Of a DNA stretch of 64,000 bases, positions 1-64,000 are shown piece by piece. Source of the stretch: Mariprofundus sp. (lineage in GTDB: Bacteria; Pseudomonadota; Zetaproteobacteria; Mariprofundales; Mariprofundaceae). Under the pieces are notes generated by a model. The model was not told the DNA's origin, ran no database searches, and worked only from the letters and a program-made list of their open reading frames with translations. Every line of letters begins with the position of its first letter. Position 1 is the stretch's first letter. The DNA lies in NCBI GenBank assembly GCA_021772835.1, contig JAJFLE010000079.1, positions 1 through 64,000 on the forward strand, in the 5' to 3' direction. A program made the position numbers and the translations under genes.

Positions 1-2
1 TT

Positions 3-467
3 GTTTTTTTGGATCTTGTTTTTGTTGATTTCTCCTATGTTGGCTTTGATTTTCTCGACTATGTACGTTCGGTCTATGCTGATTGTGGAATTATTATCAT
101 GACCAGCTACCCCGGAACTGATTCAGCAGTGCAGGCCATACGAATCAAGGCTTCCGATTACCTGACCAAGCCGGTGAACCAGAAAAACCTGATTGCCACG
201 GTACGCAAGGTGCTCAGTGAGACGATGCTGTCAGCAGAAGCGGATAAGTATGTGTCAGATACCAATGGCATCTATCTCTCCTCCAGAGAGATGGATGTGT
301 TGAAAATGTTATATAAGGGTTACAGCTATACGGAAATTTCAGGCATGTTGGGTTGCGGTGAGTCCACAGCCCGTACCTACGGAAAACGTGTGTATAAAAA
401 ACTTGGCGTGAAATCGCGATCAGAAGCGGTTTATGAAGCGCTGCAGCTGAAGCTGATCACGCGCTGA
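3..467 (+). CDS. Response regulator, receiver plus LuxR-type HTH (5' end outside window)
   Basis: Only the second half of the receiver and the DNA-binding domain lie in the window. The reading frame is open to the left edge, so the TTG at 9 is not a real start. The segment VFVDF holds the expected phospho-acceptor Asp, followed by the switch Thr (IIIMTS) and the conserved Lys in LTKPV. Residues from about 90 onward form a LuxR/FixJ helix-turn-helix (YLSSREMDVLKML, then a recognition helix around STARTYGKRVYKKLG). It is therefore probably a transcription factor phosphorylated by a histidine kinase. Neither its kinase nor its target genes are visible. Confidence 0.9.
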   Translation, partial: VFLDLVFVDFSYVGFDFLDYVRSVYADCGIIIMTSYPGTDSAVQAIRIKASDYLTKPVNQKNLIATVRKVLSETMLSAEADKYVSDTNGIYLSSREMDVLKMLYKGYSYTEISGMLGCGESTARTYGKRVYKKLGVKSRSEAVYEALQLKLITR

Positions 468-641
468 TAAAAAGACGTTTACCGCAGAGGAAAGTCATAG
501 TCCTCAGATTCACCTCATGCGGTGAAATAGCGATTATATGCACCAGCGAATGCCTTGTGGTGAAATACCTTTAACAGATTTGTTTGCTTTTTGAATGCTT
601 TTCAAAATACCAGCACAGGTCCTGCCTGGTGGTTACGGTTT

Positions 642-671
642 AACTCTGCGCCCGCTGCGTAGAGTTTTTTT
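642..671 (+). terminator. Probable intrinsic terminator after the response regulator
   Basis: An inverted repeat AACTCT/AGAGTT, with extra GC pairing inside, is followed directly by seven T on the plus strand. It lies between the plus-strand regulator and the minus-strand prmC, so it would end the regulator transcript. The minus strand has no T-run here. The rest of 468-676 shows no gene. Confidence 0.45.
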
Positions 672-676
672 CGGTT

Positions 677-1516
677 TTATTCGATGCGTTTGTATAGGGC
701 GCCGCGCAGCAGGCCCGCCAGATCGTAAAGCTCTTTTTCCAGATGCAGTTGATCAGGCCTTTCGGGCAAGCCGCAGGGGCCGGTTTCTACAATAATATAT
801 CCCTGGGGTAGCAGATGTTGCATACCTTTATGCAAAATGGTGGATAAAAAAGACAGTCCATCTGATTCATCGGTCAGAGCGTTGCGCGGCTCATGACTTA
901 ACTCTTGTTCCAGCGCGTCCATCTCATGCAGGGCCACATAGGGCGGGTTGGAGATGATGGCATGATAGGGGCCATCGCCCATGCTCAGCGCGTTCAGCAT
1001 ATCACCGGTCCGGAATATCATACGCTCCGAAATACCAAGCGCTTCGGCATTTTGTGTGGCGACTTCAATAGCAGCCTCGGAAATATCAGTTGCCGTTATC
1101 TGTGCATGGGGATATTCACAGGCCAGTGTCGCGGCAATGCAACCTGAACCGGTGCCAATGTCGCAGAAGTGGTAGGGGGCTTGCTGATCAGGGAAAGTCT
1201 CGAGCACGGCTTCAATCAGGTGTTCGGTTTCAGGTCTGGGGATTAATACATCCGGTGTGACATGAAAGGAACGTGACCAGAACTCCTTTTCGCCGGTGAT
1301 ATACGCCAGTGGCTGGCGCTGCTCGCGACGCTCAAGCACGCTTTCAAAGATTTTTGCAACAGATTCCGGAACCTCATCGCTGGCACGGATAATCAGATCG
1401 GTACGGCCGACCTGCCAGGCGAACATAAGCAGCAGTTCTGCATCAAGTCTGGAGGATTCACAGCCTGCCTGTTTCAGCTGGTTTGTCGCAGCCAGCAGCA
1501 ATTGACGTGTGTTCAT
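677..1516 (-). CDS. prmC: Peptide chain release factor N5-glutamine methyltransferase
   Basis: PrmC methylates the glutamine of the GGQ motif in class I release factors, using S-adenosylmethionine. The protein (279 aa) has the N-terminal helical recognition domain, a SAM-binding motif (CDIGTGSGCIA) and the diagnostic NPPY tetrad (SNPPYVA). The start is the ATG at 1516, four bases after the prfA stop; a longer frame upstream only overlaps prfA. The order hemA-prfA-prmC is the classic operon, placing the modifying enzyme next to its substrate. The C-terminus is divergent but still has the usual DLAG segment. Confidence 0.95.
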   Translation of the reverse strand: MNTRQLLLAATNQLKQAGCESSRLDAELLLMFAWQVGRTDLIIRASDEVPESVAKIFESVLERREQRQPLAYITGEKEFWSRSFHVTPDVLIPRPETEHLIEAVLETFPDQQAPYHFCDIGTGSGCIAATLACEYPHAQITATDISEAAIEVATQNAEALGISERMIFRTGDMLNALSMGDGPYHAIISNPPYVALHEMDALEQELSHEPRNALTDESDGLSFLSTILHKGMQHLLPQGYIIVETGPCGLPERPDQLHLEKELYDLAGLLRGALYKRIE

Positions 1517-1520
1517 CGTG

Positions 1521-2594
1521 TTACTTGGACTGGGCGGCCAGCAGCTCTGCCTGATGGTAGGTGATGATTGCATCGATCAACTCGCCCATTTCACCACCCA
1601 GAATCTGATCCAGTTTATACAGCGTCAGATTGATGCGATGGTCGGTCACGCGTCCCTGTGGATAGTTGTAGGTGCGGATGCGCTCGGAGCGATCACCTGA
1701 GCCCACCATGCCTTTGCGTGCTTCGGCACGTTCCGCATTGGCTTCGGACTGCTCTTTATCAAACAGACGTGCTTGCAATACTTTCATGGCCTGTGCTTTG
1801 TTTTTATGCTGGCTAGCCTGATCCTGGCAGGTCACCACGATACCACTTGGAGCATGTGTGATGCGCACGGCGGACTCGGTTTTATTCACATGCTGGCCGC
1901 CAGCACCTGAGGCGCGGTAAACATCGATACGGATGTCATCAGGGTGAATGGTAACATCCACCTCTTCAGCCAGTGGCAGAACGGCCACCGTACATGCCGA
2001 TGTGTGAATACGACCGCCGGATTCGGTTTCAGGCACGCGTTGCACGCGGTGTACGCCGGATTCAAATTTGAACTTTGAGAATACGCCCAGGCCGGAAATT
2101 TGAGCGATAACTTCTTTGTAGCCGCCGATGCCAGTATCATTGGAGGAAAGGATCTCGACTTTAAAACCCTGCGATTCACTATAACGGCAGTACATGCGAA
2201 ACAGATTGGCTGCGAACAGGGCTGCCTCATCACCGCCAGTACCTGCACGGATTTCCAGAATAATGTCGCGGGTATCGTTCGGATCTTTGGGCAGCAACAA
2301 CAGCGAGAGCTTTTCGTCGCTCGCAGCAATCGCTGATTTAAGCTCAGGAACCTCTGATTCTGCCAGCTCCTTGAGTTCTGCGTCACAATCGGGATCAGCC
2401 ATCATCTCCTGATTGTCCTTGAGCTGGCCGCTTAACCGCAGATAATGTTCAGCCTCTACTGCAACCGGTTCAATCTCGGAAAATTCACGGGAGAGTTGGG
2501 TGAAACGCTGGTTGTTGGAAGTGGCATCGGGATCGGAAAGCAGGATGGCGATCTCTTCGCGTCGCCTGAGAATGTTATCCAGACGATTGTTCAT
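1521..2594 (-). CDS. prfA: Peptide chain release factor 1
   Basis: RF1 recognises UAA and UAG stop codons and triggers release of the peptide on the ribosome. The protein is 357 aa, the normal family length. It has the catalytic GGQ ([12 protein letters not shown]) and the RF1-type tripeptide anticodon region ([14 protein letters not shown]; PxT, here PET). Two adjacent ATGs lie at 2597 and 2594; an AAGGAGA site fits the second better. The first 20 bases overlap the end of hemA, which suggests translational coupling. Confidence 0.97.
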
Positions 2595-3900
2595 CATTCT
2601 CCTTGGTGTTTGATACAATCGTGAGTCGTGTGGGTTGTGCATCAAGGTCAAACAGACGGGTTGCAGCACCCATCAGCAAATCACCTTCGATATCGTCAGG
2701 CAGGCTTTTCAGTGTTTGCAGTGATGAATGCATGTAACGCTTCATCATGGCTTTGCTGAAACGTTCAACCGCCTCAATCTGGTCAGCATCAAAGTCTTTC
2801 ATATAGCGCATAGCCTTTTCCAGCTCTTCCACACGCCGCTGTTCCATCTGCTGCTGGATATTGCGAATCAGTGGTACGGATTCGAGTGATTTTAGCCAGC
2901 TCAGGAAGGATAATGCTTCTTCTTTGAGGATCTCGCGTGCGAGTTCTGCTTCTTCCTGACGATGTTCCACATTGCCTTGCACGACCTGCTGCAGATCATC
3001 AATATCATACAGATAAGCACCGTCAATCTCACCAATGCGGGGGTCAATGTCGCGCGGAACGGCGATATCAACGAGAAACATCGGATTGCCTTTACGCTTC
3101 TTCATCGCAGCCTTCACGACATCGGGCAGTAGTACGAACGTGCTGGCACCGGTACTGGAAACTACAATGTCGGCTGCATCCAGGTATTCGGGCAGCTGTT
3201 CCATGGTCAGTGCATGCCCTTCATATTCCATCGCCAGATTCTGGGCGCGTTTGAGGGTGCGGTTAGCCACCAGAATATCCGTGCAGCCATTGGCACGGAA
3301 GTGGGTCGCGGCAAGTTCGGCCATTTCGCCGGCACCCATCAGTAATACGGTTTTTCCGGACAGGTCACCGAAAATCTGTTTGGCCAGCTCAACAGCACAG
3401 GAAGAAATGTTGACGGCCTGTTTACCGATCGCGGTTTCAGTCCTGGCCCGTTTGGCGGCAGAAAAAGTGGATTGATAGAGCCTGTGCAGCACATGACCCG
3501 CAGTATTGGCAGTCAGGGCGTATTCATAGGATGATTTGACCTGTCCGAGAATCTGCGGTTCCCCGAGTACCAGGGAATCAAGTCCTGATGCAACGGCAAA
3601 CAGGTGCTGGATTGATCTGTCTGTGGTGTAGGAATAGAGATGTTCGCACACTTTGTCCAAGCTCATGCCTGACTTTTCGGCAAACCATTCATGCACTGCA
3701 GCAATGGCAGCATCCGGATCGTGGGTGACAACAGTCATTTCAACGCGGTTACACGTGGACAGCAGAGCGGCTTCGCGAATAGCCGGATGTTTAATGCGTT
3801 GCTGCAGAATGCCTGTGATATCCGCTTCGGCAACGGCGAGACGCTCGCGCAATTCAACGGGTGCTGTTTTATGATTCAGTCCAATATGACAGATTCGCAT
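2575..3900 (-). CDS. hemA: Glutamyl-tRNA reductase
   Basis: HemA performs the first committed step of C5-pathway tetrapyrrole synthesis: NADPH-dependent reduction of glutamyl-tRNA to glutamate-1-semialdehyde. The protein (441 aa) starts with [13 protein letters not shown] and has the catalytic Cys50 in STCNRVEM. It also shows an NADPH Rossmann motif ([12 protein letters not shown]) and the C-terminal helical dimerisation domain. It is the upstream partner of prfA and prmC. It lies 10 bases after an uncharacterised gene, so the transcription unit probably begins near 4324. Confidence 0.97.
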
Positions 3901-3910
3901 GTGCTAAACC

Positions 3911-4324
3911 CTAGCGGCTGCTTGAGGCTGGGTACAGATCACCATCTTCAAGCATGTCCAGTTCGAGGGGGTGGCTTAATTCAACATCGCTAAACAGCAA
4001 GGCATCAGTCCTGCCCTTATGGCCGCATTGCAGAATCAGATAAAAGTCAGGTTGACGGGCAGTGACATTGGCAAACTGTTGTTGCAACAGTGCAGACTGT
4101 TTGTGATCGACCCGTCCTTGCTCATCTGTCCTCAGATATATACCCATTAATGAGGACAAATCTGTGGTCTGAGCTGTACGGCTGCTGGATTCAATCAATA
4201 CCCCTGAGCCACTCAGAAAACCATGACAGTTCGCCTGATCAAAGATCAGCGATTCATGGATGAGTTGCTGCATACAGTGGCGATGGATAGATAGTTCTTG
4301 CGTGGGCGCGGTGGCAGTTTGCAT
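3911..4324 (-). CDS. Hypothetical protein upstream of hemA
   Basis: This 137-aa protein is not confidently recognised. It has no signal peptide or membrane segment. The layout (ANCHGFLSGSG near residue 31, then a strand-rich part ending in GRTDALLFSDVEL) faintly recalls a JAB/MPN fold that has lost its metal-binding histidines. That is only an impression. It ends 10 bases before hemA, so it is probably co-transcribed with hemA-prfA-prmC. The upstream space 4325-4415 is shared with the divergent peptidase gene. Confidence 0.6.
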   Translation of the reverse strand: MQTATAPTQELSIHRHCMQQLIHESLIFDQANCHGFLSGSGVLIESSSRTAQTTDLSSLMGIYLRTDEQGRVDHKQSALLQQQFANVTARQPDFYLILQCGHKGRTDALLFSDVELSHPLELDMLEDGDLYPASSSR

Positions 4325-4415
4325 CGCCTAAGCATAAAAACTTTGAGAAATCAGTCAATTAAGTTAGTTTGCCCGCCGTTCGATGTGCCCCTGACACAGA
4401 GTCAGGCAACAGAAT

Positions 4416-5402
4416 ATGGATAATTTCTGTTATAAACTAGTGGCTTGGAGGCCTTTTTTGCTGAAGCTGAAAAAACCATTGATGGTGTCTGCATCCTCTT
4501 CCGGACAGATTTTTGGCATTATCATGGGCCGCAAGATGCTGTTGACAGGCCTGTTTCTGCTCTCGGCAACGATGGGTTTTGGCGTTTGGGGTGTTTACAG
4601 CATTTACCAGACCCAGCAGATGTCGGTGGCTTTGCAGCATACGCAACGCGCGCTCGATAACGCCCAGATACGAAAAGATGTCAAAATAGCTGAATTACAG
4701 CAGCAGATGCTGGCCGATGAGAAGAAACTGGCGGTTTATGCCCGTGCATTGGGTCAGATGCAGGCGCGTATTTCCCGACTCGATATGCTGGGTGCCAAGC
4801 TCGTGAACGTGGCATCTCTTGATAAGGCCGAATTCGACTTTGGTCTTGAACCCGCCTTTGGTGGCCCGCGCCAGCAGCAACTGACACATAGCTCCGGTAC
4901 TGATATTGAAGACCGTATGAAAAGCCTGGATGGCCGTTTGAAACAGCTGGGCACACAATTGACCGCCGTAGACTTTATGCTGGAAAGCAAACGTGATGCT
5001 CAGGCTGCAAGGCCACATGCATGGCCAACCGAAGGTGGCTGGGTCAGCTCGCGCTTCGGTCCTCGTCTTGACCCGTTTAACGGCACGCCATCACAGCACT
5101 ACGGTGTTGATATTGCCAACCGCCATGGCGCTCCGATTCTGGCTTCCAGCCGTGGCGTCGTAACTTTTGCAGGCAAGATGGAAGATTTCGGTTATGTCGT
5201 GGATGTTGAACATGGCCATGGTTATAAAACCCGTTATGCTCATATGGGCAGCATGGTAGCGAATATCGGTGATGTGGTTGAAGCCAATCAGCTGTTGGGT
5301 CGCATCGGTTCAACCGGCCACTCAACCGGCCCGCACCTGCACTACGAAGTCCGCCGTTACGGCGAGTTGATCAACCCCCGCTCATTCATGCCTCGCGGCT
5401 GA
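4416..5402 (+). CDS. Membrane-anchored M23 (LytM-type) metallopeptidase
   Basis: This is probably a cell-wall endopeptidase, or an activator of amidases, facing the periplasm. It is 328 aa long. One membrane segment (about 43-65, LTGLFLLSATMGFGVWG) is followed by a coiled coil (about 70-125), and the C-terminal M23 domain spans about 205-325. The zinc ligands are intact: HYGVDIA and the HxH in TGPHLHYEV. The start is uncertain, because ATGs at 4416, 4482 and 4524 all lack a clear ribosome site; 4416 keeps the basic N-terminal segment seen in relatives. A small hairpin (CCTGAC/GTCAGG, 4390-4406) lies just before it. Confidence 0.88.
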   Translation: MDNFCYKLVAWRPFLLKLKKPLMVSASSSGQIFGIIMGRKMLLTGLFLLSATMGFGVWGVYSIYQTQQMSVALQHTQRALDNAQIRKDVKIAELQQQMLADEKKLAVYARALGQMQARISRLDMLGAKLVNVASLDKAEFDFGLEPAFGGPRQQQLTHSSGTDIEDRMKSLDGRLKQLGTQLTAVDFMLESKRDAQAARPHAWPTEGGWVSSRFGPRLDPFNGTPSQHYGVDIANRHGAPILASSRGVVTFAGKMEDFGYVVDVEHGHGYKTRYAHMGSMVANIGDVVEANQLLGRIGSTGHSTGPHLHYEVRRYGELINPRSFMPRG

Positions 5403-5442
5403 TTTACTACCCTACAATTCATTTTTCCCGATTGGTGCTTTG

Positions 5443-5465
5443 CGACCAAGTCTGGTCGTTCTATT
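5443..5465 (+). terminator. Weak hairpin after the M23 peptidase gene
   Basis: A CGACCA/TGGTCG stem with a four-base loop is followed by TTCTATTCT. It could be a weak terminator for the peptidase gene. The T-run is interrupted, so the call is tentative. Confidence 0.3.
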
Positions 5466-5516
5466 CTGTGCTTCGGGTACATTGTTTGTGAGGCAATGCG
5501 CCGATGATTGGCTACC

Positions 5517-5546
5517 TTGACACTGAATGAAACTATGCTTTACTCA
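5517..5546 (+). promoter_or_regulatory. Candidate sigma-70 promoter of the outer-membrane barrel gene
   Basis: A perfect -35 hexamer TTGACA (5517-5522) is followed after 18 bases by a poor -10 element (TACTCA, 5541-5546). It would give a leader of about 100 bases before the ATG at 5652. The -35 is convincing and the -10 is not. Confidence 0.35.
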
Positions 5547-5651
5547 GAAAGAACAAAATTTGTAGACTAAGACAAGGCATGCATTACCACACACCGTTGG
5601 GTCGGAATTTGTTCGCTAATCACAAAACTACTATTATGGAGATTATCTATT

Positions 5652-6395
5652 ATGCAGAAAAAAAGATTTCTGATGGGTGCTGGTATACTGCTAGCCAGCA
5701 TGTCTACGACCGTTCCCGCTAGTGCTGCTGGTACGGGAACTTGGGCAGGTCTATACGCTGGTATCAACGCTGGTTACGGATGGGGTGGTGCGGATACGAC
5801 CGTCAGCTCCCTGCCAGCAGGAAATCCAGGTGGTATGAAGACGACCAACGTAGGTGTGAAACCGGCGGGTGGTGTTGCTGGTGCGCAAGTTGGTTATAAC
5901 TGGCAGAGCGGTAATACTGTCTATGGCCTGGAGACGGATGGCTCGTGGTCCGGGATGAAAAAAACGACGGTGTTGTCGCCCGTACTTGCTCCCAACGGCG
6001 CGCCTATCCCAGGTGGTTCTATCAGCGTACAACAAAAGATCACCTCGTTAGGCACGCTACGCGCTCGCCTTGGGCAGGATCTTGGTAACAACGTGCTCAT
6101 TTTTGGCACAGGTGGCTTTGCTTGGGGGAATGTGAAGACCAACGCAAATGTTATTTTCCCGGCTGTTCGATATCCCGTCTCTCAGAGCAAAATTAAGGTA
6201 GGATGGACTGTTGGCGCTGGTGTTGAGTGGGCCTTTAACGCGACGACGTCCTTCAAGGTTGAGTACCTGCATGTGAATCTCGGTAAAGAGACTGCCGTTG
6301 GGAACCCTGTCCCGGCCAACCCGCCTTGGCAGACCCGGTACGACTGGAAAACTTCGGCAAATATCGTTCGTGGCGGACTGAATTTCTATTTCTAA
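5652..6395 (+). CDS. Outer-membrane beta-barrel protein, Omp25/Omp31-like
   Basis: A 247-aa protein with a signal peptide cleaved after about residue 25 (VPASAAG). It then has the mature start typical of small eight-stranded barrels (TWAGLYAGINAGYGWGG) and alternating aromatic strands. It ends in aromatic residues after RGGL, the usual signal for outer-membrane insertion. It probably acts as a structural or adhesin-like porin; substrates cannot be inferred. It is monocistronic, with its own promoter candidate and a strong terminator after it. A decayed peptidase fragment just downstream suggests this segment was rearranged. Confidence 0.88.
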   Translation: MQKKRFLMGAGILLASMSTTVPASAAGTGTWAGLYAGINAGYGWGGADTTVSSLPAGNPGGMKTTNVGVKPAGGVAGAQVGYNWQSGNTVYGLETDGSWSGMKKTTVLSPVLAPNGAPIPGGSISVQQKITSLGTLRARLGQDLGNNVLIFGTGGFAWGNVKTNANVIFPAVRYPVSQSKIKVGWTVGAGVEWAFNATTSFKVEYLHVNLGKETAVGNPVPANPPWQTRYDWKTSANIVRGGLNFYF

Positions 6396-6455
6396 GCCAC
6401 GCACTCGTGTGAAATAATTCGTTAACTTAACTGATCAATAACCGTGAAGGAAAAG

Positions 6456-6481
6456 GCCCGCTTCGTTCGAAGCGGGCTTTT
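6456..6481 (+). terminator. Intrinsic terminator after the barrel gene
   Basis: A perfect GCCCGCTT/AAGCGGGC stem (6456-6463 with 6470-6477) has a CGTTCG loop and is followed by four T. It ends the transcript of the gene at 5652-6395. Confidence 0.85.
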
Positions 6482-6576
6482 GTATGCCTAATTTATTGAG
6501 TGGGATACTCCAGTTTCAAGATTCATTTTCCATTCTGTCTTTGGTCTAGGGGGGGGCTTGACGTAAAGCTGCATGC

Positions 6577-6618
6577 AGCACGACGGGCATGCATCTGCAC
6601 TATGAAATACGCCGTTAT
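6577..6618 (+). pseudogene. Remnant of a second M23 peptidase gene (C-terminal zinc motif)
   Basis: Reading this stretch on the plus strand gives TTGMHLHYEIRRY, which matches STGPHLHYEVRRY near the end of the intact peptidase at 4416-5402 in 10 of 13 positions. That includes both HxH zinc ligands. An in-frame stop lies at 6559 and no start is present. About 28 bases align at roughly 79 percent identity, so this is a diverged copy rather than a fresh duplication. It runs into the 3' end of maeB on the other strand. Confidence 0.6.
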
Positions 6619-8882
6619 GTGTCGGCAGCTCTTGCTGCAGCGATGGCAGCGATGTTGATGATATCATCAACACTGGCACCGGTTTGCAGGACGTGTGCCT
6701 GATGTGGCAGACCCAGCAGGATAGGGCCAATGGCAGTACCACCACCGAGTTCACGCAGCAGTTTGTAGGAGATATTGCCAGCCTGCATGGTCGGGAAGAT
6801 CAATACATTGGCTGGCTCTTTCAGTTTGCTGAACGGATACTGTTTGAGAATGGCATTGTTCACAGCAGTGTCAGCCTGCATTTCTCCTTCTACAATCAGG
6901 TCAGGATTACGCTCGTGTAACATCTGCGTGGCTTCAGCCACCTTGCAGGTTTCCGGATGATCGACGCTGCCGAAGTTGGAGAATGAGAGCATGCCAACGC
7001 GCGGTTCAACACCGAGTGAGGCGGCGGTGCTGGCAGCAAGCTCGGCAAGCCTGGCCAGCTCTGTTGCATTCATTTCCACATTCACTGTGCAGTCGGCCAG
7101 GAAATAAGCGGCATTTTCCATGATCATAATATACATGCCAAAAACATGATGATGTTTGCCACTGGCATTGTGACCGAGCACCTGCAGTAGAGGTCTCAGC
7201 ACATTGGGATAGTGAGCAGTACGGCCCGAGAGCATACCGTCGGCAAAACCCTGACGTACCAACATGGCACCGAGAATGTTGACGTCAGCACGCAGGGTCT
7301 TCACCGCATCCTCGCGCAACACACCATGACGTTTGCGATCAAAATAATAGGCATCGGCAAGACTGGAGAATCGAGAGTTCTCAACCATTGGATCAATAAC
7401 TTCGATACCATCCAGATCAAGCTGAGCATATTTGCACAGTGCATCAACCTGTTCTTTGCGGCCGACAAGAATCGGCGTGGCTATGCCTGTCTCTTTCATT
7501 TCGATAGCTGCACGCAGTACCGTTTCATCTTCGCCTTCTGGTAGCACAAGGCGCAGCGGGTTAGCGCGAGCTTTGTCCATGATCATGCGCATGAAGTGAC
7601 GCGAACTGTCGATACGTCCGGCCAGGTCGTGGGCATAGGATTCCGTGTCGATTATCGGTTTGCGGGCAACCCCTGTTTCGGTAGCTGCCCTGGCTACGGC
7701 AACAGGAACCACTTCGATCAGACGCGGGTCAAAGGGTTTGGGCAGAATATATTCAGGGCCGAAACGCAGCTCTTTCACACCATATGCCTTGAGTACGGAG
7801 GCTGGCACATCTTCACGTGCAAGCTCAGCCAGCGCATAGACAGCCGCCATCTTCATCTCTTCATTGAAGGTGGTGGCGCGGGCATCGAGCGCGCCACGGA
7901 ACAGGAAGGGGAAGCCCAATACGTTATTCACCTGATTCGGATGATCGGAGCGGCCGGTGGCCATGATCAGGTCACTGCGTGATGCCATGGCGACATCATA
8001 GGCGATTTCCGGGTCCGGGTTGGCCATGGCAAAAACTATAGGTCTGTCAGCCATGGACTGGAGCATCTCCGGTGTAACCATGTTGCCCTGAGAGAGGCCA
8101 ACAAATACATCAGCGCCTTTCATGGCTTCTTCGAGCGAGCAGGCTGGTCGGTCACTGGCAAAATAGGCTTTATGCGGTGGCATATCCTCATCGCGGTCTT
8201 TGGTGATCACACCTTTACGATCCAGAAACAGGATGTTTTCGCGTTTGGCACCGAGTTGTTCGATGAGCTTCATGCAGGCGAAACCGGCAGCACCTGCACC
8301 GAGACAGACTATGGTGACATCTTCAATTTTTTTGTTCTGCAGGATCAGGGCATTGATGAAGGCCGCCGCTGTAATCACGGCAGTACCGTGCTGGTCATCG
8401 TGCAGAACCGGGATGTTCATGCGTTTTTTCAGCTCTTCTTCAATGATAAAACATTCCGGTGCCTTGATGTCTTCAAGGTTGATGCCGCCGAAGGTCGGCT
8501 CCATACGTGCAACGGTTTCAACAAATTTCATTGGATCGGTTTCATCGAGCTCAATATCGAACACATCGATATCGGCAAAACGTTTGAACAGTACGCCTTT
8601 GCCCTCCATCACAGGTTTGCCAGCCAGCGCTCCGATATTGCCCAGCCCCAGAACGGCAGTGCCGTTACTGATAACACCCACCAGATTGGCGCGTGAGGTG
8701 TACTCATCGGCCAGCTCAGGGTTTTCGGCGATGGCAAGGCAGGGTTCAGCCACACCCGGACTATAAGCCAGGGCCAGATCACGCTGGGTCAGACACGGTT
8801 TGGTCGGTTTGATACTGATCTTGCCCGGTGTCGGATAACGGTGATACTCAAATGCATCTTTGCGTAAGGTATCTTTTGGCAT
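6615..8882 (-). CDS. maeB: NADP-dependent malic enzyme with phosphotransacetylase-like domain
   Basis: MaeB decarboxylates malate to pyruvate with NADP, supplying NADPH and pyruvate. The 755-aa length matches the two-domain family. Residues 1 to about 420 are the malic enzyme (SPGVAEPC, then NGTAVLGLGNIGALAGKPV, then DDQHGTA). Residues about 430 to the end are a phosphotransacetylase-like domain (LPEGEDETVLRAA), usually regulatory. The start is the ATG at 8882, with AGGAG eight bases upstream. It stands alone, divergent from the panE-like gene. Confidence 0.96.
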   Translation of the reverse strand: MPKDTLRKDAFEYHRYPTPGKISIKPTKPCLTQRDLALAYSPGVAEPCLAIAENPELADEYTSRANLVGVISNGTAVLGLGNIGALAGKPVMEGKGVLFKRFADIDVFDIELDETDPMKFVETVARMEPTFGGINLEDIKAPECFIIEEELKKRMNIPVLHDDQHGTAVITAAAFINALILQNKKIEDVTIVCLGAGAAGFACMKLIEQLGAKRENILFLDRKGVITKDRDEDMPPHKAYFASDRPACSLEEAMKGADVFVGLSQGNMVTPEMLQSMADRPIVFAMANPDPEIAYDVAMASRSDLIMATGRSDHPNQVNNVLGFPFLFRGALDARATTFNEEMKMAAVYALAELAREDVPASVLKAYGVKELRFGPEYILPKPFDPRLIEVVPVAVARAATETGVARKPIIDTESYAHDLAGRIDSSRHFMRMIMDKARANPLRLVLPEGEDETVLRAAIEMKETGIATPILVGRKEQVDALCKYAQLDLDGIEVIDPMVENSRFSSLADAYYFDRKRHGVLREDAVKTLRADVNILGAMLVRQGFADGMLSGRTAHYPNVLRPLLQVLGHNASGKHHHVFGMYIMIMENAAYFLADCTVNVEMNATELARLAELAASTAASLGVEPRVGMLSFSNFGSVDHPETCKVAEATQMLHERNPDLIVEGEMQADTAVNNAILKQYPFSKLKEPANVLIFPTMQAGNISYKLLRELGGGTAIGPILLGLPHQAHVLQTGASVDDIINIAAIAAARAADT

Positions 8883-8959
8883 GGTGGGCTCCTGAGGTGT
8901 AAAGTAATCGCAGAACGGCATTATAGCGGCTGAATGGGAGCCGGTCATGGAGGTAAATT

Positions 8960-9868
8960 TTGAGAATTGCTTTTGCAGGGGCTGGCGCGGTCGGTTGTCA
9001 CTATGGCAGCAAACTCAAACAGGCCGGATACGATGTATGTCTGCTGGCCAGAGGGGCGCATTTGAAGGCCATGCAGGAGTTTGGTCTTCTGCATGAGTCC
9101 GAAGGAAAGCAGGTGTTTGTGCAGGTTGAAGCAGGTCACGATGTACACAATTTGTCTGATTGTCAGGTCATTGTATTCAGTTGCAAAATGATCGGGCTTG
9201 CAACCATGATCGAGATGCTTAAACCGGTTGTGACCCCTGAGATGTTGCTGATAACGCTGCAGAACGGGGTTGAAGCGCCGGAAGTGGTTGCGAGCGCATT
9301 CCCCGGCGTGGCTGTTGTGGCTGGCACGGCTTTTATCGGTGCACGTGTAGAGCGCCCCGGTGTTGTCATTCATTCTGCTGCCGGTGGCCTTCGCCTTGGG
9401 CATTGGCAACAGGGGAAGGGAGACCAGTTTTTAAGCCCGCTGCTGGATGCCTTCAATGATGCAGGAGTGCCTGCCCGAGAGGATGACAATGCTGCAAGCA
9501 TGCTCTGGCGCAAGCTGTTGTGGAACTGTGGTTTTAACGCCATGACGGCGATTAGCCGACGCTTTGCCAAAGATATGGCTGCGAGTCATGAAACCCTGCT
9601 TGTCGTTCGCCAGGCGATGAGTGAGGCAGTTGCAGTTGCTCGGGCACTTGGCGTGGTGATTGATGAGTCTGATGTCGAGAAGCACATTGAAGTCACACTG
9701 GCTATGGGGCCGGTAAAAACCAGCATGTGGCAGGATCTGGAAGCAGGGCATAAAACCGAAGTGGATTATATCAATGGATATGTGGTCCGGAAGGGGGCTG
9801 AGCTGGATGTGTCGGCAGACACCAACCGCCTGTTAACCACCCTGATTCATGCCATTGAAGAGCAGTGA
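8960..9868 (+). CDS. panE: 2-dehydropantoate 2-reductase (ketopantoate reductase) family
   Basis: This protein probably reduces ketopantoate to pantoate with NADPH in vitamin B5 synthesis. It is 302 aa, the normal length. The N-terminus carries the Rossmann signature AFAGAGAVGCHYG. The C-terminal helical domain has KLLWNCGFNAMTAI, with the catalytic-type Lys, and ends in EVDYINGYVV. It starts with TTG at 8960, with a strong GGAGGT seven bases upstream and no competing ATG. Family members with other 2-oxoacid substrates exist, so the pathway is inferred. Confidence 0.88.
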   Translation: MRIAFAGAGAVGCHYGSKLKQAGYDVCLLARGAHLKAMQEFGLLHESEGKQVFVQVEAGHDVHNLSDCQVIVFSCKMIGLATMIEMLKPVVTPEMLLITLQNGVEAPEVVASAFPGVAVVAGTAFIGARVERPGVVIHSAAGGLRLGHWQQGKGDQFLSPLLDAFNDAGVPAREDDNAASMLWRKLLWNCGFNAMTAISRRFAKDMAASHETLLVVRQAMSEAVAVARALGVVIDESDVEKHIEVTLAMGPVKTSMWQDLEAGHKTEVDYINGYVVRKGAELDVSADTNRLLTTLIHAIEEQ

Positions 9869-9975
9869 GTCTGTTTGTATCAAAAAAAGTCATTTGAAAT
9901 GAGTGCGACTCAGATGATTTAAATACCTTTTTTTCTAGGCTCAAGATCGGATCATCCCTCAGAAACAGGAGGGCG

Positions 9976-10044
9976 ATGATGCAAGGGATTTGCCTGCTTT
10001 GTATATGGATCACGCTGCTGATCATGCTCGGTCAGGGCATGTAG
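9976..10044 (+). CDS. Small hydrophobic peptide, 22 aa
   Basis: A short frame begins with two ATGs (9976 and 9979), just after a strong AGGAGGG site. It encodes a peptide whose middle (GICLLCIWITLLIMLG) could span the membrane once. It stops at 10044, 47 bases before the convergent end of lapD. No relative is recognised. The good ribosome site and the hydrophobic content argue for a real gene; its size argues against. Confidence 0.4.
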   Translation: MMQGICLLCIWITLLIMLGQGM

Positions 10045-10091
10045 ACGGATTCAACGGGATTTGTGTACATCTCCGGTTTGAATATACCTAC

Positions 10092-12026
10092 TTATCGGAT
10101 TGGCTGAGGCTCTGCAAAATAATAACCCTGCATGGCATTGATGCCCAGCGCCTGCAACGCCAGATAATCCTGCTCACACTCGACATGTTCAGCAATGACC
10201 TGGATGTCCAGGCCGTGGGCAATATCGGTGACCGTCTGCAGGAAAAATCGGTTATCACTGTTGTCGGCGATATGACGAATATAGCTGCCATCAAGCTTGA
10301 TATAATCGAGTTTGAGCTCCCGAAGCGTTTGAAATGAGCTCAAGCGCGTACCGAAATGCTCCAGCACAACTCTGGCACCATGTGCGTGTGCGATCGCAAC
10401 AAAACGATGGGCCTCAGCATGGCTTTGCAGAATACCGTGTTCGGTGATTTCAAACAGCAGTTGGCCAGCGATTTTTTCATGCGCCTGCAGGTGCTTCTCC
10501 AGCCAGCTGGAGAAAGCGAAAGACTTGATGGAGCCGGTCGAGATGTTAATGCCCAGAGCCATGCTGCGATCGCATGCTGTTTCGAGCATGTCGGTAGCCT
10601 GTTCAATGGCAAAATGATCCAGCTGTTCATGCAGCTCCAGCCGTTCGGCCATGGCGGTAAAGGAGCCGGGCGAAATATCCTTGCCGGCTGCATCGTGCAC
10701 GCGCATGAGCAGTTCGCTGTAGAGCAGATGTGACTTTTTACCCATGACCGGCTGGGTGATAAAATGTATGCTGTTGTGTGCAAGCGCATGCTCGATGAGC
10801 TCTCGCCAGGCTTGATTACCCATCGCATCGCTGCGCTTGTTGAGCAGGTTATACTCATTGTCTCCCTGACGCTGGGCTGTGGCCAGCGCAGTATCCGCAT
10901 CGGCCAGTATATCCCCGAAACGGCTCTCCTGATCAAATGAAGCCAGTCCGATATGCGCGATACCGGACACACCAAGGTTTGAGCTCAGTCCGTCCAGCGA
11001 GTGGGAGAGTTCGCGGGCAAAAGCATGGGCCGTATCGCTTTCAGCCAGCGGTAGAATTACGGCGAAATCGACACCACCGATACGTGCGGCTATTGAGTCA
11101 TGGTAGTTCTCGCACAGCTTGTCTAGCTGTTTCGACAGCACCCTGAGCACGTCATCACCGGCCTGATGTCCGTGTATTTTGTTATAATCGGCGAAACCGG
11201 CGAGCCGGATCACGGCCACAAAACCTGTACCACCATGCTCGTGGTCTTTGATGGTGTTTTCCGCGATAGCCTTGAAACCGGTGCGGTTCATCAGATGTGT
11301 CATCTCATCGTAATGGGCCTGCTTGCGATATTTCTCTGCGCGCTCTGTCAATATGGAGACAAAGCGTTGTAATTTGATGGCCATTTTGTTCATGGCCTCA
11401 ACCACCTGTCGTAACTCACGGGTTTTGGGGATGTCAGTGAGCACGGGGAAATCACGATCGCAGATGGCAAGGGCTTGCGCCTCAACCGCATGCAGCGGCT
11501 TGAGGATGGTTTTGAGAATGAACAGGGCGGCAATGAATGAGATGAAAAATGCCAGTATTGACCACCACAAAATTTCAATGCTGGTCTGCCACAACTTTTT
11601 ATAGGCGAAGCCCGGGTGGGCAGTGAGTCTCAGGGTGCCCGACTGTGTCCAACCCGTGGTGATGACAGAATCCGCATGGGCTGTCTGCAGTGACAGTGCC
11701 TGGATGAACCACTGCGGAACGCCTTCAATACTGGTGGTATTTTCACGCTCTATGATTGACTCGCCGCTCATGCTCTTCAGCGACAGCGATTTGTAATAAC
11801 CACTGTCGAATACGGCATTGACCATGGTGTCCATGATAACGACATCATGGTTTTTGATGTGTGGAACCAGTGACAGGCCAAGCGAATCAACAGCGTTCTG
11901 AGTCTGGCTGGCCAATTGCAGCACCAGATAGGAGCGCGTGTTGTCTATACTGATGAGCAGGGAGCCTGTACCCATCGCTGCCGAGATGAAAAATATGAGT
12001 GCGTAAAGTTGCCTGGATAGTGTCAT
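10092..12026 (-). CDS. lapD: LapD-like inner-membrane c-di-GMP receptor
   Basis: LapD binds c-di-GMP inside the cell and sequesters the protease LapG outside, which protects a surface adhesin from cleavage. The 644 aa have one membrane segment at 8-27, a periplasmic LapD/MoxY-type domain (about 30-145), a second segment (about 150-172), HAMP, GGDEF (about 245-385) and EAL (about 400-640). Both catalytic motifs are degenerate: IGGVDF replaces GGDEF and YSELLMR replaces EALxR. This fits a receptor rather than an enzyme. Trp126 in TGWTQSG corresponds to the Trp that contacts LapG in Pseudomonas LapD. The gene starts 11 bases after lapG. Confidence 0.93.
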   Translation of the reverse strand: MTLSRQLYALIFFISAAMGTGSLLISIDNTRSYLVLQLASQTQNAVDSLGLSLVPHIKNHDVVIMDTMVNAVFDSGYYKSLSLKSMSGESIIERENTTSIEGVPQWFIQALSLQTAHADSVITTGWTQSGTLRLTAHPGFAYKKLWQTSIEILWWSILAFFISFIAALFILKTILKPLHAVEAQALAICDRDFPVLTDIPKTRELRQVVEAMNKMAIKLQRFVSILTERAEKYRKQAHYDEMTHLMNRTGFKAIAENTIKDHEHGGTGFVAVIRLAGFADYNKIHGHQAGDDVLRVLSKQLDKLCENYHDSIAARIGGVDFAVILPLAESDTAHAFARELSHSLDGLSSNLGVSGIAHIGLASFDQESRFGDILADADTALATAQRQGDNEYNLLNKRSDAMGNQAWRELIEHALAHNSIHFITQPVMGKKSHLLYSELLMRVHDAAGKDISPGSFTAMAERLELHEQLDHFAIEQATDMLETACDRSMALGINISTGSIKSFAFSSWLEKHLQAHEKIAGQLLFEITEHGILQSHAEAHRFVAIAHAHGARVVLEHFGTRLSSFQTLRELKLDYIKLDGSYIRHIADNSDNRFFLQTVTDIAHGLDIQVIAEHVECEQDYLALQALGINAMQGYYFAEPQPIR

Positions 12027-12037
12027 AAGCCTTTCCT

Positions 12038-12733
12038 CTACCTTGCCATGTCTTTTGCAGTATAGCTATGTCCGAGCTCTCTTTCCTGTTTCAAACGAAT
12101 ATTCAGATCGCGCCATAGATTGATGCGCTGGGAACCGCCGGCAATTTTACGCCCCTGGCCGCGTTCTTTGGACATCCACAAATTATTACCATTAAAGCTG
12201 TACACCGGCAGCAGGTCGGTGCGCCGTGAGGCCGGTTTAATTCTGTTGATCAGGTTATCGAGAATCAGTGGTTCGCTATCGGGAGTTTCATAATAGGCCA
12301 GCACCATATGGGCCTGATTTAATCTCAGTGCTTTTACATAGGTGATACGTAATCGTGCATCGGGAACACCGAGCTCCATCAGGGTGAAATATTTGGCGAT
12401 GGCAAAGTCTTCGCAATCGCCACCATTGGTGGAAAGCAGTTCAGTGGGTGTGGCCCAGTAGTCGGCCCGGCCCCAGTGGCTGTCATCGGAAATAAAGTCT
12501 ACCCGGTTAAAAAAATCATTTACTGCATGAATGCTTTGCCATTCACTGCCACCTTTGCTGTCTTCAATAAGCTCCTGCCAATCGACAATACGTTGTTTGG
12601 CCTTGTAACCAAACTCTTTGGCGATGTTGTCGAGGAATTCGGGAGAAAAACCACCATTACCTGCTGTTGTGATCGACACAGCAAGGATCAGCCAGACAAA
12701 AAATAACTGCTTGATAATTTTGCTGCTCAGCAT
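12038..12733 (-). CDS. lapG: LapG-like periplasmic cysteine protease (BTLCP family)
   Basis: LapG cleaves the N-terminus of a large adhesin to release cells from surfaces, and is held inactive by c-di-GMP-bound LapD. The 231-aa protein has a signal peptide (residues 1-24) and a transglutaminase-like fold. The triad Cys107 (GGDCEDF), His142 (AHMVLAY) and Asp159 (LILDN) is intact. The acidic residues flanking the Cys are the calcium ligands in this family. AGGAG precedes the ATG at 12733. The adhesin and its type I secretion system are not in this window. Confidence 0.93.
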   Translation of the reverse strand: MLSSKIIKQLFFVWLILAVSITTAGNGGFSPEFLDNIAKEFGYKAKQRIVDWQELIEDSKGGSEWQSIHAVNDFFNRVDFISDDSHWGRADYWATPTELLSTNGGDCEDFAIAKYFTLMELGVPDARLRITYVKALRLNQAHMVLAYYETPDSEPLILDNLINRIKPASRRTDLLPVYSFNGNNLWMSKERGQGRKIAGGSQRINLWRDLNIRLKQERELGHSYTAKDMAR

Positions 12734-12780
12734 GGTCTCCTCAATGAACTATTGAGCCATACAGACTCAATGTGCCTCTA

Positions 12781-12795
12781 GCACAAAAGAGGCCA
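12781..12795 (-). promoter_or_regulatory. Weak candidate sigma-54 promoter for lapG-lapD
   Basis: On the minus strand the 15-mer reads TGGCCTCTTTTGTGC. It has GG and GC exactly ten bases apart, but a poor -12 element (TGTGC). Predicted transcription would start near 12769, 36 bases before lapG. Confidence 0.3.
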
Positions 12796-12821
12796 TCCGG
12801 TTGCCCGGGAGAGGACTTGCT

Positions 12822-12855
12822 GGAAAAGAAAAAGGCAGGAGATCCTCTCCTGCCT
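12822..12855 (-). terminator. Intrinsic terminator of the fliK-flgD-flgE operon
   Basis: A perfect ten-base stem (AGGCAGGAGA/TCTCCTGCCT, 12833-12842 with 12846-12855) is followed on the minus strand by TTTTTCTTTT. It lies about 55 bases beyond the flgE stop and separates the flagellar operon from lapG. Confidence 0.87.
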
Positions 12856-12909
12856 GCCTCTTAAGCGTGAGTAAAACCCTGAAGAAGTCAGCGTTTTACT
12901 TACGCTACC

Positions 12910-14640
12910 TTAACGTTTGACCTGCATCAGTGAAGATAGCATCTGGTCGGTAGTCAGAATGGTTTTGGAGTTGGCTTCATAACCACGCTGGATAATGATC
13001 AGTTTCACGAATTCAGCAGCCAGATCCACATTGGACTGCTCCAGTGCGAAGGGTGAGATGGTACCCATGCCACCGGCGCCAGGCAGGCCCAGTACAGGCG
13101 TGCCTGATGCGATACTTTCTTGCAGCAGGTTGTTGCCGATATGGTTGAGCACGGCATCGTTGGGGAAGTTAGCGAGCGCAACCTGGAACAGGCCACGGCG
13201 CTGACCATTGGTAAATACACCGAAGATCTTACCGGATGAGTCGGTTTCCAGTTTATCCAGGAAGCCGGATGCAAAACCGTCACGGGTCATCTGACGAGTA
13301 GCGAATGAACCCGCCACCTGTACCGTGGCTTCGAGACCTGTACCTGTGATGCCCTGTCCGCCATCAGCTGCGAGCACGGGATAGAGCGTGCCCTGGCCTG
13401 CTGCATTACCGAAATCGAGGGAAACGGTGCTTGGCGCGGCACCAGACCATGCGAATGTCAGCGGTGGCGAATTTTCTTTCACCAGTTCACCGTTAGGCCC
13501 GAAAACAATGGATTGTGGACCGACCGTCGCAACAACAGCTGCCGTTGCAGCGGTACCGCCGGTTGTTGCCACCATGCTGCCCGCTGCACCACCTGCGTTG
13601 GCTGCAGCATAGGTAACAGCAATGACAGTGCCATCGCTCAAGGTGATGTTTTCATTGCCTCCTGCTGCGAAGGTGCCTGTGCCGCTCACTCCTGCCACAC
13701 TGGATGTTACGGTAACAACACCGGCGACATTGGTGGCGAATGAGTACGTTGCTCCCACAGCGCTGGCTACAAAGGTTGTGACAGCGGCGGCTGTAATATC
13801 GCCACTGGCACCGACGGTAAATGCACCTGTTGTGGTATCAGCTACTGCAGCCACTGCGGGTGTCACTGTTGAAGCTGCTGCTGCACCGCCACCGATTGGG
13901 GTTGCTACACCGGCTACGCCACCCGTGAGATCGCCGCCATCAACAGAGGCGTGCCAGTCCCAGACGATATTGCCTGCTGCATCCTGACCTACTTTGGTGA
14001 ATTGCAGGCTTGTGGGATGGGTCTGACCGAGGGAGTCAAATACATTCACTTCAGTTTTATAGTGGAAGGAGCTTGGGTTGTTGGGGTCAAAGACCGTACC
14101 GGTTGCCAGCTCTGTGGCATTCGAGTCCAGTGTGACCGCAGCGGTGACCGAAGAGGTGGCCTGTGCCTGTGCTGCCAGGTTGGCAAAGGTGACATCCCCG
14201 ACATTACCGGTGGCCTTGTTGGTCACCTGATCCACGGGAAAGCCCTGAACCACGTTGCCCTGAGCATCAATCAGGTTGAAGTCCTTATCCAGAATAAATG
14301 CACCGGCTCTGGTGTAGGATAACTGGCCGGTAGCCGGATCGCGCATGGCAAACAGGCCGTTGCCGTTAATTGCCATGTCGGTCGGGCTGGTGGTGTTCTG
14401 CAGTGAACCCTGCGCCGAGTCACGGGTAATTGAACCAATACGTACACCGTTACCTACCTGATTGGCGATATTGGATCGTGATACACCCACCGTTTGCGAG
14501 AGCACATCCGAAAAGTTTACATTCTGGCTTTTAAAGCCCAGAGAGTTGACGTTGGCGATGTTATCACCAACTACGCGCACAGCCTCACCGAATGATGATA
14601 GACCGGAAGCGCCGATGTAGAGTGCATTATAAATACCCAT
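12910..14640 (-). CDS. flgE: Flagellar hook protein
   Basis: FlgE polymerises into the hook joining basal body and filament. The 576-aa protein has the conserved N-terminal rod/hook motif (ASGLSSFGEAVRVVGDNIAN) and the C-terminal coiled-coil signature (LIIIQRGYEANSKTI). The middle, roughly residues 235-370, is an unusual insertion almost entirely of Ala, Val, Thr, Gly and Ser. It probably forms the surface-exposed hook domain, and it makes the protein longer than the enteric form (about 400 aa). It is the last gene of fliK-flgD-flgE and is followed by a strong terminator. Confidence 0.96.
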   Translation of the reverse strand: MGIYNALYIGASGLSSFGEAVRVVGDNIANVNSLGFKSQNVNFSDVLSQTVGVSRSNIANQVGNGVRIGSITRDSAQGSLQNTTSPTDMAINGNGLFAMRDPATGQLSYTRAGAFILDKDFNLIDAQGNVVQGFPVDQVTNKATGNVGDVTFANLAAQAQATSSVTAAVTLDSNATELATGTVFDPNNPSSFHYKTEVNVFDSLGQTHPTSLQFTKVGQDAAGNIVWDWHASVDGGDLTGGVAGVATPIGGGAAAASTVTPAVAAVADTTTGAFTVGASGDITAAAVTTFVASAVGATYSFATNVAGVVTVTSSVAGVSGTGTFAAGGNENITLSDGTVIAVTYAAANAGGAAGSMVATTGGTAATAAVVATVGPQSIVFGPNGELVKENSPPLTFAWSGAAPSTVSLDFGNAAGQGTLYPVLAADGGQGITGTGLEATVQVAGSFATRQMTRDGFASGFLDKLETDSSGKIFGVFTNGQRRGLFQVALANFPNDAVLNHIGNNLLQESIASGTPVLGLPGAGGMGTISPFALEQSNVDLAAEFVKLIIIQRGYEANSKTILTTDQMLSSLMQVKR

Positions 14641-14665
14641 GATTTACTCCTTTGTTTGTTGCCGC

Positions 14666-15331
14666 TTACAAGCGGATTTCTGTAATTTCATTCGGTGAAG
14701 CGGCTACACCGCCCACCATTAACTCCGTGCCGTTTGGTGTGAAGCGAACGGCGTCAACAACACCTGAGCGCTGGACTGTCGCAGGCACAGTGCCGCCATT
14801 GATATTGAGGGCGCTGATTTCAACGGTGTAATAATCCTGAGGGGCTGGCGCGCCCGAATCGGTTGTGCCATCCCAGACGATCTGGTTCGCTCCTGCCGAC
14901 AGGTTGCTCATCGGTATACTTTTTACCGGGTCGCCATTGCTGTTGAAAATGTAAACCAGTGCACTCGTTGCAGGTTCGCTCAGTGTTGCTGAGAATGCTT
15001 GATTGCTGCCGTTGTAATAGAGTTGGTTCTGATCCACGGTGACATTGCGTCCAAGGTAGTCAGCGCCGCTGGTGACCGGGGCTGCACTGTTGCCACCGCC
15101 TGCGGCGACCAGTTGTTGCAACAGCTTGTTGCTTTCGGTCTGCTGCTCAACCATGTTGAATTGAGCAAGTTGGGATGACATCTGGGTGGCATCCTGCGGC
15201 TTCAGCGGGTCCTGATTCTCCATCTGTGCTACGAGCAGCTTCAGGAAAATATCCTTTTGACCCAGATCATTCTTCTTGGTGTTATCCAGATTAGCCGTAT
15301 TGGCTGCGGGCGAGATAGTTGACGTTAACAT
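14666..15331 (-). CDS. flgD: Flagellar hook capping protein
   Basis: FlgD caps the growing hook and guides FlgE assembly. The 221-aa protein has the N-terminal FlgD signature (DIFLKLLVAQMENQDPLKPQ, residues 28-47). A central Ig-like region (about 105-185, with AGANQIVWDGTTDSG) and a tudor-like C-terminus follow. It lies nine bases after fliK and 25 bases before flgE in the same operon. Confidence 0.96.
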   Translation of the reverse strand: MLTSTISPAANTANLDNTKKNDLGQKDIFLKLLVAQMENQDPLKPQDATQMSSQLAQFNMVEQQTESNKLLQQLVAAGGGNSAAPVTSGADYLGRNVTVDQNQLYYNGSNQAFSATLSEPATSALVYIFNSNGDPVKSIPMSNLSAGANQIVWDGTTDSGAPAPQDYYTVEISALNINGGTVPATVQRSGVVDAVRFTPNGTELMVGGVAASPNEITEIRL

Positions 15332-15340
15332 AGTGATCTC

Positions 15341-16912
15341 CTAAACACGGATACTCAGGCCGCCATCAGCAGTGCGTGTTGACTGCTGTTGTACAGCATT
15401 GCTGCTGTTGCCTGTCGAAAGATTGTCGCCGTTACCAGCGAGTGTTCCTGAACCGTTGCGGTTACCCTCAGCGGATGCTCCCTGCTGTCCGTTTGAACCC
15501 ATGGAGAAGCCGGAAAGATCAAAGCCCTGTTGTGAAAGTGCCGCCCTTAAAGCGGGTAGCTGTTGCTCAAGTGCCGCCCTGGTGGTGCCCTGATCCACAA
15601 TCATATGAACCTGCAGGTTTTTAGCCGCATCGGTTTGCAAGGAGATCTGGATTTTGCCCAGGTTTGCCGGATCAAGTTGAATCTCCAGTTTATTCTGGCC
15701 GTTGGCGGCTGAATGAGCGATATGCTTCATGCTGTCAAATACCGACATGGTGGGGGCCGTTTTACCGGTCAGGTAGCTCTGGAAGTTTGCGTTGTTTGTC
15801 GAAGCAGAGCCTGTTGATTTCGCATCGCCAGCCAGTGCGGAGATGGTACGTCCTTCCTGATTACCCTTGTCCGAAGATCCGGAGCCTGAATCTTTCAGTG
15901 AGCCATCAGAGATGTTGGCCTGCACGGTCGCTGAGGTCACTACTGGTGCCGCATTGTTCTGCCCCGGGGCAGCATGTATGGGTTGTTTGCCCTGTTGCAG
16001 CTGAGCCCCTGCCGCCACATTGATGGTTTCAGCTTTGGCTTGCACATCTGTTTTTTCACCGCGCAATTTATTTGCCTGCGCTGATGTTGCGATTTTCTGC
16101 CCTTTACCCGGCTGGTCTGCCTCAACACTTTGCCCTGCTGTAGTAATCGAGGTCTGCGCGCTTACAGAGACCTGCCCTTGTGCCGTGGTTTTTTGCATAT
16201 GGGAGCCAGGCTCAGCTATTTTGGCGCTCATAGTTGAGGCCTGTGACTTGTCGGTCTTCATCGGCACCGGATCAGAATCAACAACAGCTCTGGCTGATGT
16301 GAAGGCCTTGCTTTCTGCGCCTGCAGCCAGTGCCGTGTTGCCTGATTGTAACGTTGGCTCAGCTGCAACGGCTTGAACAGTTTTTCCAGCGGAAACTGTG
16401 GTTTCAGCTTGCCGGGCCAGTTTTAGAGCAGGATCTGTCTGTTCACCTTTGACATTGCCTTGCCCGCCTTTGAGGTCAGCCTCTCCGCCCTTGAGGCCAC
16501 CCTTTTGTGCTGTAATCAGCACAGTGGCCTTGCCAGTGAGATCAGTTTTTTTACTGTGTGATATCTGATCCATGATGACATTGGCCGTGACCAGAGGTGT
16601 CGCAGTTTCTTCTGCCAATGTTTCACTGCCAAGCTTACCTTTGGCTGCCAGTGCTACCAGCTGTTTTCCTTTTGCCGTAGCGAGAGGGTCGCTTTTTTCA
16701 GCCATGAGTAAATCGCCTTTGCCTGAGGTGGCGATTATAGTTTTGCCTTTGGCGAGACCTGTAGCATTAAGCTGCAACTCTTTGCCCTTGCCAGAGACGT
16801 CTGCATGTTTGTCGAGCATGGCGAACAATTTAGCGAACAAACTGTTTTTGCCTTGCTTGCCTGATTTTCCTGTGTTGCCGGTTAGGCCGGGTCCATTTAT
16901 TTGTTCGATCAT
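15341..16912 (-). CDS. fliK: Flagellar hook-length control protein
   Basis: FliK measures hook length and switches the export gate to late substrates. The 523-aa protein has a long, flexible, Gly/Lys/Ala/Thr/Ser-rich region with few large hydrophobics, as expected for a secreted ruler; it includes short KGG-type repeats around residues 135-155. The C-terminal domain (about 385-470, with KLEIQLDPANLGKIQISL) is the export-switch domain. No Shine-Dalgarno sequence precedes the ATG at 16912. A sigma-54 element is positioned so that the mRNA would begin one base before this ATG. First gene of fliK-flgD-flgE. Confidence 0.93.
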   Translation of the reverse strand: MIEQINGPGLTGNTGKSGKQGKNSLFAKLFAMLDKHADVSGKGKELQLNATGLAKGKTIIATSGKGDLLMAEKSDPLATAKGKQLVALAAKGKLGSETLAEETATPLVTANVIMDQISHSKKTDLTGKATVLITAQKGGLKGGEADLKGGQGNVKGEQTDPALKLARQAETTVSAGKTVQAVAAEPTLQSGNTALAAGAESKAFTSARAVVDSDPVPMKTDKSQASTMSAKIAEPGSHMQKTTAQGQVSVSAQTSITTAGQSVEADQPGKGQKIATSAQANKLRGEKTDVQAKAETINVAAGAQLQQGKQPIHAAPGQNNAAPVVTSATVQANISDGSLKDSGSGSSDKGNQEGRTISALAGDAKSTGSASTNNANFQSYLTGKTAPTMSVFDSMKHIAHSAANGQNKLEIQLDPANLGKIQISLQTDAAKNLQVHMIVDQGTTRAALEQQLPALRAALSQQGFDLSGFSMGSNGQQGASAEGNRNGSGTLAGNGDNLSTGNSSNAVQQQSTRTADGGLSIRV

Positions 16913-16924
16913 GTAAACACCAGA

Positions 16925-16939
16925 GCAGGAATTGGGCCA
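16925..16939 (-). promoter_or_regulatory. Sigma-54 promoter of fliK-flgD-flgE
   Basis: On the minus strand this reads TGGCCCAATTCCTGC. GG (-24) and GC (-12) are exactly ten bases apart, as required for RpoN. The predicted start of transcription is 16913, one base before the fliK ATG. The rest of 16940-17095 has no gene. Confidence 0.65.
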
Positions 16940-17094
16940 TCTGTAAAGTACTTTAAAAACAGATAGTTACGACACTTACCCCTGGATTGAACAGGAAATG
17001 TTTTCCGGTTGTGTGGAAAATATTTCCCCGGACAAACGGGTAATATTTTCCATCATGCCTGAATGCTTGTGACAGGGCTGCTTAGAGAGTGCCC

Positions 17095-17129
17095 AAAACA
17101 GAGAAGCAGGCCATAAGGCCTGCTTCTCT
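17095..17129 (-). terminator. Terminator downstream of the ion channel gene
   Basis: A perfect 13-base stem (AGAGAAGCAGGCC/GGCCTGCTTCTCT, 17100-17112 with 17117-17129) has an ATAA loop and is followed on the minus strand by TGTTTTGGG. The stem is very strong and the T-run short. It ends the transcript that finishes with the channel gene. Confidence 0.65.
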
Positions 17130-17151
17130 CAGTCTGGTCTGTATTAACTTA

Positions 17152-20013
17152 TCAGTCGCTTTCGCCGATCAGAATTAATTCGGCAATATTTTCCCGGAAG
17201 TTGGTCCATGAATAACGGGAGACCGGATTTCCGAACGGGTTAAGGATGATCTGGTGCTGGCGCATGCATGAATAATCTTCCTCTCTCGGGAAGAGTGTGC
17301 GGATGGCGTTTTGCAGAGGGTCACTCCAGACAAAACTCTCTTTCAGGCGATAGCCAATCCAGATATAACCATGAGCCAACAGATCCGCAAATAGTGCTTC
17401 TGCATCTTCGGGAAGAGAGCCAGTCACAGCAAGCGTTTGAATATCCATTTCATCGGCATCACCGACATCACCCATCAAATCATCAATGGCATGGCGCAGC
17501 GTGCGTTGAAGTTCGTAGGCTCCCTCGTTTTCTGAGCTGTACATATGATAACTCGTGTGCGCCACATAGGTACCATAAAATGCATCCGGTACAGTAATGT
17601 GAATCTCATGTGGCAGATTAAAACGGTACAGCTCTTCTTGCAAAAGCAGTGCCTGTTCGCGGTTATCAAGCACAGGGAAGATTTCCGGTGTGCCGCCCTG
17701 TTCATTAACGATGGTGACCAGGTGTGACAGCACTGTTGCAATGCTGGCATAGGCATGTGCTTTTAAATGCGGGGCACGCGAAAGGAGAATTTTATCGGCA
17801 TCTTTCACATAGGGACGAAGGAAATTCATGTCGGCAAAATCCCAGCGAACCATATCCACCTGAATGCGTGCAGTGGCACCGGGGGAGCTATCAAGGCGAT
17901 TGCGCAGGTAGTCCATCTGCTCAGTGCATTGCTCTTCAGTGAGGTCATCAATTAACGTGACGTGGATGCTTTCAAAATCATCCAGCAAACGCTTGAGCAA
18001 CAGTGGCAGACTTCCGACCCAGCCGGTGACAAGCAGCCGGAGTTGCTTTTTATTTTTAACGCTTGTTAGTCCTGTCGGTAGCGTCGTGGTTTGCTTATGT
18101 GGTATATCATGCAGACGTTTGATGACGAAGAGTGCTTCTGACTGCATTGCATTTGCGCCTATGGCAACACCCAGGAGAGAGGGGATCTTCATGGGTAGTT
18201 TGAAATTGCCCACTTTATACAATGGGTGGGCGCGACCATGCTCATCGGCCAGTGCGACCAAAGTGACACCACGAACCATCAAGCGTGCGGCCAGCGTGTT
18301 CAACGGCATGGAACGGCTGCCATCCGGCAGACTCAGGGTGATTTGATCACCTTCACGTTGCAACAGACCACCCCACTCAGAGACTTGCAAAGAAGAGTCT
18401 TCGGTGCGGTCGGGGATCATCAAACGTTCCATGACCTGATCGAAATCCTTGTAGATAAGAATATTGCGAAACAGGTTGGCGCGCACATCAGCCTGCGACA
18501 GTACAACCGTAGGTTTGTTATAAAAATCGGTTGTATCCCAGCCTACCTGTAGCATATGATGATGAGAATCCAGATGTGGCGTGGCCATGCCCGGTGTTGC
18601 AACATTCACATAGATCTCAGGGTTTACCCTGCGTACAGCAATCAGTGCAAAGGTTGCATGAGCCAGATCATCTGCACCGGAGTGTCCATCCGGAATATTG
18701 ATAATTGCCTGTCTGGCATGATTAAGATTGACGCGCTGCAGTGATTTGGTTTCTTCCACCTGGCCCCAGCGGTAAGAGACCCAGCTGTGCTCAATCAATG
18801 TTTCAGGCATTTTCTCGCAGTTGTTCAAAACAACCAGTTTCAGCTTGGAAAAGCTGCGTTCAGAAATGGTTTTCAGCTGTGTGACAATAAATGGTGCGAC
18901 CGTTGACCATCCCAGTATGACCATGTGATTGGTGATATTCAGACGTTCATTGCGCAGCTTGGCCATCAGGCCGGAGACAATATGGGCACCGATACCGATG
19001 AAGAAGGCGAAGATGAATACGCCGATAATAACGGCGATAACAGAAAATACGGCAATGGGTGTCGAATCCGGGAATGCAACGGTATTACCCGGATCAGTGA
19101 ACATGCGAAAAGCAAACCAGATAGGGGCAAACATACCCTGATCCTGCTGATTGATCTGACCATCCTGCGTATAATCGAATGCAGACATGGTGTAATGACC
19201 GATAACACCGCCACCAATGGAGAGTACGGCCAGAAGCAATACAATCAGGTTGATTTCCTGCATGAACTGGCCTTCACGCATCACCTCTTTGAGGTTGCGG
19301 ATAATGACCATCCATGGACGCAGCAGGCGAACCAGGCGCAACATGCGCAGTGCGGCACCATATGGGATAAAGGCAAAAGCAGGAATCATGACGAGGGTGC
19401 CGATGGTATCCACCCACCAGTAGCCCCATTCAGCAATTTTATCCTTTCGTGATTCATAGTTCATGTTGCGCATGATCAGCAATCTAATAGCCAGCTCGAC
19501 AGCGAAGAAAATAATAATGATCCACATCAATGTGTCTTCGGCAAAGAACGAGAGCATAATGATTAATGAAATCAGCATGCCGTAGGTGGGTGAATACATC
19601 GCGCTCTGAAGGTCCAGGTAACGGAACATGCGCAGCGTACGCAGCAGATAGAAGGCTCGAATCAGACGGGCGGCAGCGGCATTTTCGGCATCAATAGGAA
19701 TATCTAATACGGTGATCAGCAGAGAGATAATGCCGATAACGTCCAGCACCAGAAAGAGCACATCAATCTTTTGATTCAGCGAAGAGCGATAGGGGTTGGT
19801 GCGACGTTTGTTCACCATGATGGTCACACGCATGGCGAGTTCGGCAGCAAAGAAGATGAACAGGACTGCGGCCAGTATCTGATTGTGAGTGAACGAGAGC
19901 GCAATCAGCCCCATCATCAGGAAGCCGAAGCGTGGATGCATCAGAATCCACTCCATATGATGATAGAAAAGCGGTCTGTCACTTAACACAGAAATGATGT
20001 CACTCTTTTTCAT
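17152..20013 (-). CDS. CASTOR/POLLUX-like ion channel with two tandem voltage-sensor-like modules
   Basis: A 953-aa membrane channel. Two successive S1-S4-like units are visible. Unit 1 has FFAAELAMR at 54-62 and an arginine helix with R116, R119, R125, R128 and R131. Unit 2 has FFAVELAIR at 169-177 and R223, R226, R229 and R232. Then come S5 (about 253-272), a calcium-loop-like motif at 280-291 (DYTQDGQINQQD), a pore helix with TDPGN at 306-310 in place of TVGYG, and S6 (about 318-345). Two cytoplasmic RCK/TrkA-like Rossmann domains follow (HMVILGWS near 363, LRLLVTGWVGS near 660). The filter resembles CASTOR/POLLUX channels, some of which conduct calcium; the ion here is unknown. It lies 74 bases after motE with no terminator between. 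Confidence 0.82.
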   Translation of the reverse strand: MKKSDIISVLSDRPLFYHHMEWILMHPRFGFLMMGLIALSFTHNQILAAVLFIFFAAELAMRVTIMVNKRRTNPYRSSLNQKIDVLFLVLDVIGIISLLITVLDIPIDAENAAAARLIRAFYLLRTLRMFRYLDLQSAMYSPTYGMLISLIIMLSFFAEDTLMWIIIIFFAVELAIRLLIMRNMNYESRKDKIAEWGYWWVDTIGTLVMIPAFAFIPYGAALRMLRLVRLLRPWMVIIRNLKEVMREGQFMQEINLIVLLLAVLSIGGGVIGHYTMSAFDYTQDGQINQQDQGMFAPIWFAFRMFTDPGNTVAFPDSTPIAVFSVIAVIIGVFIFAFFIGIGAHIVSGLMAKLRNERLNITNHMVILGWSTVAPFIVTQLKTISERSFSKLKLVVLNNCEKMPETLIEHSWVSYRWGQVEETKSLQRVNLNHARQAIINIPDGHSGADDLAHATFALIAVRRVNPEIYVNVATPGMATPHLDSHHHMLQVGWDTTDFYNKPTVVLSQADVRANLFRNILIYKDFDQVMERLMIPDRTEDSSLQVSEWGGLLQREGDQITLSLPDGSRSMPLNTLAARLMVRGVTLVALADEHGRAHPLYKVGNFKLPMKIPSLLGVAIGANAMQSEALFVIKRLHDIPHKQTTTLPTGLTSVKNKKQLRLLVTGWVGSLPLLLKRLLDDFESIHVTLIDDLTEEQCTEQMDYLRNRLDSSPGATARIQVDMVRWDFADMNFLRPYVKDADKILLSRAPHLKAHAYASIATVLSHLVTIVNEQGGTPEIFPVLDNREQALLLQEELYRFNLPHEIHITVPDAFYGTYVAHTSYHMYSSENEGAYELQRTLRHAIDDLMGDVGDADEMDIQTLAVTGSLPEDAEALFADLLAHGYIWIGYRLKESFVWSDPLQNAIRTLFPREEDYSCMRQHQIILNPFGNPVSRYSWTNFRENIAELILIGESD

Positions 20014-20087
20014 GTTGCTGCCTCGTGTGTCTTGAATTCAAGTAATTTTCTTGCGTGATCAGGGTGTCACCGGCTTTTGAATGAAAC

Positions 20088-20765
20088 TCATTTGACGGAA
20101 CTGATCTGGCGGGTAAGTGCCTGACTGATGGCAACGGCTTTTTCAGGTGGCAGGAATGAGAGGATCTTACCCACCTTTTTTTCATCCATAATCAGAAATA
20201 TTTTCACCACAGTGACAAGTTCCATCTTTGCGATCACCGGCGCTGCCCGTTCGGGTTTCATGCCTTCGTAAACAGCGGTTAAACGTTTGATCTTTTTACT
20301 TTTAACTTTGGATTCATCCGATAGTCGTTGCTGAATGCTGGCCTCAAGTTGTTCGAGTTCAGTAATACGTTGTTTGAGCAGATCTTCAGCTTGCTGAATC
20401 TCTTCCTCACGTTGATCGAGCAAGCTCTTGCGTGAATCAAGCTCACCTTTGTACTGCCTTAATTTGGTCAACGTTTCATCTTCGTAATCGAGTGAGCTCG
20501 ATGCAGCTTCACTGCCTGCAGCCACGGCTTCGGGGAAGATATAATTTTCAAGCAAAGACAGGGATTGATCCACTGACAGCTCTGCGGGTTGCAAAAGCTC
20601 AGCTTTAGCCTGTATGGCTGCGGCATCAATGGTTGAGGGCATTGGCCCCATGACGATGGCCTGGCCATGATCAGTATGGGGAATCAAAAAGTGCATGCCA
20701 ACTTTGCCGCCCAGCAACAGGCCGATCATGGCGAAAAGCAGAATGGAGATCTTACGGTATGACAT
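20088..20765 (-). CDS. motE: MotE-like flagellar protein (coiled coil plus MgtE-N-like domain)
   Basis: MotE is a periplasmic or membrane-anchored chaperone that supports stator function in several bacteria. The 225-aa protein has an N-terminal membrane segment (residues 7-24). A long coiled coil (about 95-165, rich in Leu, Glu and Gln) follows, then a C-terminal MgtE-intracellular-like domain (AAPVIAKMELVTVVKIFLIM, then ILSFLPPEKAVAI). It begins two bases after fliJ, within the flagellar operon, which supports the assignment. The name rests on architecture and context. Confidence 0.8.
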   Translation of the reverse strand: MSYRKISILLFAMIGLLLGGKVGMHFLIPHTDHGQAIVMGPMPSTIDAAAIQAKAELLQPAELSVDQSLSLLENYIFPEAVAAGSEAASSSLDYEDETLTKLRQYKGELDSRKSLLDQREEEIQQAEDLLKQRITELEQLEASIQQRLSDESKVKSKKIKRLTAVYEGMKPERAAPVIAKMELVTVVKIFLIMDEKKVGKILSFLPPEKAVAISQALTRQISSVK

Positions 20766-20767
20766 GA

Positions 20768-21208
20768 TTACACTGAAGCCGCTGATTTGCGTGAGGCAAC
20801 GATGTCATCGAGTTGACGCTGCGATTTGATATCGTCCGCCCTTGATTGCTTACGGATCTCTTTCTTATGCAAACCGTCATAGGTGTGATGCGTTCGCTGC
20901 GCTTCAGCCAGACGGCTTAAAATGTTCTCTTTCTGCTCCTCCAGGGAGTTAATGGCGGTAAGGGTAGCAAGTTGAATGTTTTGTTGTTCACGAAACGCAG
21001 TGTCAAAAACCTGAAGCAGCGATGCAGCGTTGCGGTTGCGCATGACCTGGTCACGCTGTTGATTGAGTTGGCGAATTCTCTCCACGGATGACTGCTGTTT
21101 TTGTTCAAAAAGTTGTTTGCGTCCATTGAGCTCAGCAAGCTCCGCTTCTACCTTACTGCGTTCTTGCTCGCTGAGTTGTGTTAATATCCTGGACGTTTCG
21201 AGTTTCAT
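20768..21208 (-). CDS. fliJ: Flagellar export protein FliJ
   Basis: FliJ is the small coiled-coil stalk of the export ATPase complex. The protein (146 aa) is almost wholly alpha-helical and rich in Gln, Glu, Arg and Lys, without hydrophobic segments. The start is the ATG at 21208, with GAGGAG eight bases upstream. It overlaps the 3' end of fliI by 56 bases, the usual position for fliJ. Sequence conservation in this family is low, so the call rests on size, coiled coil and place. Confidence 0.85.
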   Translation of the reverse strand: MKLETSRILTQLSEQERSKVEAELAELNGRKQLFEQKQQSSVERIRQLNQQRDQVMRNRNAASLLQVFDTAFREQQNIQLATLTAINSLEEQKENILSRLAEAQRTHHTYDGLHKKEIRKQSRADDIKSQRQLDDIVASRKSAASV

Positions 21209-22580
21209 GGAAGCTCTCCTCATTACTCATCGTGCTAACCAGTTCTAGCAATCCCTGTGCCGTTTCTGCAAGGCTGCTGGAGGAATGAAGCTCCTGTTGT
21301 AAAAATTTCCGGATTTCAGGCATGGTCGAGATGATTTGATCCAGCTCAGGGTTGGTCCCGCGCTCGTATGCGCCAAGCGAAATCATGTCTTCCATTCGCT
21401 CGTACAATGACAGTTTTTTACGGAATTTGCGCACCGCCTGCATGTGATGAGAAGACAATAACTGGTTGTCCAGTCGACTCACGCTTCTAAGCAGGTTGAT
21501 GGCAGGATAATGTCCCTGTTCAGCCAGTTTTCGATCAAGGATGATATGGCCGTCGAGAATCGACATGGCAGAATCAGCTACCGGATCAGCCTGCAGATCA
21601 TCGCCTTCAACCAGTACGGTATACAATCCACTGATATCTCCGGGTTTGACGCCGGGTCCGGAGCGTTCAAGTAATTCCGCCATAATGGAGAAACACGATG
21701 GTGTGTATCCTTTACTGGCTGGAGGTTCACCAAGCATCAGGCCGATTTCGCGCTGCGACTGGGCGATACGCGTCAGGCTGTCTACCATCAGCAGCACATT
21801 TTTTCCTTCGTCACGGAATGCTTCGGCAATCGTGGTGGCAATATAGGCTGCTCGCACACGCAGAACTGGCGGCATGTCGGATGTGGCCACAATCACCACG
21901 CTGTTTTTCAGCGCCTCCTCCCCGAGTGCCTCATCGAGAAACTCGCGGACTTCCCGGCTTCGCTCGCCGATCAGGGCAATAACATTCACTTCGGCATCAG
22001 AGTTTCGTGCCAGCATGCCCAGAAGTGAACTTTTGCCGATACCTGCACCGGCAAAAAGCCCGAGACGTTGGCCGCGACCCATGGGCAGGCAGGAATCCAT
22101 GACCCGAACGCCCAGCTGCATGGGTTTGTCGATGATATGGCGGTCAAACGGATTCAGTTTTGTTCCCCGTATATTGGTCTCTCTGCCGGTTGCTGGCATA
22201 GGGCGGTTATCCATGGGTTTGCCCAGCGCGTCGAGAACACGCCCAAGCAGATGATCACCGGTACGGATGGTGGGCAGGCTGTAAAGTGGGCGAATCGGGT
22301 CGCCTGGAGCGATACCAGTGGTGCTGCCTACAGGCATTAACAGCGTATAATCACCGCGGAAACCGACGACTTCGGCTTCAATGGCCAGACTTGAGTTGCA
22401 GCTTATTTCGCACACATGGCCAATGCTGGATTTCAGCCCTGTTGCTTCAAGCATTGGCCCCAGAACTTTGTATACCTTGCCGCGAACAGGGAATGGGTTG
22501 TGGTAATGTTGTTGCTCTAACAGGGATTTTCTAAGTGTTTTATCCCACAGGGGCAGTTTAGTCCTGGTCAGATTGCTCAT
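21153..22580 (-). CDS. fliI: Flagellum-specific export ATPase
   Basis: FliI is the hexameric ATPase that energises and prepares substrates for the flagellar type III secretion gate. The 475-aa protein has a Walker A motif (AGAGIGKSSL), Walker B (VLLMVDSLTRIAQ) and the F1-beta-like signature in SRLDNQLLSSHHM. The ATG at 22580 is preferred because the N-terminus then matches relatives; an upstream in-frame ATG at 22607 is possible. Neither has a strong ribosome site, and both overlap the end of fliH, which suggests coupling. Confidence 0.96.
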   Translation of the reverse strand: MSNLTRTKLPLWDKTLRKSLLEQQHYHNPFPVRGKVYKVLGPMLEATGLKSSIGHVCEISCNSSLAIEAEVVGFRGDYTLLMPVGSTTGIAPGDPIRPLYSLPTIRTGDHLLGRVLDALGKPMDNRPMPATGRETNIRGTKLNPFDRHIIDKPMQLGVRVMDSCLPMGRGQRLGLFAGAGIGKSSLLGMLARNSDAEVNVIALIGERSREVREFLDEALGEEALKNSVVIVATSDMPPVLRVRAAYIATTIAEAFRDEGKNVLLMVDSLTRIAQSQREIGLMLGEPPASKGYTPSCFSIMAELLERSGPGVKPGDISGLYTVLVEGDDLQADPVADSAMSILDGHIILDRKLAEQGHYPAINLLRSVSRLDNQLLSSHHMQAVRKFRKKLSLYERMEDMISLGAYERGTNPELDQIISTMPEIRKFLQQELHSSSSLAETAQGLLELVSTMSNEESFHETRNVQDINTTQRARTQ

Positions 22581-23292
22581 CGTTAGGGCGCTCACTGTTT
22601 GTTTCATCGTTGTCAGTTATTTCTTTCAACATGGCCGGACTGAGTTGATCCAGATAGCTGGCAACGGCTGCTATTGGATCAATCAGGATGTCCTGCTGTG
22701 CAGAGACAATGCGGCAGGTGCCGCTTGCTGTCGTGCTATCGGAAGTCAGAATTGCGATTCTATCGCTATCATCGAGAAGGCGTTTGAATGATACGAAGTC
22801 GTCGCTTGAAACAGCGATCTTCAACTCACTTGTATCAGGCAGCTGCGCAGCCGCCTGATACGCAATTTTTAGCAGTTTACTGTGATCTTGTTCAATCACG
22901 TGACCGACAATCTGCTCTGCAATGTGCCGGCCAATGTCCATGGCTGCTTCTGAAAAGGCATGTTGAATCGTCAATAATGAACCTTCTACGCCCTTAAGCG
23001 ACTCTTCAAGTGTTTCCAGAATCTGTTCGGCACGCTTTTTGCCGAGTGCCATACCTGCTTTTTCACCGGCCAGATATGCCTTGTCATAGGCCTCTTTTTC
23101 AACGATTTCAGCGCGACCCTGAACTTCCTGTAACATCTGCTCGAGTTGTTTCATGCGCGTAGCACTGTCTACGGGTCTTGGAGCAGAAGGTTGTTGCTCC
23201 ACGGTCAGGGCTGAAGAAAAAGGGAAGGTGCCCTTATTCTCTTTAGCGATAGTTGGTCCTTGCGGAAAAGAGAGTGGTTTCATGCCTGTCAT
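22558..23292 (-). CDS. fliH: Flagellar assembly protein FliH
   Basis: FliH is the peripheral-stalk regulator that binds FliI and docks it at the C-ring. The protein (244 aa) contains a helical segment with small-residue spacing (YLAGEKAGMALGKKRA, about 90-105), typical of the GxxxG repeats of FliH. A C-terminal domain like the ATPase delta subunit follows. The tail is acidic and polar. It lies between fliG and fliI; its 3' end overlaps the fliI start. Confidence 0.9.
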   Translation of the reverse strand: MTGMKPLSFPQGPTIAKENKGTFPFSSALTVEQQPSAPRPVDSATRMKQLEQMLQEVQGRAEIVEKEAYDKAYLAGEKAGMALGKKRAEQILETLEESLKGVEGSLLTIQHAFSEAAMDIGRHIAEQIVGHVIEQDHSKLLKIAYQAAAQLPDTSELKIAVSSDDFVSFKRLLDDSDRIAILTSDSTTASGTCRIVSAQQDILIDPIAAVASYLDQLSPAMLKEITDNDETNSERPNDEQSDQD

Positions 23293-23304
23293 GATGAGCA
23301 GGGC

Positions 23305-24306
23305 CTATACCATATCATCTGTGGCGCTTAAGGTGATTGCACCTTCATCATCGAGTTTACGAATCACTTTCAGGGTTATCAGTTGCGCTTCATCAACATC
23401 GGAGAGTTTCATGGGCCCCATGACTTCCATATCTTCACGCATGATTTCAGCGGCTCGCTGTGACATATTAGTAAAGAATCGCTCGGCAATCTCTTCGGAG
23501 GCGCCTTTTAGCGATTTCACCAGATCATCGGAAGAGATGTGTTTGAGAATGGTCTGGATGTCACGGTCGGAAAGTTCCTTCAAATCTTCGAATACGAGCA
23601 GCAGACGATCCACCTGAGCAAACAGCTTTTCATCCTTGTCTCTAAGCTGATCAAGAATGGGTCGTGCCACATCCTTTTCGAGGCCTTTAAGGATATCCAC
23701 CACGCTAACCATACCGTCAAAGCTGATGCCGGAATCGCCCTGCATATCCGCAAGTTCTTTCTCCAGTGTCTCTTCGATATCTCTCACCAGTTCGCGAGGC
23801 ACCGATTCGATTTTAGACATGCGCATCACCACAGACAGCTGCATATCCTCTGGCAGCAGTGCAATCACGCGGCTGGCGATGGAGGAGTCGATGTTGCCAA
23901 GAATCAAAGCAATCGTTTGCGGATGTTCATCGGAAATTGATGAAGCGATCATATCAGGTTTCAGGCGGGACAGCTTTTCCCAGATGGTCAGAGTCTTGGG
24001 GGCGGAGAGCTCACTTAGCAGACGATCAGCTCGATCACTTTCGATGGCGTACTTGAACAGGGAAACCACATCCTTATGACCTGAGCGTAGCATAGGATCT
24101 TCGGAGCGATGAAGCTCCAGATATTCTTCGGTGACACTGTTCAGGATATCCGCATCCACCTTGCCCAACTCTGCCATACGGCGACCAAGCCTGCTGAGCA
24201 TTCTGTCATCCATGCCTTGCACCAGTGGTGCCGAGGCTTCCGGGCCAAGGGCGAACAACAGGATTGCGGCCTTATCTTCACCGGTCAGCTGAGCCAGAGC
24301 CTTCAT
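23305..24306 (-). CDS. fliG: Flagellar motor switch protein FliG
   Basis: FliG forms the upper C-ring and interacts with the stator to generate torque. The 333-aa protein has the N-terminal FliF-binding part, the EHPQ motif (DEHPQTIALILGN) in the middle domain, and the C-terminal torque domain (VFEDLKELSDRDIQTIL). The start at 24306 forms an ATGA overlap with the fliF stop, indicating translational coupling between the MS-ring and switch proteins. Confidence 0.97.
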   Translation of the reverse strand: MKALAQLTGEDKAAILLFALGPEASAPLVQGMDDRMLSRLGRRMAELGKVDADILNSVTEEYLELHRSEDPMLRSGHKDVVSLFKYAIESDRADRLLSELSAPKTLTIWEKLSRLKPDMIASSISDEHPQTIALILGNIDSSIASRVIALLPEDMQLSVVMRMSKIESVPRELVRDIEETLEKELADMQGDSGISFDGMVSVVDILKGLEKDVARPILDQLRDKDEKLFAQVDRLLLVFEDLKELSDRDIQTILKHISSDDLVKSLKGASEEIAERFFTNMSQRAAEIMREDMEVMGPMKLSDVDEAQLITLKVIRKLDDEGAITLSATDDMV

Positions 24307-25943
24307 GCAGGATCCACCCATTCACGTAGTACCTTATTGGCGCGATCAGGATCCGATGTCACGTTGTGCCTGACTTGCTCCATATTGGCCAGGCGTGCGT
24401 ATGCTTCATTGGATAGTTGGTGCGAGCCACTTTGCCCCAGTGCATGACCTGTATTTTTCTGGGCTTCAGTTGACTCCTGGATGCGCTGCGCCAATGGGCG
24501 AAGTACAAACCAGCCGAGAAGCAACAGAGCCAAGCCAGCGAGGCTGTAGCGTGCAATCAGCATATAGAATGCCTGATTTTCAGCGGCAGCTAACGCTTCG
24601 CTATCGACAGTGCTGGAAATATCCACCAGTGGCATGCTTTGCACATCAACCGAATCTCCACGGTCTTCATTAAAGCCCATGGCGCGTTCAACAAGCTTCT
24701 GGATGTTGGCCAACTCCTCCTTGCTTTTGGGCGTGAAACTTTGCTCACCATTTTCACTGGTCTGGCTTGCGCCACCTACAATGACTGCCACCGACAGTTT
24801 GTTAATGCTGCCAAAAGGCACAATGCGGTGTTCGCTGGTGCTGCTTATTTCATAGTTATTCACATCTTCAATACGACTTGCCTGATCCTGTGGCTGGGCT
24901 GGTTGGGCTGGCTGGGTTGCATTGGCGGTAGCCTGGTTGGCACCGGGTGTGTTGGAGGCAAGGCCTGGTACACCGAGGGCGACATTGGTGTTGGAGCTGC
25001 GTTTTTCTTCAATGGATTTGCGGCTGCGCAGAACCTGTTCGTCCGGGTTATAGCGGGTGTTTTTCTGGTCGATAAATTCGCGGTTAATATCTGCTGATGC
25101 ACGAACCACGGCCTGGCCTTCACCGACAATCTGTTCGAGCATGCCGGTCAAACGCTCTTCAAGACGTTGCTCCATGCGGCTCTGGTATTCCTGAATTGTT
25201 TGTCCTTCAGACATCGGGGCTGCTTTGTCATTGCTGGAGAGCAGCGTTCCTGCAGCATCGACCACGGTGACATCGCTCTGGTCCATTTGCGCTACACTGG
25301 CAGCCACCAGATTCTGAATGGCAATGACGGATTTCTTCGGCAGGCGCTGACCACCTGAAATTTGCAGCATCACAGAAGCCGTGGCTTTGCGGTCACGCTC
25401 TGCAAATGCTGATTCTTTTGGTAGCACCAGATGTACACGAGCCGCACTGATTTGTGGCATGACTTCAATCGTGCGTGCAAGTTCACCTTGTAGCGCACGT
25501 TGCAGGTTAATTTTTCTGGTGAAGTCACTCAGGCCGAATTCATTGCTCTGGTCGAAAATTTCAAAGCCGGTCGAGCCACTTGGTGTGACACCCTGGCCAG
25601 CCAGTTTCAGGCGAACCTGATATACCTGATCTTCAGGCACCATAATGGTGCCTCCGCCTTCTAGGCGGTAGGGGATGTGTTCCTTCTGAAGCATTTCAAC
25701 AACGCTGGCGGCATCTTTTTCGGCCATGCCAGCATAAACCGAGCGATACGGTTTTTCTGAAGACCAGAGCACGAGGCTGATGAAACCGGTGAGCATAAGG
25801 CAGGCAGCAGCAAACAGGAGTATTCTCCGGTACTTGGCCAGTACCAGCGGCACCTGAATCGTTGCCCCTTCTGTTGCACCTGAGGCATGGGCTTCGATGG
25901 TATTCGGGTTCATCGGGTTGTGTGGCGTTAATGAGTCAGCCAT
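24303..25943 (-). CDS. fliF: Flagellar MS-ring protein FliF
   Basis: FliF builds the membrane ring on which the motor and export gate assemble. The 546-aa protein has a membrane segment near residues 37-58, the ring-building motifs typical of YscJ/FliF (PYRLEGGGTIMVPEDQVYQVR, then VHLVLPKESAF) and a second membrane segment near 465-485. A C-terminal tail binds FliG. A Gln/Pro/Ala-rich stretch near 345-360 is an unstructured periplasmic loop. Confidence 0.97.
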   Translation of the reverse strand: MADSLTPHNPMNPNTIEAHASGATEGATIQVPLVLAKYRRILLFAAACLMLTGFISLVLWSSEKPYRSVYAGMAEKDAASVVEMLQKEHIPYRLEGGGTIMVPEDQVYQVRLKLAGQGVTPSGSTGFEIFDQSNEFGLSDFTRKINLQRALQGELARTIEVMPQISAARVHLVLPKESAFAERDRKATASVMLQISGGQRLPKKSVIAIQNLVAASVAQMDQSDVTVVDAAGTLLSSNDKAAPMSEGQTIQEYQSRMEQRLEERLTGMLEQIVGEGQAVVRASADINREFIDQKNTRYNPDEQVLRSRKSIEEKRSSNTNVALGVPGLASNTPGANQATANATQPAQPAQPQDQASRIEDVNNYEISSTSEHRIVPFGSINKLSVAVIVGGASQTSENGEQSFTPKSKEELANIQKLVERAMGFNEDRGDSVDVQSMPLVDISSTVDSEALAAAENQAFYMLIARYSLAGLALLLLGWFVLRPLAQRIQESTEAQKNTGHALGQSGSHQLSNEAYARLANMEQVRHNVTSDPDRANKVLREWVDPA

Positions 25944-25954
25944 GATTTATTCCT

Positions 25955-26263
25955 CTATACCTGCATCCGAATGACTTCGCGGTATGCATCAACAAGCTTG
26001 TTACGTACGCCAAGCATCATTTCAAATGACAGGCTGGCTTTCTGTATCGCCAGCAGGGTTTCTGATGTGTTTACGCTTTCACCGGCGGCAAGTGCGACAC
26101 CTGCTGACGCGGCGGCTTTCTGATCATGGTTAACCTGTTCAGTATAAGCTTTCAACATGGATGCAAAATTCTCAGCGCCGTTTGTTGAAGCTTTTGCCTC
26201 ATCAACAGGCATGCTGTTGGTGGAATCAAGACCTGATGCAGGCTGGTATCCCTGAATATTCAT
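25955..26263 (-). CDS. fliE: Flagellar hook-basal body protein FliE
   Basis: FliE links the MS ring to the rod and is exported early. The protein (102 aa) ends with the conserved FliE segment (SFEMMLGVRNKLVDAYREVI), which also carries the family's C-terminal MQV-type end. The N-terminal half is variable, as usual. It is spaced 10-11 bases from both neighbours in the operon. Confidence 0.95.
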   Translation of the reverse strand: MNIQGYQPASGLDSTNSMPVDEAKASTNGAENFASMLKAYTEQVNHDQKAAASAGVALAAGESVNTSETLLAIQKASLSFEMMLGVRNKLVDAYREVIRMQV

Positions 26264-26272
26264 GGTGATCTC

Positions 26273-26719
26273 CTATCGCAATAGCTCAAGTGATTTAAGG
26301 AACATCCGTTTGGATGCTTCCATCGTGGTCACGTTGGCTTCAAAGCTTCGTGCTGCTGAGTTCATATCTACCATCTCTTCAACCGAGTTGACGTTGGGCA
26401 GGTTTACGATGCCCTGTGCATTGGCATCCGGATGCGATGGGTCAAACACCTGACGGAATGGTGTGGGATCCTGGGCCACATACGCGGCTTTGACTGATTG
26501 ATGACGGTCTTTCATGAAAGTGCTGTTGAAAACATTGGCAAACTGCTGCTGCTCAGGAGACGCTTGAAAGACAACCTGCCTGCGGCGATATGGGCCGCCT
26601 TCAGATGTACGTGTGGATTCAGCATTGGCAATATTTTCCGCCACGATGTCCATACGTGTCCGTTGGGCAGACATGCCTGAGGCACTGATATGCATGGACG
26701 TTAAAAGATCATTAGCCAT
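26273..26719 (-). CDS. flgC: Flagellar proximal rod protein FlgC
   Basis: FlgC is a structural protein of the proximal rod. The 148-aa protein has the N-terminal rod motif (ISASGMSAQRTRMDIVAENIAN) split over residues 10-31. A C-terminal coiled-coil segment (EEMVDMNSAARSFEANVTTM) is typical of FlgC. It sits six bases after flgB. Confidence 0.97.
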   Translation of the reverse strand: MANDLLTSMHISASGMSAQRTRMDIVAENIANAESTRTSEGGPYRRRQVVFQASPEQQQFANVFNSTFMKDRHQSVKAAYVAQDPTPFRQVFDPSHPDANAQGIVNLPNVNSVEEMVDMNSAARSFEANVTTMEASKRMFLKSLELLR

Positions 26720-26725
26720 GGGCGA

Positions 26726-27130
26726 TTACTTTCCTTCCCTGATGGCGTTGCTCAGGCCGGACAGTTTCCCTTTGACCAGTCGCATAGCCAACTCATGCAT
26801 CAGTTGATTTTCGGACATACGAGCCATCTCTTTCTGCATATCAACAGTGTTGCCATCCATTCTGCGCGACGGTTGTGAATCAAACACACTGCCGCTTGCA
26901 AGGTGCCCATTACTGGTGCCATTCATGTGTGCAGCATGTGTTGTGGCAACGGGGCCGGAATTTTTTCCAGTTTGCTGTTCAGCCAAAAAATCAGAAAAGG
27001 TGCGACTATCGGCTCTGTAGTTGGGGGTATCAGCATTGGCAACGTTACTGGAGTGCACACCTTGAGCCTGCTCTCTGGCCACAAGGGCAGATTCAAGTCG
27101 CTGGAATCCACTTCCAAACATATCAATCAT
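26726..27130 (-). CDS. flgB: Flagellar proximal rod protein FlgB
   Basis: FlgB is a proximal rod component (134 aa). The motif SSNVANADTPNYRADS (about residues 27-42) is the family hallmark, and the C-terminus forms the usual helix. It is the first gene of the basal-body operon. The leader of about 46 bases follows a consensus sigma-54 promoter at 27188-27202. A ribosome site (AGGAGGC) precedes the ATG. Confidence 0.96.
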   Translation of the reverse strand: MIDMFGSGFQRLESALVAREQAQGVHSSNVANADTPNYRADSRTFSDFLAEQQTGKNSGPVATTHAAHMNGTSNGHLASGSVFDSQPSRRMDGNTVDMQKEMARMSENQLMHELAMRLVKGKLSGLSNAIREGK

Positions 27131-27180
27131 GATGTTTGCCTCCTGTCTTTATCTGTTGCTGATCCTCAGTCTTATAAGGT

Positions 27181-28542
27181 CTATCCAGCAAGTGACATGC
27201 CAGACTCATAACCGTGCAGTTTGTTTCTCAGTGTCCGGATGCTGATGCCGAGCAATTCTGCAGCTTCGGTGCGGTTGCCCTGCACATGTACCAGAGTCTT
27301 TTCGATCAGGGTGCGTTCCATATCCCGGATTGAAACACCGGCCTGCACGGCACCCGAAGATTGATCGTTTTCTGTGGCGAAGTTTTCCGGCACAAAATCA
27401 AGCGCCAGATGTTCAGCCTCGATTTTACCGTCCATGGCCATCAGGTATGCCCGGTGCATGCAGTTTTCCAGTTCTCGAGCATTGCCTGGCCAGGGGTGTG
27501 CAACAAGGTGGTTGATGGCCTGTTGGCTTAATGCAGGTGCCTGGCGATGATACATCTGGGCAAAACGGTCAAGGAAATGCCTGGATAAGGGAAGAATATC
27601 TTCCTTTCTCTCGCGCAGAGGTGGCAATTGGATGGTGACGACGTTAAGTCTGTAATAGAGATCCTGGCGGAACTCGCCATTCTGAACGGCTTTGGTGATA
27701 TTCCGGTTGCTAGTAGCAATGACTCGCACATCAATTTTTACCGGTTTGCTGCCTCCGAGACGATCCACCTCACCTTCCTGCAATACGCGCAATAATTTGG
27801 CCTGCAGGTGCACGGGCATTTCGGTGATTTCATCAAGTAACAAGGTGCCTTCGTGTGCCAGCTCAAACTTGCCCGGGCGTGCTGCAGTAGCGCCGGTAAA
27901 TGCACCTTTTTCATGCCCGAATAATTCCGCTTCCAGCACGCCTTCAGGAATAGCCGCGCAGTTGATAGCAATAAAATTCTGAGCCTTGCGGTTCGAGCAG
28001 GCGTGAACGTAGCGGGAAAGGCGTTCTTTGCCTGTGCCGGATTCACCGATTACCAGTACAGAGGCACGACTGGGGGCGATCAGGGCAACACGGTCCAACA
28101 GGCGACGTGTGTCAACATCTTCGGTGACGAACACATCCTGCGTGCCTTTGGCGCTGACCTGCTGCTCGCTGGCTTGCTGGGCCAGTGCGCTCTGGTGGCC
28201 ACTTTTGCGAATGTAGATTTCAAGCACATCATCAGGGACAGGCAACATGCGGTAGTCTATGGCTCCCAGGTGCATCAGATCAGCAGCACGTTCGCTCTGC
28301 CCGTTATGGGCCAGAACAACAATATTAGCCTGCGGCTTATGCTCGAACAGGCGCCTGACCATAGATGGAGAGGTGACTGAATCCCAGATGAAAACCAGGG
28401 CATCATTGCTGCATTCCAGCTCGAATGTTTCGGCAGGTGGAGATTCGATAAAGGTATCTGGTAGTAGCCTGCCAAGCTGTACGCGCAGCTCACTATCCTC
28501 ATGCTGAGGAAACCCAATCAAAACAATATTGGATAAGCTCAT
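27181..28542 (-). CDS. Sigma-54-dependent flagellar regulator with degenerate receiver (FleQ/FlrA-like)
   Basis: This protein probably activates RpoN-dependent flagellar promoters. It is 453 aa long. Residues 1-110 resemble a receiver domain but lack the usual acidic pocket and phosphorylation context (ALVFIWDSVTSPS). The AAA+ domain (about 140-370) has Walker A (GESGTGKE), the sigma-54 contact loop GAFTGA and PGNARELEN. A Fis-type helix-turn-helix ends the protein (AAELLGISIRTLRNKL). The ATG at 28542 overlaps the stop of the TPR gene (ATGA) and has GGGAG upstream. The flgB promoter lies in its own 3' end, so a role in the flagellar cascade is likely. Confidence 0.9.
   Translation of the reverse strand: MSLSNIVLIGFPQHEDSELRVQLGRLLPDTFIESPPAETFELECSNDALVFIWDSVTSPSMVRRLFEHKPQANIVVLAHNGQSERAADLMHLGAIDYRMLPVPDDVLEIYIRKSGHQSALAQQASEQQVSAKGTQDVFVTEDVDTRRLLDRVALIAPSRASVLVIGESGTGKERLSRYVHACSNRKAQNFIAINCAAIPEGVLEAELFGHEKGAFTGATAARPGKFELAHEGTLLLDEITEMPVHLQAKLLRVLQEGEVDRLGGSKPVKIDVRVIATSNRNITKAVQNGEFRQDLYYRLNVVTIQLPPLRERKEDILPLSRHFLDRFAQMYHRQAPALSQQAINHLVAHPWPGNARELENCMHRAYLMAMDGKIEAEHLALDFVPENFATENDQSSGAVQAGVSIRDMERTLIEKTLVHVQGNRTEAAELLGISIRTLRNKLHGYESGMSLAG
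27188..27202 (-). promoter_or_regulatory. Sigma-54 promoter of the flgB basal-body operon
   Basis: On the minus strand this reads TGGCATGTCACTTGC followed by T. It is an essentially perfect RpoN site with GG and GC at the correct ten-base spacing. The predicted transcription start is 27176, 46 bases before flgB. It lies within the last codons of the upstream regulator gene. Confidence 0.8.
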
Positions 28543-30500
28543 GGTTTTACTCCCAGTAAGGTGTTTGCTTGCTGATCGGCCAGCGCCAACTTGGCCAGTG
28601 AGCCGTAAGTGCCGGCACCTTTTTGGGATGCGAGCTTTTGCAGCCGCTCCATACCCTGTTTGGTTTCGCCGGTTTTCAACTCGCAAATGGCAATATGATA
28701 AAACCACGATGCATCACGCTGTGATTCATCAATGGCGATATACAGTTTGTGAGCGGCAATAAACTCCTGCGCTTCAAAGTGATTTCTTGCCTGGTTTTTC
28801 AGACCTGCTCCCACATCAGCATCCTTGCTGCCTCTATATTCACCCCATGCGGCGGCAGCAGCGTGCCAGAGTTTGAGCGCTTCTGATATTTCCGCGTTTG
28901 TTTTCCAGTAGTTGGCCCGGGACTCCACAGCGATGTCAGTGGCACGCACTGTATTTATTGTTTGGCGAGCGGCTTCAAGGTTCTTTTGTGTGAACTGAAT
29001 GCGGGCTACAGTGATCAGCATTTCAGGCCTGTAAATGGTAAACTCGTTGCGATTTAACCAGCGTATGATTTTTTCGACGCCATCCTTGTCCTGCCGGTCC
29101 ATCCACAGTTTTGCCAGCTCCATCATCGCGCGCTGTCCGTGGATGTTTGAGCCGCTTTCACGATACAGCTCATTAAGCAGCTCTTCGGAACCGGCAAACA
29201 ACATCAACATGCGCATGGCATGGGCGACACCCAGTCGCAATTCCTGAGAGCCAAAGCTCTCAGGGCGCAGTTGCGGGTACTGCTGCCAGATGCTTACGGC
29301 CTTCAACCACATGTCCCGATTCAGCATCTCCTGCAGGCTTTTTTGTAACCAATGTGCCCCTTCCTTGGATGCTGACTGAGCAATTTTGGCATCATTTGAT
29401 ATGGCTGCACGTGCATAGGCCTGCAAGGCCGGTGAGTTCAGTTTGTCGGCTGAAGGTTCATCGATACGAGTCCAGAGCCTGGCCAGTGCAAGCATGGCTT
29501 CATCTTCGATCAGTGACAGCTGATTGGTGTCGGCTACCTTTTTCAGTGCAACCATGGCAGGCAAGAGTTTCTCTCTTTCCTGTTCATCGCGTGTGTCCAG
29601 CATCAGCTTACGAATAAAAGCCTTTCGTCCGATCGCTGTTTCAGCTTTGCTGCTGGCGAGGATGCCATACTCTTTGGTCGCTTCAGGTATTGTTGCTTTA
29701 CGGGTGCTCAGGATGTCGGCTCGAATCAACCGTACGGATGCAGCTTCCGGCTTGCTGATATGTTGATCAAGAAAATCCTCAGCCTGTTCAAATGCCTGTT
29801 TTTGTTCGGCGAATTCGTATAACAAATGGATGTATGCGGAAAATAGAATCGGTTCATCGGTGATGATGTCAGGCCATTTGCGGTAAACCATTTGCAGGCT
29901 TTTGAATGAAACATCAATGCGTGATTCACCCTGATCGACTATAGCCAGCCATGCCATACCTGTAGCTTGCTCGCGGCTGTTTCTGTCAACCTGCAATCCG
30001 TATTGAAGCAAGTCACTGCGCGCATAGGCATAGTTGTTCTGCTGCAGGTGGATGCGGGCCATCAATAGCCATGCACGACGAAGATTGACAGGCTGTTGGT
30101 CTTTGGAAATGATTTCCCGGGCCGACGTGACGGCCTGTTTTTTGTCGCCTGATTTCCATTGTAACCAGGCCCGTTTCCATCTGAACTCTGCAGCCTTGGG
30201 ATTATCCGGAAATTCACGATTCACCGTTTCAATGGCGCGAATGGCCGGTTTGATGTTTTCGAAATGTTTGTGTGTTGCCCGCATATCTTCAGCTTCGGCA
30301 ATCAGGCTGAGTAGACCCAGTCTTTCAGAAGGCAGGGTGCTGGCATTTTTCAAGTGTCTTTCTGCAGTCCGAATAGCTTGCTCAGGGTTACCGCTATTGA
30401 GATATATTCTAGCCCCTCTGATGCGATCGCTCTCATCGGCATGGCTGACTACAGGAGGCAGCAAAGTCAGGGCGAGACATGTCAATAAAATGCGAATCAT
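28539..30500 (-). CDS. Secreted or periplasmic TPR-repeat protein linked to flagellar regulation
   Basis: A 653-aa protein with a signal peptide (residues 1-22, ending VSHADE) and many degenerate tetratricopeptide-like helical repeats over the rest. No enzymatic motif is seen. It shares an ATGA overlap with the downstream sigma-54 regulator. A sigma-54 element lies directly before it, so it belongs to the flagellar regulon. It may scaffold assembly in the periplasm, but this is inference. The ATG at 30500 is chosen over a TTG at 30515; the predicted transcript starts at this ATG. Confidence 0.8.
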   Translation of the reverse strand: MIRILLTCLALTLLPPVVSHADESDRIRGARIYLNSGNPEQAIRTAERHLKNASTLPSERLGLLSLIAEAEDMRATHKHFENIKPAIRAIETVNREFPDNPKAAEFRWKRAWLQWKSGDKKQAVTSAREIISKDQQPVNLRRAWLLMARIHLQQNNYAYARSDLLQYGLQVDRNSREQATGMAWLAIVDQGESRIDVSFKSLQMVYRKWPDIITDEPILFSAYIHLLYEFAEQKQAFEQAEDFLDQHISKPEAASVRLIRADILSTRKATIPEATKEYGILASSKAETAIGRKAFIRKLMLDTRDEQEREKLLPAMVALKKVADTNQLSLIEDEAMLALARLWTRIDEPSADKLNSPALQAYARAAISNDAKIAQSASKEGAHWLQKSLQEMLNRDMWLKAVSIWQQYPQLRPESFGSQELRLGVAHAMRMLMLFAGSEELLNELYRESGSNIHGQRAMMELAKLWMDRQDKDGVEKIIRWLNRNEFTIYRPEMLITVARIQFTQKNLEAARQTINTVRATDIAVESRANYWKTNAEISEALKLWHAAAAAWGEYRGSKDADVGAGLKNQARNHFEAQEFIAAHKLYIAIDESQRDASWFYHIAICELKTGETKQGMERLQKLASQKGAGTYGSLAKLALADQQANTLLGVKP

Positions 30501-30511
30501 GCCTGCTCTTC

Positions 30512-30526
30512 GCAAGTTTCGTGCCG
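30512..30526 (-). promoter_or_regulatory. Sigma-54 promoter of the TPR gene/regulator operon
   Basis: On the minus strand this reads CGGCACGAAACTTGC, which matches the TGGCACGnnnnTTGC consensus except at the first base. The predicted transcription start is exactly 30500, the A of the ATG. The remaining gap, 30527-30717, has no convincing gene. Confidence 0.7.
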
Positions 30527-30717
30527 AAGGTTCCGCCGCTGTTTTTTGAGCGATTGGGCACTTTGCGCAAGCAAGGTATAGCGCAGGGCTATTCCTTTGT
30601 TATCGGTTGTTTATACGAGGCATGTCAATGTTTGAACCGGGAGTGACTGTCAAAAAACAGCCTTATTATGGAATGTGTTTGTGTTGTGGCAGAGCCAGAA
30701 TGGAAGGGGTGATGAGT

Positions 30718-32115
30718 TTAGGCGACTTCTGAAGGCTGCAGGCCCTTCTTTTTGATTTTTTCCACCAAGGTTGTTCGGTTCATCGCCAAAAAAATGGCTG
30801 CACGGTTTTTGTTCCAGTCAAAGCGCTTCAGTGCTGAAAGGATGAGGTGGCTTTCAAATTCATCTACAGTTGCTTTCAGATCAATGCTGTCTGCTGATTG
30901 CACATCCATCTGGAAGCTTTGCAGGACACGCTCCTTGTCGCTGATCATGCGAGATGGCAGATCTTCAATCTCGACTTCACCTTCACGTTTCAGTGTGGTG
31001 ACACGTTCAATCAGGTTCTGCAGTTCACGAACATTGCCGGGCCAGGCATAACTTAGAATGGCGCGCCTGGCCTCTTCACTGAAGTTTGTGATTTTAGCCC
31101 CTTTCTCTTCGTTAAAACGGCTGATGAAATGCTCGGCCAGTAGCAGAACATCGTCGCCGCGCTCTTTTAGTGGGGCCAGTCGCAGTGGGATGACATTCAG
31201 GCGATAATAAAGATCCTCACGAAAGCGACCTGCCTGAATCTCCTCTTCAAGATCACGATGCGTGGCAGCGATGACTCGCACATCAACCTGAATGCTTTGT
31301 TGGCTCCCGACAGGTTCAAAACAACGCTCCTGCAGAACTCGCAACAGCTTCACCTGTAGCTTGGGGCTCATGTCACCGATTTCATCGAGAAAAATTGTGC
31401 CGCCATTGGCGATCTCAAAGCGGCCCGGGCGAGCGCGGATGGCGCCGGTAAAAGCTCCTTTCACATGACCAAAGAGCTCCGATTCAAGGAGTTCTTCCGG
31501 GATGGCGCCGCAGTTGATGGAAACCATCGGTTTGCCCGAGCGCGTGCCCGACTTATGCAGGGATTTGGCTAGAACTTCTTTTCCGCAACCGGACTCGCCG
31601 GAGATAAGCACGGTACTGTCGGAGTTGGCAAGTAGCTGTATGGTCTCTTGTAGTTTGCGAATGGAATCGCACTGGCCGATCAATCCGACTGCGCTGTCTT
31701 TGCTGCGAATTTGCTCGCGCAGGGATTGATTGTCTTTTTTGAGCTGCCGCGTCTTCATCAGCTCGGAGATGCGAACCAGCATTTCGTCAATATCAAACGG
31801 TTTTTTCAGGAAATCATTGGCACCGAGTCGAACGGCATCTACAGCCGTATCCACTTCTGCATAGCCAGTCATGATTATAATGCCCATGTCAGGGTCACTT
31901 TGGCGGAATTCGCGCATCAATTCGATGCCGTTGCCATCTGGAAGGCGCACATCAAGTATGGTCAGATCAAATTTCCCATGCAGCATTGCTTCACGTGCGC
32001 GGGTGGCATTGGCGGCGCTTGTCACATGGTATCCGGCCGCCTCTAAAGACTCCTGCAGGATCAGACGGAAGTCGTCATTGTCTTCAACAAGCAGTATGAA
32101 TGCAGACTGTTTCAC
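30718..32115 (-). CDS. NtrC-family response regulator (FlrC/FlgR-like)
   Basis: This is a two-component sigma-54 activator, probably of flagellar genes. The 465-aa protein has an intact receiver: an acidic pair in LLVEDNDD, phospho-acceptor Asp in TILDVRLPDG, Thr in IIMTGY and Lys in LKKPF. The AAA+ domain has GESGCGKE and GAFTGA, and a Fis helix-turn-helix lies at the end (NRAAIFLAMNRTTL). The GTG at 32115 is preferred because GGGAG lies ten bases upstream; the frame upstream of it lacks a site. No partner histidine kinase is present in the window. Confidence 0.92.
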   Translation of the reverse strand: MKQSAFILLVEDNDDFRLILQESLEAAGYHVTSAANATRAREAMLHGKFDLTILDVRLPDGNGIELMREFRQSDPDMGIIIMTGYAEVDTAVDAVRLGANDFLKKPFDIDEMLVRISELMKTRQLKKDNQSLREQIRSKDSAVGLIGQCDSIRKLQETIQLLANSDSTVLISGESGCGKEVLAKSLHKSGTRSGKPMVSINCGAIPEELLESELFGHVKGAFTGAIRARPGRFEIANGGTIFLDEIGDMSPKLQVKLLRVLQERCFEPVGSQQSIQVDVRVIAATHRDLEEEIQAGRFREDLYYRLNVIPLRLAPLKERGDDVLLLAEHFISRFNEEKGAKITNFSEEARRAILSYAWPGNVRELQNLIERVTTLKREGEVEIEDLPSRMISDKERVLQSFQMDVQSADSIDLKATVDEFESHLILSALKRFDWNKNRAAIFLAMNRTTLVEKIKKKGLQPSEVA

Positions 32116-32439
32116 TGTGTATTTCTCCCTTCCCAACGCGCTTGGAGCAATCTCAAGTCAAAATAATGACGCCTGTGCCAGGAAATGCAAGCCAATCATT
32201 CTTGGGATACGAAAAGGAGGGTCTGCGGCTAAATGTTTATAGTGGGTCAAGTTATGTTTGAAGCCTCGAGATTTTTTTGGTGTAACCGTCTGGTTTGAAA
32301 AAGAATATTCTGAACAGCATGTGAGTGGAAAGATTTTGACGCGGAAATGACTAAAGTTGTCCTGTTTTTGACCGATAAGCTTTATTAGTATGAAATCACT
32401 TCATGCTGCGTAGCTCGGCGGCTAATGGAGGCAATTGAC
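32116..32439. other. Intergenic region between divergent regulator and sigma-28 operon
   Basis: This 324-base gap holds no convincing gene. Its right half has the sigma-28 promoter of the plus-strand operon. The left half is the upstream region of the NtrC-type regulator, in which I see no clear -24/-12 element. Confidence 0.7.
32352..32378 (+). promoter_or_regulatory. Sigma-28 (FliA) promoter
   Basis: TAAAGTTG (32352-32359), exactly 11 bases, then ACCGATAA (32371-32378). This differs from the TAAAGTTT-N11-GCCGATAA consensus at only two of 16 positions. It faces the operon of the 86-aa protein, receiver, HD-GYP and PilZ genes. Transcription would start near 32386, giving a leader of about 54 bases. 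Confidence 0.85.
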
Positions 32440-32700
32440 ATGGCGATCAGTGTTCAACCGGTGGATGGTTTGATTCATCGGCTACTTCAACAGAATGCCA
32501 AAACTCCTTCTATATCAAATGGTCAGGGGGCTTTCTCACAGCCTGCCAATGACCGTGTCAGTATTTCATCTGATGCACAGGAGAGCATGTCTTCACTTGT
32601 TGTTGAGGGACAGTCACATCCACATCAAAAACCTGGTGAGAAGGCGTTGGAATCACACTTGCTTAACCTTTATAGATCGAATGACAGATTTGGAGGTTAG
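32440..32700 (+). CDS. Small protein of the sigma-28 operon, unknown function
   Basis: An 86-aa soluble protein, not confidently recognised. The middle segment ANDRVSISSDAQ resembles the part of the anti-sigma factor FlgM that reads like DRVSLSSEAQ. The C-terminal FlgM core that grips sigma-28 is not evident, and the protein ends with a short helix (KALESHLLNLYRS). The start is the ATG at 32440, eight bases after GGAGG. It is the first gene behind the sigma-28 promoter, so it is probably flagellar or chemotaxis-related. Confidence 0.75.
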   Translation: MAISVQPVDGLIHRLLQQNAKTPSISNGQGAFSQPANDRVSISSDAQESMSSLVVEGQSHPHQKPGEKALESHLLNLYRSNDRFGG

Positions 32701-32702
32701 TA

Positions 32703-33191
32703 GTGAATCGACCCAGGTTGTTGTTGGCCGAAGACGACGAAGCTTTGGCCTCACTATTAGAGGAATATTTACTTGAAGCTGAATACGATGTTGTCGTGTG
32801 CAGTCGTGGAGACACCGCGCTTGAAACGCTGAAGCAGGAACATTTTGACTTGGTATTAAGTGATATCGTTATGCCCGGAGCAGATGGCTTGTCGCTACTT
32901 CGATATGTCCATGAGACTCCGGGCGATACGTTAATTATTCTGATGACCGGTTACTCAGGCATTGAAAATGCCCTGCATGCAGTGGAACAGGGCGCATATG
33001 ATTTTGTCAGCAAACCTTTCCAGCTGCCTGAGATTCGCGTCAGGGTGGATAATGCTATCCGCTACCAACAGTTGCTTCGCAAGTGGAATGAGATCACAGG
33101 AGGAGCACAGTTTGTTGGCGAAGCGATTCAGAAGTCGGGAGCGGCGGCAGTCAAGGCATATGGTCAAAGCGTTGGCGGCGGTGATTATTAA
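32703..33191 (+). CDS. Single-domain receiver protein (CheY-like) with short tail
   Basis: A 162-aa protein made of one receiver domain (residues 4-122) and a Gly/Ala-rich tail of about 30 residues. The active site is intact: acidic pair in LLAEDDE, Asp in VLSDIVMPG, Thr in ILMTGYS and Lys in VSKPF. It has no output domain, so it probably acts by protein contact or phosphotransfer. It starts with GTG at 32703, seven bases after GGAGGT. Its stop overlaps the next ATG (TAATG), which couples it to the HD-GYP phosphodiesterase. Confidence 0.88.
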   Translation: MNRPRLLLAEDDEALASLLEEYLLEAEYDVVVCSRGDTALETLKQEHFDLVLSDIVMPGADGLSLLRYVHETPGDTLIILMTGYSGIENALHAVEQGAYDFVSKPFQLPEIRVRVDNAIRYQQLLRKWNEITGGAQFVGEAIQKSGAAAVKAYGQSVGGGDY

Positions 33192-34774
33192 TGCTTAAGT
33201 TACTGATAGTCGAAGACCAGCCTGCTGTTCGCGAAGTTGTTGCTGAGATTGCAGGTGAATTAAGTGAAAGTGTCCAGGTCACTCAGGTTGGCAGCCTGGG
33301 AGAAGCTCGGACAGTGCTTGTTTCTGATGAGTGGAGCGGCTTGATTACCGATATGAGTCTTGGCGATGGTAATGTGCTTGAGCTGATCGCAAACCTGAAG
33401 GAAGAAGGTGTGAGTATACCGCCGACCATTCTCATGAGTGGTTTTTTAACCTCAGCTAGAATGGCGCAGGCCTTGCAACTGGGTATTGAGCACGTTCTGG
33501 CCAAGCCTTTTGCGCCGGATGTTCTGCTTGAATGCCTGGAAAAAATGCTCAGCAAACATCCTGAAGCCGTTAAGCCTTCAGAGAAGCCAAAGCGTCCAAT
33601 ACGCTCTGCAGATCGCCTGCTGCCGGAAATGTTTGAAATGGATCGCAGGATGGGGCTGGTCTACCGCATGTTTGATGAAATCCCATCGCACCATGATGTC
33701 TCTTCGGTTTGTGCGAGTGCGCTGAATCTGGCGGTAGAGGTTGTGCATGCCAGGGGTGGTTTTCTGGCCTTTTTCGAGCGTAATCAGCATAAGCTGGTTC
33801 TGGTTGCCAATCAGGGTATGGGTGAAGTTGATGCATCGTGCAGCTTGGATGCAACACATTTTCATCCACTTATTGCAGGCGAAGAAGAGCTGATTCAGTC
33901 CTCTCGGCTTGAACCCAAGGGTATATGCTGGCCGGGCTTAAATGAGCCGCATCACATTGCTATTCCAGTGCGCCTTCAGGGTGTAGCTATGGGGGTGCTC
34001 TGTCTGCTTGAACCTGCATCCGGTGAAGCCTTAAAGGGTGAAACCAGGCAAATACTTGGCCTGTTGGTGAAAGAGCTTGATACGTTGCTTGATAATCGGG
34101 CCGTGCATGCAGCGCTGGCAGATAATATGCGTGAAACATTGATTGCGCTGGTGCGTTCTTTAGAAGCGCGAGATCGTTATACAAGGGATCACTCGGGCAG
34201 AGTTGGCGCTTTGTCAGCTATTTTTGCTGAGGATCTAGGCCTGGATCAGGACCATGTCGATCTGATTCGAACCGGCGGCTTGCTGCACGATATTGGCAAG
34301 TGCGGCATTCCTGATGCTGTACTGCTTAAACCCGGGCGTTATACGGAAAATGAATTTGCCATCATGAAGGCGCATCCCGCCATCGGTGATAACATTCTTA
34401 AGAACATGGATACCATGGTGAGAGAGCGATTGATGCTTCGTCATCACCATGAACGGTATGATGGGTTGGGCTATCCGGATCGATTGGCTGGAGAAGATAT
34501 TCCACTGGATGCGCGCATTGTCTGTGTGGCCGATGCCATTGATGCAATGACCACGCACCGCGTATATCGTATGGCAAGGCCCCTGTCATTTTGTCTGGAA
34601 CAGTTGAAAGCCGGTTCTGGCACACAATTTGATCCCAGGGTTGTAGAAGTAGCTATTGCCGCGATAGAACGTGGCGTGGTGCAGACTCAGGCTGAGGAAC
34701 AGCAAACGCTGGATGGAGTAATGCCAATATCAGCCTTGATAACAGTAAAGACTGAGGTACGAACGTATGGTTAG
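33191..34774 (+). CDS. Response regulator with GAF and HD-GYP domains, c-di-GMP phosphodiesterase
   Basis: This enzyme is predicted to hydrolyse cyclic di-GMP. The 527 aa comprise a receiver (residues 1-120; Asp in LITDMSLGDG, Lys in LAKPF), a GAF-like sensor (about 160-305) and an HD-GYP domain (about 315-500). The catalytic residues are intact: HDIGK, HHHERYDGLGYP and VADAIDAM. It is fused by a TAATG overlap to the upstream receiver gene, and its end overlaps the PilZ gene. A sigma-28 promoter upstream implies late flagellar expression. Confidence 0.93.
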   Translation: MLKLLIVEDQPAVREVVAEIAGELSESVQVTQVGSLGEARTVLVSDEWSGLITDMSLGDGNVLELIANLKEEGVSIPPTILMSGFLTSARMAQALQLGIEHVLAKPFAPDVLLECLEKMLSKHPEAVKPSEKPKRPIRSADRLLPEMFEMDRRMGLVYRMFDEIPSHHDVSSVCASALNLAVEVVHARGGFLAFFERNQHKLVLVANQGMGEVDASCSLDATHFHPLIAGEEELIQSSRLEPKGICWPGLNEPHHIAIPVRLQGVAMGVLCLLEPASGEALKGETRQILGLLVKELDTLLDNRAVHAALADNMRETLIALVRSLEARDRYTRDHSGRVGALSAIFAEDLGLDQDHVDLIRTGGLLHDIGKCGIPDAVLLKPGRYTENEFAIMKAHPAIGDNILKNMDTMVRERLMLRHHHERYDGLGYPDRLAGEDIPLDARIVCVADAIDAMTTHRVYRMARPLSFCLEQLKAGSGTQFDPRVVEVAIAAIERGVVQTQAEEQQTLDGVMPISALITVKTEVRTYG

Positions 34775-35363
34775 AGCTACAGAGGAACATGGACGCCAGG
34801 ATTTTCGCGTTGACGACATTATCCCTATTTGCGACGAAAAGTTGACGCGGGAAATGTTTGATATTAATAAAAGCAAGGTTGGCATCAAATCAAGACAGAA
34901 CAGCATGCTTCAGAATATGGTAGGCAGGGATATTTTTTCCGGTGATCGTGACGATGTGAAGCCTGAAGTCTCAGGGGCACTGGAGGCGCTTGATGCCAAA
35001 TTAAATTATCTGATCGGTGTGAATATACTCAATGAGGCCAGTCACAGCGACATGCAGGAAAAGGCTGTGAATCTCAGTGTGACAGGCGTGAGCTTTGTTT
35101 CGGAGAATGATTATTCGGCAGGCGATTTAAGCAAAGTCACGCTCATGTTGCCATCGTTTCCTCCCTCGACACTCGAGCTGTTGGCAGTGATCAGGCGAGT
35201 AGATCCTGCTGGAGATGGCCGCATGCGAATTGGCGCGCAATTCTATTATCGTTGTGATGAAGAGGAAGATACGGTGGCAAAATATGTGTATCGTCGTCAC
35301 CGCGAAACGATTCGAGCCAGCAGCAGGAATGCGGAGCTCGATTCAGAGCTTAATGATTTATAG
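34767..35363 (+). CDS. PilZ-domain protein with split c-di-GMP motif
   Basis: A 198-aa protein, probably a c-di-GMP receptor. The two PilZ motifs are present but far apart: RQDFR (RxxxR) at residues 10-14, and NLSVTG (D/NxSxxG) near 102-107. A helical insertion of about 80 residues separates them. A beta-rich C-terminal half follows (LTLE-like strands ending RIGAQFYYR). The start overlaps the HD-GYP gene by eight bases, tying the receptor to the enzyme that removes its ligand. Motif spacing is unusual, so binding is inferred. Confidence 0.8.
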   Translation: MVRATEEHGRQDFRVDDIIPICDEKLTREMFDINKSKVGIKSRQNSMLQNMVGRDIFSGDRDDVKPEVSGALEALDAKLNYLIGVNILNEASHSDMQEKAVNLSVTGVSFVSENDYSAGDLSKVTLMLPSFPPSTLELLAVIRRVDPAGDGRMRIGAQFYYRCDEEEDTVAKYVYRRHRETIRASSRNAELDSELNDL

Positions 35364-35431
35364 ATTGGTGCTGAAACACACAAATATCTTCACTATAGGA
35401 TGTTGAGGGTAATGTCCGGACGCACAAATAT

Positions 35432-36664
35432 TTAAGATTGGGCGCAGGTCACTTGATTGCGCCCGTTCTTTTTTGACTGATACAGTGCTTCATCAGCAGC
35501 TTTGAAAGCCAGGGCGTGTTCCTTTCCGGGTCTATGCTCAGCAATGCCGATGCTGACGGTAATCTCGACGATGCCAGCGGAAGTTCTGAACGGTTTCATT
35601 TCAATGGATTGGCGCAGTGCTTCTGCAAGTTTAGTGCTGGTGGTCTGATCGGTTTCCGGGAACACAACACAAAATTCTTCACCACCTACGCGGGCTGCCA
35701 GATCGGTTTTGCGGGTGCAGTCGGAGAGGATGGTGCCGACCTCTTGCAGAATTTCATCACCGACATCATGACCATAGGTGTCGTTAATGTTTTTGAAGTG
35801 GTCAATATCAACAATCAGAAAACAAAAACTGGCCTGTCCAAGCGTTTTTAAGAACTCTGCCAGTCGCCTGCGATTTGCCAGTCCTGTAAGTGGATCGTTG
35901 CGTGCTTCTGATTCGGCTTGTTCAAGCTGTTGCGACAGATTTGAAAGCTGTGCCATGTTGTTTTGCAGTGTTGTGTGCAGTTTTGCGCTGGCTGTCGTGA
36001 GCTTATTGCCGGCTTTAAGTATGCCTTCACGAGCAGTTTGCAGTATCTCTCTGGCTTGGCCAATATCGTCGGGTAAGTCCTGTTCCAGTAATAGCTTGGC
36101 CTGTTTGAGTTCAGGGGACTCTTCTCCAGCGTCTTCCAGAACCTTGACGATGGCGTCAAACGAGGGGCTGAATGCATCCATCAGTTGCTGTAGCTCTGAT
36201 CGAAGGGCTGCATCCTGTTTCAGGTGTTCCTGAATCAGGGTTTCCAGGTGTCTGGCACGTTTTTGTAGGGAATCATTTTTCCTGGCGCGCGTGCCAATCA
36301 GGTTGCTGCTTCTATCCAGAATGCTGTGGGTGGCAGGGATATCCTGTTGAGCCTCCATCAGTAGGTTCTTTTTTTGCTCAATGTATAGCTCAAGCATAGC
36401 CCTGCTCTCGGCTGGGATGGTTCCACTGTGAGTGGGGCGTAGCAGCGCGCCATGTTCAGCATCAAGGAATTTCGCAAACAGCTTGCTGACCCAGATGTAC
36501 GTATCATTGGGGATCCCGGGTGATTGTCTGATCTGTTCAAGCGCAGAAATCATGCGTCGTGTTGTTGAACGTAGTTCAAGGTCATCGGGCATGGCGGCAA
36601 TCACGATTGGCCGGATCGTATCCATGTCGTCGAGCAGCTGATTAAGGGATTCCATCTGACTCAT
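35432..36664 (-). CDS. Diguanylate cyclase with helical N-terminal domain
   Basis: This protein is predicted to synthesise c-di-GMP. It is 410 aa long. The first 235 residues are almost entirely helical and not recognised. The GGDEF domain (about 245-405) has an intact active site (VGGEEF) and an inhibitory I-site RKTD five residues before it. No membrane segment is seen. It follows the small gene at 36678-37058 by 13 bases and is probably driven by the sigma-54 promoter at 37117-37131, placing it in the flagellar programme. Confidence 0.92.
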   Translation of the reverse strand: MSQMESLNQLLDDMDTIRPIVIAAMPDDLELRSTTRRMISALEQIRQSPGIPNDTYIWVSKLFAKFLDAEHGALLRPTHSGTIPAESRAMLELYIEQKKNLLMEAQQDIPATHSILDRSSNLIGTRARKNDSLQKRARHLETLIQEHLKQDAALRSELQQLMDAFSPSFDAIVKVLEDAGEESPELKQAKLLLEQDLPDDIGQAREILQTAREGILKAGNKLTTASAKLHTTLQNNMAQLSNLSQQLEQAESEARNDPLTGLANRRRLAEFLKTLGQASFCFLIVDIDHFKNINDTYGHDVGDEILQEVGTILSDCTRKTDLAARVGGEEFCVVFPETDQTTSTKLAEALRQSIEMKPFRTSAGIVEITVSIGIAEHRPGKEHALAFKAADEALYQSKKNGRNQVTCAQS

Positions 36665-36677
36665 GCAAGTTGCCGGA

Positions 36678-37058
36678 TTATGATTGCAGCGAGCGCATGC
36701 GTTCGGCCTCTACTGCAAGCAGTGTGTCTGCATCCCTGAGTTCGCTGGAGCCGGTGTTGGAAGCAAGTTGCTGGCGAAGTTGTGAGCGCAGGAGGTCGAT
36801 ATTGTCGATAATTTTCGTAGTAGGCATGTCTCCGGATTCCAGGCACTGCATGGCCTGATCCAACAGGGAAATGCTCTCTTGCAGGGTCTGCCATGTTTGC
36901 TCTCCATGGTGTTGTGTATCCTGCTGTGGCTGGTTATTAACCTGCTGAACCGCTGTCATTTCAGAATCAAGCATGTTTTTGAAAACGCCGTTTGAGCGAG
37001 TTTGTTTTGTCTTTTGGGCTGTCTGTCCGGTTACCGGAAGATTGTTGTTCACCTTCAT
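36678..37058 (-). CDS. Small helical protein behind a sigma-54 promoter, unknown function
   Basis: A 126-aa soluble protein: a basic, polar N-terminal third, a Gln-rich middle, and a helical C-terminal half (about residues 55-125, TLQESISLLDQAMQCLESG). Size and helicity recall export chaperones such as FlgN, but no motif supports that name. A good ribosome site (AGAGG) precedes the ATG. It is the first gene of a two-gene unit with a diguanylate cyclase, after a sigma-54 promoter. Confidence 0.75.
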   Translation of the reverse strand: MKVNNNLPVTGQTAQKTKQTRSNGVFKNMLDSEMTAVQQVNNQPQQDTQHHGEQTWQTLQESISLLDQAMQCLESGDMPTTKIIDNIDLLRSQLRQQLASNTGSSELRDADTLLAVEAERMRSLQS

Positions 37059-37116
37059 AAGCTGGCCTCTGTTATTCTTGTGTTTTGTTGATTCGCCGTC
37101 TTTGAAAAAGAAACTC

Positions 37117-37131
37117 GCAAGAAACGGGCCA
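37117..37131 (-). promoter_or_regulatory. Sigma-54 promoter of the small protein/diguanylate cyclase unit
   Basis: On the minus strand this reads TGGCCCGTTTCTTGC, with GG and GC at the exact spacing and a consensus TTGC at -12. The predicted start is 37105, 47 bases before the ATG at 37058. Confidence 0.75.
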
Positions 37132-37156
37132 GAGGCTCTTAAGTTATGGGGTTAGC

Positions 37157-37426
37157 TTATGCTGCTGTAGTCGCTTCAGCCTGAATGCTTAATGCATGAA
37201 TATGTGTTGGGAATAGCGATTGCAAGCAGTTGTATATTAAGCGGTGGCATTGCATGCGACTTAAGTTGTTGAAATGGTGAGATTTAATCTCAACAACAAA
37301 ATGTCCACCACCCGATTCCTGTACACCGGCATGGCCTGCATGTTTCCATGATTCATCGGTAACATTGAGCGATTCAGGATTGAACTCTGCTTCAAGTAGT
37401 TGCTGTATTTTTTCCGATGTATTCAC
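37157..37426 (-). CDS. bolA: BolA family protein
   Basis: BolA proteins work with monothiol glutaredoxins in iron-sulfur cluster handling and also affect cell shape and adhesion. The 89-aa protein has the family core: VTDESWKHAGHAG, then GHFVVEIKS and the ligand-bearing MQCHRLIYNCL segment, ending IHALSIQAE. The start is the GTG at 37426, which forms a GTGA overlap with the yhbY stop; upstream ATGs would lie deep inside yhbY. It is co-translated with yhbY. Confidence 0.92.
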   Translation of the reverse strand: MNTSEKIQQLLEAEFNPESLNVTDESWKHAGHAGVQESGGGHFVVEIKSHHFNNLSRMQCHRLIYNCLQSLFPTHIHALSIQAEATTAA

Positions 37427-37701
37427 GAATCGGCTGGTTTTTGCCGGTAAAGAACACATGTTTTGCCAATCTTGGTGACCAGTTCGGCTTTGCATTGTGT
37501 GGCAAGGCTGCCGACCGAGTGATTGCGCGCCTCACGATCATCATTTGCGATATGGATTTTGATCAACTCATGAATATCCAGTGCATTGTTGATTTCCATG
37601 ATGACATTTTCAGTAATGCCTTTTTGCCCAATTCTGACAACCGGATTGAGATGGTGGGCTTTGGTCTTCAGGGCTTTGATCTGCTTGTTGGATAATGGCA
37701 T
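37423..37701 (-). CDS. yhbY: CRM-domain RNA-binding protein YhbY
   Basis: YhbY binds pre-50S ribosomal particles and assists their maturation. The 92-aa protein is one CRM domain: LSNKQIKALKTKAHHLNPVV, the GxxG-type loop RIGQKGIT, and a C-terminal strand CVLYRQ. The ATG at 37701 has GGAG seven bases upstream. It overlaps bolA (GTGA). Downstream of both lies the separate sigma-54 promoter of the next unit. Confidence 0.94.
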   Translation of the reverse strand: MPLSNKQIKALKTKAHHLNPVVRIGQKGITENVIMEINNALDIHELIKIHIANDDREARNHSVGSLATQCKAELVTKIGKTCVLYRQKPADS

Positions 37702-37785
37702 GCTTTTCTCCGAGGGTGCGCATATTAGAGAGATGCTGATGAATTGCATCCTGCAGTTCATCAGGGCGCGTCCGTGGTCTGCGGG

Positions 37786-37810
37786 CACACTCTGACTATT
37801 TCAGAGTGTG
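37786..37810. repeat. Perfect ten-base inverted repeat between yhbY and a GGDEF gene
   Basis: CACACTCTGA, a five-base spacer, then TCAGAGTGTG, followed by TTT. It lies between two divergent genes, 22 bases upstream of the sigma-54 promoter at 37832. It could be an activator site or a hairpin; its position makes a terminator unlikely. Confidence 0.6.
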
Positions 37811-37831
37811 TTTGGCAACAGTGTCTGACAA

Positions 37832-37846
37832 TGGTACGAAGTTTGC
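37832..37846 (+). promoter_or_regulatory. Sigma-54 promoter of the Rossmann-GGDEF gene
   Basis: TGGTACGAAGTTTGC followed by T matches the RpoN consensus with correct ten-base spacing between GG and GC. Predicted transcription starts at 37858, 28 bases before the ATG at 37886. Confidence 0.75.
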
Positions 37847-37885
37847 TATGTAAATCATGTTAATTCCAATGGGTGGGGTGAATCA

Positions 37886-38797
37886 ATGGCAACATTACGA
37901 GAAGATCCTCATCGGGCAGTCATACTTGGCGCGGGACAGGGTGGCACTGCAGTTCTGGAAATGTTGCTCGAAGAAGACCTAGTGACTGTGTTGGCTGTTG
38001 TAGATCGGGATCCATCTGCGCCCGGCTTGAAGCTGGCTGAAGAGCATGGCGTGGTTGTCTATGCCGATGTTGAACAGGCACTGAAAAAATGTGCACCCTG
38101 TGTGGCGTTCAATATGACTGGCAACGAGATGGTTGAAGCTGTCGTTGCTGAAGCGCTAGGTAGTGGAGGCGTGATCGGCGGCATGGAAGCAAACCTGATA
38201 CTTAAGATGATTAATAACCTGAAAAAAGCCAAGGAAGAGCTGAAATTTCAGGCCAGCCATGATCCGCTGACCGGCTTGCGTAATCGCAGATATATGATGG
38301 AACAGCTCAATCAGGGCGTGTCGCAGGCGCTACGTTACAGGCATCCGTTCACGGTTGTGATGCTTGATCTGGATCACTTTAAAAATGTTAACGATAAACA
38401 CGGGCATGCAGCAGGAGACAAGGTGCTTTCACATATGGCGCGCGTATTGCGTGGCGGCATGCGAGAGTCCGATGTGCCCGGTCGCTGGGGTGGTGAAGAG
38501 TTTATCGTTCTGTTGCCTCATACTGATATCAAAGGTGCGCAACAGGCGACTGAGCAATGGCTGGGGCACCTCACTGCGGCTCCACTGGTTCTTGCCAGCG
38601 GAGTGCCGGTGTCTGTCAGTTTCTCTGCCGGAGTTGCATCGCTTGATGTGATGAAAAAAGGCGCTGATGTCAAAGTGGTTGTTGATCAGTTGCTGCATAT
38701 GGCCGATGTGCGCATGTACCTTGCTAAAGAGCAGGGGCGTAACAGGGTCTGTGCAGCCGGTGCCCCCTCTGAATCGTTCATCGGCGTCCAGTCTTAA
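37886..38797 (+). CDS. Diguanylate cyclase fused to a Rossmann nucleotide-binding domain
   Basis: A 303-aa protein. Residues 10-115 form a dinucleotide-binding-type Rossmann fold: VILGAGQGGTAVLE with GxGxxG, then an acidic strand end in VVDRDPSAPG. The C-terminal GGDEF domain (about 125-290) is intact, with WGGEEF and an I-site RESD five residues before it. No membrane segment is seen. The fusion suggests that c-di-GMP synthesis responds to a bound nucleotide such as NAD(H), which is inference. It has its own sigma-54 promoter and precedes an adenylate cyclase gene by 75 bases. Confidence 0.9.
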   Translation: MATLREDPHRAVILGAGQGGTAVLEMLLEEDLVTVLAVVDRDPSAPGLKLAEEHGVVVYADVEQALKKCAPCVAFNMTGNEMVEAVVAEALGSGGVIGGMEANLILKMINNLKKAKEELKFQASHDPLTGLRNRRYMMEQLNQGVSQALRYRHPFTVVMLDLDHFKNVNDKHGHAAGDKVLSHMARVLRGGMRESDVPGRWGGEEFIVLLPHTDIKGAQQATEQWLGHLTAAPLVLASGVPVSVSFSAGVASLDVMKKGADVKVVVDQLLHMADVRMYLAKEQGRNRVCAAGAPSESFIGVQS

Positions 38798-38872
38798 TAG
38801 CACTGCCATAGTGTCCTCAATGATGAGCAATCCCATGATTGCCCGAACAGGCGGTTTGGATAGAGTGTAGCT

Positions 38873-40372
38873 GTGCATGATATCAATACAGAACCTGAAG
38901 ACATTCAATCGTTAGAGAGTAATACGATGGGGCAACACGAGAAAAAGTTTGCCCCCCGTTTCCCTATTCGCTGGCGTTGGATTATGCTGGTAGGCATTAC
39001 TGTGACGGCAGCAATAGGCGTGCTGTTTTTTATTATTCTTGATATTGAAAGAAGCGCCTGGCTGGAAAGTCAGGCCGCACAGGCAGAGTTGCAGGTGGAT
39101 AGGCTCACTGATGAGTTGAAACTGCCCATGTTGTCCGGCAGCAGCACGGAAACCGATTTGGTTGTTCAGAGTTTTTTAGAAAAGGTGCCTTCTGTGATGG
39201 GGGTGCTGTTGAAATATTCGGACGGTAGAACCAAGGTCTATGAAGATGTGGCCGATGAAAGCAAGATGGCACCCATGCTTACAGCCAGCAAGGACGTCAA
39301 ACGACTGCCGCTGAAACAACTGTGGTATTCCAAGACCGTTATTTATGCACAAACCTCGATGGGTACGATTGGTGTGCGTTTTTCGGAGCAGGCCTGGGAG
39401 AAAATTGCTGGCCAGTTGGTGAAAAAGATTTTGTCAGCGGCTCTGATTGTGGTGCTGTTATCGACAGTGATGGTGTATTGGGTGGCAGGACGTATGAGCC
39501 AACGATTGGAAATGTTGGCTGATGGTGCACGTCATGTGGCCAAAGGTGACTTTCACGTACAGTTGCCGGTGCGCGGCAATGATGAGATTTCCGATGCCAT
39601 CTCCCAGTTCAATGTGATGGTCAGGGAGTTGGCGCATAAACAGGAATTGCGTGATGTGTTTGGTCGTTACCTGAACCCGAAGCTGGTCTCGGATGTATTT
39701 GAGAGTGGTGACGTAAAGGTTGAAAACCACAGGCAGGAAGTGAGTGTATTGTTTGCTGACATGGTGCAGTTCACCTCTTTTTCCGAGTCTACGGAGACAG
39801 AAGCCGTCGTGGCTGTGTTAAATAGCCATTTCGAGGTGTTTCACCGTGTGATTGCCTATTATGGTGGCCATGTGGATAAATATATTGGCGATGCCGTGAT
39901 GGCAGTATTCAATCACCCGGTCGGCGATGAGGATCATGTTCGGCATGCCGCCAAAGCGGGTCTGGCTATTGCTCAGGCCTGTGAAAAACTGGGTTTTATA
40001 CGAGAAGATGGCCAAGCTATTTCATTCAGAATCGGGCTGAACTGCGGGCAGGCCATTGCCGGTAATATAGGCGCGGCTAAACGCATGGAATATACGGTCA
40101 TTGGTGATGCTGTGAATGTTGCTTCACGCATGGGTGGTCTGGGTGAAGGCGGCGATGTTGTGATGTCCCGTGAGACGTTCAATAAACTGGGTGATGGCTT
40201 CGTGTTTCATGCTATAGGTCAGTCTGAAATGAAGGGCGTGAGCCAGCAGGTGGAAGTTGGTACTGTTGAGGTTTCCAGTAAACATGTTCGCAGAAATATT
40301 GAACATGTGGTTGAGTTTGCCTTTAATCTTGATCTGCCTACCGATGTGCGTCAGATCGCAGGAGATGCTTGA
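38873..40372 (+). CDS. Membrane class III adenylate cyclase with HAMP domain
   Basis: This enzyme is predicted to make cAMP from ATP. The 499 aa comprise a membrane segment (about 36-57), a periplasmic domain (about 58-180), a second segment (about 180-203), HAMP (about 203-255) and a cyclase homology domain (about 280-460). Metal-binding Asp residues lie in VLFADMVQFTSF and DKYIGDAVMAVF; the Lys of the latter and the Thr in MEYTVIGD are adenine-type determinants. The GTG at 38873 is listed, but the ATG at 38927 is also plausible. The end overlaps the next gene. Confidence 0.9.
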   Translation: MHDINTEPEDIQSLESNTMGQHEKKFAPRFPIRWRWIMLVGITVTAAIGVLFFIILDIERSAWLESQAAQAELQVDRLTDELKLPMLSGSSTETDLVVQSFLEKVPSVMGVLLKYSDGRTKVYEDVADESKMAPMLTASKDVKRLPLKQLWYSKTVIYAQTSMGTIGVRFSEQAWEKIAGQLVKKILSAALIVVLLSTVMVYWVAGRMSQRLEMLADGARHVAKGDFHVQLPVRGNDEISDAISQFNVMVRELAHKQELRDVFGRYLNPKLVSDVFESGDVKVENHRQEVSVLFADMVQFTSFSESTETEAVVAVLNSHFEVFHRVIAYYGGHVDKYIGDAVMAVFNHPVGDEDHVRHAAKAGLAIAQACEKLGFIREDGQAISFRIGLNCGQAIAGNIGAAKRMEYTVIGDAVNVASRMGGLGEGGDVVMSRETFNKLGDGFVFHAIGQSEMKGVSQQVEVGTVEVSSKHVRRNIEHVVEFAFNLDLPTDVRQIAGDA

Positions 40373-40373
40373 G

Positions 40374-41537
40374 TTGAAATTACGTCATGTGATGACCATA
40401 TTTGTTTCAGTGTTCTTGCTGGCTGCGTGTAGCGTAGGCACAGGCAGCAAAATGGACGTTGGGAGCCTGATTGCGCGTGGGGGTAATACCTATGCTATGG
40501 CGAAATATGACCTTGAAAACGGGCGCATTATGCAGGCTCGGACAAGGGTATTGGCGTTGGCTAAATCACACGATGATTATGAACGTGCACATAAGCTCCT
40601 GGATGAGAAAATTGAGCCTGCTCGCCGACGTATTTTTGTACATTATCTTCGTCTGGCAAAAGATTATGAGAAAAACAAGCGATGGTCGGATGCAATACTG
40701 GCCTATGAACAAGCCAAAGCGGTTACGATCAAGCCGGATAAGATGGAGAAAAAGCGCACTGAGATGGAGCAGAATATGCGTCAGTTTCGCCTGGAAAAGC
40801 TCATTGAACAGCGCCGTAAGGAAGACCATAACCTGTTGAGTTATGCACATTCGTATGTGCCGGTGAGTGGTATAAGCCCGAAGGATGAGGTCTATGTACG
40901 CCAGCAGGCGCTATATAATGAGGCCCTCGATGACAGGGCCGCTATCGCATACAAGGAATCCAAACGTTATTTGCGCGCCAAGCAGTATGGGCCAGCTTAT
41001 GTTGAGATCGAGTCTCATCTGCGTCTGCAGCCGGACTCAAGCCAGGGGGCCAAACAGCTGGAGGTCATTCAACAGGAAATGCCCGCTTGGTTAATCGTGC
41101 CACCCTTGCAGACCGCTTCAACAACAACTGCAAAAACAGCAAGAACCGCAAAAATAGTAAGAGCTGCAAAACGCATGACGGCACCGAAAGAGGTGACGAT
41201 CAAGCAGGTGATGACTGCAATGAAAAAAGATGATTTACCTGCCGCCAAATACCTTGCCCAGATCTATCGGCGTAATGGTGGCAAAGGTGTAGATAAAATT
41301 CTGGCTCAGATTCAGAAAAGACTGGATGTCAGATCCGATGCACTGTTTGCCAAGGGTAGTAAGGCTTTTCGTGAGGAACATCTGGACACGGCTATCCAGT
41401 ATTGGAGTGAGTCGGTCGCACTTACACCGGAAAAGACAGAATATGTTGAAGCTTTGAATCGCGCTAAACAGCTGAAAGAGCGTTTGAATCTATTGCGCAC
41501 TCAGAAAGACAACGACCCGATACCGGAAGAGGAATAA
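40374..41537 (+). CDS. TPR-like lipoprotein upstream of ispG
   Basis: A 387-aa lipoprotein. Its N-terminus ([13 protein letters not shown]) carries a lipobox ending in Cys. Helical repeat segments follow, with a polar Ala/Thr/Lys-rich linker near residues 240-265. No enzymatic motif is seen; a scaffold role in the envelope is likely. The TTG at 40374, nine bases after GGAG, is preferred; an ATG at 40365 is in frame but abuts that site. It overlaps or abuts the cyclase stop, and ispG follows after one base, so the three are probably coupled. Confidence 0.8.
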
Positions 41538-41538
41538 T

Positions 41539-42639
41539 ATGCAGGATCAGATTGTTATGCCACGTCGAAAAACGCGACAGGTATTTGTCGGAGATGTCGC
41601 AATCGGTGGTGATGCTCCGATTGCCGTGCAGTCCATGACCAATACGCTTACCACCGATATCGATGCGACAGTGGCCCAGATCCAGGCCTTGCAAGATGCA
41701 GGTGCAGATATTGTGCGTGTGTCGGTTCCCGATCCTGAATCGGCTGCAGCCATGCCTGAAATTCTCGCTCAGACAGATGTGCCGCTGATTGCAGATATAC
41801 ATTTCAGCTACAAAATGGCTTTAGCCTCGCTGGATGCCGGTGTGCATGGCCTGCGTTTGAATCCGGGCAATATCGGTTCGCGTGATCGTGTCGAGCGGGT
41901 GGTGAAAGCGGCAGCTGAACGCGGCGTTTCTATTCGTATCGGTGTCAATGCAGGTTCATTGGAAAAAGAGCTGAATGAAAAATATGGAGAACCGTGCGCG
42001 GATGCCATGGTGGAGTCGGCATTAAGTCATATCCGTATCCTTGAAGATATGGACTTTCAGGATATCAAGGTATCCCTGAAGGCGAGTAATATTCCGATGA
42101 CTGTGGTGGCATACCGTAAACTTGCAGGGCTTGTGGATTATCCGCTGCATATGGGCATTACCGAATCAGGCAGTTTGTTTGGCGGCACTGTGAAGTCATC
42201 GGTTGGGCTGGGGCTGTTATTGGCCGATGGTATTGGTGATACGATTCGTGTGTCGCTGGCGGCTGAACCTGTAGAAGAGATTCGTGTTGGTTTTGAAATT
42301 CTCAAATCACTGGGTCTGCGTCACAGAGGCGTAAATCTGATTGCATGCCCGAGCTGTGCCCGTCAGAAATTCAATGTCATTGATATGGTGCAGCAACTGG
42401 AACAGCGCGTTGCCCATATTCACGAGAATATTGATGTGGCAGTGATTGGTTGTGTCGTGAACGGGCCGGGTGAAGCCCGCGAAGCCGATATTGGTATTAC
42501 CGGCGGTTATCCTGTGCATATGCTCTATCGTGATGGCGAGAAGGCTGAGAAACTGAAGCAGGCTGTGATGCTCGATCAGCTGGTCGAAGAGATTGAACAG
42601 CGCGCGGCGGTTATTCGCGCAAAGCAGGAGAAGGAATAA
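41539..42639 (+). CDS. ispG: 4-hydroxy-3-methylbut-2-enyl diphosphate synthase
   Basis: IspG converts MEcPP to HMBPP in the MEP isoprenoid pathway using a 4Fe-4S cluster. The 366-aa protein has the TIM-barrel N-terminal part ([18 protein letters not shown]) and the cluster ligands in CPSCAR and GCVVNGPGE. The length fits the short bacterial form. It begins one base after the lipoprotein stop and is followed by hisS after three bases. Confidence 0.97.
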
Positions 42640-42642
42640 ATC

Positions 42643-43884
42643 ATGGCAGGAAAAAGTCTGCAGAGTATACGCGGTATCCATGATGGATTGCCGGCAGAGG
42701 TTAGAGTTTGGCAGCGGGTTGAAACTGCTGCACGCAAGGTGTTTGCTACCTATGCCTTTTCAGAAGTGAGACTGCCAATCCTGGAGCCGACCGAGCTGTT
42801 TGTGCGCTCAATCGGAGAAGCTACCGATATTGTTTCCAAAGAGATGTACAGCTTCACCGATCAGGGTAAAGATAATATCTGTTTAAGGCCGGAAGGCACG
42901 GCGGGTTCAGTGCGCGCTTATCTGCAGGGTGGGTTGACCCGATCGGGCACGCAGCGCTGGTTTTATATCGGTCCGATGTTCCGCCGCGAACGTCCGCAGA
43001 AAGGTCGCTTGCGCCAGTTCCAGCAGATTGGTGTGGAGATGTTTGGTGCTGCCGGTCCGCTTGAAGATGCCGAGATGCTGGCTATGGCGCATGCGTTTTT
43101 ATGCGAACTGGGCATTTCGGGGCTGACGATTGAAGTGAATTCCCTGGGCTGTTCGCTTTGCCGTCCCGGTTACCGGGACAAACTGGTGGATTATCTGAAT
43201 GCACGTGCGGATAAGTTATGTGAAACCTGTAACGAGCGCATTGAAAAGAACCCCATGCGTGTGCTCGATTGCAAGGTAGCTTCGTGTCAGGCCCAGTTGG
43301 GAGATGCACCGGAGATGGTGGATCATCTCTGTGAAGGTTGTGAAGATCATTTTTCTGGTGTGAAGCAGGGGCTGGATGCATTGGCTATTCCGTATCGCAT
43401 CAATGCGCGCATCGTGCGCGGACTCGACTATTACAACCGAACTGCCTTCGAGATTGTAACCGATCAGCTGGGAGCACAGGGCACTGTACTGGCAGGTGGT
43501 CGCTACGACGGACTGGTCGAAGAGCTGGGGGGCCCTGCAACGCAGGCGATTGGATTTGCCGCAGGCCTTGAGCGGTTGTCGATGTTGCTCGGTGAAACTG
43601 AAGCTGCTGGTGTTGATGTGGCTGTCGTGGCTCTTGGCGAGGCTGTACTTACCTATTCCCTGAAGCAGGCTGCACTGCTGCGCAGCGAAGGCTTAAGTGT
43701 GGTGCATTGCGGTGGTGGCAACCCCAAACGCCAATTCAAGGTGGCTGATCGTGAGGCCGCACGCTGTGTTGTGGTGATCGGTGAAAATGAAATGAAAACC
43801 GGTCTTGTTACACTCAAGGATATGGCGACAGGTAACCAACATGAGCTTTCCATCGCGGAAGTTGCGCAGGCCATCTCCGGCTAG
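42643..43884 (+). CDS. hisS: Histidyl-tRNA synthetase
   Basis: HisRS charges tRNA-His (413 aa, normal length). Class II motifs are visible: motif 2 (YIGPMFRRERPQKGRLRQFQ) and the histidine-specific HisA signature RGLDYYNRTAFE. The C-terminal anticodon-binding domain follows. It is the last gene of the lipoprotein-ispG-hisS unit, with a strong terminator right after it. Confidence 0.98.
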   Translation: MAGKSLQSIRGIHDGLPAEVRVWQRVETAARKVFATYAFSEVRLPILEPTELFVRSIGEATDIVSKEMYSFTDQGKDNICLRPEGTAGSVRAYLQGGLTRSGTQRWFYIGPMFRRERPQKGRLRQFQQIGVEMFGAAGPLEDAEMLAMAHAFLCELGISGLTIEVNSLGCSLCRPGYRDKLVDYLNARADKLCETCNERIEKNPMRVLDCKVASCQAQLGDAPEMVDHLCEGCEDHFSGVKQGLDALAIPYRINARIVRGLDYYNRTAFEIVTDQLGAQGTVLAGGRYDGLVEELGGPATQAIGFAAGLERLSMLLGETEAAGVDVAVVALGEAVLTYSLKQAALLRSEGLSVVHCGGGNPKRQFKVADREAARCVVVIGENEMKTGLVTLKDMATGNQHELSIAEVAQAISG

Positions 43885-43907
43885 GTTTCCCGGGAAGGGG
43901 AAAAACT

Positions 43908-43938
43908 ACGGGCCGCTTTCGCGGCCCGTTTTTTTTTT
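43908..43938 (+). terminator. Intrinsic terminator after hisS
   Basis: A perfect nine-base stem ACGGGCCGC/GCGGCCCGT (43908-43916 with 43921-43929) has a TTTC loop and is followed by nine T. Confidence 0.95.
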
Positions 43939-44281
43939 GAGTTCCAATTTTCTGCCAAATCCGGATGTTTTATATTTCTTTTAGTTCGAGTTTGACCGAC
44001 TTCTGCCGATCACGACAGGCGACTCACGGACAAACCCGGGCAGTCAGTGATTGAGCAAATAGTTGTGCATTGTGCCCCTGGAACTTAGGGTCTAAAAGGA
44101 AAGACTATGGGTAATAGTTAAGTGTATTTAGTAAACTGTCACCGTATTTTCACCGTATTTTTTTGTTCGGTTGATATGAACCTTAACCCCAGACCTGTGT
44201 TTTCACACACTCTGGACCCAAAACGGACATTTGAAACCAATTATTGTTACCATAATTTGAGCTCAGATAGAGGGGAGTAAC
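43939..44281. other. Intergenic region with tandem ten-base repeats
   Basis: About 340 bases without a recognisable gene. Two direct copies of CACCGTATTT (44140-44149 and 44151-44160) lie one base apart, followed by a T-run. A GGGGAG ribosome site for the next gene is at the right edge. A TTGAAA element at 44231 may be a -35, but the -10 is poor. The region could mark an insertion boundary. Confidence 0.5.
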
Positions 44282-45487
44282 ATGGAAGGAGCGATGTCAA
44301 AGGATAGGAAAATTCACATTTTACTCTCACCGTGGTTTCTTATTTCTTTATTTATTCTACTTCTTAATGACTATGTATTGAAAGCAGGCTTTCCAAGCTG
44401 GATCACTGGAAAGCTGTCAGATTTTTCAGGCATATTCGTGCTTATTCTTTTTTTGGTGGGAACAACATCAGTTTCACCTAAGCTTATCGGGTGGATTACT
44501 GCAATAGGTTTTACGTTGTGGAAGTCCTCATATTCAAGTCCTGTGATAGATTTATGGAATACTTACTTTCCTAATATTTCCCGTGTAGTTGATTACACCG
44601 ATTTATTGGCATTGTCGGTAATCCCTATGGCTATCTCTTATGCGAAGAGCAGTACGCCTGTATCAATCAAGAAGATTTTGCTTCTACCTGTTATTTTAGT
44701 TTCTGCCTTTGCAATCATGGGAACGTCACGTGCCATGTATAATACACCTATTGAAGTCATCAAACCTGCAATAGAAATTAAACAGAATGATATATCATTG
44801 CTAAAAAAATTAGATGATTTTGCAGAAGAAAAAGGCTGGCAAAACAAACATGATCCAAGCAAGACAAGTCGGAGGTATGTAACTAAGAGTGCCAGTGTTT
44901 CTGTGTATGCAAATTATGACAATGACACCCAGAAATTATATTTGCGCGTTTCTGGTCTTCAAGAAGAAACCGATGTCATCAATAAAATTAGAGGAGAAGT
45001 TCTTTCTCAACTTGAATCTGAAGGAAATATTGAGATTATGGAGGCCCCGGTTATAGATACATGGACTGAGGATCCATATTTCAAATGGCATGTCCGCATG
45101 CATGGATACAGTGCAGGTGGCCCCGTTACTAAGTTATCAGACTTTGTGATGGAAACTGGGGAGAATGTCGCACTAAACAATTTATACCAAGTCATCGCAA
45201 CAAGCCTTGAAGATAGAGGTTATAATTACCGCGTCTGTAGATCAGGTGTAGATCAGTATACATGCAGAGAATATTTGATAGGATCTGTGCTTGGGCCATA
45301 TGAATACAGTAAATCAACAAGAGTATTGCTATCGTTGTCAGGTCGGTGGCTAAAGAGCACTCTTAATTTGTCCGTTGTACAATATGTGCAGGAAGATTCA
45401 ATACCTGCGGAAAAACTGGCAGCTGAGCTCAATCAAGAATTAATGGATATTCTTCCAGAAGAGATTGAATTCGAAACCTTAGACTAA
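44282..45487 (+). CDS. AT-rich membrane protein of unknown function
   Basis: A 401-aa protein. The first 150 residues contain four or five membrane segments and the motif DYVLKAGFPSWITGKLSDFSG (split near residues 28-48), which I recall from scattered uncharacterised bacterial proteins. Residues 155-401 are a soluble domain with no recognised motif. A GGGGAG site lies six bases before the ATG. Base composition is visibly more AT-rich than its neighbours, and it is isolated between two conserved operons. This suggests horizontal acquisition. No function can be assigned. Confidence 0.85.
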   Translation: MEGAMSKDRKIHILLSPWFLISLFILLLNDYVLKAGFPSWITGKLSDFSGIFVLILFLVGTTSVSPKLIGWITAIGFTLWKSSYSSPVIDLWNTYFPNISRVVDYTDLLALSVIPMAISYAKSSTPVSIKKILLLPVILVSAFAIMGTSRAMYNTPIEVIKPAIEIKQNDISLLKKLDDFAEEKGWQNKHDPSKTSRRYVTKSASVSVYANYDNDTQKLYLRVSGLQEETDVINKIRGEVLSQLESEGNIEIMEAPVIDTWTEDPYFKWHVRMHGYSAGGPVTKLSDFVMETGENVALNNLYQVIATSLEDRGYNYRVCRSGVDQYTCREYLIGSVLGPYEYSKSTRVLLSLSGRWLKSTLNLSVVQYVQEDSIPAEKLAAELNQELMDILPEEIEFETLD

Positions 45488-45567
45488 ATGTCTCTCAAGA
45501 TTGTAATTCCGGGGACGCAATACATATTGTTGAAAAAGGCTGTTGATGCAACCTTTTAATATTGGTC

Positions 45568-45675
45568 TTAGCCGAGGAAGAATGTGACCAGCAGGGTCAC
45601 GGCCATGAGGGCCATCAACGCAATGAAGATGCCGTTCTGATATTTGGTTTTTTTGATTTCATCCTGCTGATCCAT
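45568..45675 (-). CDS. Small membrane protein, 35 aa
   Basis: A short frame with a strong ribosome site (CAGGAG, six bases before the ATG at 45675). It encodes a polar N-terminus (MDQQDEIKKTKYQNG) and one membrane helix (FIALMALMAVTLLVTFFLG). It starts 48 bases after cysM and ends 30 bases before a small AAAAGG/CCTTTT hairpin. The clean layout of soluble head, helix and stop argues for a real gene. Function is unknown. Confidence 0.7.
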   Translation of the reverse strand: MDQQDEIKKTKYQNGIFIALMALMAVTLLVTFFLG

Positions 45676-45723
45676 GATATCTCCTGTTTGAGGCTGCCCG
45701 TGTCTGGAGCAGGATTAACGTCG

Positions 45724-46674
45724 TTAAATGCCTTCGGCGTAGCTTACTCGATCACTTCCGGCGAAGACAGGGGTGGAGAGGTATTTCTCACCGCCATCCG
45801 GGAAAATGGCTACGATTTCAGCAGATTTTCCTTCATCAGCCAGCCGTTCTGCCACTTTCATGGCTGTGGCCAGAGCGCAGCCACACGACTGGCCGCAGAG
45901 GATACCCTCTTCGGAAGCCAGACGCTGGGTGAAGGTGTAGGCCACGTCGGTATCGATACCGATCTTCTCATCGTGGACCGTGGCGTCATAAACGCCGGGT
46001 ACGATGCTTGATTCGATATGTTTCAAGCCCTCAATGCCGTGGAATGGGGAATCGGGTTCGGCAGCAATGATCTGAATCTTTCTGTTCATGCGCTTCAGGT
46101 AGCGGCCGGTGCCAACCAGCGTGCCGGACGTGCCCAAAGAGGCAATGAAATGGGTGACGTTGCCATCTGTGTCGCGCCAGATTTCTGGTCCCGTTGATTC
46201 CTCATGCGCACGCGGGTTGGCAGGGTTGTTGTACTGGTCCGGCTTGAAATAGATATCAGGGTTATCCTCGTAAATCTTGCGTGCATCCACAATCGCGCCA
46301 TCGGAGCCTTCCAGAGGATCGGAGAATATCAATTCGGCGCCAAAGGCGCGACAGATGCGCTTGCGCTCATCCGAGACATTGCCCGGCATGACCAGGCGTA
46401 CACGAAAGCCCATGCTTGCGCCGATCATGGCCAATGCGATGCCGGTGTTACCAGAGGTTGAATCGAGAATGATTTTATCTTTGCTCAACAGGCCTTGTTT
46501 GAGACCATCACGAATCATCCACAGCGCAGGGCGATCCTTGACCGAACCGCCGGGATTAAAGCGCTCCAGCTTTGCGTGGATTCGGATATTGTCAGGCAGA
46601 TGGCTGGTCATATTTTGGATCTGTACCAGAGGAGTGTTGCCGATCAAATCGAGAATTGCTGTCACATCAACCAC
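45724..46674 (-). CDS. cysM: Cysteine synthase (O-acetylserine sulfhydrylase), CysM/CysK type
   Basis: This PLP enzyme makes cysteine from O-acetylserine and sulfide, or thiosulfate in CysM. The 316-aa protein has the substrate loop (IGNTPLVQI), the PLP lysine in NPGGSVKDRPA and the phosphate-binding STSGNTGIALAMIG. The start is a GTG at 46674; a second GTG at 46665, after AGGTGG, is equally possible. CysM versus CysK is uncertain. It lies in an operon after the antiporter and gluQ genes. Confidence 0.92.
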   Translation of the reverse strand: MVDVTAILDLIGNTPLVQIQNMTSHLPDNIRIHAKLERFNPGGSVKDRPALWMIRDGLKQGLLSKDKIILDSTSGNTGIALAMIGASMGFRVRLVMPGNVSDERKRICRAFGAELIFSDPLEGSDGAIVDARKIYEDNPDIYFKPDQYNNPANPRAHEESTGPEIWRDTDGNVTHFIASLGTSGTLVGTGRYLKRMNRKIQIIAAEPDSPFHGIEGLKHIESSIVPGVYDATVHDEKIGIDTDVAYTFTQRLASEEGILCGQSCGCALATAMKVAERLADEGKSAEIVAIFPDGGEKYLSTPVFAGSDRVSYAEGI

Positions 46675-46699
46675 CTGAATAATATTAATGGAGCCTTAG

Positions 46700-47596
46700 T
46701 CATGCCAGCTTTCGGATGATTGGATCATGATCTTCAGGGCCAAAAGGCCAGATCATATCTGTGTTCTCAATCAGCAACTGCCTAAGCTTTTCAGGCTTAA
46801 CACCCATGGCTCTTAAGCTGCGAAGTGTGGTTGAGCTGTGGCGTTTGGCAAGCCTTTCCCCGTTAGGTGTATGAAGCAATCCATGATGGCAATAGGTCGG
46901 CTCGGGCAGATCAAGCAGATTTTGCAGCAGTCGCTGGACGCCTGTGCTTGCTTCCAGATCCTCTCCGCGAACGATATGCGTGATGCCCTGTATGGCATCA
47001 TCAACAACTACGGAAAGATGATAACTAAATGAAATGTCCTTGCGCCCGATAACCACATCGTGATCGATTTTCGCCCGGTGTGTGTTGCCTTTGTCATCGT
47101 GCCACTGCAGTGGTTGCCGGGCTATGGACATGGCCTTTTCAATGTCGAGCCGCCATGCAAACGGGCCCTGCTCCATGCGCAGTTCCTGTTCGACAAGGTT
47201 TCTGGCTCGGCAGATGCCAGGGTACAACACAGCAGTATCTTCCGCATGTGGTGCAAGCCCCATGCTTTCCACCTCCTGCTGGATACTCTTGCGGGTGCAG
47301 AAACAGGGATAAATAACACCACGTTTGCGTAAATGGTGAATGGCTCTACGGTAGTCATCAAAATGTTCGCTTTGCAGGCGTACAGGCTTTTGCCAGTTCA
47401 GCCCCAGCCAGTTCAGATCTTCATAAATATTGGCGATGAACTCAGGCCTGCAGCGTGTGAAATCGATGTCCTCAATGCGCAGCAGCAGTTCACCCTGATT
47501 GGCCTCTGCCCAGCCCTGGCATGCCAGGGCTGAATAGGCGTTCCCGACATGCAACAAGCCGGTAGGACTGGGGGCGAATCGGGTTCTTGGTTGCAC
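46700..47596 (-). CDS. gluQ: Glutamyl-Q tRNA(Asp) synthetase
   Basis: GluQRS attaches glutamate to the queuosine base of tRNA-Asp. The 298-aa protein matches the catalytic half of GluRS (FAPSPTGLLHVGNA, with HVGN as HIGH motif, and RLAKRHSS as the KMSKS-like motif). It lacks the anticodon-binding domain, as expected. Cys residues in YPCFCTRKSI are zinc ligands. It begins 11 bases after the antiporter gene. Confidence 0.95.
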   Translation of the reverse strand: MQPRTRFAPSPTGLLHVGNAYSALACQGWAEANQGELLLRIEDIDFTRCRPEFIANIYEDLNWLGLNWQKPVRLQSEHFDDYRRAIHHLRKRGVIYPCFCTRKSIQQEVESMGLAPHAEDTAVLYPGICRARNLVEQELRMEQGPFAWRLDIEKAMSIARQPLQWHDDKGNTHRAKIDHDVVIGRKDISFSYHLSVVVDDAIQGITHIVRGEDLEASTGVQRLLQNLLDLPEPTYCHHGLLHTPNGERLAKRHSSTTLRSLRAMGVKPEKLRQLLIENTDMIWPFGPEDHDPIIRKLA

Positions 47597-47607
47597 GATT
47601 CCGGTGC

Positions 47608-49467
47608 TCAGCTGGAAATCTTTTTTTCCGAAGATGCAGGCAGGATCAGAGGCTGTTCGTCTTGAATGCGCTCTGGCCGCATCAGCATCTTGATTTCATC
47701 ACCGGCCTTGAATATCACATTATCATATGGAATCAGAGTCAAACCATCACGAATAATCGTGATCGGCTGAATGCCATGTGGGATGCGTGTATCGGCCATG
47801 CGCTGGCCAATGAGTGGCGAATTATGCTCGATTATGCGTGATTCAAAGATCAGGCGCTTGCGATGAGCCTGATCATTCCAGTAGGTGAAATTGTAGGGTT
47901 TGGCGAACAGTCGGCGCGTCTGCAACTGATGAATCACGCTGGCATGCTTTTTGAAATCATCGTCCTGCATGGCCACATAAATTTCAGGGGTGTGATAGTT
48001 GTCGTGTGCAAGCCGGGCAATCAGCAGGTTGTGGTCGGATGATCCGGTCATGACCAGAACACAGCCTATCTCTTCAGCATGGACAATTTCCCAGTATAGT
48101 GGGTCCAGTGCATTGCCGCAGGTGGCGTCGTAACCCGAATGTTTCAGGCCGCTGATAACTTCGGAATTCAGGTCAAGAAAGCGCACTTCACGGTCTTCAC
48201 CGAGCGCACGCCCGACTTCAGCACCTATCTGACCACCGCCGACGATCAATACGGAGCGATCATCACCACCATCAATGGCCAATAGTTTTTTTAAGGGGCG
48301 GGCAAATAGGCTGTAGCTGAGTACCGATACGATAATAATAATATACACCAGCGCTACCAGCATGTCGCTTTGCACATTGCCGCTTTCTTTCAGAATCAGG
48401 GCGAACAGCGATGTGATACCTGCAGCAACCACACCACGCGGAGCCATGCCTGCCAGATACATGCTTTCATTGAACGAGAGGCGGCTACCAACGGTGGCGA
48501 ATAGTACGCTCAGGGGGCGAGCATAAAATGCCAGGATCGAGAAGATGAGCAATCCGGGATAGAGATACTCAATGAGAACATTCAGGTTCATGTTGGCCGC
48601 AAGCAGAACAAACAATACCGAGATCAGCAGCATGGAAAGGCTGCCCTTGAAATGTTTGAGGCGTTGGATGTCATGCACTTCCATGCGCTGCAGTGTCGCA
48701 CCCATCATGAGAACGGCGAGCAGGCCTGCCTGAGAGCTGATGGTGTCAGATAACAGGAATACACCCCAAGCTGATGACAGGGTGAGAATGGTGCGGATTT
48801 CAACATCTTTGCACCAGCTGCTGGAAAGCAGCTTGGCCAACAGATATCCACCGGCAAGTCCGAACAAGGAGCCGGAGATAATTTTCAGGACAATGTCCTG
48901 AGTAATGAGTAGACCGGATATGTCGGGCGTGAGTGCTACCTGAAGGAAAACAATGGCCAATATCGCCCCGACCACATCGATGAGCATGGCTTCAGCTGTT
49001 AAGACATGGCTGATATTACGCCCCAGACGCATCTGACGGATAATCGGCAGAATCACGGTTGGCCCGCCTACCGACACAATTGCTCCGAACAGCAGCGCCA
49101 GAGGCCAGTCGATATCGGCAATCATATGGGCGGTAGTGGCCCCAATCAGGATCGTTACGAGCGGGCCGAAGATTATCAAACGGCCCACGACCCAGCCATT
49201 GGCTCTCAGCTCCTTCAGATTCAGGCTCAGGCCGCCTTCAAACAGAATGATGGCAAGCCCCAGTTCAATCAGCGTATGTAGTGCAGGTTCGATAGTTTTC
49301 ACGTGCAAGATATGCAGACCAAACGGGCCCAGCGCCATGCCAGCCAGCAACCAGAGCAGAATTGGCGGAAAACGCAGGCGATTGGCTATCATCTGGGCGG
49401 TCGTTGCAATGAGGACTGCAACAACAAAAGTCGTGGTTGGGGTAACTACTTCCGGAAACATTGCCAT
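47608..49467 (-). CDS. Monovalent cation:proton antiporter with TrkA-type regulatory domain
   Basis: This is probably a Na+ or K+/H+ antiporter (619 aa). The first 390 residues contain about 12 membrane segments of the CPA type (TTAQMIANRLRFPPILLWLL, then GLAIILFEGGLSLNL). A TrkA-N nucleotide-binding domain (VLIVGGGQIGAEVG) and a TrkA-C domain follow. The ATG at 49467 is chosen because a longer frame would run into the divergent MFS gene; no strong ribosome site marks it. First gene of an antiporter-gluQ-cysM unit. Confidence 0.88.
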   Translation of the reverse strand: MAMFPEVVTPTTTFVVAVLIATTAQMIANRLRFPPILLWLLAGMALGPFGLHILHVKTIEPALHTLIELGLAIILFEGGLSLNLKELRANGWVVGRLIIFGPLVTILIGATTAHMIADIDWPLALLFGAIVSVGGPTVILPIIRQMRLGRNISHVLTAEAMLIDVVGAILAIVFLQVALTPDISGLLITQDIVLKIISGSLFGLAGGYLLAKLLSSSWCKDVEIRTILTLSSAWGVFLLSDTISSQAGLLAVLMMGATLQRMEVHDIQRLKHFKGSLSMLLISVLFVLLAANMNLNVLIEYLYPGLLIFSILAFYARPLSVLFATVGSRLSFNESMYLAGMAPRGVVAAGITSLFALILKESGNVQSDMLVALVYIIIIVSVLSYSLFARPLKKLLAIDGGDDRSVLIVGGGQIGAEVGRALGEDREVRFLDLNSEVISGLKHSGYDATCGNALDPLYWEIVHAEEIGCVLVMTGSSDHNLLIARLAHDNYHTPEIYVAMQDDDFKKHASVIHQLQTRRLFAKPYNFTYWNDQAHRKRLIFESRIIEHNSPLIGQRMADTRIPHGIQPITIIRDGLTLIPYDNVIFKAGDEIKMLMRPERIQDEQPLILPASSEKKISS

Positions 49468-49660
49468 AGAAGCTGCCGCCAAGTTTATGGTGCGGCAAGC
49501 GCTTTGATGTAATAACCCCGTTATGTAAATGGTTGTGGATAAAGCTCTGCGCATGCGCAGAGGTCCATCTGGTGCTACTATGCGCCGCCAGATTGGCAGC
49601 CCAGGACGGTGTTGATGAGTCCGGGTAAATGTTTTTTGTTGTTGAAGGTGTGATAAAGTC

Positions 49661-51022
49661 ATGAACAGTGCAGAAAAAAATAGTGTTTTTTCCATCGCCG
49701 GCATCTATGGCCTGCGCATGCTTGGTCTGTTTCTTATTCTGCCCGTGTTTGCTTTGTATGCAGAGGGTTTGGAAGGTGTAACGCCTACGTTGATCGGACT
49801 GGCGCTGGGGATCTATGGTTTTACCATGGCTATGCTGCAGATTCCGTTCGGCTGGCTCTCCGACCGCATCGGTCGTAAACCTGTCATTGCTGCAGGTTTG
49901 CTGATCTTTGCTATTGGCAGTGTCGTGGCAGCTATGGCTGACACCATATGGATGGTGATCATCGGTCGCGCGCTCCAGGGTTCAGGTGCGATTGCTGCTG
50001 CCATGATGGCATTGCTGGCTGATCTGACCCGTGAAGAAGTGCGTACCAAGGCGATGGCTACTGTTGGCGTGACTATTGGCATGTCCTTTACCGTGGCTCT
50101 GATTGCCGGCCCGCTATTAAGCTCCTGGATTGGGGTGAATGGCATTTTCTGGCTGACTGCCGTACTCGCACTGCTCAGCATTGCAGTATTGTATCTGCTG
50201 GTTCCAAATCCGGAGCATCTCACTATGCACCGCGATGTGGAGGCGGTACCCGGTGAATTCGGCAGAATCCTGCGCAACGGCCAGCTGCTGCGACTTGATA
50301 TCGGTATCTTTCTGCTGCACGGCATTATCATGTCGCTGTTTGTGGCGCTGCCGTTTGTGTTGCGTGACCATCTGGCCATTGATGCTCATGACCATCCCTG
50401 GGTCTATTTGCCTGTGCTGCTGGTCGCTATCCTGTTTATGGTTCCATTGATTATTGTGGCGGAGAAGAAGGGCAGAATGAAGCAGGTGTTTCTGCTCTCC
50501 ATTGCTTTGATAGCACTGGCGTGTGTGTTGCTCGCATTGTGGCATGATTCCATGGTTTCAGTCGTGGCTGCCCTGGTGCTGTTCTTTATCGCCTATAATG
50601 TGCTGGAAGCAACGTTGCCGTCATTAATTTCCCGCATGGCACCCATTGATGCCAAGGGAACTGCGATGGGGGTCTATTCCACCTCACAATTTTTCGGTGC
50701 ATTTGTTGGTGGTGCCGCAGGCGGCTGGTGTTATGGGCAGTTTGATGTGCAAGGCATCTTTTTCAGTGCTGCGGTCTTTGCACTGCTCTGGTTGTTTGTG
50801 GCTATGGGCATGCAGATGCCGGTGATGCGTACCTCAATCATGGCGCATGTGGAGTCAGATGTGGATGCAGAGGCTCTCGAACGTAGTATTCTGGCGCTTG
50901 TCGGGGTGTTTGAAGCCAAGGTTGTGCCAGAAGAAAATACGATTTTCCTGCGTGTGGATAAACAGATATATGATGGCGAAGCTTTGAACGCACTGCTCAA
51001 GCCACAACTCGCTGAAAGCTGA
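49661..51022 (+). CDS. yajR: MFS transporter with C-terminal YAM-like domain (YajR-like)
   Basis: A drug/proton-type major facilitator (453 aa). It has twelve membrane segments with the MFS signature (GWLSDRIGRKPVI) and a proline/glycine-rich motif C (GPLLSSWIG). After the last segment a soluble domain of about 65 residues (VDAEALERSILALVGVFEAK) resembles the ferredoxin-like YAM domain of E. coli YajR, which has the same total length. The substrate is unknown. It is divergent from the antiporter and six bases before gpmI. Confidence 0.88.
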   Translation: MNSAEKNSVFSIAGIYGLRMLGLFLILPVFALYAEGLEGVTPTLIGLALGIYGFTMAMLQIPFGWLSDRIGRKPVIAAGLLIFAIGSVVAAMADTIWMVIIGRALQGSGAIAAAMMALLADLTREEVRTKAMATVGVTIGMSFTVALIAGPLLSSWIGVNGIFWLTAVLALLSIAVLYLLVPNPEHLTMHRDVEAVPGEFGRILRNGQLLRLDIGIFLLHGIIMSLFVALPFVLRDHLAIDAHDHPWVYLPVLLVAILFMVPLIIVAEKKGRMKQVFLLSIALIALACVLLALWHDSMVSVVAALVLFFIAYNVLEATLPSLISRMAPIDAKGTAMGVYSTSQFFGAFVGGAAGGWCYGQFDVQGIFFSAAVFALLWLFVAMGMQMPVMRTSIMAHVESDVDAEALERSILALVGVFEAKVVPEENTIFLRVDKQIYDGEALNALLKPQLAES

Positions 51023-51028
51023 GGACGA

Positions 51029-52654
51029 TTGATGAATAATGTGAATAAACCTGTACTACTTATCGTGATGGATGGATGGGGCATTGGCACTGGCGGTCCT
51101 GAGGATGCAATAGCCCAGGCCAATACACCTGTGTTTGATCGTTTGTGGTCGAACTATCCGCATACTCGCCTGTTTACACACGGGCCTTATGTAGGGTTGT
51201 CCGCCGCCAAAGATATGGGTGGCTCCGAGGTTGGGCATCTGACCATGGGCGCAGGCCAGATTCTTGATCAGGGCCCGACGCGTATTAACAATGCCATTGC
51301 TGATAAAACATTTTTTGAATCTGATGCCTTGCAACAGGTGATGGCGGCGCTTGCACATGGCACCACGCTGCATCTGATGGGGTTGCTCTCTGATGGTAAC
51401 ATCCATTCGCATCTGACCCATTTTGATGCGCTGATTAATTATGCTTTTGAACATGGCGTGAAACGGCTGCGTGTGCATGCTCTGCTCGATGGGCGTGATG
51501 TAGGTATACAGACCGCTCAGAAATATGTCTGTGAACTGGAAGAGGGTTTCGCTTTTATCAACGGCAACGAAGGCTTTGATTATGGGTTTGCCAGTGGCGG
51601 CGGTCGCGAACGCATCGTGATGGATCGCGATTATGACTGGCCCAAGATTGAGCAGGGCTGGAGTCTGATGGTGCATGGTGAGTGTGATAATCGGTTCCCG
51701 TCCATGATGGCCGCGATTACCCATTTCCGTGACGTGCAGCCTGATCTGGTGGATCAGGATATGCCGGGTTTTGTGATTGTTGACGATCAGGACAGGCCCG
51801 TTGGTAACATGGCCGATGGCGATGCCGTGGTTATGGTCAATTTCAGAGGTGATCGCGCTGTAGAAATCACCGAGGCCTTTGAGCTGGATGATTTCGACGG
51901 TTTTGACCGTGGTGATAAACCTGATGTGACTTATGCAGGCATGATGGTTTACGATGAAGATCGCAATTTGCCCAAGCTGCAACTGATGGGGCCGACCAAG
52001 GTGGATAACCCGTTTGGCAGGCGTATTCTTGGCCTGGGTATCAAACAGTTCCGCTTGACAGAAACTCAGAAATACCCGCATGTTACATTTTTCTTTAACG
52101 GCGGTTATCGCAAGCCTCTGAATGAGAATATGGAAGATTATATTCTTATTCCATCCGACAAAGGTGTCTCTTTTGCCGATGCGCCGCAGATGAAGTCGTC
52201 AGAGATTGCCGCTAAGGCTGTGGAGCTGATTGAGTCGGGTCAATATGGTTTCGGCCTGATCAACTTTGCCAATGCTGATATGGTTGGTCATTGCGGCAAG
52301 ATAGAGTCGGCAATTGCCGCTGTAGAAGCCGTAGATACAGCCGTAGGGCGCATTGTTGAGGCGCTTGAGAAAGCGGGCGGAGCCGCTCTGATTACTGCGG
52401 ATCACGGCAATGCTGAAGAGATGCTGGTGGCGACCAAGTCAGGACATGAACCTTCCACCAAACATTCGATCAACCCGGTTCCATGCATACTGTTTGATGC
52501 AGACTACGATGGTTCCTGGCAGCTGCGTCAGCCGGACGATTCTGATGCGCCTCTTGCTGCTCCGGGACTATCCCACCTGGCAGCAACACTGTTTGAGATG
52601 ATGGGCCAGCCTGTTCCGGGTGACCTGAATCCGTCACTGATCGAGAAACCCTGA
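51029..52654 (+). CDS. gpmI: 2,3-bisphosphoglycerate-independent phosphoglycerate mutase
   Basis: GpmI interconverts 2- and 3-phosphoglycerate using two Mn ions. The protein (541 aa) has the first metal site (LIVMDGWG), the phosphoserine loop (MGGSEVGHLTMGAG) and the second metal site (TADHGNAEEM). It is about 25-30 residues longer than typical enzymes, with extra segments in the middle and C-terminal part (FDADYDGSWQL). It is probably co-transcribed with the MFS gene. Confidence 0.97.
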   Translation: MMNNVNKPVLLIVMDGWGIGTGGPEDAIAQANTPVFDRLWSNYPHTRLFTHGPYVGLSAAKDMGGSEVGHLTMGAGQILDQGPTRINNAIADKTFFESDALQQVMAALAHGTTLHLMGLLSDGNIHSHLTHFDALINYAFEHGVKRLRVHALLDGRDVGIQTAQKYVCELEEGFAFINGNEGFDYGFASGGGRERIVMDRDYDWPKIEQGWSLMVHGECDNRFPSMMAAITHFRDVQPDLVDQDMPGFVIVDDQDRPVGNMADGDAVVMVNFRGDRAVEITEAFELDDFDGFDRGDKPDVTYAGMMVYDEDRNLPKLQLMGPTKVDNPFGRRILGLGIKQFRLTETQKYPHVTFFFNGGYRKPLNENMEDYILIPSDKGVSFADAPQMKSSEIAAKAVELIESGQYGFGLINFANADMVGHCGKIESAIAAVEAVDTAVGRIVEALEKAGGAALITADHGNAEEMLVATKSGHEPSTKHSINPVPCILFDADYDGSWQLRQPDDSDAPLAAPGLSHLAATLFEMMGQPVPGDLNPSLIEKP

Positions 52655-52764
52655 TTCTTATATTGCGGCGCAATCTTTGCGCTGTCTGTGAAGAATTAAC
52701 GGTTGCGAGCGATCAACAATGCATGGATGATGTCTTACTAGACAATTCTGTGCAGGAGTAAGTT

Positions 52765-53445
52765 ATGGAAAATCTGGATCAGATTGCATCGATACTTGCG
52801 CTGACCATGGGTGCGGCATGGGCCAGTGGCATCAACCTTTACGCCGCGATCCTGGTGCTCGGCATGATGGGCGCTACGGGCAATGTTGATCTGCCGCCGG
52901 GGCTGGAAATACTCAGTAATCCACTGGTTTTGTTTGCCGCAGGTATCATGTACTGCGTTGAATTTTTCGCTGACAAGATTCCCGGCGTTGATACCGGCTG
53001 GGATCTGATGCATACCTTTGTACGTATTCCGGCCGGAGCCATGATGGCTATGGGCGCTGTGGGTGAAGTTGATCCTGTGGTCGGCCTTGCAGCCGCGATT
53101 CTTGGTGGCGGGCTGGCGGCCACATCTCATGCTGCCAAGGCAGGTTCGCGTGCTATTATCAATACATCGCCTGAACCGATTACCAACTGGACTGCTTCGG
53201 TTGCAGAGGATGTGGCAGTGGTTGCCGGTTTGTGGACAGCGCTGAACTATCCAATTCTGTTTATTGTGCTGATGATTCTGTTTGTCATTCTGGTGATCTG
53301 GTTGTTGCCGAAGATATGGCGTGGCATCAAAGCGATATTTAGCAAGCTGCGCCAGTTCCTTGGCGGCAAACCGCCGCAGGAAGAGAAGGCCACAGCGGTT
53401 GATCCGGTGCTTGAGCAGGGGCACATAGAACCACCTGATAAATGA
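52765..53445 (+). CDS. DUF4126 membrane protein
   Basis: A 226-aa inner-membrane protein with about five membrane segments in the first 175 residues, including MGAAWASGINLYAAILVLG. A small-residue-rich segment (GLAAAILGGGLAATSHAAKAG) is typical of DUF4126. The C-terminal 50 residues are a charged cytoplasmic tail. Function is unknown in the family. The ATG is 24 bases after the nearest stop-like T-rich sequence and has AGGAG upstream. It stands 110 bases after gpmI. Confidence 0.87.
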   Translation: MENLDQIASILALTMGAAWASGINLYAAILVLGMMGATGNVDLPPGLEILSNPLVLFAAGIMYCVEFFADKIPGVDTGWDLMHTFVRIPAGAMMAMGAVGEVDPVVGLAAAILGGGLAATSHAAKAGSRAIINTSPEPITNWTASVAEDVAVVAGLWTALNYPILFIVLMILFVILVIWLLPKIWRGIKAIFSKLRQFLGGKPPQEEKATAVDPVLEQGHIEPPDK

Positions 53446-53501
53446 TCAGGGATACCTGGGGTTAATACAACGCAGCGGTTTCGACAACCTGTGTCCAATG
53501 G

Positions 53502-54194
53502 TTATTGATTAAAGTTGATGACTCTGAAGTTGCCGTCCCCGGTTTCCTGGAGGTGATTGATTCTGGCATTCTTTAATTTGTAACGGCCTACAGGTTCGAG
53601 CCCCTGCAGCAGTTCAAATATGCGTGATCCCGCATGGTAGTGTCCTACGATGAGAATGTTTTCACCGGATCCGGCAAAACGACGTTTGATCAGATCGGTG
53701 GCTTTAAGCAGCTGGAAAATGCCGTCACCATAATTGCGGGTTTTGTACTCGTATTCAGAATGGGGAAATATGAAATAGGCTTTCATATACGCATCCAGCG
53801 ATATTCTGTCTCCGCGACCAGGTCTGGATGCTGAGGAGCTTTGCCTGCTTTTCTGCCAGCAACATTCATCCAGCTCCGGCCATATTTCAGCCACAAGCCC
53901 ATATTTTTTGAGGTAGGGCATGATGGTTTTCAATGCCCGATGTTTCGGACTGACGATAATATGGTCAAATTGATAAGCATCCAGTTTTCGGGTCAGTGCT
54001 GCGGCTTGCTGATTACCTTTGTCAGACAGTGTGTTGTCATTGTATGAGGAGTGAACGTGGGTCACATTACCGAGTGATTCGGCATGACGTACGTAAAAGA
54101 GGTTTACTGCTGCCTGGCTTTGTGCGGCTGAAATGGCAGGTCCGGAACACAGGATGGCTGTCAGGAATGAGAAATATAAAATGGATCTGAACAT
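53502..54194 (-). CDS. Secreted histidine-phosphatase superfamily protein
   Basis: A 230-aa protein with a signal peptide (residues 1-24, ending in ISAAQS). It has a phosphoglycerate-mutase-like fold: phosphohistidine motif VRHAESLGN at about 35-43, and the second catalytic His in VGHYHAGS. It is probably a periplasmic phosphatase; the substrate is unknown. It stands alone, convergent with the DUF4126 gene. Confidence 0.87.
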   Translation of the reverse strand: MFRSILYFSFLTAILCSGPAISAAQSQAAVNLFYVRHAESLGNVTHVHSSYNDNTLSDKGNQQAAALTRKLDAYQFDHIIVSPKHRALKTIMPYLKKYGLVAEIWPELDECCWQKSRQSSSASRPGRGDRISLDAYMKAYFIFPHSEYEYKTRNYGDGIFQLLKATDLIKRRFAGSGENILIVGHYHAGSRIFELLQGLEPVGRYKLKNARINHLQETGDGNFRVINFNQ

Positions 54195-54266
54195 CTAAAC
54201 CTCCGTTGCATCAGACTGATGGCAGATGCTTATCGTAGCAACTCTGCCGCGTTAGAGAAGAAGCAT

Positions 54267-54288
54267 CTTTACACTTCAAGGTGTAAAG
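54267..54288 (-). terminator. Hairpin ending the polA-cupin unit
   Basis: CTTTACAC/GTGTAAAG (54267-54274 with 54281-54288) has the cupin stop codon in its loop. On the minus strand ATGCTTCTTCT follows. The stem is AT-rich and the T-run imperfect. Confidence 0.45.
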
Positions 54289-54602
54289 AACAGCGCCAGC
54301 CATAGTGTTTGCTGCTCTGGGTCAGTCCAGCTTACTCTGTGCTTGCAGTGAGCAGGGATATGCAGGTAATCCCCTGCATGAAGGGAAGTCTCATTTTCCT
54401 GATCATGCAACTGCAGCCTGGCGGCTCCCCGCAATACGATAAGCCACTCATCCTGTGCCTGGTCATACCATTCACCCTCAGGTGTGATCTGACCGTTGGA
54501 TAAGATGCGCTCAATGCGAGTCTGACCACTCTGCAGGAGGATTTCGATCAACTCACCGGAGAGCCCGGCAGGCATGCCTGAAAATATATTCTGCGCTTTC
54601 AT
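54276..54602 (-). CDS. Small cupin-domain protein
   Basis: A 108-aa single-domain cupin. Motif 1 is partly present (DEWLIVLRGAARLQ) and motif 2 is GDYLHIPAHCKHRV, giving one His cluster and acidic residues that could bind a metal. It ends in WLALFF, a usual final strand. It is coupled to the upstream DUF2726 gene by an ATGA overlap. Function is unknown. Confidence 0.87.
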   Translation of the reverse strand: MKAQNIFSGMPAGLSGELIEILLQSGQTRIERILSNGQITPEGEWYDQAQDEWLIVLRGAARLQLHDQENETSLHAGDYLHIPAHCKHRVSWTDPEQQTLWLALFFTP

Positions 54603-55264
54603 CTGTTTTCGCTATAGAGCTCGACACCAGAGCATTCGGGATAATCTTTGCAAACCCAGAAAAGCATGCCTTTGTGTGGTCCACCACTGGCCCGCTTCAG
54701 CTCCATCTGGGCATGGCATTTTTTACACTGAAGGAATGCCGTCATGGAAATTGTGGCGACCATTTCATCTGGTGTTGGCACGGGCCTCTCCAGGTGTGAA
54801 CTAAGGAGCTGCTGAATGTCGGCAGTAGAATAGCTGCTTTTACGAGCTAGTCGGTAGAGGGATATACCAGCCTGTTCGAGAACCTGTTCTATCGGACTGT
54901 CATCAATATCGGTGGGTGAGTGCAGCTGCACAACACAGGCTGGTTTGAGGTTTCTTTTGTTGAACAGCACAAAATCCAGTACCAGTTGTGGATCAGATTG
55001 ATGTTTGTTTGAGGCATTTGAATCAGCAAACTCGGCAAACATGATTTTGTTGCGAATGTTATATTCGCTCCCTGCCACCTGCTGCAGGGTTTGCAGACAG
55101 CACTGCTCCACGATACTGAGCTGTGGCACGGCCGCCTGCATCATAGGCTGAGTGGAATGTGATACGGGTTCTGCTTTATGTTGTTTGCCCCGCAGTGCTT
55201 TGAACAGGACGATGACCACAATCAGAGCAAGAGTGGTGGCGATCCACGCCGACAGGTTCAACAT
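54599..55264 (-). CDS. Membrane-anchored DUF2726 protein with topoisomerase-type zinc finger
   Basis: A 221-aa protein with one N-terminal membrane helix (residues 5-22). A DUF2726 nuclease-like domain follows (about 45-150; QLVLDFVLFNKRNLKPACVV fits the conserved core). At the C-terminus is a four-Cys ribbon like those of topoisomerase I (CKKCHAQM, then VCKDYPECSG). It may handle nucleic acid at the membrane, which is inferred from the domains. It starts 10 bases after polA and overlaps the cupin gene. Confidence 0.85.
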   Translation of the reverse strand: MLNLSAWIATTLALIVVIVLFKALRGKQHKAEPVSHSTQPMMQAAVPQLSIVEQCCLQTLQQVAGSEYNIRNKIMFAEFADSNASNKHQSDPQLVLDFVLFNKRNLKPACVVQLHSPTDIDDSPIEQVLEQAGISLYRLARKSSYSTADIQQLLSSHLERPVPTPDEMVATISMTAFLQCKKCHAQMELKRASGGPHKGMLFWVCKDYPECSGVELYSENR

Positions 55265-55274
55265 AGGTTATTTC

Positions 55275-58028
55275 CTATAATTGATGGGCATCAAACCAGC
55301 TATTGCCCATGCCGATATCAACCGTCAAAGGTACACTCAATTCGACGGCAGATTCCATGCATTCTTTCATGATTGCTGTAACCAGATCTGCCTGAGCAGT
55401 CGGTGCTTCCACAATCAGCTCATCATGCACCTGCAGGGTAATGTGCGCATCCGGCGCCTGCTCTTTCAGGCGCTGATGCAGGTGAATCATGGCGATCTTG
55501 ATGATGTCGGCAGCCGAGCCCTGCAATGGTGCATTGATTGCGGTGCGTTCGGCATAAGCGCGTTGCATGCCGTTTTTGCCGTTGATCTCGGGCACATAAA
55601 CGCGGTGGCCAAGTAGTGTTTCGACATAACCCTGCTCGCGAGCCTTCTCCAGCGTTTTATCCATGAAGGCACGAACAGTAGGATAACGGTTAAAATAGGT
55701 TTCGATAAAGGCTTGCGATTCACCCCGACTGATGCCCAGCTGTTTGGCCAGGCCAAACGCGCTCATGCCGTAGAGGATACCAAAATTAATGACCTTGGCG
55801 CGCCTGCGCATCTCACCGCTCACATCATCCAGATCAATATCGTTAACAGCAGCAGCCGTGGCGGCATGAATATCTTCACCGTTTTCAAATGCGCGGCACA
55901 GGGCAGCATCTGCAGAGAAATGGGCCATAAGCCTGAGCTCGATCTGCGAATAGTCAGCGGCAATCAATACATTGCCATCTTCGGCAACAAAGGCTTTGCG
56001 AATCTCGCGTCCCTCAGTGCTGCGGATGGGGATGTTTTGCAGGTTGGGGTCGGAGGAGGAGAGGCGTCCTGTGGTGGTGATGGCCTGATTAAATGAGGTA
56101 TGTACACGGCCCGTATCGCGGTGGATCAGTTTCGGCAATGCATCCGTATAGGTAGATTTGAGTTTGGAGAGCTGACGCACTTCCAGAATCAGGCGTGGAA
56201 TTTCATATTCGTCCGCGAGTTTTTCCAACACCTCCTGACCTGTAGCCCACTGCCCTGACTTGGTTTTTTTGCCGCCGGGGATTTCCAGCTTGTCGAACAG
56301 CAGTTCTCCCAGCTGTTTGGGTGACTGGATGTTGAACGCTTCTCCTGCGGCTGCGTGAATCTCTGTTTGCAACTGTTGAATACGCTCGCCAAAACGGGTG
56401 GAAAGCTCAGCGAGTTTGCTGCTGTCGATGCGTGTGCCGTGCCACTCCATATCCGCCAGCACTAGCGAGAGCGGTAGCTCGATCTCATCGTGACGATCCA
56501 GCCGGGATTCTGCCTTGAGCTTTTCGGCCAACAGTGCGCTCAGGCGCAGGGCGATGTCGGCATCTTCACAGGCATACGGGATGGCCGCCTCCAGCGGCAC
56601 CAAATCAAAGCCGATCTGTTTAGCGCCTTTGCCGGCCACCTCTTCGTACGATATGCAGGCATGGCCCAGATAATCTTCAGACACCGTATCCATCTTGGGC
56701 GGGTATTTGCCGGGATACAGGCAGTAGGCAAGCAGCATCGAGTCGGCTTTGATGCCTGCCAGCTCAATACCAGCCCGGCGCAACACCTGTGCATCATATT
56801 TCAAATTGTGGCCGCATTTGGCTTTGTTCGGATTTTCGAAAATCGGTTTTAATGTGCTCAGCACGGTTGCCAGCGGCAACTGTTTCGGCTTTGCCTCCAG
56901 CAGATCGCCAGACCGATGGCCAACAGGCAGATAATAAGCTTCGCCTTCGTTTACCGAAAAGGAGAGTCCCACCAGCTCTGCATCGTGCGTACGAAGCGAT
57001 GTGGTCTCTGTATCCATAGCAATCAGTTCAGCAGCATTGAGCGCCTGCACGAGCTGATGCAGCGTCTGCTCATCATCCACGATAGTGTCGGTGCGGGAGA
57101 TTTCAATGCTTTTGGCTTCCGGCAGTGTGGCTACATCAACGGTTCTGTCTGTAACTGTGATTGCCGGTTCTGCATCACCATCGCTGAATTCAGCCAGCAG
57201 GCGGCGGAACTCAAGGCGGGTGAACAGCACTTCGAGTTTGGGGCGGTCGGGTTCACGGACAGCCAGCGAATCCAGCTCAATGCCGACCGGCGTCTGCATA
57301 TCGAGCGCGACCAGCCGGTAGGAGAGGCGCGCATCTTCGGCAAACGCAATCAGGTTTTCGCGGCGTTTGTTCTGTTTGATTTCATGGGCGTGTGTGAGCA
57401 CACCCTCCAGATCACCGTAGGCTTCCAGCAGTTGCACGGCAGTTTTTGGCCCGATGCCCGGTACGCCAGGGATGTTGTCGGCCGAGTCTCCGGCAAGGGC
57501 CAACAGATCCTGAATGCGGTCGGGCCCTACACCCCATTTTTCTTTCACCTCTTCAGCGCCGTATTCGATGCGCTTCATGGTATCGAGCATCCAGACCTTG
57601 TCGCTGACCAGTTGCATCAGATCTTTATCGGTTGAAACGATGGTGACATCCCAACCCTTTGCTTCGGCCTGCTTGGCCAGCGTGGCAATCACATCGTCTG
57701 CCTCAAAATCCTGAATGCAGATGCGGTTGAGCCTGAAGGCATCGGTAATCTCATGCACCCATGTCCACTGCGGAACCAGCTCTTCGGGCATCGGCGGGCG
57801 ATGCGCCTTGTACTCGGCATACATCCTGTTGCGGAAGTTGCCGCCCTTGGGGTCGAATGCAACGGCCACATGCGTGGGACCGATATCTTTCAAAATGCTG
57901 CGCAGCATCTGCACATAGCCGAATACGGCATTGGTCGGCTCACCGTTTGAATTGGTGAGGTTGTGGCGTACAGCATGAAAAGCGCGGAATACGTAGTTGG
58001 GTCCGTCGATCAGAACTAAATGGGGCAT
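55275..58028 (-). CDS. polA: DNA polymerase I
   Basis: Pol I fills gaps and removes RNA primers. The 917-aa protein has the 5'-3' exonuclease (residues 1 to about 300), a 3'-5' proofreading domain with intact DxE (AMDTETTSL), and the polymerase domain. Motif A (DYSQIELRLMAH), the O-helix (KVINFGILYGMSAFGLA) and motif C (QVHDELIVEA) are all present. The ATG at 58028 gives the normal N-terminus (MPHLVLIDGPNYVFRAFH); the frame further upstream is not homologous. It heads a unit with the DUF2726 and cupin genes. Confidence 0.97.
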   Translation of the reverse strand: MPHLVLIDGPNYVFRAFHAVRHNLTNSNGEPTNAVFGYVQMLRSILKDIGPTHVAVAFDPKGGNFRNRMYAEYKAHRPPMPEELVPQWTWVHEITDAFRLNRICIQDFEADDVIATLAKQAEAKGWDVTIVSTDKDLMQLVSDKVWMLDTMKRIEYGAEEVKEKWGVGPDRIQDLLALAGDSADNIPGVPGIGPKTAVQLLEAYGDLEGVLTHAHEIKQNKRRENLIAFAEDARLSYRLVALDMQTPVGIELDSLAVREPDRPKLEVLFTRLEFRRLLAEFSDGDAEPAITVTDRTVDVATLPEAKSIEISRTDTIVDDEQTLHQLVQALNAAELIAMDTETTSLRTHDAELVGLSFSVNEGEAYYLPVGHRSGDLLEAKPKQLPLATVLSTLKPIFENPNKAKCGHNLKYDAQVLRRAGIELAGIKADSMLLAYCLYPGKYPPKMDTVSEDYLGHACISYEEVAGKGAKQIGFDLVPLEAAIPYACEDADIALRLSALLAEKLKAESRLDRHDEIELPLSLVLADMEWHGTRIDSSKLAELSTRFGERIQQLQTEIHAAAGEAFNIQSPKQLGELLFDKLEIPGGKKTKSGQWATGQEVLEKLADEYEIPRLILEVRQLSKLKSTYTDALPKLIHRDTGRVHTSFNQAITTTGRLSSSDPNLQNIPIRSTEGREIRKAFVAEDGNVLIAADYSQIELRLMAHFSADAALCRAFENGEDIHAATAAAVNDIDLDDVSGEMRRRAKVINFGILYGMSAFGLAKQLGISRGESQAFIETYFNRYPTVRAFMDKTLEKAREQGYVETLLGHRVYVPEINGKNGMQRAYAERTAINAPLQGSAADIIKIAMIHLHQRLKEQAPDAHITLQVHDELIVEAPTAQADLVTAIMKECMESAVELSVPLTVDIGMGNSWFDAHQL

Positions 58029-58347
58029 AGCCCTAGCCTGCCGTACAATCGCTCTCCCGGTCAAATGTGTTTTGCGTGTGAGATGCACAATGCTCATCTC
58101 AAGCGGGTAAATAAGCAGGGTATATGAATGGCTATTTGGGCGTTTGCATCTCAAGTTCCGGACGCCGTTTTCTCATTGATCACGCCACTGAGTGGAACAT
58201 GCTCAACGATGCAGGGTATTATCACGGTCAAACCGCCATGTTTTCGTCGTGGCAAACACTGCAGGCAGGCAAGCCATTCTTTTTGGCCTGAGCCCGTTTT
58301 CTTGTTATGGTGTTTTGAATCGTGCAATAAATCTATAACGAGGGGTC
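58029..58347. other. Divergent promoter region between polA and pqiA
   Basis: This 319-base gap should carry the promoters of polA (minus) and the pqi genes (plus). I see no convincing -35/-10 pair. A plus-strand frame runs through it but has no ribosome site and an unlikely protein, so I do not call it a gene. Confidence 0.5.
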
Positions 58348-58368
58348 ATGATTGGTGGGGCCAAATGA
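58348..58368 (+). CDS. Possible leader peptide upstream of pqiA (MIGGAK)
   Basis: A six-residue frame lies five bases after GAGGGG. Its stop overlaps the next short ATG as ATGA. It may only serve to load ribosomes for the coupled frames downstream. Confidence 0.3.
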   Translation: MIGGAK

Positions 58369-58439
58369 ACAACGAACACAGCATAGTCTCTTTTCTGGCA
58401 CTGCCCTGTCCCCATCTATGTATGGCAGAATTCCGATGA
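58365..58439 (+). CDS. Possible coupled short ORF upstream of pqiA, 24 aa
   Basis: This frame begins in an ATGA overlap with the six-residue leader and ends in another ATGA overlap with pqiA. It encodes a mildly hydrophobic peptide (NNEHSIVSFLALPCPHLC). The chain of overlaps suggests coupled translation into pqiA, which itself lacks a ribosome site. Confidence 0.35.
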   Translation: MNNEHSIVSFLALPCPHLCMAEFR

Positions 58440-59680
58440 CAAACAGCAGCTCCGGGTTTGATGGCGTGCTTGCCTGCCACGATTGCGATCTTCTGCACCA
58501 TGTCAGGGATGTGCCCGCAGGCGGCAAAGCGCTGTGCAGCCGTTGCGGTGCGCTTTTGTATCGCAACCATCCCGATGGCCTGAATCGGGTGCTGTCACTG
58601 AATCTTGCGGCGCTGATCTGTATGATACTGGTCAACGTATTTCCCTTTCTCTCCATGGAGATTGCCGGACGCGTCGAAGAAACCGTATTTATTTCCGGTG
58701 TGTTGTCACTCTATCAGTTGGGTATGGGTGAGCTGGGATTACTCGTGTTGCTGACCAGCCTGCTGTTTCCACTGCTGGGTATTCTCGGCATGTTGTACGT
58801 TTTGTTACCAGTTCGTTTCGGTTTTCGCTTGCCGGGTTTGGTTCCTGTTTACCGTCTGGTTCGTATCGTGGCACCGTGGTGCATGCTGGACGTGTTATTG
58901 CTCAGTGTGCTGCTCGCTGCAGTGAAGTTATTGGATATTGCCAATGTCGTTCCCGGCATTGCGCTTTATGCCTTTGTCGCACTGGTTGTGCTGGAGGCGG
59001 CGGCCTATGCCAGTTTTGATCGCGCACTGTTATGGCCTGCAACATCCACTGATGCTGCAGGCAGGGGCGGCACGGCGGCAGATGCCGAGCTGATTAACTG
59101 CCATACCTGCGCCCTGCTGGTTCCCGCATCCATGCTCAGCCACGCAGGCAAGGGCAACTGCCCCCGCTGCAGTTCCCCGTTGCACAGGCGCAAGGCCAAC
59201 AGTATCAAACGCACGTGGGCGCTGATTATCTCAGCACTGCTGTTATTGATTCCGGCCAATATCTATCCGGTGATGACCGTCATCCGTTTCGGGCACGGTG
59301 AGCCGAGCACCATTGCAGCTGGCATCGAACATCTCATAGAAGCAGGGATGTGGCCGCTGGGCATGATTGTGTTTGTCGCCAGTATCATTGTGCCGTTCAT
59401 GAAACTGGCGGCGCTTTCTCTGCTACAGGTTTCAGTGCAGAAGAGATCCGGCTGGCGCTTGCGTGATCGGACGGTGCTCTATCGTCTGACTGAACTGGTA
59501 GGCTCCTGGTCTATGGTTGATATTTTCCTGATTGCACTGCTGACAGGCCTGGTTAAGCTGGATGCATTGACCACGATTACGCCGGATATCGGTGCGCTGT
59601 TTTTTGCCGGAGTCGTGGTCACGACGATCTTTGCCGCCAATAGTTTTGATCCAAGACTGATCTGGGATCACAGGAAATAA
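58436..59680 (+). CDS. pqiA: Paraquat-inducible protein A family
   Basis: PqiA is an inner-membrane partner of the MCE protein PqiB in lipid transport across the envelope. The 414-aa protein is a tandem duplication. Each half has a four-Cys zinc ribbon (CHDCD with CSRCG; CHTCA with CPRCS) followed by four membrane segments. The ATG at 58436 lacks its own ribosome site and overlaps an upstream short frame, suggesting coupled translation. It is followed by pqiB after six bases. Confidence 0.93.
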   Translation: MTNSSSGFDGVLACHDCDLLHHVRDVPAGGKALCSRCGALLYRNHPDGLNRVLSLNLAALICMILVNVFPFLSMEIAGRVEETVFISGVLSLYQLGMGELGLLVLLTSLLFPLLGILGMLYVLLPVRFGFRLPGLVPVYRLVRIVAPWCMLDVLLLSVLLAAVKLLDIANVVPGIALYAFVALVVLEAAAYASFDRALLWPATSTDAAGRGGTAADAELINCHTCALLVPASMLSHAGKGNCPRCSSPLHRRKANSIKRTWALIISALLLLIPANIYPVMTVIRFGHGEPSTIAAGIEHLIEAGMWPLGMIVFVASIIVPFMKLAALSLLQVSVQKRSGWRLRDRTVLYRLTELVGSWSMVDIFLIALLTGLVKLDALTTITPDIGALFFAGVVVTTIFAANSFDPRLIWDHRK

Positions 59681-59686
59681 CCGGCC

Positions 59687-61333
59687 ATGACAGGAGAAGG
59701 TGTCCCATTGGAAACTGAAAAACTCGCGACTGCCGAGATCAAGGCTGGTTCCCCTTTTTCATTGATTTGGCTGATCCCGCTGATTACCGCCATAATCGGT
59801 GGCTGGCTTATCATCAAGACGCAGATGGAGAAGGGGCCGGAGATTATTATCAGCTTCAAAACTGCAGAAGGGGTCGAGGCTGGTAAAACCCGTGTTAAAT
59901 TCAAGGATGTGGATGTGGGTGTCGTTAAGGGAGTGCAATTCAGCGACGATTTTGGCCATGTGATCGTCACGGCAGAATTGAGCCAGGGAACCGAAGCCCT
60001 GCTGCATAAAGAGACACGGTTCTGGGTGGTTCGGCCGCGTTTGAGTCTGAGTGGCGTTTCCGGATTGAATACACTGGTTTCCGGTGCCTATATAGAATTT
60101 GCTCAGGGCTCAGGTGAAAAAAGCCGGAAATTTATCGGACTGGAGTACCCGCCGATTATCAGTCCGGGGCAGTCCGGGCTTGAGGTGGTGTTAAAGAGCG
60201 ACAAGCTAGGCTCTCTGGATATCGGTTCACCGCTCTATTATCAAGGCTTGCAGGCTGGCGAAGTGCTGGGATATGAGCTGGCCAAAGACAACAAGAGCGT
60301 ATTCATTCATGCTTTTGTTAAAGAGCCGTTCAGTAAACTGGTCACCAGTAATTCCCGTTTCTGGAATATCAGCGGTATCGATATTTCGGTTGGCGCTGAT
60401 GGGCTCAATGCCCACATGGAGTCTGTGAAGAGTCTGCTGCTTGGCGGTATTGCATTCGGGACGCCGGATACGTTGGAGCCTGCAACCGGTGATGTGAAGA
60501 CACTCGTATTTACCCTGTTTAAAAGTCAGACGGATATTCGGGAAAGCACGCTGTTCACCAGAAAGGAGAACATCATTGCCTTCTTTGACGGTTCGGTACG
60601 CGGGCTTGAGGTGGGGGCACCGGTCGAGTTCAATGGCATCAAGGTTGGATCAGTTGCCGACCTGAGTCTGGAGTTTGATAAAAGCAACGCAAGTTTCCGT
60701 ATTCCGGTGCTGCTGAGCATAGAGCTCGACCGATTCAAGCTGCGTGGCGGTGAGCCATTTATTGTGGATACCAAGGCGCTGTTTTATCAAATGGTAAAAA
60801 AAGGTCTGCGCGCACGACTGCGTACAGGCAGCCTGTTAACCGGCAAGTTATTTATTGAACTGAATATTCATCCGGGTACACCGATTCGGCTACTGGCAGA
60901 TAAAAGTTATGCTTACGCGGAAATACCCACCATTCCCGGCGGGCTGGATCAGATCACGTCAGCCGTGCAGAGCATTCTCGTCAAACTGGAGAGGATCAAC
61001 ATTGAAAAAATCGGGTTGAATCTGGAGCAGACGCTGCAGGGTACCAACAATCTGGTGAACGGGCCGGAATTGAAAGGCTCCATGCAGGCTTTGCAGCAAA
61101 CCCTGAGCAAGATCGACCGGCATGCCGGGCCTGTTGCGGAAAACCTGGATGCGGTTTTGTCACAGGCGGAGGTAACGCTGAAGCTGTTGAACAGACAGCT
61201 GAAATCAGGTTCGTCGATCATGCAGATGTCCGAAGAGTTGACCGATACTGCCCGCTCCATCCGTGCGCTGGTGGAACTGCTCGAGCAAAACCCGAATTCA
61301 CTGCTGTTCGGCAAACCTGAACCCGGAGAGTGA
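59687..61333 (+). CDS. pqiB: MCE/MlaD-domain protein, intermembrane lipid transport
   Basis: PqiB forms a long needle of stacked MCE rings bridging the envelope. The 548-aa protein has an N-terminal membrane helix (about 27-45) and three MCE domains (starting near 50, 165 and 285). A C-terminal helical region (about 430-530) forms the channel. The listed ATG at 59687 precedes an internal GGAGAAGG site, so a TTG at 59708 is an alternative start. The end overlaps the start region of pqiC. Confidence 0.94.
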   Translation: MTGEGVPLETEKLATAEIKAGSPFSLIWLIPLITAIIGGWLIIKTQMEKGPEIIISFKTAEGVEAGKTRVKFKDVDVGVVKGVQFSDDFGHVIVTAELSQGTEALLHKETRFWVVRPRLSLSGVSGLNTLVSGAYIEFAQGSGEKSRKFIGLEYPPIISPGQSGLEVVLKSDKLGSLDIGSPLYYQGLQAGEVLGYELAKDNKSVFIHAFVKEPFSKLVTSNSRFWNISGIDISVGADGLNAHMESVKSLLLGGIAFGTPDTLEPATGDVKTLVFTLFKSQTDIRESTLFTRKENIIAFFDGSVRGLEVGAPVEFNGIKVGSVADLSLEFDKSNASFRIPVLLSIELDRFKLRGGEPFIVDTKALFYQMVKKGLRARLRTGSLLTGKLFIELNIHPGTPIRLLADKSYAYAEIPTIPGGLDQITSAVQSILVKLERINIEKIGLNLEQTLQGTNNLVNGPELKGSMQALQQTLSKIDRHAGPVAENLDAVLSQAEVTLKLLNRQLKSGSSIMQMSEELTDTARSIRALVELLEQNPNSLLFGKPEPGE

Positions 61334-61338
61334 TCATC

Positions 61339-61950
61339 ATGCGAAACTGTTTTATCCGAACCTGTGTTGTATCGCTGCTGGCCGCAATGCTGCTTGCTGC
61401 CTGTGCATCATCGACGGCCTCTCGTCTTTATGTACTCAATCCGATCACATCGGTTGCTCCTCTGGCTCAAAGCAATGCAGAGGCAGTGTCGGTTGGGGTC
61501 ACATTGAAACTGCCTGCGTATCTGGAACGATCCCAAATCGTCACCCGTAGCGGTGGTAACCAGTTAAAGCTGGCTGAGTCAGACCGCTGGGGTGGTAACC
61601 TGAGAAAAAACCTGACGCAGGTACTGGTTAAAAACATGACTGTGCTGCTAGATGCCTCCCACATCACCGTTGTGCCTGCGGATTCGGATGCCTTGCCTGC
61701 ATTGATACTTGAGCTGGAGTTGTTCGGCTTTGAACGGTATTCCGATGGCAAGGTATACCTCTCCTCTGCATGGCGCATCGTTGATGATTCAGGTCTAATG
61801 ATGGCCAGCACTACGTTTGAATCGAGTCGCGCTGTCGGTAATTCAAGCTATAAGGCGACTGTGGAAGTGATGAGTGATCTGCTCGGAGAGCTAAGCCGTG
61901 TTATGGCAGAATCCGTACTTAAGCACCTGGAAATGCAGCCTGAAATTTAG
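61339..61950 (+). CDS. pqiC: Outer-membrane lipoprotein of the Pqi system
   Basis: PqiC is the outer-membrane ring lipoprotein at the tip of PqiB. The 203-aa protein has a lipoprotein signal (LLAAMLLAACAS) and an ABC-auxiliary-type fold (YVLNPITS, then a DxR-rich core RWGGNLRKNLTQVL). The ATG at 61339 has GGAGA nine bases upstream; a GTG at 61330 is too close to the site. It completes pqiABC. The gap 61951-62116 has no gene. Confidence 0.92.
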   Translation: MRNCFIRTCVVSLLAAMLLAACASSTASRLYVLNPITSVAPLAQSNAEAVSVGVTLKLPAYLERSQIVTRSGGNQLKLAESDRWGGNLRKNLTQVLVKNMTVLLDASHITVVPADSDALPALILELELFGFERYSDGKVYLSSAWRIVDDSGLMMASTTFESSRAVGNSSYKATVEVMSDLLGELSRVMAESVLKHLEMQPEI

Positions 61951-62116
61951 CAGTTAGACCTTGCTTCTGGCTTTGAGGGGTTCACCACAGACAGGTCTCA
62001 CCCAGAAGCAGGCATATGATTTACAATGGAGTTTCACTGGCGCAGCCAAAGGAGTGGTGCCATGTTTTACAGCAATCCTTTGTGGCCAAGTCACAACCGG
62101 TGACGCTATAAGCGGG

Positions 62117-62710
62117 TTATTTGAGTAAGTTTATAGCCTGCATCAGATTATTTTCTGCCTTGTTGGTAGAGTGGCAGGTTTTTGTCTCTATGATTCCGGT
62201 TTCTGCCTGTTCTTTTGATACAGATATCGTTGCCGAATAGCCGGAATCAAACGTCAACAGTGCCGGTTCGGTGAGTTTCGATGCAAATTCATATTTGCCA
62301 TTGATTCTGATGCCGGTCTTTTTTGGCAGGAGTTCTGTTATGACTATACTCATCTTTCCCCGTAATTTTGCTCCTGCGTATTGTTCAAGGAAGCTGGTGT
62401 ATGGGCCTTTATATTTAAGCTCAGCTGAGTTTTTATTCATTCTGCCGCAATCAATATATTGGTGGGCATTCGAAGCACCAAATGAAAGGATGATTAATCC
62501 GGATGACTTGTCGAAGTCTTCAAGCACAAAAAATGATGCGCTTGCATGTCGGAACATGGCTTCCCATGTTGTGTCATAAGACTTGTTTACAGTGGCGGAA
62601 AGGTGCTTTTTATTATGCTCTTTGGCAGGTGAGGCGTGGCTTTCAGTAGCAAGCCCTCCCAGTGCCAATAGCACCAGGTTTGTTAACACCAGTTTACTAA
62701 ACGAGTTCAC
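62117..62710 (-). CDS. Secreted protein of unknown function
   Basis: A 197-aa protein with a signal peptide (residues 1-27, ending ESHASP). The mature part starts with a segment (YDTTWEAMFRHASASFFVLE) reminiscent of domains that begin with a helix and a strand, as in BamC-like or DUF-type periplasmic proteins. Two Cys residues (IDCGRM and KTCHST) could form a disulfide. No family is firmly recognised. It stands alone, convergent with pqiC and divergent from metA. Confidence 0.8.
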   Translation of the reverse strand: MNSFSKLVLTNLVLLALGGLATESHASPAKEHNKKHLSATVNKSYDTTWEAMFRHASASFFVLEDFDKSSGLIILSFGASNAHQYIDCGRMNKNSAELKYKGPYTSFLEQYAGAKLRGKMSIVITELLPKKTGIRINGKYEFASKLTEPALLTFDSGYSATISVSKEQAETGIIETKTCHSTNKAENNLMQAINLLK

Positions 62711-63074
62711 GAATTGCTCCCTGTATTTCCTGATCGGAATGACACATTACATTTTAGCGGCGGCGTATATTATTTTTCACCACTAGTTGAGCAAGAATAC
62801 TTTCCAGCTGCGGTTAACGTTCAGTTGCACCAGTAGGCTCAGAAAATGTAATAATATCGATTTTTATTATGTTATAGACTAAGAATTGAGAGACAGCAAA
62901 CCCCTAGTATAGAAATAAGCTTTCAGGTGGCGAAAGACGAAACAGATAGAGCGGAGGGTTGATCTATGGCTACTCTCAACTGACTGTCCGTTGCTTTCCA
63001 TCGCGTGAAAAAAAATCTAGCGTGTCACTAGCTTACGCTTTGCGCGGAAGCTGTTGAAGGAGGGGCATACATTC
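62711..63074 (+). promoter_or_regulatory. metA upstream region with candidate promoter
   Basis: A -35 TTGAGA (62886-62891) and -10 TATAGA (62908-62913) are 16 bases apart, giving a leader of about 155 bases. Within it lie a five-codon frame after GGAGGG (ATG at 62966) and, just before the metA ribosome site, an imperfect hairpin (GCTTACGC with GCGCGGAAGC). No known SAM riboswitch class is recognised. The left part is AT-rich and without a gene. Confidence 0.4.
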
Positions 63075-64000
63075 ATGCCACTGGTTGCGCATACATCACT
63101 GCCAGCATTTGAGAAGCTGCGTCAGCGCGGCGAGAAGGTGCTGACATTGAAGCAGGCGCTGCATCAGGATATCCGCGAGCTGCATGTGGGCCTGTTGAAC
63201 ATGATGCCGGATGCGGCGCTGATCGCCACTGAAATACAGTTCATGCGTCTGGTGGGTAGTTGTAATCAGATTGCACAGTTTTATGTTTACCCATTCACGG
63301 TTGAGGGGCTTGCACGAAGTGAAGAGAGCCATGACTATATTGACCACTACTACAATAGTTTTGCCGAGATCAAGGAGATGGGGCTGGATGCATTGATTGT
63401 CACCGGCGCCAATGTCTCCAATCCATCACTGGATCAGGAATCATTCTGGGAGCCGCTCAAAGAGGTGATAGCCTGGGCACAGGAGAATGTTACCTCGGTG
63501 CTCTGCTCCTGCCTTGCCACACATGCACTGGTCAAACAACTGTATCATATCGATCGAGAACCCATGCCTGCCAAGCTGTGGGGTGTTTATCCTCATCGTG
63601 TGATTCACAATGAACATCCGCTACTGCGCGATATCAATACACGTTTTGATGTGCCGCATTCGCGATTTAACGCGATCCACAGAGAGCCGCTGGAGCGTGC
63701 AGGACTAACTATCTTGATTGAGAGCGAGGTTGCCGGTGTACATATGGCGGTCAGTCCTGATCAGTACAGCCTTGTCTATTTTCAGGGACATCCAGAATAC
63801 GATACCAATAGCCTGCTTAAGGAATACAAACGCGAAGTGGACCGTTTTATCAAGGGTGAACGCAGTGATTATCCACTCGAGCCGCAGCACTACTTTTGCG
63901 ACGATGCCATGGTCATAGCCGAACATCACCGGCAGGCGGTACTTAAAGCGTTAGAGCAGGGCATAGAAGCTCCCGCTTTCCCGGATGCACATATCGAGCC
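63075..64000 (+). CDS. metA: Homoserine O-succinyltransferase (3' end outside window)
   Basis: MetA acylates homoserine, the first step of methionine synthesis. 308 codons are visible without a stop, so the protein continues past the window. It has the family start (VGLLNMMPDAALIATE), the nucleophile Cys146 (LCSCLATH) and the His239/Glu241 pair (YFQGHPEYD). It is already as long as the E. coli enzyme, so it is a long-form member. Whether it uses succinyl- or acetyl-CoA cannot be settled by eye. GGAGG lies about 11 bases before the ATG. Confidence 0.93.
   Translation, partial: MPLVAHTSLPAFEKLRQRGEKVLTLKQALHQDIRELHVGLLNMMPDAALIATEIQFMRLVGSCNQIAQFYVYPFTVEGLARSEESHDYIDHYYNSFAEIKEMGLDALIVTGANVSNPSLDQESFWEPLKEVIAWAQENVTSVLCSCLATHALVKQLYHIDREPMPAKLWGVYPHRVIHNEHPLLRDINTRFDVPHSRFNAIHREPLERAGLTILIESEVAGVHMAVSPDQYSLVYFQGHPEYDTNSLLKEYKREVDRFIKGERSDYPLEPQHYFCDDAMVIAEHHRQAVLKALEQGIEAPAFPDAHIE

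Follow-up and report, generated by a model that had tools for sequence, protein, structure and literature searches.

Known voltage-gated channels carry one sensor per pore unit, the two- and four-domain types included. Two-pore channels (TPC) and four-domain Nav/Cav channels hold more than one sensor per polypeptide, as does the channel described here; in them the whole six-helix unit is repeated and sensors and pores remain at 1:1, whereas the ratio here is 2:1. Slo/BK channels resemble our channel in S1-S4, pore and, as far as a low-confidence model shows, a tandem RCK gating ring, but a single sensor (plus S0) and a K+ filter set BK apart from the two sensors and the filter TDPGN found here. 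Bacterial Kv channels with RCK domains (L059-L061, L069) follow the same S1-S4-S5-P-S6-RCK order and show weak profile similarity, but are 510-590 residues long, with one sensor and a TVGYGD filter. NaVBP of alkaliphilic Bacillus is voltage-gated and has been linked to both motility and chemotaxis, roles of the kind we propose below. In contrast to our channel, it is a standard 6-TM protein with one sensor, no RCK domain and an unrelated filter.

Through its pore, the channel connects bacterial channels with CASTOR, POLLUX and DMI1, the symbiosis channels of plants. CASTOR is reported to be a Ca2+-selective, Ca2+-regulated RCK channel (PMC6697748). Shared features are a [TMA]D[PAS]G-type filter and an NHxxxLGWS-type RCK1 start after S6; a tandem RCK gating ring is suggested by a fold match from a low-confidence model. 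Our channel differs from CASTOR/POLLUX-like proteins in lacking the domain PF06241 and in having two S1-S4 modules, which are absent from the bacterial proteins L063, L064 and L091.

The gene lies in a 64,000-nucleotide stretch of a Mariprofundus sp. genome (hereafter the window) and has an ATG start and a ribosome-binding site of GAGG type (Table 1). At the level of sequence, its product very likely consists of two S1-S4 modules, then one S5-pore-S6 unit, then a tandem-RCK-like region. This reading is supported because internal homology, charge-transfer residues, helix order, topology, fixation among homologues and the absence of a literature description all point to it. The single S5-P-S6 does not meet the defining criterion of two-pore channels, two complete six-helix units, and two sensor-like modules per pore unit do not meet the one-sensor-per-pore criterion of the Ion_trans superfamily. 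An earlier sequence-only reading had suggested that such a layout is not a described class, and this is supported: in the open-access literature searched (subscription papers and preprints were outside the scope) we found no description of a tandem-, dual- or duplicated-sensor channel with a single pore, and the main text of the Zetaproteobacteria genome papers examined does not discuss the channel. A channel with a natural 2:1 ratio, fixed across a bacterial class, would offer a new system in which to study sensor-pore coupling and the contribution of a peripheral second sensor.

Table 1. Features of the channel locus, in window positions.
Feature	Position	Strand	Basis
VSD-VSD-pore-RCK-RCK channel gene (953 aa)	17152..20013	-	ORF list, translation
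Sensor-like module 1, S1-S4, residues 14-139	19597..19974	-	homology to module 2, helix prediction, conservation
Sensor-like module 2, S1'-S4', residues 137-250	19264..19605	-	Ion_trans score in L041, conservation
Module 1 S4, residues 109-136, Arg invariant at five positions	19606..19689	-	conservation, helix prediction
Module 2 S4', residues 220-247, Arg invariant at three positions, plus R232	19273..19356	-	conservation, helix prediction
S5, residues 250-275	19189..19266	-	helix prediction
EF-hand/dockerin-like loop DYTQDGQINQQD, outer S5-pore turret, residues 280-291	19141..19176	-	pattern match
Pore helix and filter TDPGN, residues 296-310	19084..19128	-	conservation, CASTOR/POLLUX-like comparison
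S6, residues 319-360, invariant G331, G340, G342	18934..19059	-	conservation, helix prediction
First RCK-like domain, about residues 361-610	18184..18933	-	profile matches (DMI1, BK, CASTOR, MthK)
Second RCK-like domain, about residues 655-953	17155..18051	-	Foldseek of full model (low-confidence model)
MotE-like gene, directly upstream of channel gene	20088..20765	-	MgtE_N-type C-terminus with coiled coil; neighbour order conserved
Strong terminator-like hairpin, 13-bp stem, 3' of channel gene	17100..17129	-	folding energy

Homology of the two sensor-like modules

The two modules are homologous, and their similarity is not due to chance. Their profiles align with P values of 3.7e-10 and 2.8e-10 (hhalign), at a score of 59.9 versus a maximum of 31.0 across 200 block shuffles; reversing the profile gave a score of 19.2, and the S5-S6 pore region, used as a control, one of 13.1. 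The two module pieces of the window protein alone align by BLASTP with E = 5e-10.

The residues that define the modules are conserved. R116, R119, R125, R128, R131, R223, R226 and R229 are present in 37/37 homologues, and position 232 is arginine in 35 and lysine in 2. Across the same homologues, E58 and R62 of module 1 are near-invariant and D91 is invariant, as are E173, R177 and D202 of module 2. Equivalent positions carry matching residues in at least 33 of the 37 homologues at P27/P142, S40/S155, F41/F156, F55/F170, E58/E173, R62/R177, D91/D202, R116/R223, R119/R226, L123/L230 and R125/R232. R128 and R131 are additional in module 1, where Tyr122 stands at an arginine step. In Kv channels, the charge-transfer layout comprises F-x2-E-x3-R in S2, an S3 aspartate and S4 arginines at every third residue. 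Both modules contain this set, with an S2 aromatic residue and glutamate, an S3 aspartate and spaced S4 arginines. The S1-S4 domains of many other channels are not voltage sensors.

Similarity to known sensors is weaker. Modules 1 and 2 each match bacterial Kv sensors (P ~1e-4). Among PDB profiles, module 2 matches the voltage sensor of KvAP best, at a weak E of 0.2, and the module 1 profile returned only chance matches to GPCRs in the PDB, none of them convincing. Single-sequence searches of the window protein in Pfam, NCBIfam and the PDB yielded nothing useful. For Pfam PF00520 (Ion_trans), the window protein falls below the cut-off, and the homologue L041 scores 1.1e-9 from module 2 to S6 (38.4 bits; curated cut-off 25).

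Most of what the sequence-only reading claimed for the protein held. The open reading frame is exact, with the minus strand now added; the S2 motifs FFAAELAMR (54-62) and FFAVELAIR (169-177) and all nine listed arginines (R116, R119, R125, R128, R131; R223, R226, R229, R232) are where it placed them. Its claim that one module occurs twice is borne out by the module-module comparison it had proposed (P ~3e-10; BLASTP 5e-10), and that of one S5-pore-S6 followed by RCK-like domains is supported by helix order, profiles and Foldseek. The description of an arginine at every third residue holds only in part, since module 1 skips one step at Y122. In the predicted structures, residues 14-139 contain four helices at low confidence; a four-helix bundle, a tetramer and voltage sensing remain inferences. 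The flagellar and chemotaxis context, the CASTOR/POLLUX-like pore and the EF-hand-like turret loop lay outside that reading.

The AlphaFold models were of low confidence: mean pLDDT was 50.2 in the run on the whole protein (9 sequences) and 55.7 in that on the TM part, residues 1-372 (10 sequences), where S2-S3 of module 1 reached about 56-83; we used only the helix order. Both runs gave essentially the same one, S1-S4-S1'-S4'-S5-P-S6. The predicted helices span 27-42, 45-72, 78-102 and 109-131/136 in module 1, and 142-157, 160-183, 189-215 and 220-247 in module 2, followed by S5 (250-275), the pore helix (296-306) and S6 (from 319). Outside the helices, 20 lysines and arginines fall on the predicted cytoplasmic side and 0 in any outer loop, consistent with the predicted topology of ten transmembrane helices with both termini inside. 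Foldseek with the TM model found nothing below E 0.2, its matches being voltage-gated and related channels. With the full model, the CASTOR gating ring (6o7c) ranked first at 1.3e-10, followed by Slo1, DMI1 and GsuK, an order that supports tandem RCK domains, albeit from a poor underlying model.

A CASTOR/POLLUX-like pore

The filter TDPGN is near-invariant among homologues, and the TVGYG of K+ channels is absent. The best PDB matches of the family profile are DMI1 (E 0.0026), BK, CASTOR and MthK. For comparison, we used bacterial CASTOR/POLLUX-like proteins found via the CASTOR/POLLUX Pfam domain (L062-L064, L091); pore and RCK1 align with them at a profile P of 3.5e-13, and L091 (RAMDPG) as well as L063 and L064 (LTDPG) also carry a DPG filter. 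The channel has the CASTOR/POLLUX/DMI1 features of an xDxG filter and an RCK1 start after S6. Castor_Poll_mid (PF06241) has no match in the window protein or its genome, and because of this absence we do not file the channel as a CASTOR/POLLUX member. The strict EF-hand loop pattern occurs in 21/36 family-A and 5/9 family-B members (families defined below), and its sequence pattern predicts a possible periplasmic Ca2+ site at turret loop 280-291.

Two channel families and their co-occurrence with flagella

The homologues fall into two families, in both of which the sensor-sensor-pore-RCK order is shown, at sequence level, to be fixed. Family A, to which the window protein belongs, has members of about 950 residues, with paralogues 42-50% identical. 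Family B (L049-L058, L085-L090) comprises ORFs of about 1,000-1,700 residues with 22-28% identity to A that keep the order VSD-VSD-pore-RCK; the two families align across 634 columns after S5 (P 2.4e-29). Most family-B members have a six-arginine S4 in module 1, and S4' of module 2 is reduced to two arginines. In the module tree, module 1 of family A groups with module 1 of family B, and the tandem arrangement is therefore older than the A/B split. It likely arose by duplication, although long branches leave the tree without a safe root and the duplication cannot be dated from it. The C-terminal region of family B (e.g. L050:3894-4523; about 200 residues) also occurs as stand-alone ORFs and, in G112, in tandem; it has no Pfam match over a cut-off.

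Both families were seen only in Zetaproteobacteria, in profile searches confined to Pseudomonadota genomes. The family-A profile scores in 56/78 Zetaproteobacteria genomes, a count that takes in family B and fragments, and in 1/321 of the other Pseudomonadota sampled, there through a CASTOR-like pore/RCK1 only. The range looked no different in a second draw of genomes around G378. Among 84,980 species genomes, a scan that detects close relatives only returned nine relatives, all from Mariprofundus or unclassified Zetaproteobacteria. No relative was found encoded on viral contigs, and plasmids gave no match. Weak relatives in G001, G049 and G169 are ordinary Kv/RCK channels with TVGYGD, so the tandem-sensor architecture does not reach as far as these.

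The carriers are iron-oxidising Zetaproteobacteria, with the gene inside flagellum clusters. In the window, the order fliF-G-H-I-J-motE is followed, after a 74 bp gap, by the channel gene. The channel follows motE in most family-A orthologue loci (the window, L004-L006, L008-L011, L074 and L076), with the fliF-G-H-I-J-motE order upstream wherever the contig reaches that far; this includes L005, L006 and L008, where fliK-flgD-flgE are not adjacent. Copies in L072 and L084 precede fliK, and several family-A orthologues or paralogues sit elsewhere. Family B occupies a chemotaxis position, MCP-[channel]-cheY-cheA-cheW-cheB-cheR. This gene context is shown; that the 13-bp hairpin (-31.6 kcal/mol over a 61-nt stretch, z -4.3, with a short U-tract) closes a single fliF...motE-channel transcription unit is inferred.

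Channel and flagellum also co-occur across genomes. With FliG_C as the flagellum marker, sought in the same 78 genomes, presence of channel and FliG agrees in 69 (50 with both, 19 with neither, 3 with FliG only, 6 with the channel only; Fisher 3e-10). Restricting the count to genomes at least 90% complete leaves 29 with both, 3 with FliG only, 0 with the channel only and 10 with neither (Fisher 2e-7). These p-values are optimistic, as kinship among genomes is ignored. Six genera contain flagellated, channel-bearing members alongside members without both, so that, beyond the co-loss shown by these counts, repeated joint loss is probable. The flagellated genomes G009, G044 and G100 have no channel of this kind, and the channel is therefore not required for a flagellum. 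A functional tie to flagellar motility is likely, in the absence of functional data.

Proposed function and competing explanations

We propose that the gene product assembles as a tetramer into a cation channel. Each subunit would cross the membrane with ten helices and combine two S1-S4 modules in series, one CASTOR/POLLUX-type S5-P-S6 and a tandem-RCK gating ring. In the full tetramer, itself inferred, a single pore would be surrounded by eight sensors. Module 2 would act as the conventional sensor, coupled to S5 via the S4'-S5 linker, and module 1 as an added peripheral sensor derived from the same ancestral module. The TDPGN pore would make this a non-K+ cation channel, its ion selectivity being likewise an inference. 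Expressed as part of the flagellar fliF...motE transcription unit, the channel would serve motility: changes in membrane potential and a cytoplasmic RCK ligand, perhaps with periplasmic Ca2+ at the turret loop, would gate the flow of cations through it, and this flux would inform the motor of the flagellum or adjust it. Family B would play an equivalent role from the chemotaxis operon. Voltage gating and the motor or taxis role are inferred. Without functional data, we favour the joint statement of a tetrameric, voltage- and ligand-gated cation channel serving motility by a modest margin, a strength we give it because its core is the architecture and the motility link. That both modules actively sense voltage in one cation channel is a narrower claim, for which there is no electrophysiology and which we hold to be less likely than not.

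The strongest rival holds that one module alone senses voltage and the other is a structural or docking S1-S4, for instance for a flagellar or chemotaxis partner. In its favour, the modules can diverge in role, as the six-arginine S4 of module 1 and two-arginine S4' of module 2 in family B suggest, and the S1-S4 domains of CNG- and TRP-type channels are not strong voltage sensors. Against it, family A keeps the arginines, the S2 glutamate and the S3 aspartate in both modules, which is hard to square with a purely structural module. We regard this rival as plausible, though less likely than not.

A second rival is a CASTOR/POLLUX-like Ca2+ channel that is ligand- or redox-gated, under the control of an RCK ligand and periplasmic Ca2+ and without voltage gating. 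The DPG filter and RCK1 common to CASTOR/POLLUX-like proteins, the CASTOR gating ring as top fold match and the EF-hand-like turret loop speak for it. However, in the compared bacterial proteins (L062-L064, L091) the pore is not preceded by an S1-S4 that carries S4 arginines, whereas these channels have kept two, and we consider this rival unlikely.

Very unlikely is chance hitch-hiking, in which the channel would serve general ion or pH homeostasis. Several genomes do have further family-A paralogues at a distance from the flagellar genes (L077, L078, L079, L080, L082), but among near-complete genomes the channel occurs in 0/10 non-flagellated and 29/32 flagellated ones, and a second channel family is located in chemotaxis operons. 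An artefact, by chimeric assembly or a gene-model error fusing two channel genes, has no supporting evidence and is all but excluded, since many independent assemblies, contributing 37 distinct homologues, show the fused frame, as does the diverged family B.

Returning to the tetrameric, motility-serving channel that we favour, a bolder version, a new class of channel, is possible, though less likely than not. Two independent, active sensors per subunit, eight per tetramer, would act in series on a Ca2+-selective or non-selective cation pore, and the channel would provide flagellated iron oxidisers with a direct electrical read-out of the proton-motive force to control motor or taxis, in flagellar and chemotaxis versions. 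The flagellar co-occurrence and the chemotaxis-operon family raise a testable question: does a voltage-gated channel couple membrane potential to swimming?

Two further features of the window deserve mention. Between the channel terminator and fliK (about 17014-17050, minus strand) is an inverted repeat, ggaaaatattacccg-tttgt-ccggggaaatattttcc, a possible regulator site. Beside flgE, a LapD-like GGDEF/EAL protein (10095-12733, minus strand) adjoins a BTLCP (LapG-like) protease, and these neighbours are likely a c-di-GMP adhesin-release pair.
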